Source of the DNA: Chromera velia
Taxonomy: Eukaryota; Sar; Chromeraceae
Length of the DNA stretch: 64,000 nt
Direction of reading: 5' to 3'
Assembly (NCBI GenBank): GCA_018398765.1
Contig: JAHBMJ010005780.1
Span: forward strand, 1-64,000
Part shown: in pieces, positions 1 through 64,000 of the stretch
Position numbering within the stretch: position 1 is the stretch's first letter
Layout: every line of letters begins with the position of its first letter
Made by a program: the position numbers and the translations under genes
Notes under the pieces: generated by a model
Told to the model about the DNA's origin: nothing
The model's input: the letters and a program-made list of their open reading frames with translations, nothing else
Databases searched by the model: none

Positions 1-657
1 GCACGCTAGTCTTTCGCCAAAAACCCGGCCCCGAAATTAAGGCTGAATTTGCGCCATGCGTGCGTCAGATTGATTGAGGGTTTTTTCATGCATGCCGCGT
101 CCCCATATATGAGAGGCGGATCTAACCTAGTTTGTCGATTTGTTCTATCCTACGTCAGATGGGTTTCAGCCCCGGGCTTTTTTCCCGCGGGGGGGGGGTT
201 CCGCGCTGCTTTTTTCCCGCGGGGGGGGGGGGGTCGGCGCTACCATGCATGCACCAATGCAGCACCATGGCCGGCGTGCGTCAATCGTGCAGTTCTCATT
301 TTTCTTGCTTTCCGGGGCCGTTCGCAAGCTTGCTTGCGTCAGATGGGGGCCACGGTTCACCCCCGCGAGACGCGCACTCGAATTGGCTCATTTCGGCACC
401 GCCATGCACCGACACCCAAAACAGAAATTTCTTCAGAAAAGGAAATTGTGGTCACGGTCAGAAGAGAGCAGCACTGCGCTCTTTCATGATAGTAAGGATT
501 TTGTGTGAATTGTCAGAGGGGGAGAGGGAGGACCTCATGTGGGCTTAGTTGATCTGAATGGTTCTTTCTGCTTTGTTTGTAAAGCAAAAGGAGAGAAAGA
601 CATGCACACAGCCCACTGCGATGAGTCCACGGAAAGAAACTTGCAGCCGCTCACGAA
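1..657. promoter_or_regulatory. 5' flank of CNOT1
   Basis: No convincing coding exon is visible here. The stretch probably holds the promoter and 5' UTR of the CNOT1 gene that starts at 658. It contains two near copies of a T-run followed by CCCGCGGGGG (about 175-198 and 207-233), each including the octamer TTTCCCGC. Long G runs follow both copies and could form G-quadruplexes. No TATA box or initiator could be identified with confidence. Confidence 0.4.
181..220 (+). promoter_or_regulatory. Two E2F-like octamers (TTTCCCGC)
   Basis: TTTCCCGC occurs at 181-188 and again at 213-220, about 440-480 bp before the CNOT1 start codon. The octamer equals the classical E2F/DP site of animals and plants. 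Two copies 32 bp apart, and a third between the kinesin and the membrane-protein gene, make chance less likely. Function in this organism is inference only, and the octamer may simply belong to the GC-rich duplicated block. Confidence 0.25.
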
Positions 658-23455
<22,798 letters not shown>

Positions 23456-24479
23456 TGAGTGACTCGAGATGGAAGAGTGCATGGGAAAGTGATCTTGCAG
23501 ACGGACGTGCAGAGAGACAAACAAGGGCAAGGGGGCGGGGTGAAGTTCAGTCAACTGTATGAGGGAGGCGAAGAGCTTATCTCGTTGCGATGCAAAAACA
23601 AAAAAAAAGCAAACATTATTTCTGTCGATCTGCGTGTTTGCTTGGAGAAACGAGGAAGAAATGGCAGAAGAAAGCTGTAAAAGAAAAGAAGCGCAGAAAC
23701 GATGTGTCGATCATTTTTGGCTCTTCTCTATTCAGTAGAAAGACAGGGAGGGAGAGAGACAGACGTTCATTTGGTTGGCATGCTGATTCGTTCGGACTAG
23801 TCGGTCATTGTGCGGGCGGGTTTTGCTTCGTTGAAACTTTCCTTCAAGAGGGAGGAACGGAGGGAGTTTGGGTGCTTTCGCTTTCTTTGTACTGCCTGGA
23901 TGAAAAGTACAAGGTTGCTTCTCTATCTTGCATCTTTCTCAACTGCTCCCTCTGTCTCTATCTCTCCCTCAGTCCAATACGCAGTTGGAGGAAGGGCGGA
24001 CGAATGTAAAATGGGAGCGGCAATCGTTTCCTCTCTACTGCCCTCTGTGATGTGTGCGTGTGTGCATCTATCTACATACTAACAAGGCCTCTCCGCTCCT
24101 CTTTGACTGCACTTCTTTTCTCTTTGTGTTCGGGGCTGTGGGGGGATCCAGCTTGTGTCGAAGTGCGTATGGAGGGATCCAGGATGTGTGCCTCCTCCGC
24201 AGGCTTCTGTTTGTTTTGTTTGTCGTACTTCCTTTTTGTTTACTGCTGCTGCTGTTGCTGTTTGGATTTGTCCACAGAAGTTTGTTTTGATTGTCTTTCC
24301 TCTTCTTTCCCTTCTCTTCTCTACCCCATTCTCTGTCTGTTCGTGTGTCGCGCCTTCTTCTTCTGTCTTCTCGTTAATCTGTCTTTTTCTCTCTCCACTT
24401 CCTTTTGCGTGGACATTCATTCGTCCGCCTGACGTGGACATGCTTTTCCTCTTCTCCCCTTCTGTTGAATGTTGGTCTG

Positions 24480-24512
<33 letters not shown>

Positions 24513-25800
24513 CGGTGGGTCCTCTGGGGTCGTCAGGTTGAGGGAAGGGAAGGGGAGGGGAGGGAGAAGATTGATGAAAGGAAGCCTGACGGTCGACTGT
24601 TCAAGGGTCCATGAAACAACAAAAGGGAATGGGAGGAAGGAAGGAAGGAAGGAAGGAAGGGAGGGAAAAGGGGAAATGGCTCACTAAATGATGCATCTCC
24701 TCTATCCATCTATCTGTGTTGACTGACTGTTGAACCATGCACCGAGGGGACACTAGTGCGGCTGTGTGAGCCGTCACGGAGAAGGGAAGGGAAGGGGACT
24801 CGGGGGCATGCGGGGGGGTGGGTGGTTAATTGGGGGGAATGGGAAACAACTGCCTCTGTCTGGCATCCGTCGGAGTCAGCAGCTGAGGGCTGTACGTTTT
24901 AATTTTTTGTTTTTTCGGGGGTGCTTACTGAGCAGGCAGCTAGGAGCGAGGGAGGCATCTTAGGGAAGGATGTCGGGAGAGGGCCATCAAGAGAGCCTGG
25001 CTGGCTGGGTGGGAGCGTAGGAGGGTTGGGATTTATTTGTCCGGCCCATCCATCGATCCCGGGGAGAGGCTTGTGTGTCATTCGGTCCATGCAGGCACTC
25101 TCTTTTCATTGGCATGCTTGCGGTCTCTCTTCTTTGTCGTTTGGAAGCAGAGGAGGGCCCTGTGTGAGACGGAAAGTGTCCACACGTACAGGTGGCAAGC
25201 GACAGCCAGCCCCATCCCTTCCTTCCCAAATGACTGTGGCGTGAGGTGTTCGAGGGAAAGGAGTGGTGCGGAGAGGAGAGAGAGATGAGGGGCAAGCACC
25301 GAGAAGGGCAAGCGTAGGCCTGAATGAGACGGCTGCAGAAGGCAGTTAGTCAGTCGGGCAGTTTCCTCCTTTCCGTTTCCAATGATCAATTAATGCTTCG
25401 ATCCCGTCGCTCCTCGATCATCCGTCCGTTTGACGCTTTCTCGTGGCTAGGCCCAGGCCCTCCACAGCGACTAAGTCTGTCTTCTCCTCAGTATCTTTCT
25501 CATCTGCATCTTCCGAAAGCCCGCATCCAAGCGCTCCTCCTGCCAGGGCTCCCTCCCTCAGATATTAACGCCGCCTGGGGGATCCACTTGGGAGAGAAGG
25601 GGATAGATGGAGAGGGAAGGGGGCTGTTTCTGCCTATTTCGCTTCAAGCTACCTAGGCAGAGACGAAGAACTGGTCAAGCCTGGTATCTTGCCACCGGCT
25701 CTTGATCGAACGGCTATTTGAATGCAGGGCCAACTTAGGTAAGGAAGTTAATCAGTAAGTCAGTCATCAAAGGACGAGCTGCGAAGTGGACGAAAGCCCG
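23456..25800. other. Intergenic stretch downstream of CNOT1, no gene seen
   Basis: Short open frames exist on both strands, but none matches a known family and none could be chained through splice sites. The stretch presumably contains the CNOT1 3' UTR. It holds a GT run (about 24484-24512) and a GGAA run (about 24638-24662). Confidence 0.5.
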
Positions 25801-26700
25801 CGTACAGCTGGCATACTTTATAATAATGCATTCAAGTCATATTAAACTTTGAGTGTTTAAACCCAGCTTTGAACTGTTATACTAATTATATTATAAGTAG
25901 ATTAATATATGAGCTACATGAAACTTTAATTTAAAAAACTGGCGTACATAGCCTGATTGATGCTCTAGAAATGTTGCTGAGAGGCTAGCTAAGAGTAGTG
26001 AGAGGGCATTTAATAGAAGCTGAGGGTTTCCGAGTCCATAGTTAATTTCGCTTCCCAGGTTATTCAGCATAGTATTCGCATGGAGTCGAAAGTCAGTCAG
26101 ATTAAAAACTGACGCACACAGATAGGATAAGAGAGGGATAGGACTTATGTTCTGGGTGCCCCTGAGGTCCACTGCCTAGAAAAGGCGTATACGATAGGTG
26201 TGTTGATCGAGCCCGTGTGAGCCCGTTCGAGCCCGTACAAGCCCGTCGGAGCCCGTCAGAGCCCCTTTTTTTACCCAGAAAAGAGAAATTATTAAGCGTA
26301 ACACCTAGCGTGACACACAAGTCAGATATGTTAAATTGTGATTCCTAGGGCCTTTTTACAACATACGAAAGGCACTAATAATTTTTAAAAACATAAAGTC
26401 CGAGCTAAATGTAGATATAAATACTTATGTATTGGTTGAAGGAAAAAACCTCTTGAATTCTGTCTGTCTACTAAAGTTTGTTCTCCTTATCTTATAACAT
26501 AAGAGGCTGACACTTAAGAGGCGGTCTACATAGGTTAGTGACTGTGTATCAATGCTATGAATGCAGTTTAGAAAGGTGTATATCACTGTATGACTGTCGT
26601 CTATGTCAATTTATGTAATACAGAATAAATGTCAGAAGTTTGTCGGGAATTCAAGAGTTTGCTTTTCAAGTTGCTTCCAATGCGTGGTTAACTACTTAAA
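25800..26700. other. AT-rich non-coding island
   Basis: Base composition drops sharply to AT-rich with many stops in all frames. Similar islands lie at about 29440-29900, 39300-40900 and 63590-64000. They probably mark mobile-element remnants. Apart from the 10-bp repeat cluster at 26209 nothing specific is recognised. Confidence 0.4.
26194..26265 (+). repeat. 10-bp tandem cluster (GAGCCCGTNN), left copy of an inverted pair
   Basis: Six units of GAGCCCGTNN run from 26209, one of them starting AAG, preceded by ATAGGTGTGTTGATC. The reverse complement of the cluster and of its leader recurs at 29126-29182. Confidence 0.8.
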
Positions 26701-26848
26701 CCTCTACCACTGCTTCAAAGGTTTCATAGAGGCCCCATACAACCACATGCGCAACCTGGATTCGTGAGTGCCGGCCTTCCAGGACCTAGCTCTCTTGGTC
26801 TTCCGTGGTCTCCGGCTCTGGCTCTGCATGGCAGACTGAGTCTCATGA

Positions 26849-26883
<35 letters not shown>

Positions 26884-26936
26884 CCTCCCCCCTGCCCCCC
26901 TCTCTCTCTCTTTCTCTAAGACAGGCATGGATCCGT

Positions 26937-26980
26937 TGGATGGATGGATAGATGGATGGATAGATGGATGGATGAATGGG
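26937..26980. repeat. (GGAT)n short array
   Basis: GGAT/AGAT units are preceded by a CT run (about 26849-26920). This looks like a small outlier of the larger array at 27660. Confidence 0.85.
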
Positions 26981-27659
26981 GGCCACTGGATGGATGCATA
27001 GATGGGTGATGATGGATGCATGGATCATGAATGAATGAATGAATGAGTTGACTAAGCCGGCGGAGCCTAGCTCCTGGCAGTCCATGCATGCAAGTCCGAG
27101 TCTTGTCAATTTTCTAGCTCTGAGAAGAGACTGTAGACTGAACAAGACTCAGATTTGGTCAGTGAATGCGAGATTGAAGAAATGACTGAAGGGAAAAGAT
27201 GGAAGAATCAACTTGTGTACTTGACTGCGAAGCAAATTGAAGTGAATTGCGTTTCGAAGGGAAAAATAAAAGGCTGCATGAAAAACCAAAAACAGGACCA
27301 ATTACCGCTCGGAATCATGACTACGATACCCTAATTCCGTTTTGTCCTTCCTCTCCCCTCTCCTCAAACACATGAAGCAGCGCCGCCCTCGTGTGCACCG
27401 CTCGAGCAACTGAAGAGAATTCGGCACGAACTTGCCACGACTGAGAAACGGAACCTCCTTCAAGAAATAGAATGCGACCCCCTCCATCATTCACAATTCT
27501 CATAATTGTTGTCTGAAGAGACTTTTTCTCTGTTTCTGTTTCAACTTGTCCAACCAACCTCATATGCAGCCTGTTGCTTGCAACATTCAGGCAGTTATGA
27601 CTGATGACCGAGGCCGACGGCTCAGCATCATCGTCTGGAAGTTCGTCGTGAACATATGG

Positions 27660-28512
27660 ATGCCATTGGATGGATGCTAGGGATGGATGGATGAATGAAT
27701 GGGTGAATGAATGGATGGATGGATGAATGGATGAATGGATGGATGGATGGATGGATGGGTGGATGGGTGGGTGGGTGGGTAGGTGGGTGGATGCATGGAC
27801 GGATGGGTGTGTGGGTGCTAGGTGTGGGTGGGTGGATGGATGGGTATGCATGTAGATGGGTATGTGGATGGACGGATGAGTGGATAGATGATTGGATGGA
27901 ATCGATGAGTGGATAAATGAGTGGATGGATGAGTAGATGGGTGTGTGGATGAATATGAGTGGGTGGATGAGTGGATGGGTGTTTGGATGGATGGGTGGTT
28001 GAAATACAACGAGTGGAGAATGAGTGGGTGACGTTGTGCGTGTGGATGTGTGTGTGGATGTGTGTGTGGATGGATGAGAGGATGGATGAGTGGATGGGTG
28101 TGTGGATGGGTGTGTGGATGGATGAATGGGTGGATGGTTGGGTGCATGAGTGGATGGGTGTGTGGATGGGTGTGTGGATAGGTGTGTGGATGGGTGTGTG
28201 GATGGATGTGCATGTGGATGGGTGCGTGGATGGGTGTGCGAATGGGTGTGTGGATGGGTGGATGGATGGATGGAAACGATGGATGGATGGATGAATGGAT
28301 GGGTGTGTGGATGGATCGATTGATAGATGCATGGATGGATGCCGTTGGGTGGGTCGCCCAGGCCCAGGGTGGATGGGTGGATGGATGGGTGGATGTGTGT
28401 GTGGATGTGTGTGTGTATGGATGAGCGGATGGATGGGTGGATAGATGGGTGAATGGGTGGGTGGGTGGATAAATGAATGGGTTGCTGGGTGGATAGATGG
28501 GTGGATGTCCTC
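27660..28512. repeat. GGATG/GGGTG minisatellite, about 850 bp
   Basis: The stretch is a degenerate array of GGATGGAT, GGGTGTGT and GGATGAGT type units with a 4-bp core and 12-bp higher-order periodicity. It leaves a long open frame on the minus strand rich in His-Pro-Ser-Thr/Ile, which I regard as a by-product of the repeat period rather than a gene. Confidence 0.9.
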
Positions 28513-29125
28513 AGACGAGTCTCTCCTTCTTGATCCCCCGCGGTCCCCCCATGCATCCGCTTCTCTGTCTCTCTTCCGCCTACCTGTCTGCAGGTCCGAG
28601 AGCTGCTTGCGTAGAGGACATCTGCATGACAATGCGTGCACACATAAGCTTGCACGGAGAGGTTCCGTGTTGCGTCAATGCATGGGCTCGCATTACACCG
28701 AACCTTGCATTTTTTCAACATAGTGACTGCGTGGCTGCAACAGACAGCTCATCTCATCATCACAGACAGATGTCAGATTGACAGTGCACAAAAGACAGTT
28801 CTTGACTTTATAGTGTATACTGATGCTCACTACAATTGAGAAGTTTGATGTTAATTGTAGAACACCATCATGTCAACCAATTCAAGTCTACATAAGTGAA
28901 CAACAAACTTTACTACCTTACATAGTGTTGTAACAACAGTTGTTGTAATGTATATGTATTTTGCACGTACTGTTTGTAAGAAAAACACATGTTTTCTTTC
29001 TCAGATGGCAAAACTGATGATGATGATGATGATGATGATTGAGGGTTAAATCCTAGATTTAGCGACTGCATTTTAACCTTTGCGGGACCATATTGCGGGC
29101 TGACACAAAAACTGACAAAAAATTA

Positions 29126-29182
29126 ACGGGCTCCAACGGGCTCGAACGGGCTCGCACGGGCTCAATCAACACACCTATTAAA
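29126..29182 (-). repeat. 10-bp cluster (ACGGGCTCNN), right copy of the inverted pair
   Basis: Four units of ACGGGCTC spaced by 10 bp are followed by AATCAACACACCTAT. This is the reverse complement of the 26194-26265 cluster and its leader with few mismatches. The pair faces across about 2.9 kb that includes the GGATG minisatellite. Confidence 0.8.
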
Positions 29183-29923
29183 TATTTTTCGGTGCCAAAT
29201 CTGCGGCATTTTCCGGGGCCGGATCTGTGGCATGATAGCCCCGGTCCACGTTTCGCTGACAGGGTACTTAACACAGTACTACATATCACTACATGCAGGA
29301 TACCTCCTCCACAAGTTCCGGGGGTATGCCGGGGCCTTGAGAGACTAAAAAAGCTTAAAAAAGGCTATGAAAATGACCGAATCAATTTAGCCAAGGCTGC
29401 CAAGCTAAGCTAAACAGGAGATTAAAACCCATAAATTAAGAATTCAAGATGTTTCTTTTTCAAATAAGACTATATCAGTTAATATCAGTTATATATTGTT
29501 TATGATAGTTATATATCAGTTTTAGTATTGAAAGCCAGAACTATTTTATACGTACATAATCGAAACGTTTGATTTCCAGTTTTAAATTCCTTGATTCAAA
29601 TTTCTATTTAGTTTCAACTTTTAATTGTACAAATTTTGACGGCCAAATTAAAATATACTTTTACATACCCTCCAAAGACCTAGGAATTTGGACAGGAATT
29701 TAGAGAAATTTAGACAAGAATTTAAAGGAATTTAGAGTTCTAAATTCCTAAATTTTGGAAGTCAATTTCTTATGGACTATAATGAAATAGAACTTGATAT
29801 TAACGGTGCTTATAGGTGCTTATAGCCCTACTACTAATATGTGTCTTTTGTCTCTTAGTTTGCAAGCTAGTTTGCAAGATTTGCTCTGGTAGCAGATGGA
29901 CATAGCGGCAAAGCTTGGCGCGG

Positions 29924-29925
<2 letters not shown>

Positions 29926-29954
<29 letters not shown>

Positions 29955-29959
29955 TAATT

Positions 29960-30010
<51 letters not shown>
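29926..30010. repeat. (AATC)n microsatellite
   Basis: About 85 bp of CAAT/AATC repeat with a short AATTAATT interruption. Confidence 0.95.
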
Positions 30011-30011
<1 letters not shown>

Positions 30012-30216
30012 TGATTCAATCAAAGCCTCTCTATTCGTGACGAATTTCGCGTCTTTGAGAGCCTGAACCTTAATGAATCAGATGGACAAAAAACGTTATG
30101 GCTGGGTTTAATGCGGGTGGATGTTTTCGGCCCTAGCTGCGATAGAAAAGATGCGGTCATGATCCGGGTCATCTCCACAGAAGGAGCGTACGGGACCGTA
30201 TCAAAAGCTTTTGAGC

Positions 30217-30253
30217 TCACTCACTCACTCACTCACTCACTCTAACTCACATT

Positions 30254-30287
<34 letters not shown>

Positions 30288-30490
30288 TACACACACACAC
30301 ACACACAGACACACACACACCGACACTCTCTTTCTTTATTTTCTTTCTTTCGTTCTTTCGTTCGTTCGTTCGTTCTTTCGTTCTTTCTTTCTTTCTTTCT
30401 TTCTCCCTCTCTCTCTCTCTCTCACACGCACTCACGCACGCACGCACTCACTCTCTTAATCACTCTCTCACCTACACACTCACACAGCGA
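30217..30490. repeat. Compound microsatellite block
   Basis: In order, the block holds a CTCA run, a CT run, a CA run, a CTTT/CGTT run, another CT run and ACGC/ACTC units. No coding signal is present. Confidence 0.9.
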
Positions 30491-30919
30491 CAAACAGTCA
30501 CAGGAAGAGACACACAGACACCAACATGTACCCACAGAAGTAGAGAGATACAGACAGACAGAAAAAAAGAGAGAGACAGAGAGACAGGCTATATGGGTTC
30601 TTCCCCTCCTCTTCATGAACGCAACAGATTGTATGGTTTCTTTCCCTCCTCTTCTTCATGAACACAGCAGACAAAAAGGCAGACAGACAGACTATATCGG
30701 CTTTCTTCACTTCACTTTTTCCGAATCGCTGACGAACGGAAAGACACAGACACAGACAGACACAGTCAAACACAGACAGATACAGACATATTGAAGTGAA
30801 CGGAAAAAGAAAGATGATGGAAACAGGAAGGCAGAGGGGAGCTCAGTAAGGGATGCGACACGACAAAACAAAGGTACAGGTCAAGCTAATGTTAGACGAC
30901 TAAGAGACTGCGTGAAGCA

Positions 30920-32020
30920 GCTAGTGCCACAAGGCGAAGAGACGGAACGAAGGAGCGGAAGGCAAAGAGCCAGGATGAAAAGGACTCTCTCAGGAAGGCA
31001 AAGCGTGGAACGGAGCAGAGAGAGGGAAACTTCAAGAGACGGAACGAAGCAGAAGAAAGTGAAGAGACGGTACGAAGCCGAGGAAGGCGAAGAGAGGGAA
31101 GGAAGCAGAGGAAGGCAAAGAGGCGGAGCGAAGCAGAGAAAGCGGAAAAGGCGGAACAAAGCAGAGAAAGGCAAAGAGACGGTACGAAGCAGAGGGAGGC
31201 AAAGAGGCAGAACGAACTTCAAGCAGAGAAAAGCGAAGAGATGGAACGAAGCATAGAAGGGCGAAGTGATGAAAGAAACCACTGGAAGACGAAGTATGAA
31301 AAGGAGAGGAGGGCAAAGAGACTAAATACAGCAGAGGAAGACAAGGAGACGAAACGAAGCAGAGAGAGGCGAAGAGAGAGTACGGAGCAGAGGAAGGCAA
31401 AGAGAGGGAACGAAGCAAAGAAGACAAAGAGTTGGAACGAAGCAGCCGAATACGAGAAGACGGCAACGAAACACTGTAAGGCAGAGAGACGGAATGAAAG
31501 AAAGAGAAGGCGAAGAAGCAGAACGAAGCAGAGTAAAGCGACGAGATTTAATGAAGCAGAGGACCGCGAAGAGACAGAACGAAGCAGAGGAAGGCAAAGA
31601 GACGGAACAAAGCAGAGAAAAACGAAGAAACGGCGGGAAGCACAGGGGACACGGAGCGGAGGAGGGGAAAGATGCGAAAAAAAACAGAGGAAGAAGAAGA
31701 GACGAAAGGGAGCAGAGAAAGCCAGAGAGACAGAATGAAGCAGAGGAAGACGAAAAGAGGGAAGAAAACAGAGGAAGGGAAAGAGGCGGAACAAAGCCGA
31801 GGAAGTCAAAGAATCGGAATAAAACTGAGGAAGCCGGAGAGACAGAGCAAAGCAGCCGAATGCGACGAGACGGAACGAAACACTGCAACACTGCAAGGTA
31901 CAGAGACGGAACAAAAGAAGAAGAAGAAATAGAATGAAGCAGAGGAAAGCGACGAGATTTGTTGAAGAACTTGAAGGCGAGGAGCTAAGAGGAACGAAGC
32001 AGAGGAGCGCGAACAGATGG
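30920..32020. repeat. Degenerate minisatellite with a unit of about 28 bp, about 1.1 kb
   Basis: A purine-rich unit resembling GGCAAAGAGACGGAACGAAG plus CAGAGGAA recurs about 35-40 times with much variation. The period is not a multiple of three, so open frames on both strands merely cycle through related peptides (Arg/Glu-rich on plus, Phe/Leu/Ser-rich on minus). I do not call a gene. Confidence 0.85.
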
Positions 32021-32059
32021 GACGATCGAAGCGCAGCCGCGGCCTGCATGGTACAAGCA

Positions 32060-34358
32060 CATGCCGTGGCCCCCGGCCGACGGTATGTTAAAAGTAGTAT
32101 AGTACCCCCCTAAGCTCAAGTACATGCCAAAAGTTTGCGAGGTTGCAATAGAAATATTGAGCTCACCGCCAGGCCTAGGCGCCGGCATAGGTTTGTGCCC
32201 TAGAAGCGTACACCATAGGGTCAGAAACCTAGGCACCGACCAAAGCCACCTGACACGGAGGCCGGGTCGTCCAGACGGAACCTCGATCGATTGCTAATTG
32301 ACTAACGCCAGGCCTAGAGAGGCAAGCGTACTCAAGCAAGGGAAGCGAAGACCCGGAAGAACCGAGGCCGGACATAATACTGAAAGGCGATGCTCTTCTG
32401 TTACCGAAAGAAACCCAGAGAAGAAAAATCCCGTCCAGAGACACGACAAGTCACGCATGCATACTTCAGAAGGAAACTCACGAAAAGCATGACATAAAAG
32501 AAACCACAAGAAAAAACATGGATGCAACATAGGTAGAGCGCAAGTGAGAGCGGTGCCAGAAAGATCCTGAAGTCAGGGCCAAAGCACACCACTCCACGAT
32601 TCACCTAGCTCTCTGTCCGCCTGAGACCATTCGCCTAACGTAATGATGTCCCCCATAATCCTTGTCAGATAAATCAGCTTCGGCAGAACACAGAAACGGA
32701 AAAGGAGGTGGGCTCCTTAGGGGTCGCCATACTCTTCCACTGCCTGGCTTAACTCCTGCACCTCTTTCAGCTTTTTATCAAAGTGTGCACTCTGATACTC
32801 TGTAGTCCCACTGGCCACCCCGTAGAGTCGGAAACCTTTAAGGGATGGGGTGATTCCAGGCGGTGATAGGTATGTGCTCGGACATTCTTTGAGCCCTTAC
32901 CACGAAGGTGAGTGGACCAAGCTCTTGTTAGGTCGCAGGGTTAACCCGAAACTCTGCAACCTGGCTGCGCTCGCCCTCCACGCATGTAGGATGCTGTTAT
33001 CGTGTCCGTCTGTGGGGATCTGCTGGAAAGGATGGAGGGGGAAAACCATAGATACGTCGTCCATGAAGGCGCCAACGAAACACCCCCTTCCCCCGTGCTT
33101 TGCCTGCAAATCCCCCAGCAACCCGTCTAGGGAAGGCTTTAGCCCCATGCAGAAGAGAAAAGGACCCACCACATCCCCCTGTTGTACCCTTTCTTCGCAT
33201 GTGATCCTCCGAAGGAGCCCTGACTGGTCTCTGAAGACTAAGTCTGAAGGAGTTCCATACCATAAAGTAAAGAAAGAATACAACTGGGGGAAATGAGTAT
33301 GAACCTGGTCTATCATCACCTGCTGGTCACATGCATTGAAGGCGTTCGATACGTCTAAGTTCAGCACAGCTGACGAGAGGGACCGCTGCAAGCACGTCTG
33401 CACACAACGGAACAATTTCTCTGTGCCTGCCCTTGTGCGTACTGCAAACTACAAGGGGCCCAGGTACCGCTCGAACTGCACGCTACTGCACGCCAAACTC
33501 CAGCAGGATTGCCCTCGTCACCCACCAACGAAGGACGTCCCCTACCACAATGGGTCTCACCTCTGTCCCTCTAGCATTTTTATTTAAGGCGAAGCACCTG
33601 CCCCCTGCGAGCAGTGAGATAAAACCCACTGGGGCGTCTCCTCTTGCAAGACATGTGGCAATACGAAGGATGCGCGTCTGCGCTGAGCCGTCTCTGGGGA
33701 GAAAGTAGCTCAAGTGTTCGTAACGCCATCCCGTGACCCCCTGTACTAATCCCTTTGGCGCAAACCTGATCGCTTCAAGCAGATTGTCGCGAGACAGTGT
33801 GAGCAGAGGAGACTGAGAGCCTGAGGACTGTGACTGAGAGTCACTCTGGGGCAGGCCCCGGAGGAGAAGAGGGTGGGCTCTACACGGAAACATACCTGCT
33901 ACCTTCCTGAAGGTAGCTGGTGATGCTGGGGCCACCCCGAAGGATTGGAGATGGGAGGCGGCTTTTGACAGCGCCTCCTCCTCTATCAGACCCTACACTT
34001 GTTTCCATTTGGAAACCAGGTCGTCTTCCGTACGTTACTAGGTGGAACGACGCCCCCTCCTCTCCTGGCCCTTCCGTTGTCTCTCCCTCATGTGCACCAC
34101 GTCCTCCCGCAGAACTTGCACTAGCGACTCAAAGTCTCCCTCCTAAAAGGCTTTGATCTGCCGCCTGCATGCTGACAAGGAAGCAGGTCCCCCTTGTCGC
34201 AATAGACCGCACGTGGCCAACGGATGTCAACCATGCAATCAGCTAGATACCGTGTGGCCGCCGCGGCGGAGCCGGCCAACAAAATTTAACAGTTTATGAA
34301 CTTTTGGGGGCCACGGCATGCTCCCCGGGAGCATTTCAGTTGCATGCCGTGGCCCCCA
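32060..34358. mobile_element. Retroelement relic bounded by CATGCCGTGGCCCCC motifs
   Basis: CATGCCGTGGCCCCC occurs at 32060-32074 and 34343-34357 in the same orientation and inverted at 34306-34320. The last two form a hairpin. A broken minus-strand reverse transcriptase lies between them. The flanking motifs are seen directly; that they are the element ends is inference. Combined direct and inverted terminal motifs recall tyrosine-recombinase retroelements (DIRS/Ngaro type), but no recombinase was found. Confidence 0.5.
32590..33960 (-). pseudogene. Decayed retroelement reverse transcriptase
   Basis: Read from high to low coordinates, the fragments give: a finger/palm segment (FAPKGLVQGVTGWRYEHLS, then EVRPIVVGDVLRWWVTRAIL) at about 33935-33483; a palm segment with LNLDVSNAFNACDQQ, VQQGDVVGPFLF and FMDDVSMV at about 33415-32897; and a thumb-like segment (FRLYGVASGTTEYQSAHFD, then FRFCVLPKLIYLTR) at about 32830-32640. 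FMDD replaces the usual YxDD, and ERVQQGD the usual GVQQGD. The fragments lie in different frames, and a stop lies in the thumb part, so it is not expected to be active. No endonuclease or RNase H was recognised. Similar polymerases occur in LINE-like elements of protists, fungi and plants. Confidence 0.82.
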
Positions 34359-34359
34359 A

Positions 34360-35590
34360 GCCACGGTATCTGTAGCCCAAACCGAAAGGTAAAATAAAGG
34401 TAAGGTGAGCCTGACCCCCTGCCTTGAATTTCACGCGAACGGTTCTGTCTGCTTCGCACAAACTCTGCAGACTCAGTGTAGATCGAGGTTGTAGTGCATC
34501 CACTGTGTAGGGACAGTGCTTTGACGTCGATCTTGCTGTGATTCCTTCGAGCCTCATTCTCAATCTGGAGCCAGGATGGTCCAGCTGTTCATTGAACCAG
34601 TCACCTTCATTTATTTCTTGTGGAGACGGTATTTCTTCATACAGTTCCGTCTCTCTTTCATTACCGTAACAATCGGCGCTCTGGCCTCTGTATCCCTCGG
34701 GCAGTATCTCCCGATGGGGGTACTACCGGTGGAGTCTCTGAAACAGTCAGGACCGAACCCTCTATCAAGGGGGCAAATGAGTTTGGCGATTTCGTTCGCA
34801 ACAGAAGTCCCGGTGGCGCTTCAATGGTAGTCGATGTAGCCCTTCAACCTCTAAGCAGACTCCTTCAGACCACAGGTTGGTTTTTCTCCTTTTCCCTTTT
34901 CCATTTTGTCAGATAAAATCGATCTAAGTCGATCCCGTCTGAACACTGCCTTGGCTCTCTGTTTCCCGCGTGACAGCGTCAGCCGCATACGTGACTAGTT
35001 GGTGACCTGTCTGGAACGTATGTTATGGAAGGAAAGACGGTCAGCGGAGATGGTTCTTTCGAAATCCCTCTGGCTCTTTTCTTCTGGGGTCGCTCACGCG
35101 ATCCGTTTCGTTGCCTGGCATCCTGCTGAACCTCCCTGTTAACTTCCCAGAGACACTATTCAGGAGACAGACGCAGAGAGGTAGACAGATAGACAGACAG
35201 GCAGGCAGGCACAGGTAGGCAGGCAGGCAGGCACACAGACACAGACAGACAGACAGACAGACAGACAGATAGACAGACAGACAGACAGACAACGTGACTT
35301 CTTTTTATCTTTTTTTGTTCTGTCTCTTTTTAAATACAACAAACAGACAGCTTTAGAGACAGATGGGGAGGTAGATTCCAGGGAAGGATAGAATGAGTGA
35401 GATAGAGGGAACGAAACGTCTTCTTTTTATTTAAAAATTCCCTTTTTTCTCTCCTTAGTCTCTTTCCCTCCCTCTCTTTGCATCTCTACCTTCCCGCCTG
35501 AATGCCTTTGACTGAACTGTGTCGTCACTTGATCCTGCGAGTGCAGATCCCCGGAAAGGGTCCAGTAGCGTTGCTCTGAGGAGCAGTTTA
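34360..35590. other. Unassigned stretch with a (CAGA)n array
   Basis: No gene was recognised. A CAGA/CAGG tetranucleotide array occupies about 35165-35291. The rest is ordinary-looking non-coding sequence with short open frames. Confidence 0.5.
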
Positions 35591-37681
35591 AGACTGCTCC
35601 AAATGCCCGATATCCCCAATTTGAGTGCCATCGCCGACCTCAGCCGGAACCCCCTTGAGAAGCCTAATGAGGAGGAAAAGAACCCTCTTCCCACTACTGA
35701 CCAGATCTGGAAGGAAGGCCAGGCTCAAAGGGGCAGACTGCTCCAAATGCCTGATATCCCCGATTTCAGTGCCATCACCGACCCCAGCCGCAACCCCCTT
35801 GAGAAGCCTGATGAGGAGGAAAAGAACCCTCTTCCCACTGCTGACCAGATCTGGGAGGAAGGCCAGGCTCAAAAGGGCAGACTGCTCCAAATGCCTGACA
35901 TCCTCGATTTGAGTGTCATCGCCGACCCCAGCCGCAACCCCCTTGAGAAGCCTGATGAGGAGGAAAAGAACCTGGAAAAGAACCCTCTTCCCACTGCTGA
36001 CCAGATCTGGGAGGAAGACCAGGCTCAAAGGGGCAGACTGCTCCAAATGCCCGACATCCCCGATTTGAGTGCCATCGCCAACCCCAGCCGCAACCCCCTT
36101 GAGATGCCTGATGAAGAGGAAAAGAACCCTCTTCCCACTGCTGACCAGATCAAGGAGGAAGGCCAGGCTCAAAAGGGCAGACTGCTCTAAATGCCCGACA
36201 TCCCCGATTTGAGTGCCATCGCCGACCCTAGCCGCAACCCCCTTGAGAAGCCTGATAAGGAGGAAAAGAACCCTCTTCCCACTGCTGACCAGATCTGGGA
36301 GGAAGGCCAGGCTCAAAGGGACAGACTGCTCTAAATGCCCGACATCTCCGATTTGAATGCCATCGCCGACCCCAGCCGCAACCCCCTTGAGAAGCCTGAT
36401 GAGGAGGAAAAGAACCCTCTTCCCACTGCTGACTAGATCTAGGAGGAAGGCCAGGCTCAAAGGGGCAGACTGCTCCAAATGCCTGACATCCCCGATTTGA
36501 GTGCCATCGCCGACCCCAGCCGCAACCCCCTTGAGAAGCCTGATGAGGAGGAAAAGAACCCTCTTCCCACTGCTGACCAGATCTAGGAGGAAGGCCAGGC
36601 TCAAAGGAGCAGACTGCTCCAAATGCCTGACATCCCCGATTTGAATGCCATCGCCGACCCCAGCCGCAACCCCCTTGAGAAGCCTGATGAGGAGGAAAAG
36701 AACTGTCTTCTTACTGCTGACCAGATCTGGGAGGAAGGCCAGGCTCAAAGAGGCAGACTGCTCTAAATGCCCGACATCTCCGATTTGAATGCCATCGCTG
36801 ACCCCAGCCGCAACCCCCTTGAGAAGCCTGATGAGGAGGAAAAGAACCCTCTTCCCACTGCTGACCAGATCTAGGAGGAAAGCCAGGCTCAAAGGGGCAG
36901 ACTGCTCCAAATGCCTAACATCCCCGATTTGAGTGCCATCGCCGACCCCAGCCGTAACCCTCTTGAGAAGCCTGATGAGGAGGAAAAGAACTGTCTTCTT
37001 ACTGCTGACCAGATCTGGGAGGAAGCCCAGGCTCAAAGGGACAGATTGCTCTAAATGCCCGACATCCCCGATTTGAATGCTATCGCCGACCCCAGCCGCA
37101 ACCCCCTTGAGAAGCCTGATGAGGAGGAAAAGAACCCTCTTCCCACTGCTGACTAGATCTAGGAGGAAGGCCAGGCTCAAAGGGGCAGACTGCTCCAAAT
37201 GCCCGACATCCCCGATTTGAGTGCCATCGCCGACCTCAGCCGCAACCCTCTTGAGAAGCCTGATAAGGAGGAAAAGAACTGTCTTCTTACTGCTGACCAG
37301 ATCTGGGAGGAAGGCCAGGCTCAAAGGGGCAGACTGCTCCAAATGCCTGACATCCCCGATTTGAGTGCCATCGCCGACCCCAGCCGCAACCCCCTTGAGA
37401 AGCCTGATAAGAAGGAAAAGAACCCTCTTCCCACTGCTGACCAGATCTGGGAGGAACTTTAAGGCCAGGCTCAAAGGGGCAGACTGTTCTAAATGCCCGA
37501 CATCCCCGATTTGAGTGCCATCGCCGACCCCAGCCGCAACCCCTTTGAGAAGCCTGATGAGGAGGAAAAGAACCCTCTTCCCACTGCTGACCAGATCAGG
37601 GACGAAGGCCAGGCTCAAAGGGGCAGACTGCTTCAAATACCCGACGTTCAGTGAGGGACTCTCAAAGAGTAGGCTAGGCAT
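35588..37681 (-). CDS. Possible minus-strand repeat protein (48-residue units), unproven
   Basis: The minus strand is open from about 37714 to the stop at 35588, through every copy of the 144-bp repeat. The first ATG in frame is at 37681; upstream of it the frame only offers GTG, so an earlier exon would be needed for a longer product. Each unit reads like LEQSAPLSLAFLPDLVSSGK followed by a hydrophobic LFLLIRLLKGVAAGVG segment. CAA-to-TAA changes that break the plus-strand reading are silent on the minus strand (TTG to TTA, Leu), and length changes are multiples of three. No similarity to a known family was recognised. The alternative is that the ancestral coding strand was plus and has decayed. 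Confidence 0.3.
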   Translation of the reverse strand: MPSLLFESPSLNVGYLKQSAPLSLAFVPDLVSSGKRVLFLLIRLLKGVAAGVGDGTQIGDVGHLEQSAPLSLALKFLPDLVSSGKRVLFLLIRLLKGVAAGVGDGTQIGDVRHLEQSAPLSLAFLPDLVSSKKTVLFLLIRLLKRVAAEVGDGTQIGDVGHLEQSAPLSLAFLLDLVSSGKRVLFLLIRLLKGVAAGVGDSIQIGDVGHLEQSVPLSLGFLPDLVSSKKTVLFLLIRLLKRVTAGVGDGTQIGDVRHLEQSAPLSLAFLLDLVSSGKRVLFLLIRLLKGVAAGVSDGIQIGDVGHLEQSASLSLAFLPDLVSSKKTVLFLLIRLLKGVAAGVGDGIQIGDVRHLEQSAPLSLAFLLDLVSSGKRVLFLLIRLLKGVAAGVGDGTQIGDVRHLEQSAPLSLAFLLDLVSSGKRVLFLLIRLLKGVAAGVGDGIQIGDVGHLEQSVPLSLAFLPDLVSSGKRVLFLLIRLLKGVAARVGDGTQIGDVGHLEQSALLSLAFLLDLVSSGKRVLFLFIRHLKGVAAGVGDGTQIGDVGHLEQSAPLSLVFLPDLVSSGKRVLFQVLFLLIRLLKGVAAGVGDDTQIEDVRHLEQSALLSLAFLPDLVSSGKRVLFLLIRLLKGVAAGVGDGTEIGDIRHLEQSAPLSLAFLPDLVSSGKRVLFLLIRLLKGVPAEVGDGTQIGDIGHLEQS
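35597..37645. repeat. 144-bp (48-codon) tandem repeat, about 14 copies
   Basis: A 144-bp unit is repeated about 14 times with roughly 90-95% identity. Departures in length are multiples of three: 12 extra bases near 35970 and about 6 near 37457. On the plus strand the unit reads as an acidic peptide (QMPDIPDLSAIADPSRNPLE, then KPDEEEKNPLPTADQIWEEG), but TAA or TAG interrupts about half of the copies. On the minus strand all copies stay open. Confidence 0.93.
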
Positions 37682-37714
37682 GTCATAAAACAAAAGGGAA
37701 AGGGATGTATTCAC

Positions 37715-39898
37715 CTCATGCAGAGAGGGAAGGGAAAAGATCTGCGACTTACAACCAGGTAGATTAGACCCGCTACAAAAATAGGGCAGAGACGTACTGC
37801 AGTAACTGTTGAATGGTATATACTTGTGAGTATACCTTTATCTTTCCAGCAGTCCGTGCGGCGCCCGTCTGTCATTAGAGGGTATCATTGCTGGAAGATG
37901 TTACTGAGGGTGAAGTGAATGAGATTCGTGTGAATTTTGATAATCAGATAAAGAAAGAAAAAAAGAAGAGAGAGAGGTCAGTGTGAGAAGATTAACGGAT
38001 GTGAGTGAGCAGCATGGATGGATGGAAGGGGTGAGGTCCTGCTGGCTGGTTGTCTTCTTCGTTTGTTTGTTTGTTTTTTTTCTCCTTGTTGTATCTTCTC
38101 TCTCTCGACTGATCGAGATTTCCATCCTTGTAAGGTCTCAATCTTCGATCAATTGATCGTTCTTCTGCATGTTTTTTTATTCCAGCCTGTTGGGTACCTG
38201 TGTTGATCTGTCTTTCGAACGTTTATCTCTTCTTTTTTTTGTTTGCCTCTTCACCTCTATTCATCTTTCATTCTATCTATCCTTTCTTTTCTACATGAAG
38301 AGCATTTCCTATCTGTTGTTGCATTCCTTTGGGACCAGTTTGAAAAAGGCTTGAAAGAGCTGAACCGGCATTGCCAATACAGAGATTCTGCCTAGCTAAC
38401 ACAAGGAGATGAGAGGCTCGATCAACCTACAAGTAAGTAAGTATGTATGTCATTCAATTTCAAATTGGTCGAGGTTGGTGATGGCCACAGCCTTGAAGGG
38501 GTGCGGGGGAATCAGTGTGTAAGGGCGAGTGCAGAAAAGAATTAAAGGATGGAATGCATGTGGGAATAATGATGTGCCACGTGACAGCCAGGGGTCTGCT
38601 TTCCTTCCTTCCTTCCTTCCTTAGGGGGGGATTACCACATGGCTGGTCGACGGAGTGCAAGATCAACGGAAGTCTTAGAGAAAAATACTGAGCCAGCTGC
38701 AATATCGTCTGTAAACCAGCTGCAATATCGTCTGTAAGCCCCCTGTGTGTGTCGAAAGTGACTTCTTTTCTCCCCCAGTTGTTCCTCCTTTCCGTCGAGT
38801 GGGTAATACGATTCACATACAATAGAAAATTGTCAATGCAGCCAGCCGTTGACTGGGCAAAAAGGAAAGAAGAAAGAGGGAATACAGAAAATGACAGAAA
38901 AGTACACAAAATTTTGACTTGAAAGGAAAACGAATGAGAGAAGTACCTCTTGCATACTCTTGTTTTACATCTTGTGAAGTCAATTGGATCGTCGTTTTTT
39001 CCTGCATGCATGCATGCCCCAATTAAGCATCTGTTTGGTATTAATTTGCCAGCCCCTCGCTGACAAAAAAAACACACACCTGGCAAGGTGACCAATGTTT
39101 TTTTTCCTGTATACCGTTTGCAACACCCGAAATTGTAACACGTTTTTTCCTGCTTGGCAGTGCAGCAACTTATGTCCATGTCGAACATTGTCAGGCTGAA
39201 TGTCGGGGTAACACCCATCCACTGGCTTTTTTTTTCGTAGTTTAAACACTGTTTTTATTCCGGCCTACTTTTTGTTGATCCAAGTGAAAAGAAATTTAGA
39301 AAGAAATGCAAGTCATGATTGGTCCTCAAAGAATCAGCGGCTGCTCTTCTAGGGGCTAAGTTAGGGCGTTGGCTGCCCTAGCTTTCCTTTGATCGCCATC
39401 ATGCATTTATATAGACCAGACTGTAGAAAGACAAAAGCAAATCATCGTCAGACTGAAAGTTTATGAATAAGTTCAGAACAACTGTTAGAAGAACTCTGTT
39501 ATAAACAACAAGAATGCGTGGCCCCTCCACGTTTATTGTAAAACATCCATTCCGTGCGTTACATCTAGTAGTAGCGTTATAACAGTTTTGTTAGCTTTTG
39601 ATCGATTTTTTTATTCCTAGCTTTATTCCTATCTAGATTCATATACTAAATACGAAATTTTACTAGACTAAGTTCTTACAAAATATTAGAAACTACGTAC
39701 TATTTAGTAAAACTAAGTCAGAAAGTTAGTTAGTCAGTTGAAGGATGTCTAATCCTAAGCAGCAAGGCCTATATAACCCCAGTTGAAGCACTAATGAAAC
39801 TCCCACATGGTCGACTAGCAAATTAATAAATCTAGAGCAAAATCATTTTTTAAAAAAATAGAATTGATAATTATATAATGATTATGACTAGGATTATG
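37715..39898. other. Unassigned intergenic stretch
   Basis: Open frames up to about 250 codons exist on the minus strand (38460-39218), but the translation has no recognisable domain and is cysteine/phenylalanine-rich in a non-protein-like way. A short TTCC run lies near 38603. The stretch becomes AT-rich beyond about 39300. Confidence 0.4.
38693..38737. repeat. 22-bp tandem duplication
   Basis: CCAGCTGCAATATCGTCTGT plus AA occurs at 38693-38714 and again at 38716-38737, one base apart. It lies in sequence without a recognisable gene. Confidence 0.9.
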
Positions 39899-40444
39899 AT
39901 TACACTGTGCTGTTAGGAGTAATCAACTTAGTTTGGTTACCCCGGTAGCCGTTAGGCCGCTTGGTAACCATTTTCATGGTTATGGTAATTATGCAGAGTC
40001 AATTGATTACTGTTATTTTAGTAACCAAAACAGTGGTAATCGTTCTTTTCAGCTAGACAAACTGTGATGTGATATGGATTAACTAGTGGTACTGGGTAAA
40101 TCGGGTACCAAAAATTAATAAATTTATATTGCAAAGTTCTCTTATATACTATCTACAAATATGGGTAACTAGATTTGTAAATTAAAGTCAAATTTTTGAT
40201 ATTATAGAAACAACTTATAATTAGACAAAACAAGTTTAGAAATGATTGTTTTTATATCGTACATAGTTTTTAAAGATGCGTTTCCCCTATATTAAATCCT
40301 AATTCTACATGTTTGCGGCCAGATTACCGCAGTAGCGGTAGTCCCCTCAGACCTCCCCAGTTACCAAATTTCGGTTACCAATTTCATAGTAACCAAAGGC
40401 CTTCTGAGAAAGGCCAATAGTTACTCCTAACAGCACAATGTAAT
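39899..40444. mobile_element. MITE-like non-autonomous element with 24-bp terminal inverted repeats
   Basis: The left end ATTACACTGTGCTGTTAGGA plus GTAA (39899-39922) matches the reverse complement of the right end (40421-40444) at 23 of 24 positions. TATG directly flanks both ends (39895-39898 and 40445-40448) as a candidate target-site duplication. The 546-bp interior is AT-rich with GGTTACC-type inner repeats and no coding capacity. The structure fits a miniature DNA transposon; the superfamily is not assignable from this copy alone. Confidence 0.75.
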
Positions 40445-40921
40445 TATGACGATGATGTTAAACTAGATATCGAAGTAGATTATGATGATTGGAGGCTAGA
40501 TTGGAGGAAAACTTATAGTTTTAAAGTGTATTTAAAGTAAAGGTTAAAAAGGTTATGAATGAATGAATTGAATGAATTGAGGCAGTTAAAGCCGGTGAAC
40601 ACACTACTTAGGCTCTAGCCAACTGCAGGGCATGAATATATTATTATTCTCACCGCGACTTCGTGCGGCTACTAGTGCGGCTATATGCTTCACAACGAGC
40701 TACACCATGATTTTATTTGATGCACGTATGAAAGAACACATAAATAACATAGCGTTGTGCTTCGAAAACTCCCGTAAGAACGATTATCATGAAGATATAT
40801 AATGTACAATTTGTCAACTCTCAACTTGACACGAGTCTCAAAGCCCGTAGCTTTTGCTTTCAAAGTTGTGCAGACCACTGTACCAGCCTCTGCCTTTACG
40901 TACCTGTTTTAGGGTCCGTAT
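40445..40921. other. AT-rich intergenic sequence downstream of the kinesin gene
   Basis: No gene was recognised. It presumably contains part of the kinesin 3' UTR on the minus strand. Confidence 0.4.
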
Positions 40922-43458
40922 TCAAGCAGAATCGTCGTTGACCGCGGCCCGGCCTGCCCAACCCACCCCACTCAGTGCTTCCCCCTGGCAGTCTCTTCGA
41001 TCCCGGGGGCTGGGGGACTGACAAATCAAATTCTGCCTCACGAAACTGCCCTTTCTACCGCTTTCTCTACGAAATGCACTCTGAGATGAAGGAAGAACTG
41101 CAAAAACACCCTGAAGCTGCGGCGAACATGGAGGCCTAGGCCCTCCCCCCCTCGATTCCAGACTAGGTCTGGGGCGGGGAGGGAGGACGGGACGTGACTG
41201 ATCCCTGCCCCCCTTCCCTGAGCTGCTCAACCAACGATGCTGCGCGGATTCAATCTTTAATTCTCCCCCCCTGCATGCCACTGCGCTCCGCGTGCCGCCG
41301 GGCTCCGTGAGGAGGCAGTGCCGGGGCCCATCAAGCGCTGCAAGGTGGCCTGCCTCTGCTCCTCCCTCGCCTGAAGCTGTGGAACCGCCTGCACAGCGTG
41401 CGAGCGGGCACTCCCAATAGTGGCCGGGGTAGAGGGGCCTGAGAGGGTCCCGCCTCTCGCTCCTCCTCCTCCTCCTCCTCGGGACCTGACTGGGGTCACA
41501 GGGGGGGCAGGTTGGTCGGGGGCAACAGGAGAGGGAGGGGGGTGGTGGTGGGAACNNGGGGGGGGGAGAGGGTGCTCTATGCATAGTTGGGGAAATGGGA
41601 ATGGGAGAAGCTGCAGCATTGGGGGCATGAGCTGAGGGTGTGAGGGGACCGACAGGTGCGGGTTTCGTGTTCATGTGCAACACTGGGTGCATTGGACTCA
41701 ACAAGAAAGAAGAACGGCGAGGGTAACCGTTGCCGCTTTCACGTCCTGCAGTCAGACCGTCTGCCCCCTTTCCACGTGATCCTCTGATGACTCGAGTCAG
41801 GTGAACGCTCCGTCGCTGTTGCTGTTGCTGGGGTGGGGCCGGGTTTGCTGACGAGGAGACGGGCACGGGTGCAGGCAGAGGCATTGGGGGGGCATGCAGA
41901 CCGATTGACGCACGCGAGGGGTGGAGCGGAAGAGGAACGTTGGCCCTTGGAAGGGGCCGCGGGAGGGAGTTCAGAGGGAGATGGTGAGGTGGAGGGTGGG
42001 ATGGAATTTGACGATTCTGCTGCTGGTGCTGTGGGGGTACGGGTGGGTGAACTCTGGAGGTTCTCTGGAAATCCCATCGGATGGCACTTGCAGCAGACTC
42101 TCTCCACTGATTGCTGCCGGCCTTGGGACCTGGTCTGTCCCCTTTTTCTGCTGTTGGGACAACGGAAAGGTCGCTGCGGAATATCGAAGCACCAGGCTGG
42201 GGGCTTCCTGTGGAATTATTTCGATTTGGGTGTTGTTGGTGTGTATGTGGACCGAAGGACGGCTTTTGGACTCCAAGCACCGAGGGGGGTGAAGGGGGGT
42301 GCTGTGCGGAGAGTCTGGGGGTGGAAATGAAAGTTCTCCCGTTGCTAATGTCCGTTTGAGATCTCGATCTCTTTTCTCCCTCCTCTTTCTCACTCAAACT
42401 GTCCTCCCGGCACCCGCCCTTTGCACTGCCTCTCCCCGCACTTCCTCCTGTCAACTGAATCACACCTCCACCATCTCTTCCTGCATTCGCTACAGAGGCG
42501 AACGAAGGCGTTGCCTGGTGTGAACTATCTGCATTCATACCGGTGGACGGAAGCTCGCGGGGGGGGATCTGTACAGAGGGTGCCGCCTGACGTTCATCAT
42601 GAGCCAGGGACGAGGTGAGAGATCTCCTCGCTTTGATTCGTGATGTGGGTGTGCGGGCTTTGACTTCTTCTAGGCGGGAGGAAGAGGAAGTGTGAGAGCG
42701 CCCATTCCCCTTCCCCTTCCCATTCTCATCAGGTCCTGTGGCTGCTGTTTCTTCAAGGGACAATGAGAGACATCCTGCCCCGCTTCCCTTCTGCTGCACA
42801 TTTGGGACATCGGCCTCCTCCGTCTTGTCTTTCTGTGTCTCTTCCCCGTCTCCTTCAGACTCATTGGAACTGATCTCGATAGCTGAAGGGTCAATCATGC
42901 GGTCTGAGGGGGGCACTTCACAGGGGGCGGGGCTGAAGGGGGCGTCCGATTGCGCTCCCCTGCAAGCCGCCGCTTTGATCACAGAAAGGAAACTGGACTC
43001 CCCCACGCCTGCCCTGAGAGCAGCCCCTGCAATGTTCTTCCTCCCAGACCTCACAACACTCATGCAGTCAGCCCCAGCCCTCCCCGCATGCAAATCCTCC
43101 TCTACTGCTGCTGCCTGGACCCCCACCTCAATGTACTCCTTCTCCTTCTGCTGCAGAATACAGGGAGGGACCCCCGACTGGCCCCCTGTCGCACTGCAGG
43201 ACGAAGACGAAGGGGCAGAAGCTGCCCCTGCTTTGCCGTTGATTTTCGTGTTTTCATTCTCCTCCTCTGCGGCACTGCTGCAGGGGACGAAAAAGTCCCT
43301 CCTCTGCAGGCCCCCGAGAGGTCCCCCCCCCCTCCCTGTGTCCTTCCCTCCAGCTGCCTCATTTTGTTGAAGGCCTCGTCCCTCTCTCTCCTGAACCTCT
43401 CTGCTCTCCTCTCGGCCAGATCGAGTTTGTTTCTCGCCTCGTTAAGTTCTTCTTTCGT
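40922..43458 (-). other. Kinesin terminal exon: end of coiled coil and Pro/Ser-rich tail, frame uncertain
   Basis: The exon opens after CTCAG with a clear helix ([20 protein letters not shown]). About 125 nt in, a run of ten C (43323-43332 on plus) separates this frame from the one that stays open below about 43290. One extra base would join them, or an intron from the GT in GAGAGGTTCAGG to the acceptor CCCCTGCAG near 43290 would also restore phase. The tail is rich in Pro, Ser, Gln and His. The NN at 41556-41557 makes the final frame unknown: the frame ending at 41257 (with [20 protein letters not shown]) looks more protein-like than the one ending at 40922. Confidence 0.55.
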
Positions 43459-45533
43459 CTGAGGGGGGTCGGAGGGGAAAAGGAAAGGGGAAAGGATTGA
43501 ATCAAAGATGTGGTAAAGAGAACAAGAAAGAATATTTGGGGGATTGGGATCTCGGACAGGTTAACGCGTCAGAGGAATCAAGGTGGGGGAAGAAAAAAGC
43601 AACCGGAAAAGAAAGAAAGAAAAGTGCAACAGGAGATGCAGAAACAAAGAAGCATCAAATGAAATGCTTTTAATCTAATGATACAGAATGAATGCCACAA
43701 AATTTTAATTTAATGATACAGAATGAATGCCACCCACGCGGCCTTACTTCTCAATCCTGTCCGACACACTGACTTTGTACAAATGCTGAATCGCCCCCTT
43801 TTGCCTGTTTTGGGCCATCCGCGTGTTGTCATCCTCCAAGCTCTTCTCACGGGCACGCGAGCGATCCAACTGCAGAGAAAAAAAAGGCGCCCGTTAAAGC
43901 ACACACACTCACATGCATGCACACAGAGGGGGGGGATGCGCGTGAGGCAGGCAGGCGCAAGACAGCGCACTAATTGTATTTTTCTTCTGTCCTTCTTTCC
44001 TCTCCTCACACTTTTGCAATCCATTTCTACTCGAGAGCTACTCAAGAAGTATTTTTCGACCGACGTTTTTCCCTTATCATCAAGATCAAGCAGGTAGGTC
44101 AGGTATGCAGAATCGACATGCAGTTAGGTACGGAGGGAGGAAATCTCCGGCAAGAAGGCATGCAGAGAGATGAAAAGAACAACAAAAACTACAATGCAAA
44201 ATGTCCTTGGAGGAAACGAGAAGGTGAAAGAAAGAGACGGGAACAAAAAGAAGCCCCAGGACCAACACGCACAGCCCTCAACCCATGCGCCCCCGAATCC
44301 CTCTCGCCCCCCCCCCCTTCGACGTACAGCTGACGCGCTGACCGACCTCTCCCTTGACCAACGACACTTCCGACTTGAGCTCGGTCACGCATCTCTGGAG
44401 TTCCTCTGCCTGCTGGATCTTGGTGGCCATCTGAAAAGAAGAAGAAACAAACCATGCATCAACGCAAGCAAAATGGGATCCCACAAAGCACGCAGAAAAA
44501 GATTGGTGACCAAAGCTGCGTGGTAGAAAACAAGAAAGACGCACATGCATGCATGCAGAAGCGGGTCCGTCCCTCTGCATGCATGGTGTCGGTTCTTCAA
44601 GAAACCGACCTTCCTCTCCGACTCTCGAAGGGAGCTGCCGAGAAGAGAAAAGGCACCCAATAGTCGAAATCACGCAGACATACATACAGAGGGAAAGGGA
44701 GGGTCTGAGTGAACTACGGGAGGCACAGATGCAGGCACTCAGATACACAGTCATTTCTCCCTCACTCCCTGCTGATGCTATCGTATCAATCACATCACGG
44801 ACCTTCGCCTTCTCGGCTTCCGCCTTCGCCCTGTTCTCCTCTGCCTCCTTCGCCCTCTTCTCGGCTTGCAGGGTCTGTGCCTCGTTTGCCTGCAACACGA
44901 CGACGCACAATTGGAGGGAACAACACAATCATGGTGAGGCGAGGGGAGGGAAGAGAAGAGGCGTGAGCGATTCAAAGGAGCCGGGGCCAAGAAAGGAAGG
45001 AAGGCAGAAAAGAGAAGACATGCAGTCACTGGTGGGTCTTGTTCAATGAAAGGACAGAGAGAGAGAGAGAACCCTGCAACCTGCATGCAGACTTTTTCTT
45101 TCTGTTGCATGGAGGGATTGCTTCGGATTGACTTACGGTCTGATCCAGTCCACACACACAGAATTCTGCGTGAATCGAATCAACGTGACCCTCTTTACCT
45201 ACTCACCCACCTACCTGGAGCTTCGTCACAAGGGCTCGGGCGTCCTGCCGCTCCCGCTGCCTTTCATTCTCCAGACGCACCTGAATCGACGAATTTACGC
45301 AATACAAGAAAGACAAATCAAAGCAATCCGGCAGGGGTGATCGGATGAGGGAGGAAGAGGGAGGCGACAGACACTTTTTCTTGACGCGAACACGCTGCAC
45401 ACACAAAACATCTCTCCTCCCTTTCTGTTTGAATAAGGCGTGAAGGAAAGGTGATGGGGGCCGAGAGGGAGGGGGAAGGGGGAAAAAGAGGGCAGTTTGT
45501 TGAAGTACAGAAGGGGGCTGGACTGACGGTGCG

Positions 45534-45570
<37 letters not shown>

Positions 45571-47062
45571 GCAACGTGAGTTTAAATTCACATTAAGTAG
45601 ATCTCTGCATGCACGTATGTGTGATGACAAACACCCTCCCTGCCTGTTCGTCTCTTGCTTCTTGACCGACCACTGTCTCTCGTGCGCTCTCCACCTCCCT
45701 GCTCAGCTGTCCAATCTTTCGTGCGTCCTTCTCCTGTGCATCCCTCATTTCTTTCAGGCCAGTTTTGGTCTCAATGGCCTCTTGTTGCGCTTCTGCGGCC
45801 AAATTTGTTTGTGTCTGTAGGTCTCTCTCCCCCTTCCTTGCTCTGTCTTCTGCTTCCCTCAACTCGGTCCGGACACGGGCGAACTCCGAGGCGATCTCCT
45901 GGGCTGCATTTGTAGAACCAGACAGGCAAGAGGGGGCGAAACAAGACCAGTCAAAAAAACAGAAGAGGTTATCTTTCGGAGGACTAGAAGTAAAGCAAGA
46001 GGGAGCGACTTTGCGAGTCAGAAGAGTCTCACTCAACATCTTCCCTCCCGACGAAAAGGCTCTGAGAGAAAATCCTTCGGCCAGACCGTTCTTCTCGCTT
46101 TGACCTCCCCACACGCACTCTCACGAAGAGGATACAACCAAAAGCCAATTCTTTGTTGTGAGAGAAACAACTCGGGTGAACCTTTCTTATCTGTCTTCTC
46201 TTCGCCCTTTGTCTTTCCATTCGTTCCTTCTCTTTCTCTCTCTCTCTCTCTTTCCCTCTCCTTCTGACTGCATGCTGTCCTTCTGACCTGCTCGGGTCGA
46301 CGGCTGGGGAAGAGGAGGAACTGCTTGCTTCTCTTCTCTCTGCACAGACCCTGCCTCCTTCTCTGAATGTGCAGCACCTCCGTCACTCTCTCTGTCTCCG
46401 GTCCTGCATATGGAAACAAACAAATAGATCCATAGAAAAAGGGAAAGGGCGTATCTTTACAAAAACATCCAAACAGATCACCTGAAGAACTCGCTGTGAA
46501 AAATGAATACATGCGCTTGCATGTGTGGCAAACTGAGAACAGAAAGTTGGATCACACGATACACGACGGGAGGGGCGTCAAGAGGCAGAAATCGAAAGAA
46601 GGAAGAATGAAAGAAAAGGAGCGACCGACCAACAGCACGTACGAGAGAAACAAAATACAAGATAATAAGAGCCCTCACTGACCCCCTAACAGATCCAACG
46701 AAGCACGACTGCTGCAGTTCTGCCAGAGATGACTCCAAATTTTCAACCTGCATGACAGCATACATGAGTGAGGAAGGGAAGAGACGTGCAACCGGCAAGC
46801 AGCACTCAGCCTGAGATGGGCACGACAGGAATACGGAGAGACACATGCGAAGCAAAAAATGTGGACAGAGAGACGGATAGAAAAATCGAGCAATTCTTCA
46901 GTTCACCAAGTCTCTGTTGCTTCTCTATTATTGAGAGACCCACAAAGCCCCCACGCATAAAGGACAGCGAGGCACGTACCGCCTTTCGCTCCCTTTCCTG
47001 TAGACGGAGAGCTTACCAAAGAAGGAAGAGGTGTCAGAGCACGAAGGGTCATCCCACAGACC

Positions 47063-47101
<39 letters not shown>

Positions 47102-47125
47102 TCTCTCTCTGTCTGTCTGTCTCTG

Positions 47126-47199
<74 letters not shown>

Positions 47200-48383
47200 T
47201 GGCACAGGCAGACCGACCTGTTGTCTCTTTTGGATCAGCAGGGCCCCTGCCCGGTCGACTTCTCTTTGCAAAGCGACGACTTGGATATTCAAAGCGTCAA
47301 GCCTGCAAGCATACAGGAAGGCAAGCATCCAGAATAGAGGGCAAAAAGGGACAGAAAAAGAATGCAGACAAAACAAGATGGGCCGGCTGGCCTCTCTGTG
47401 AGAGATTCAAGGATATTCCGACCTGTCTGTGCAAGCAGGCGAGGATCCGTCCCAAGGGCGAAAGATAGAAAGAAAAAAAAAAAGCATACAGAGAGGCCAA
47501 ACCATCAGAAAGGAAGGAAGGTCGAAATCAATATCGAACACAGACAGCAAAACACCCCCCTTCTCGCCTTCACCCCTTCCTCCCCCCCCCACCTTTTCGC
47601 TGCTTGTTCCTGGATTTTCTTTTCATTTTCTTCCACGCGACCGTGGAAGGTCTCCAGACTCTTCCTGCAACGCTTGAGCAGGGGGCAGAAGAGAGATTGC
47701 ATGAGAGAAGTCGGGAAAACACAATGCACGAAGGAAGAGAGGGAGGGAGGGAATCGACCCGCGCCACACGGGAAAGAGACGTAAGTGCAGATGTCAGAAC
47801 GGAAAGAGGACCCTTCAGCGGGGGCGCTCAGATAATGCCGAGAGTAAAAAGACAAACTCATGCACATCCATCGACTTCGCACACCAACCGGACCGGGAGA
47901 CAACTCAGCGGCCTATACAGGGTTTGCGTGTCTATCTGTCTGTCTGCCCATCTTTCTCTCTTCATTGCTGCTTACCTAATTTCCTCAGCCTCTCTCTCCT
48001 TCTTCTGCACCACTTCGAACAAATCGTCCCTCTCTCTCTCCGCTGACTCCAGACACAACGTCTTCTTCTCGACCGTCTTCTGGGCATCGTTCAAGGAGAC
48101 CATCAGCCTCTCTGCCTCCTGCCGTGCACGGGCGCTCTCTTCAGTCGACCTGCTGACTTCCGTCTCAAGTCTCTCCGCTCTCCTCTGTGCATCCAGCAGC
48201 TCTGACTCACGCTCTTCAGCAGAGACTCTGCAGGAAGGAAGAAGGGGGCAGGACAGACAGGACCCGGGGAAAAAGGAGGACGACACATAATGCGGGCACA
48301 ACACTAATTCAAGAGCGAGGAAGGTGCTCAAGCCACCTTCACGCAGTCTGTTCGCATTACGTAGGCCGAACAATCAAGCCCAA

Positions 48384-48415
<32 letters not shown>

Positions 48416-50017
48416 CACATCGATCGATCGATCTGTCTTCCGTTCCCACAACAGACAGACTGCATACCAGTCACTAGAGAAACGCGCGAGTGCGCGCGAA
48501 CACACACACGCACGCACGCACCCACCCACCCAAAAAAGCAACAAAGTCAGGAGAAATAGAGAAGAAGGGTCAGGAAACAGGGAAGAAAGAACACACCAAC
48601 CAAAAACGACAAAACCCCTCCCTCCCCCCCGCCCCCCAAGGCAAGAGAGCCAGACCTGAGCTCTTCCAGCCTCCTGCTGGTGTCTCTCATTTGGTCTTGG
48701 AGGCTTTCTGCGTCCTGCTGAGAGAGGGCCCTTTCCCTCTCTGCCTGCTGCAGAAGAGACCCAAGTTGTTCCGCTGTCGCCTGTGCCTCTTGGAGACTCG
48801 ACAGGGCAACGTCTCTGTATTCATGTGCACAAACAAAAGACAGACAGACAGATACACATGCAGACACACAGACAGGCAAGGGGACCAGACACACAGACGG
48901 ACGGACAGAGGAGAAGACCGGGGGCAGACAGGGCTTGGTGACACAGTTTGCCTCACTGTTTGCAAAGCACGGAGCGATAGCTAGACAAGCCACTCTGGGG
49001 AGAATATTGCTCAGCCACGAGGGAAAAAAATCTCTCTCCTGTCCCCCCCCCCTTTCCCCTTCTCTCACACAAAATCTGTGAGTCTGGTGCAAAGCAAAAA
49101 AGTGAGTCCCGACAAAGAAGTGTAAGAAGAACAAATCGACCAACCTCTCAGCTTCTGCTTTCCCCCTCTCCTCCTCCTCTTTTCTGCGAAGCTCATCGAC
49201 CTGAAAAAAAATGAAATGAAGAAAGACAATGGACGATCTTGTCGCTTTGTGCCAAGTGCATCAAATACTCAAAATGAAGAAACACCTAGACGGGGACCAA
49301 TGAAGAAACGGGACTACAAGTAAGCGCGCATAAAGGGCATAGTGCTCATCTCCAACGACTTCCACGATACATAAAAATGCAAAACCAAAAGAGAGCAAGA
49401 CAACCGGAGGAAGGCCTAGAACGGCAGCAGAGGGGCTGCAGAGGAATGCTTCCACTTTGTCCCCTCTTGCTTTCATTCCTTTTACGGACGCAAAGCAAGA
49501 CACCCGACGCATGCAACCCGGTTGACCTAATCCATCTAGCCGATTTCACTGACCAACCGACCTTCAAAACGTCTCCCCGGAGTCGTTCGTTCTCTGCCAA
49601 CAGAAGATTTTCACACGACACCTGCTGCATCTCTTGCGGAGGCACCTCCTCTTCCTTCTCTTCCCCTCCGACGGCAGCCTGAGGCAGCACAGCCAGAGCA
49701 GCCGGTTCGTTCTCATTCTCTCTTTTCCTGATCACACCTGCGTTTTCCTCCTCCCTCTCCTTTTCTTTTCTCTTTGCTTCTTCCTCATTTTGTGAAAGAG
49801 ATGCGGCCTCCAGGCGAGAGGCAGGGAGAGTAACCAGAGGAAGGCCTTCTTCGCCAACCTCTGTCCCCCCTCCCCCCCCCGACCGCTGATGCTCTCCAGT
49901 CTCCAACCGTTCTGCGGGAGGAGAGTCTCCCCTAAGTGTCATTGCATCCTCCAGAGCGTCTGCTGTCTCCCTCTCTAATCCCCTTTCTTCGTCTGCGCCG
50001 TGCCCTGCATGCACGCA

Positions 50018-50055
<38 letters not shown>

Positions 50056-53000
50056 GCCAAGGGCATGAAGGAACGACACAGAAGGAACGGCCGAGCGGCA
50101 GGCGGGAAGGAAGAAAAGGCGACAGAAAGACGCCGAAGTGCAGAGGGAAACAAGAAAACAAAAGAACACAACACTGCGCCCCCCGGGCCCCCTCACTGAC
50201 CGACCCTCTCGATGCTCTCCGAGGCCTCCTGAATTCTTCAGCGGGGGGGGGGACAGGGGAGACAGGGGGGCGGTGGAGGGCTCGGGGTTTGCCTTTGCGT
50301 CACTGGAGTTCCTCGGAAGAGGGAGAGGAGAGAACTTGGTCTCGCCTTCCTCCGTTTCCCTCCCCCCCTCCTCCAGTGAGCCGGTGGGCCCTCTGACGGA
50401 AACTTCATTTTCACTCCCGCTTCCCTTCGTTCGTTTCTTCGAGGGCCCAGGGGGGGGGAGGCAGGGGGAAACTGAGAGAGGCGAAGCAGACAGGCGGGAG
50501 AAGCCTACAGCTGCCCCGCTTCTCTCTCCCCCCTCCTGCTCGGTCCCTGTCCCCCCAAGCAGCGCCTTCCGGTTGCCGTACAAAGGGGAGGCGACAGAGG
50601 AAGCGAGACAAGGACTGCGGCTGCACGGACAGTCACTCACTCACTCACTCACTCGTTCAAGCTTCAAGACAGATAAGGGAGTATCATTGATTGATTGCAC
50701 CTTAATTGTTTTTGGGAGGGGCGAATGCGGGGAAGGAAAAGAAGAAAAAGGAGAATTTTGTCTCGGGTGTATGTGCAGGGCGTTTCCAAAGGAATCGAAT
50801 CGGCAGCAGAAAAAAAAAGGAGCCGAACAGAGAAACAGAAAGCCGACTGACTGACTGACTGACTGACGCTACTGCAGTTGCTCCATTGAGGACTCTGAGT
50901 GCGGTGATTTCGTTTCGGAGTTTTTCTGCCGTTCTTTCCATTTCTGCCTTTTCTTTCTTTGCCGTCTCCCTTTCCTGTTCCAACATCTCCACCTCGTCCA
51001 ACCTCCCCTTCACGACGGCCTCCAAAATCTCCACCCTCTCCCGAAGACCGTCCGCCTCCGCTCTTTCCGCAGCTCGGTCAGATTCCAGACTCGTCAGCTC
51101 TTCTCTGCACACACACACACACACACACACAGAGAGAGGGGGGGGNGGGGGGGGGGGGGGGATCTGAGTTAGGCAATAGTGTTCCCTCTCACAAATTCTT
51201 TAGGGGAATGAATGCGTGTAGAGAAATTACAGGTCAGTTGTCAGCCTGATTCAGAAACGGAGGGAGACCTTGCCTCCAGCCCCCCTATTTCTTTTCCTTC
51301 TGACTATGCAGTCAAAAAAGGAGAGAAAACCAGAAAGAACAAAACTGGACAGCGAACCCACCGCCCCACCCCACGTACCTGAGTTTGCCTCTCTCCATCC
51401 TGAGTCTCTGTGTCTCTGCAAGCGCCGTCTCCCTCTCCCTTCTCAGAGACCGTCCCACCTTCTGCTCCTCTTCCAAAAGTCTCCTCAAGTAGCTCTCTCT
51501 TTGTCTGCAGTCATGCAGTCATTCATTTGAAAAAAAATTCTGTGTTTTGTATATCGTACTATTTCAAAGCGTGTATCTGCGTATGTATGCGCGTGTGTGA
51601 GCACAAACAATGCTCACGTGGAAAGAAAGAACACGCAGGCACAGAGGGACCCAAGGAAGAAAGGAAGCCCAGCATGCATGCAGAATCAAGGACATACACC
51701 TCCCTCCATCTCACAGTGATCGATCTTCCCTCTGTCTCCCTTCTCTCTCTCGTTGGCTTGACACCTCGCTTGCCCAAAGAAGAAAAGAGGGAAAAGCAAC
51801 GAGACGAAGGAATTTCCGTCACACATCCACGCAGAGGGGGCAACGGGAAGAAGGCCAATTAAGGGAATACCCAGCCAGCCGAGTGGGGGCAAAGCTAAGA
51901 GGAGAGGAGGATACATGAACAGAGAAGAGGGTGGGTGGTGCATTATGCAAACATCAAGTGTGCGGTTGGTTACCTTTTTTCCTGTGTGTCCATCCATCCT
52001 ATCTGTCTATGCTTGCCTGCCTCTGCCATCCCTGTAGAGCGAAGAGATTGGGAGGCACCCCACCCCACGACTGACTCTGCTTCTTTGAGTTGACGCTGTA
52101 GTGTTGAGACTTGAAAGCTTTCCTTCTCCCTTTCCTTCTCTCTCTCTGTCTCTGGGTCTGGTCGTGCTGATTGAATTTCCGTCTCCATGTCTCCTCTTTT
52201 TCCCTCTGCAGCCAGCTGCTGCTGTTCCTGTACAACAAGCTTTGCGGACATGAGTCTGGTCTCCTCCCTCGCTGCTCTCACCGCCGTCTCTGCCTCCTCC
52301 GCCCTCCTCTCAAGCTGCCGCACGAGAAAGGTCTGCTCCTCCACGAACGTCAACCCAAAACCCGGACACACCCGCCCCCCTGCCCGGGAAAGAGACGAAG
52401 AAGACGAAGAGCCCCCCGTATCCGCCGAGACAGCGTAGTGACGTCTCACAGCCTCCAGGACCGCCTCTCCGTTGCTGCATTTATTTTCATACAGAATTCA
52501 TATAAATCATCTGTACGAAAATAAATGCATACACAGCGTCCAGAACTGCCTCTCCGTTGCTGCATTTATTTTCATACAGAATTCATATAAATCATCTGTA
52601 CGAAAATAAATGCATACACAGCGTCCAGAACCGCCTCTCCGCTGCTGCATTTATTTTCATACAGAATTCATATAAATCATCTGTACGAAAATAAATGCAT
52701 ACACAGCGTCCAGAACCGCCTCTCCGTTGCTGCATTTATTTTCATACAGAATTCATATAAATCATCTGTACGAAAATAAATGTATACACAGCGTCCAGAA
52801 CCGCCTCTCCGTTGCTGCGGTTCGGTTCGTACATGGCAGGCAAAATTGTATTTATTCGTGCATACATGAACTGTATGTATATTTGCATGAGAGCCCGACA
52901 AAGACTTTTCTGTTCCCCGACGAAGAGAGAGAATCAGAAGCAAAAAGCAACTGCACACTATTGGTATCCCGGACCCCTCTCTCATCTTGGTGGCTGTCTC

Positions 53001-53227
53001 TGGTCAGTATCAGGCTCAGCCAGCTTCACTCTATTGTGATCAAACCATCGGGAAAGGGAGTGAAAAAAAAACACCGACAAGTAAGCAGACAAATGAGAGA
53101 CAAAAGAGGCAGACCTGAGATGAGCACAGAGCAATTCACAAGCGTTCTCGAGGGAATGGGCTCTGAGAGAGTTACTATCGGCAACCGCCTGCATGCATGC
53201 AAAGGAAAAGAAAAAACAAACATCATC

Positions 53228-53267
<40 letters not shown>

Positions 53268-53702
53268 CTCCCTGCAGGGGCAAGAAGTGGTTACATGAAG
53301 AGAAAAGATGTCACCTCAGGGAAAGATTGAGGGAGACAAAGAGAATTTTCACGCAGAGGAGCCGAGAAGCAAAAGCAGGGAGGCGAACAGCGAACGAATT
53401 TTGAGCGAGCGCAGAGGCCCTCCTTGCACCCTCCCACCCACCCATCCATCCGTTCATCCCCCCCCCAGACAGACAGACAGACAGACAGACCTGCACAGCC
53501 TCCACCTCTGCCCTCAGAGCGTCCCTCTCATTCCGAAGACTTGCCGTCTCCAATCTGTTCCCACCCAGATTCAAATCTTCCACCTGAAGGAAGGAAGGAA
53601 GGAAGGAAGGAAGGAAGGGAGGAAGGAAGGAAGGAAGGAAGGGAGGAAGGGAGGAAGGAAGGAAGGAAGGAAGGGAGGAGAGAAGAGAACCCCAACCGCA
53701 GG

Positions 53703-53743
<41 letters not shown>

Positions 53744-55014
53744 CGCAGAAGAGGGAGAGGGAAAAATAAATAATTCAGACACTGATAACAATGTGAAGGA
53801 CGCATCACTGTTGACCTCCGCTTTCCAACCCACACACGATTCAGAAAATCAGACATGGAAACGCAAACACCCCACTGACGCACACATTTCTGGACTGCTG
53901 ACTGACGGTCTTTTGCAGCTTCGCCACGTCTGCCTTTGTCTCCTCGAGCGCCACAGAGAACCAGTACTCGACCTCCGAAGAAGCCGAATTCCCCTCAAAG
54001 CCTCCTCTCACTCCCGTCTCCGTCTCTCTCTCTGTTGCCTCCTGAAGTCGTTGTAGGGCAGAGAGGGCACTGCAGGTGCGCAGCTTCAGAGACGCGACAC
54101 ACTGACGGAACGCGAGTCCCGGGCGCTCCTGAAAGAAAAAAGAAAAAGGCACAAAGACCGAAAAAAGACGGCAAAAGTGTAAGCATCCAGGGTTTGAGGA
54201 AAGGAACTCAGGCAGATTCGTCACGGGGGGGATTTTCCCTTCTGCCTCCTGACAAATAAGAGGAAGGACACTCACGTGCGCCTTTATGGCCATTCGGTCT
54301 TCCTTGAGGTCCACAAGAGGCAGAAAAGACAAAGGGGGTGGAAGAGCCCGAAGGCAAATGAGGAAAACGAGCCGAAGAGGAAAAATGGAGAGGCTATAGA
54401 ACAAGAATCGACAGGAAGTCATTCTCCTCGCGTTCTTTGTCCTCTGAGAGGCCACGCGCAGTGATCGAGCCGAAAAGAGTTTTGTGTGTGCATTTTCCTT
54501 TTCATGTTTTTGCATCTATGTGATTGTTCGTTCCTTCTTTCTTCTTGCACTAGTGACCTTTGCCCTTTTTGTCTGTTGCAGGGCCACATCCAGCCTCTCC
54601 GCCCTTCTCTGGGGAAGACTCTCGGCTTCTCGCCGACACGTCTGCATACAGACAGATTCAGATTCAGAGAAGGCGCACACAGACAGACAAGGCGGGAGTA
54701 GACTTTTTGGAAAATCTCAACGTACGCCCGGACGGGCCATGAAGAAACAAAGAAACAAAAAGGGAGGGACAAGAGGGGAAGGAGATTAATTTTCATTCCC
54801 AAATTGCCCAAAAAAGGACAGCCAACCAGACATTCAATTCACAGTTCTCTCTTCAGCTCTCTCCTCTCTCTCCTTCTGCCTCATTGCACCAGAAAGAAAG
54901 ATCTCTCTCAAATGAAGGAAGAAAGAAGCTCACTCACCTCCAGAGCCTGGAGCACCATACGGGCCACAGTCTGTGCATCGCGTCCCTGCAGGCAGGCAAG
55001 AAAGAGAGGGAGAG

Positions 55015-55053
<39 letters not shown>

Positions 55054-55062
55054 GAGAAAGAG

Positions 55063-55125
<63 letters not shown>

Positions 55126-55509
55126 GAGAGAAAGAAAGAAAGGAAGGAAGGAAGGAAAGAAAGAAAGAAAAGAAAGAAAGAAAGAAAGAAAAGAAAGGAA
55201 GGAAGGAAGGAAGGAAGAAAAAAAGAAAAGAAAGAAAGAAAGAAAGAAAGAAAGAAAAGAAAGAAAGAAAGAAAGAAAGAAAGGAAGAAAGGAAGAAAGA
55301 AAGAAAGAAAGAAAGAAAGGAAGGAAGGAAGGAAGGAAGGAAGAAAAAAAAAAGAAAAGAAAGAAAGAAAGAAAGAAAGAAAAGAAAGAAAGAAAGAAAG
55401 GAAGGAAGAAAGGAAGGAAGGAAGAAAGAAAGAAAGAAAGAAAAGAAAGAAAGAAAGAAAGAAAGAAAAGAAACAAAAGAAAGAAAGAAAGAAAGAAAGA
55501 AGAAAAAAA

Positions 55510-55544
<35 letters not shown>

Positions 55545-55600
55545 GAAGGAAGGAAGGAAGAAAAAAAAAAATAAAAGAAAGAAAGAAAGAAAAGAAAGAA

Positions 55601-55631
<31 letters not shown>

Positions 55632-55642
55632 GAAGGAAGGAA

Positions 55643-55673
<31 letters not shown>

Positions 55674-58600
55674 CATGTTTTTGTGCCATATGCCCAGTTG
55701 CGCCAAACGAACCTCATGAGGAGTTACATCCCCCTGAGGCCAATGAAATGAAAAGAAAAGAGAGAAGATGGATGAAAAGAGAGCAGATGAACAGCGGGGA
55801 GAAAGAAGGAAACGAGGAGACCCATGAACTTTCCTTAAAGAGTTTGCTCATGTTGTATGACCAATTTCGGTCGACACAGAGAGCGGGGGGGGGGATAGAC
55901 GTACCTTTAGCTGTTCTCCGACGGCAATACCGAAAGGATCCGCGCCCACGGGAGCAGGGGCAGCTCGGATAACTGCAGGCAGGCAGGCAATCAGACAGGC
56001 AGGCAGGCAGAAAGGCACTCACTTAAGGGAAGGAAGCAAACAGACGAGGCAGGGAGGTGAAGTGGAAACGAATGTCTAGGAAAGGAAAAGGAAGACATGC
56101 AAGTAGACAGACTTTAGGGTTTTCTTTCTCTTAAATTCTCTGCCGTCATCGCACAATCTTCAGAGAGAACCTCTTGAGAGGCACAAAAAGAAGAAAAGAG
56201 GAAGAGGCTTGCTCAACCAGGCTGTTTGAGGGTTTCTGGGATCCACCTCTTTTCTTCATTCGTTCAATTCGAAATCCGCGCATCTTTTCTGCATGCATGC
56301 AATGGGTTTTCCCAGAAGAAGAGAGAGATGGTGCTTTCGTAGTAATCTTGTTATGTTTTTTGTTCCACATTTATTCGGCATACGGACGTACCGCTTCTGG
56401 GTGTGTGCAGCATGACTGTCGTGTCTCTTCCCCCCTTTCCGTCCCTGTCTCTGTCTCTCTCTTTCTCGAGGAGTTCCTTCAGTCGGATCACCTCTCTCTT
56501 CAACGTCTCGAGAGTCCCTCCAGTCTGGGCTTCGTTCACTCGGGCGCGGCACTGGACCTTCTTCGCACGGGAGGCGAACTGCATTCATCCATCCATCCAT
56601 CCATCCATCCATATCCATCTGTCGTTTGTTTCGTTCGTTCGTTGAGTGGGTGGGTGGATGGGTTGAGGGTGTGTGATTGTATGGTGGGTACGATAGTACA
56701 TAGAGTGGGAGATGAGACGGAGAGACAGAGAGACTATATCGTCTTTTCTTTCCCTTTTTCCATTGACAGAGAGACGTAGAGACACCCAGACAGACAAACA
56801 AACAGCCAGACAGCCAGACAAACAAACAGCCAAACAGACAAACAGAGACAGACAGACAGACAGACCTGAAGGGTCGAGAGCGTCTCCAGGAGGGACGGGT
56901 GGGAGGGGTCAACGGTGGCAATAAGGGTGGTCATCGAGTTGCCTGAATGCATGCCGAGAGCGGATCGAGGGGAGAGTTTTTGTTTTTTGAGAGACGGGGA
57001 CAGACAGCCGTGAACAATTAATTCCACTTCTATTCACTCACTCCCTCACTCACGCAGCAGAAGCAGAAGGACGGACAAGCAGGCATTGCAGTGGATCCAG
57101 TGAGTCCAGGCAGGCCTCAATCCCCTGCAGAAGGAAACTGACTGCCATACACACAAAAAGACCAAAAGAAGGAAGGAAGATGACGATGAGAATTTCGATG
57201 GAGGAGCCATCCATTACCAGCCCCCCCCCTCACGGACCTCCGAGAGTCTCCCTCAAGAGAAACGTGAGCTTCGAATTCCGGAAATTCACAAACGGCTCCC
57301 TCTCCCTCCCTCCCGTGCCTGAAGACGAAGAAGCAGTGGCCCTGGAAAGAGTCGAGATCACATTACCTGCACTCAATATTAATATACGCATTCATGAAAT
57401 ACTCGAAGTGCTTGGGGGGGGGGTGAGATGGCGAGTGGGACAGTCAGTCAGGGAGGTCAGACAAGGGGCCATATCTGAAGAAACACCAAAGACAGCCTCA
57501 ATTTAGAGAGGAAAAAAGGGTGAACAAAGACATACCAGAAAAATAGTAGGGATCACGACGATGCCCTCATGAAAGAAGAGAAGAGAAGAGAAGAAAGATA
57601 CCACTGTGAGAAAAACAAACCACACAGCTGATTGACTGACTGACTGACTGACTGACTGACCAAGATGGGATAGAGACTGGTTGATGTGCCCTGCCTCTTT
57701 CAGTCTCTGTCCCGCACTCTGCGCGCTCTCCTGCCTCTCGGAACCCGCGAGGTCAATCAGGTGCAGCCGTGCAGATCTCACGTGCGTCATCTCTGCATCA
57801 AAGGGAAAAAGAAAAGAGAGGGAGGGGGAAGGGGAGGCAAAAAGCAGATCAGAGATAGACAAGCACAGACACGGACACGGACACGCAACGGACACAAAAG
57901 GAGAACGAGGGAGACGGGCTTGCCGGACAGAAACAAAGAGAAAGCGAGGAGGAAAATTTGAATGCTTGGCTGGAAACGAAAACCTCAAAATGCTCTGTGT
58001 GTGTGTGTGTGTGTGTACTCTTTGTCCCAAAGACTGTTTTCCTTCTTTCCGTCCTTCCTCCTTCCTCGCTTGAGGTGAGGGGTCTGCCTTGAGTTTCTCC
58101 CTCAGCTCCCGTTTTCATGCTGACTGAGGTACCTACCTGTCTTTTCATCTTTCTTCTTTGACTGCACCGTCACCGTGAAGACCGCATGGGAACGGCTGGA
58201 GACCCTGTTGCAGGAGGTCTCGCTGCACCCACCATGCACCCACCCATGCAACCAAAATGAATGCACCCACCCACCCATGCACCCATGCAACCAAATACGG
58301 AGTCAATCAAGAACAGCATAGAGGGAGCGGACGCAAAGCCAGGGTGTGTGTGCACGCAGAGAGTGGGAAAGAGTATTTCATGCAGAAAGTATTGGATTGA
58401 TTATTGTTTCTTGGAGGGAGACAGACTGCTGTCACCCATTCACCCAAATGAAGAAAACTGAAAGAAAGAAAGAAAGAAAGAAAGACAGGGAGGGCAGGCA
58501 GGAAGGAAGGAAATTCCTTCATCGCATCAATCCCAGAGAATCTCTCTCTATGAACACCCATCCAGGCGTCCCTCCATCCATCCCTCCATCCATCCATTCA

Positions 58601-60738
58601 TTATTATCGTCATTCACCCTCCACACGGACAGACAGACAGGCTGGCTGGGCAGGAAGGGAAGGTCGACTGACTGACGCGACGTGTCGGTTTGTGACTCCT
58701 CTCCTGAATATGCGGAAGGCCTCGCTGGCACTGCCGACAGGGGGACGCTGGAGTCCTTCCACATACACCTGCTCCGATCGTGCATGCACCATGCCCCACA
58801 ATGTATTTTTTGACGCACACGCAAACAGATGCAGACACTACATTTTGCATTTTGAACGCATCGCTCGTTTCTTTTCTGCCAACAGATGTCCATCGCAAGT
58901 GCCTTCTTTGTAAAATCCTGAAGGAGGAGACGCAGAGAGACGCAAATGACACGCTGCAAAGGGGGCAGCAAAGAGGAAAGGGGTGTGTGTGGTCCCCCCC
59001 TTCCTCCCTCTCGAATTTGACAGCAGAGCCTTGCGTGCGAAACAAAAGAAGCAAACAAACAGACTCTCTCAGAGAGAGAGAGAGAGAGAGACTGACCCCT
59101 TCAGGAACCTTCTCCCTGATTTGAAGTCTCTCGCTCGTTTGACTGAGCAGGTCGAAAATCTGCATTCGATTCCATGGGAAAGGGACAGACACTCAGGAAC
59201 GAAGAAAGAAGAGAACGGAAGGAAAGTGGGAAGGGAAGAGAGAAGAACCCAAAAAAGGAAAACGGACGGCACTGCAATCAAGCGGTCTGACAAAAATTAC
59301 GCGGAAGAAAAAAGATTTCAGAATGGCAAAGACGCAAATGGCATTCGACCCAGAAGGGCGAAGGAAAGGAACACACGAATCTCCAACAGACATGCAGAGA
59401 AAAATCATTTGTGCATGCACAAACTTGCTCCATCGGTCCTCGTGAAGCAACCACGAAGGAAGGTGTGAAGAATTCAACAAACAGACAACCGACGTACGTA
59501 CTTGTTCGTTGTAAATCTCCAGGCAAGACACATCTTTTTTTTTTTTGAATGTACATGCATATGAATGCAAAGACTTACTTGTTCGTTGTAAATCTCCAGG
59601 CAAGACACATCCACCAACCACTCAGTACAGCTGTCTGAGGGAGAGGAGATGCGTGAGAAGAGGTACTCCATTGCCTGCATGGACCCAATAGAGAAAGGGA
59701 GGGGGACAGATAGACAATCACGCACAAACACACACTTCTCTCACACGCTGCAGCGCTGGTTTCCCTTCTCTTTCCCCTTTCTTGTCCCGAGAGAGATTTT
59801 TTTCGTACATCAGCTGCGCCGCCTGACTTCTGTCAGAACGTTTCCGTTCACAGCCTCCCCCTTCCCTTTCTCTCACCCTGTTCCTGTCTTCACTACCTTC
59901 CCTTGCACTTACTTTCCGTCTCTTTCCCTCCATCCCTCCTTTTATTCGTTTTCCCTTCGTCATTCTTTGACCGTCCCCGCATCTCCCGCCCATTTCCTTT
60001 CCTGTTCTCTTCTCCCGACTTCCCTCTCTCACGCAGCCTTGCAGCCATCGTCCTCCCTCCTTCCCTCCTTCCGATAATTACCCGACTGACTGACTCACTG
60101 ACTGACTGACCCGAGGAAGCAGGCCCCTGGTGGGCGACTCGGTGGACAGAGGCTCGGCCTCCCCCTGCATTGTGTACGTCTTCCCGCTGCCCGTTTGGCC
60201 GTACGCAAACACGCACGCATTGTATCCCCTCAGCACGGCGTCACAGCAGGAGACGCCTGCAGAGGAGAACACTGCCTCCTGGGAAACGTCTGTGTCGAAA
60301 ACACCATCGAAGAAGAATTGCTGCTTTCCCCTGTCATAGTCGACTCCCTTATTGTTCTCCAGAATCCGGACACACCGCCTGTCGTCTGACGTGGGCCTGC
60401 GAGCACAAGATCAATGAGAATGGACGAACGGAGCCAAAAACCGGACTGGTGGAAGAAGGGAAAGATTAACATATGGATGACGAGGCGTCAGACGGCGAAG
60501 AAGGTACCGAAAAAGCAGTGAGAAAAGAATCGAAAAGGAGTCAAAGGAAGGCACCCAATCATCGGTATGAAATGAAAGAAGACAGAAAAGCGGAAAGAAA
60601 CAGGGGAAGGGCACAAGAGGGAGAGGAGGAGAGGGGCCAAAGACAGAGAGCTCGAGTGAATAAATCAAGAGATACAGCACACCAAGACGCTTCCAGAACG
60701 CACCTTGCCCGGAGGAAAACTTTGATGTGTGAATCCAT
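40922..60738 (-). CDS. Kinesin-12/KIF15-like motor protein, about 36 exons
   Basis: The gene encodes an N-terminal kinesin motor, a long coiled-coil stalk and a disordered tail. Kinesins hydrolyse ATP to move along microtubules; the kinesin-12 (KIF15/PAKRP) class acts on spindle or phragmoplast-type arrays. Class assignment rests on the motor at the very N-terminus (KVFLRARP), the order [36 protein letters not shown] and DLAGSERQ, and a long coiled coil behind it. The ATG at 60738 starts an 11-codon first exon that supplies the beta-1 strand and splices in phase to the P-loop exon. Exons 1-35 sum to 4947 nt (1649 codons) without a frame conflict. The terminal exon (40922-43458) has a frame problem at a C10 run and an NN assembly ambiguity, so the C-terminus is uncertain. 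Kinesin identity is firm; the kinesin-12 class is probable. Confidence 0.88.
45539..45570. repeat. (CA)n microsatellite in kinesin intron 31
   Basis: An uninterrupted CA run between exons 31 and 32. Confidence 0.95.
47067..47198. repeat. (CT)n / CTGT compound microsatellite in kinesin intron 27
   Basis: About 130 bp of CT repeat with CTGT interruptions lie just downstream (minus strand) of the exon 27 donor. Confidence 0.95.
50022..50054. repeat. (CA)n microsatellite in kinesin intron 21
   Basis: A pure CA run next to the exon 22 acceptor. Confidence 0.95.
51106..51162. repeat. (CA)n followed by a poly-G run with an ambiguous base
   Basis: A CA run just upstream (minus strand) of exon 20 passes into a G run of over 20 bases containing an N at 51146. 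The region is intronic, so coding is unaffected. Confidence 0.9.
52463..52822 (-). repeat. 85-bp tandem array: 27-nt exon copy plus 58-nt hairpin intron
   Basis: Five copies with an exact 85-bp step (landmark at 52463, 52548, 52633, 52718, 52803). On the minus strand each unit is ATGCAG, then a 27-nt copy of the start of exon 18, then GTATGC. The 58 nt between copies begin with GT, end with AG and have 19-nt inverted-repeat arms (TGCATTTATTTTC[G/A]TACAG) around a 16-nt loop. The copy at 52474 continues into the body of exon 18. See findings. Confidence 0.93.
53585..53684. repeat. (GGAA)n microsatellite in kinesin intron 15
   Basis: About 100 bp of GGAA/GGGA units; on the minus strand this is the TTCC-rich polypyrimidine tract before exon 16. 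A GA run follows at about 53708-53740. Confidence 0.95.
54995..55673. repeat. Polypurine tract (GAAA/GGAA)n of about 680 bp in kinesin intron 11
   Basis: The plus strand is almost exclusively purine over about 680 bp (GAAA, GGAA, GAGA units). All six frames give long low-complexity open readings (Lys/Glu/Arg or Phe/Leu/Ser), which are not genes. Confidence 0.95.
57629..57660 (-). repeat. (GTCA)n array continuous with the exon 7 donor
   Basis: On the minus strand, exon 7 ends at 57661 and the intron opens with seven GTCA units. Each repeat unit itself reads GTCAGT like the donor. Confidence 0.9.
59502..59611 (-). repeat. Tandem duplication of the exon 3 end and donor
   Basis: A 33-nt segment ending GAGATTTACAACGAACAA occurs at 59611-59579 (end of exon 3, then GTAAGT) and again identically at 59534-59502 (then GTACGT), 77 bp further into intron 3. 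The spacer contains an A12 run on the minus strand. Confidence 0.9.
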
Positions 60739-61612
60739 TCCTTGCTCTTTTGTTCTCTGTACGTATCACCTGTCAGATAAACCCAGGAAGCAGACGGACG
60801 CAGATCGACCAACGACTTTCCGTCTCTTCACTGCTCAAGGACTTAAGGGGGCCTTTGCGCGTCCCCTGAGGGCCTTAAGAGGTTTCTTCCCCTTCAGTTG
60901 CAAAGACAAAGTTGCATGTGCTCCCACTGACACTTTCAATGGCTAATAGTGAGGCGGCTTTATACGTGCTGTGCATCGACTTCTGAAAGAGAAGGACAAT
61001 GGCAGCTTGTGGTCGCCTGAAATCATGGTTTTAATTGCAGCGTGCAGCATGGTGTTGCAGAGGATTGCAGAGGGCATGGAGCCAAAAATGCCTTGAAAAA
61101 GAAAGGCCGAATGGCCGCGGGAGTAATTATGCGGGATTGCATGCACATGGCCGGTCCCGCGCGGGAAAAAATCCCGCGAAGCAGGTCGACGCGCGGTCCG
61201 ACATCCGCGCGGCCTTAATTTTCTATAGCGCGTATCCAGCAACACTTGAGCAGAGACTGCAGGATTGAAAGGTGGAATTACGTGGAATTCGAAAAAAGTT
61301 TCTTTCGAGCGGTTGACGGCTCTGTCATCACGTGTTGCTCATTGTTGCTCCCATTCAGTACCGAGCAAGTGCATAGGAGTCATATTTATCAGGTCTGAAG
61401 AATTCAGTGGAGGAATGTTCTGACCGCTTCTTTCTGGCAGGTGGCTGTAGTGACTGATCTTTTCGGTGTTCTCCTTTCCGTCAGTTCAGTCTCTGCGTGT
61501 GATCACCCAACGATTGGTACACGATAGCAACCGCTTTACCGGAAGGAGGGGGATCTGAGGCCTTGAGAAGGGCAGATAGAAGGAGGGAAGTAGGACACAG
61601 CAAAAGGAAATA
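60739..61612. promoter_or_regulatory. Shared head-to-head promoter region of the kinesin and membrane-protein genes
   Basis: The kinesin starts leftwards at 60738 and the membrane-protein gene rightwards at 61613, leaving 874 bp. No coding exon was recognised here. It contains a GC-rich patch near 61150-61210 with CCCGCGCGGG and a TTTCCCGC match on the minus strand. Whether the two genes share control is inference. Confidence 0.45.
61161..61168 (-). promoter_or_regulatory. E2F-like octamer upstream of the kinesin
   Basis: GCGGGAAA on plus is TTTCCCGC on minus, about 425 bp upstream of the kinesin ATG, within CGCGCGGGAAAAAATCCCGC. E2F/DP control would fit a cell-cycle kinesin. The match is short and function is unproven. 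Confidence 0.3.
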
Positions 61613-62485
61613 ATGCTGGGTGAGGACACAAGCAAATCGGGGCTTTATGCTCCCGGAAAAAGAAGGCGATTGAACATTGTAGCCATCTGTCTAAATATAT
61701 TTCTCCCATGGATCGTCTTCTCGGGAGTTTTTGCTGCCATGACATTTGACCTTCACTACAAGAAACCATTTTGGACCTGGTTCATTGTAGGTGTGGGTGG
61801 TGCAATCACCCTGGGTGCCTGGGTTCTTGCAGTGATCCGAAAAAGAGGCGTCTCCTGGAATCTGTTCTCTTCCATTGCCCTGACAATCGGGCTGGTGCTG
61901 GCAGTGTTCCTGGGGGATTTGAACTTCCGATTCAACATGTCCCGATACTACGACATTGCCAACCTGCAGGTCTACGAGGACGTGAAACCAGACGTCGACA
62001 AAGGGTCGAGTCTGATGGACGCAGGGAAGGTGTACTTCGCCTCCGGCACCACGCTAGATAACACGAGGGGGGTGGGGTTCAAGAATGGAGACGTGTACTG
62101 TGTAGCCCCGATTGTCAAAGACACAATGACTGACTATGATTTCTGGGCAGTCGGGAAAAATTGCTGCGCAGATAGAGCGGATTTTCGGTGTGGAGAGTAT
62201 GCCAACCGCCGTGCCCGTGCAGGGCTCCGAATGATGGACGACGAGGATCGTCCGTTCTATCGGCTGGCGGTCGTGGAAGCGACCAATGCGGACAGTGCAA
62301 ATCCCATGCCTGCCCCCCATCCGTTGTTCTTCTACTGGATGCAAGATCCCCTTGCAGCCCAGAACGCCTACAGAGACGATGGCTTTAAATTCTTCCTCAT
62401 AGCAATCTTCTCCCATTTTGCCTTCAACCTTCTCTGTGTGATTGTAGCCACCATAGCCTTCGCAAAGATCGGCTCTCGGTATTGA
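61613..62485 (+). CDS. Intronless four-pass membrane protein of unknown function, 290 residues
   Basis: The frame runs from ATG 61613 to TGA 62483-62485 with no intron signal. I do not recognise the family. Predicted membrane segments lie at about residues 22-45, 53-75, 83-102 and 259-285, preceded by a short basic N-terminus (GKRRR, 15-19). The segment between the third and fourth spans (about 103-258) is hydrophilic with five cysteines: C163, the pair C184-C185 in GKNCCADRADFRCG, and C193, plus conserved-looking aromatic and charged residues. With four spans both ends lie on the same side, so this cysteine-bearing loop would be luminal or extracellular and may be disulfide-bonded. Lack of introns beside two genes with more than 30 exons each suggests a retrocopy or a young gene. 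Confidence 0.75.
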   Translation: MLGEDTSKSGLYAPGKRRRLNIVAICLNIFLPWIVFSGVFAAMTFDLHYKKPFWTWFIVGVGGAITLGAWVLAVIRKRGVSWNLFSSIALTIGLVLAVFLGDLNFRFNMSRYYDIANLQVYEDVKPDVDKGSSLMDAGKVYFASGTTLDNTRGVGFKNGDVYCVAPIVKDTMTDYDFWAVGKNCCADRADFRCGEYANRRARAGLRMMDDEDRPFYRLAVVEATNADSANPMPAPHPLFFYWMQDPLAAQNAYRDDGFKFFLIAIFSHFAFNLLCVIVATIAFAKIGSRY

Positions 62486-63520
62486 GCGAGTCGTCTGCAT
62501 CAGAGTGAGAAGGTGCAAAGAGGGAGAGAGGGAGGGAGGGGGGCAGACGGCATAAGTGGGGGTTGGGGGAGAGAGTCTCTTTCTTGCCTGGCTTTCTGCC
62601 CTCACTTCTCCGAAGAGTTGGGCGTTGGGTAGGCTCTTGGGGACTTGTGGATGGACTGAATGGGACGAGGAAAAGGGGCAGGGAGTTGGTGCGAGGTGGT
62701 GGGGTTGTGTGTCCCGTTCCGTTCTTTCTTTCTTTCCGTCTAGACGCTTTTGTCGTTATCTATCTGTCTGCCTTGAAATCCTCGCTTCTTTCCTTCCCAC
62801 AGACCAACAACTAATCAGCCGTTTCTTCACGCGCCTGCCCGTTTGTCCGGTTGCATGCATGAGAGAAGGGAGAGGGCTTTGGGGAGGGTGTGTGGACGGG
62901 GTTCTGCCACAAAAAGGGGGGGGGGGATTGACGGAGGTTGGGTGAGTGCCTTGGTTGCATAGTTGTTGCTGCATTGAATCCACAACCTGCGAGTGAGTGA
63001 TTGTGCAGCGGCTGTCTGCAACTTTCCTGGAGAAATTGAGAGCGAGACCTTTGGTTAAAAGACCGGAAGAGAAAACGAACGAGAAGGATGCATGACTTCC
63101 CACTGCGCATAGAGAGAGAAAAGAGGCAGTCGAGTCTTGTGTGTTGATTCGATTCTGTCAGCCTTCTTTTTTCTTCTGTCTGTGCGGATTGTGCGTGGAG
63201 TCAGGCTGACCGACCAGGCTCGATCACCTGAAAGAAAGGAGGCTTGCTGCCCGTCGTCTGCTTTCATTCTTCGTTGGATTCATTTGCTTGCCCTTGACAA
63301 ACTGTTTTCGGTCTTTCACCTCGACAGTTCTTGGCGGTCTTCTTAAAAGCTGGACGGGTATCGACTCTTTGTCTTCCTTCTTCTTGGCTTTCTTTGGTTG
63401 ACTTAATTCTTTTGTGTACGGACGGATGAAGGAATCGATTGGACTGATCTGCTTTCTTTCATTCAGGGGTAGGAGCGAGGGTGCCGAGGGGAACTCGGGG
63501 AAGGGAGGGGTGAGGATGAA
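62486..63520. other. 3' flank of the membrane-protein gene, no gene seen
   Basis: Short open frames occur on both strands without recognisable similarity. The stretch is T/G-rich and presumably includes a 3' UTR. Confidence 0.4.
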
Positions 63521-64000
63521 GGAAGACTAGAGGAGGTTCAGTCCAGAAGAGGGAAGACATGACACATGTGTGGGTGTCTTAATCTGACTGAAGCGGAACT
63601 CCCCCTTTTGTTTCAACCCTGCAAAATAATGCTCAAATTTATCTTGGTATATATATTCAATCAAGTTTTTGTCTATAAATTTTTGTAAATGTTTTATACT
63701 AGGTTTTATAATCAACATTATTAGTTTAATTGATTTATATTAGTAAAATGAATGTAAAAATTGCGAATTTATCTCAGAAGTATACGTAAAAAACTTGAAC
63801 TATGTGCTAAACAGTACCTAAACTATGTGTATTTTTTTTAAATTCTTGATGCCTCTAGGCTAGCCTCTAGGTGTGATCTGTAAAGTTATTTTTATAATAT
63901 AAAGTCTCACGACAGACTTTAGATTTTGAAACTTTTTTGGTTTTCAAACTATAAGAATAGAAAGCTTGAACACATTGATCTGTTGTTTTAGATTGTTTAG
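63521..64000. other. AT-rich right edge, no gene seen
   Basis: Composition turns AT-rich at about 63590, as in the other islands of this window. A 63-codon minus-strand frame at 63527-63718 has no recognisable similarity. It may be a mobile-element remnant cut by the window edge. Confidence 0.3.

Follow-up and report, generated by a model that had tools for sequence, protein, structure and literature searches.

A tandem array at a kinesin exon start in Chromera velia and its probable descent from a genome-wide class of hairpin inserts

We analyzed a 64,000-nucleotide stretch of the Chromera velia genome, referred to here as the window, in which the start of a predicted kinesin exon (exon 18) is repeated in tandem together with a short hairpin-forming spacer. 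This array most plausibly derives from one member of a genome-wide class of hairpin inserts that was later multiplied in tandem, a reading to which we assign a probability of roughly two in three. We regard the class as a variant of templated insertion with duplication and see in it an unusual way for exon copies and splice acceptors to arise. It joins two questions, namely how new introns and small exons originate and how filler sequence enters repaired breaks, and it suggests a testable route in which a single repair or writing event duplicates a splice acceptor along with the first codons of an exon. This one genome offers very many natural events, two of them with empty-site paralogs.

Anatomy of the kinesin array

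The initial annotation described five copies of the first 27 nt of exon 18, spaced by 85 bp on the minus strand, and all five are present, starting at the upper coordinates listed in Table 1. TRF gives a period of 85, 4.4 copies, and 97% matches; the copy number is that of the assembly and may be off. The spacers, said to run over 58 nt from GTATGC to ATGCAG, end in ATGCAG in all four cases and begin with GTATGC in three, while the 5'-most one begins with GTATAC. Their proposed hairpin, with its G-U wobble, was recovered, but with other dimensions than the 19-bp stem and 16-nt loop first given: the unit adjacent to exon 18, folded as a 59-nt piece, pairs over 20 bp, one of them G-U, around a loop of 14 nt (-25.5 kcal/mol; z, -7.8). 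The claims on phase and divergence agree with our reading of the sequence. Predicted exon 17 stops two bases into a codon, which means that a 27-nt copy leaves the reading frame unchanged, and the copies differ by few substitutions, one of which, GCG to GCA in copy 4, is silent.

The gene can indeed be called a kinesin gene, as it holds a piece of the motor domain (PF00225; E value, 2.4e-13); a protein search for a kinesin relative found none at an E value of 1e-20 among 8,000 scored candidates. An Rfam search of positions 52200-53300 returned 21 matches up to an E value of 1, all of them to microRNA-precursor families and all under the curated cut-off, the best being mir-5014 with 36.2 bits against a cut-off of 101.

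Table 1. Positions of the array components, of two other features of the window, and of related arrays elsewhere in the genome
Feature	Position	Strand	Basis or source
Kinesin exon 17; ends after two codon bases (AG), donor GTCTGC	53115..53188	-	Sequence; limits predicted
Copy 1 of exon-18 start; host acceptor gaaccgcag ahead, GTATAC after	52788..52814	-	Sequence
Hairpin unit 1, 58 nt, GTATAC...ATGCAG	52730..52787	-	Sequence
Copy 2 of exon-18 start	52703..52729	-	Sequence
Hairpin unit 2, GTATGC...ATGCAG	52645..52702	-	Sequence
Copy 3 of exon-18 start; CAACGG to CAGCGG	52618..52644	-	Sequence
Hairpin unit 3, GTATGC...ATGCAG	52560..52617	-	Sequence
Copy 4 of exon-18 start; GCG to GCA, silent	52533..52559	-	Sequence
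Hairpin unit 4, 20-bp stem and 14-nt loop	52475..52532	-	Sequence, folding
Copy 5, the true exon-18 start; exon continues unbroken; differs from copies 1-4 at GTT/GTC and GAC/GAG	52448..52474	-	Sequence
Reverse transcriptase fragment, PF00078, E value 8.9e-9	32900-33448	-	Profile match
Two identical 36-bp direct repeats around a 41-nt insert; 12 T at its plus-strand start (A run on minus)	59499-59611		
Diverged array, related arms TTCATTTACTTTCATACA, 51-bp repeats, 100-bp period	L108, ~7120-7250		Unselected sequence
Five-copy acceptor array, anatomy like that of the window, 97-bp period, no GT at copy ends	G000:C3776:39000-40300 (L103)		
119-bp T-hairpin unit, at least 24 repeats in two blocks; 54-bp repeat array before and between; one N	G000:C3687:10700-15300 (L102)		

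Hairpin inserts and their direct repeats across the genome

A genome-wide search for units with the same arms had been proposed, and it succeeded for the arms but not for the interior. In the window's own genome (177.8 Mb in 4,040 contigs), the 20-nt arm TGCATTTATTTTCRTACAGA has 2,564 matches with up to 3 mismatches (1,321 + 1,243), against 24 (14 + 10) for a reversed-pattern control. The 38-nt interior of the window hairpin, the one interior searched genome-wide, matches at up to 3 mismatches the four window units alone. Unselected sequence from four contigs, 36 kb in all, holds three matches to the arm when up to 5 mismatches are allowed; two share one diverged array (Table 1), and the third has no clear repeat. 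Taken together, the genome-wide matches and the unselected sequence put the number of loci in the thousands or near, with a wide error. Further arrays of the same kind occur on contigs C709, C710/C2063, C222, C505, C3776, and C3687. Profile searches gave 58 matches to the light-harvesting family PF00504, which marks the host as photosynthetic, and none to the photosystem family PF00124, perhaps because plastid sequence is missing from the assembly.

Direct repeats flank nearly all of the elements that we examined. Among 111 arm-bearing elements in 86 loci, a set that leaves out one merged array row without a repeat (L010), 103 have a flanking direct repeat with a score of at least 16, and none does when the right flank is reversed; at a score of at least 12, the counts are 107 and 3. 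These elements were chosen for near-perfect arms and for their match to the window, mostly on contigs listed before C2982, so the sample is not random; the element calls, like the splice-site tests below, follow simple rules of our own. Considered with the 2,564 arm matches, the repeats place the pattern far beyond chance and show that it is not local. Since they consist of host DNA and are absent from the control, the exon copies are target duplications. The window array has the same structure as the other elements, its hairpin lying between two 28-29 bp stretches of exon start. Once repeats with an arm inside them, or with the same first 20 nt as another, are dropped, 96 unique repeats of 17-95 bp (median, 40.5) are left, with a mean identity of 0.959, around inserts with a median of 65 nt. 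Some insertions look recent, as 26 of the 96 repeats are identical.

As in duplication at a staggered break, tens of base pairs are duplicated in these 103 elements and stand as a single copy in the empty sites of two paralogs. In a kinase gene on C678, a 33-bp target is followed by a 95-nt insert and a second copy of the target, whereas the paralog on C320, with a 98% identical peptide, has a single target and no arm; the DNA alignment of the two crosses the target unbroken, with small indels elsewhere. The insert-bearing kinase copy has an in-frame TGA and may therefore be a pseudogene. Fifteen loci were queried for paralogs, and a match spanning the insertion site was obtained for one of them (L094): its more distant paralog on C34, at 75% identity, runs without interruption for 107 bp across one target copy and has no insert. 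Another match, on C1825, extends over the L035 repeat and roughly 12 bases past it, and the remaining ones lie in repeat-like flank.

The inserts are mosaics of a 24-nt sequence, T (TGCATTTATTTTCATACAGAATTC), in both orientations. Measured by exact 8-mers over 96 rows, T or its complement covers a median of 62% of the insert. The blocks are arranged most often as '><' (25), '><<' (13), '<' (13), and '>><' (10), and their TGCA end usually points outward; a single block was counted in 16 of the 96 inserts, which may include decayed arms. After CATACAGAATTC, TT starts 24 of 38 contexts, often running into another partial copy of T. It would seem that the arms are constant and that the interiors are composed anew at each event. 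At the host junctions, the arm end could be located in 111 of 170 cases, 54 of them with extra bases between arm and repeat and 57 without. The junctions favor TGCA microhomology: in the 57 clean ones, at least 2 nt are shared with the T end in 33 (expected, 4.2) and at least 4 nt in 20 (expected, 0.3). A scan of 216 kb for pairs of direct repeats with a spacer found T-like inserts in 45 of 51 pairs by a loose test (up to 6 mismatches), a figure that says little because the loci had been preselected for T.

Splice sites in the repeats and in the kinesin gene

Splice sites are enriched 1.8- to 2.4-fold in the repeats of 85 elements, which are the 96 minus inserts of at least 110 nt and array-internal rows; window rows are absent from these counts as well as from the junction and acceptor-frame counts. 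Of the 85 elements, 21 have an acceptor (YAG with a pyrimidine-rich lead) at the repeat start (G offset, -1 to 7); shifted positions of the same loci give 0.104 per element. Acceptors deeper in the repeat (offset, 8-24) were found in 21 of 85 (against 0.176 per element), donors inside it in 10 of 85 (against 0.049), and any such site in 45 of 85 (against 0.296, the 1.8-fold figure). Either an encounter of the process with TGCA at acceptors of the form (T)GCAG or better survival of splice-preserving insertions could account for the enrichment. Given that 64 of 85 elements fail the acceptor-at-start test and that the any-site figure is only 1.8-fold, it may reflect the survival of harmless insertions.

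In the acceptor-type set, the AG is kept in both copies; it comprises 42 rows from 36 loci, 6 of which are counted on both strands, where at most one of the two rows can be correct. An open frame follows the second acceptor in 35 of the 42 rows, and retention of the insert in the mRNA would break the frame in 30 of these 35. Several insertions are located next to or within exons encoding portions of conserved domains, namely kinase, thioredoxin, EGF_CA, and DnaJ, the last at a donor; the peptides were read by eye among those listed from 405 open reading frames over the joined empty sites of the 85 elements. Such positions make it likely, as far as sequence can tell, that the acceptor moves to the last copy as a rule. 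The thioredoxin-type locus on C222 fits this rule, since its first copy reads TTGCAA, without an AG, and the later copies read TTGCAG or CTGCAG.

For the kinesin gene, too, an acceptor shift is the probable outcome. The TGCA at the hairpin end, together with the duplicated G, would recreate a 3' splice site, and the usual mRNA would join exon 17 to the last acceptor, at 52474. The original protein would thereby be restored and the array absorbed into intron 17, which would span 53115 to that acceptor. A rival reading is one of functional tandem microexons, in which the 58-nt hairpins are GT-AG introns and zero to four nine-residue units are alternatively spliced to tune the kinesin stalk. In the window, copies 1-4 do have their own GT donors (GTATGC in three, GTATAC in one) and AG acceptors, their 27 nt preserve the frame, and the stem would juxtapose the splice sites. 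With in-phase copies and such donors, some inclusion of one to four 9-residue units is conceivable here, if doubtful. A functional role of this kind seems unlikely to us, because the copies are target duplications of a widespread insert and because few acceptor-type rows (2 of 35 with an open frame and 4 of all 42 by our own short donor list) have a donor-like GT close to where copy 1 ends, so the match in the window may be luck; the comparable array on C3776 has none (Table 1). The same rarity led us to reject the exon-intron unit as the usual arrangement of the class and makes movement of the 3' splice site likelier than a hairpin serving as an intron. The related proposal of the initial annotation, a self-multiplying exon plus hairpin-intron unit, survives in one half: the exon start and hairpin have multiplied in tandem, and further arrays exist. 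The idea of a self-made exon-intron module does not, as the hairpin is one of a genome-wide class of inserts and the exon copy is a duplicated target, which is borne out by the flanking repeats and the empty kinase site.

Origin of the inserts and relation to known systems

The sequences of the elements show target duplication, a shared template, its use in mosaics, microhomology, and later tandem growth. We infer the rest: a break with staggered ends and the enzymes acting there, the extension of each end by a copy of T, and a joining step between the two copies. At the acceptor of kinesin exon 18, such a break would expose about 28-29 bp of the exon start. T would then be copied onto both break ends, helped by TGCA microhomology, and the copies would be joined in the middle; repair of the staggered ends would leave the hairpin flanked by two copies of the exon start. 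The unit could grow to four by unequal recombination or slippage. Copies 1-4 are closer to one another than to copy 5, which suggests that the unit multiplied after the first event and probably once that event had aged slightly, a light argument given that it concerns two of 27 positions. RNA copying, DNA copying, foldback synthesis, and an odd transposase are the template routes in view; were the template an RNA, a small RNA ending in GAAUUCUGUAUGAAAAUAAAUGCA would be a candidate source. The model as a whole, with T-templated insertion and duplication, tandem growth, and splicing to the last acceptor, appears to us a probable one.

Among other origins, the one we take most seriously is a LINE-type route, in which a reverse transcriptase would retropose an RNA with a UGCA end, priming at both nicks and leaving unusually long target duplications. 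This route is possible, although we favor it less than the model above: it would explain the template mosaic and the priming-like TGCA junctions, and the window holds a reverse transcriptase piece (Table 1), next to which an open frame at 33486-33992 matches no Pfam family. The window also contains an insert with a 12-A end between identical 36-bp repeats, which resembles a small retroposed piece inserted with a long duplication of its target and has no arm match at up to 5 mismatches. Against this route, no poly(A) tract was seen to end any of the hairpin inserts listed in the block analysis, and priming at both ends is itself deduced. Slightly more tentative is a dedicated writing system, in which an enzyme with a short fixed template would write the 24-nt sequence onto each end of a staggered break where TGCA occurs, acceptors included; such a system would duplicate 20-60 bp, move or double 3' splice sites, and, where circumstances allow as in the kinesin gene, create a microexon and a hairpin intron able to multiply. 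An ordinary MITE, that is, a nonautonomous DNA transposon with terminal inverted repeats amplified later in tandem, would account for a high-copy-number shared arm, inverted termini, and insertion with target duplication. We set it aside as improbable, since the duplications are long and variable in length where a fixed length would be expected, the window interior is unique, the interiors are mosaics, and some inserts show a single block by exact 8-mers, decayed arms perhaps included. A minisatellite derived from the exon by simple slippage, without any mobile or templated component, fits the regular 85-bp array and is valid for the step from one unit to four, but as the origin it is scarcely credible, being refuted by the direct repeats and by the same arms beside other host sequences throughout the genome.

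Templated insertion with duplication has partial counterparts in known systems. Among them are introners, for which published accounts give duplications of 3-9 bp (PMC9860276) or, in Amoebophrya, direct repeats of 3-5 nt and inverted repeats of 8-20 nt (PMC7789003). According to these accounts, introners share with the hairpin inserts many genic copies, inverted repeats through which the ends of the intron can pair, direct repeats left by insertion, and a splice site partly supplied by the insert. In contrast, the 96 repeats of the hairpin inserts measure tens of base pairs, and no single body is common to the class: the arms are shared, the window interior, the one searched genome-wide, does not recur outside the window, the interiors are mosaics, and acceptor-type copies rarely offer a new donor. 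Hairpin inserts may nonetheless act like introners in favorable cases. Our literature search, with subscription papers and preprints outside its scope, found no report of such an element in Chromera, and the word "chromera" is absent from the main text of PMC9860276.

A second counterpart is the formation of small tandem duplications from staggered breaks, a subject also of Vaughn and Bennetzen (2014). In mouse cells, staggered breaks with 43-49 bp overhangs give tandem duplications in which the duplicated stretch approximates the overhang (PMC8355091); the portions of that study on these events describe no constant inserted sequence, whereas the junctions of the hairpin inserts carry a mosaic of a fixed 24-nt sequence. 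The writing of a fixed template into breaks also has a parallel at telomeric sequences. Chromerid telomere repeats are of the TTTAGGG type. Breaks can receive telomerase RNA sequence, with microhomology at the junction, and among interstitial telomeric insertions a duplication accompanies 6 of the 130 rodent loci and 4 of the 25 primate loci (PMC2246262); the hairpin insert, however, does not look telomeric and appears to be written from both ends. One sequence serves very many sites in the hairpin inserts, unlike the inserts at repaired breaks of yeast and Drosophila, whose templates are usually local. The likeness to the latter lies in the short templated or inverted inserts themselves, as reported in studies on yeast (PMC11724301) and on polymerase theta in Drosophila (PMC2895639).

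Elsewhere in the window, a 144-bp tandem repeat (35591-37645; 14 copies, 91% matches) lies within a minus-strand open frame of 749 codons (35588-37837), and a plus-strand exon at 13843-15042 matches a domain of Not1, a subunit of CCR4-Not (PF12842; E value, 6.5e-11).
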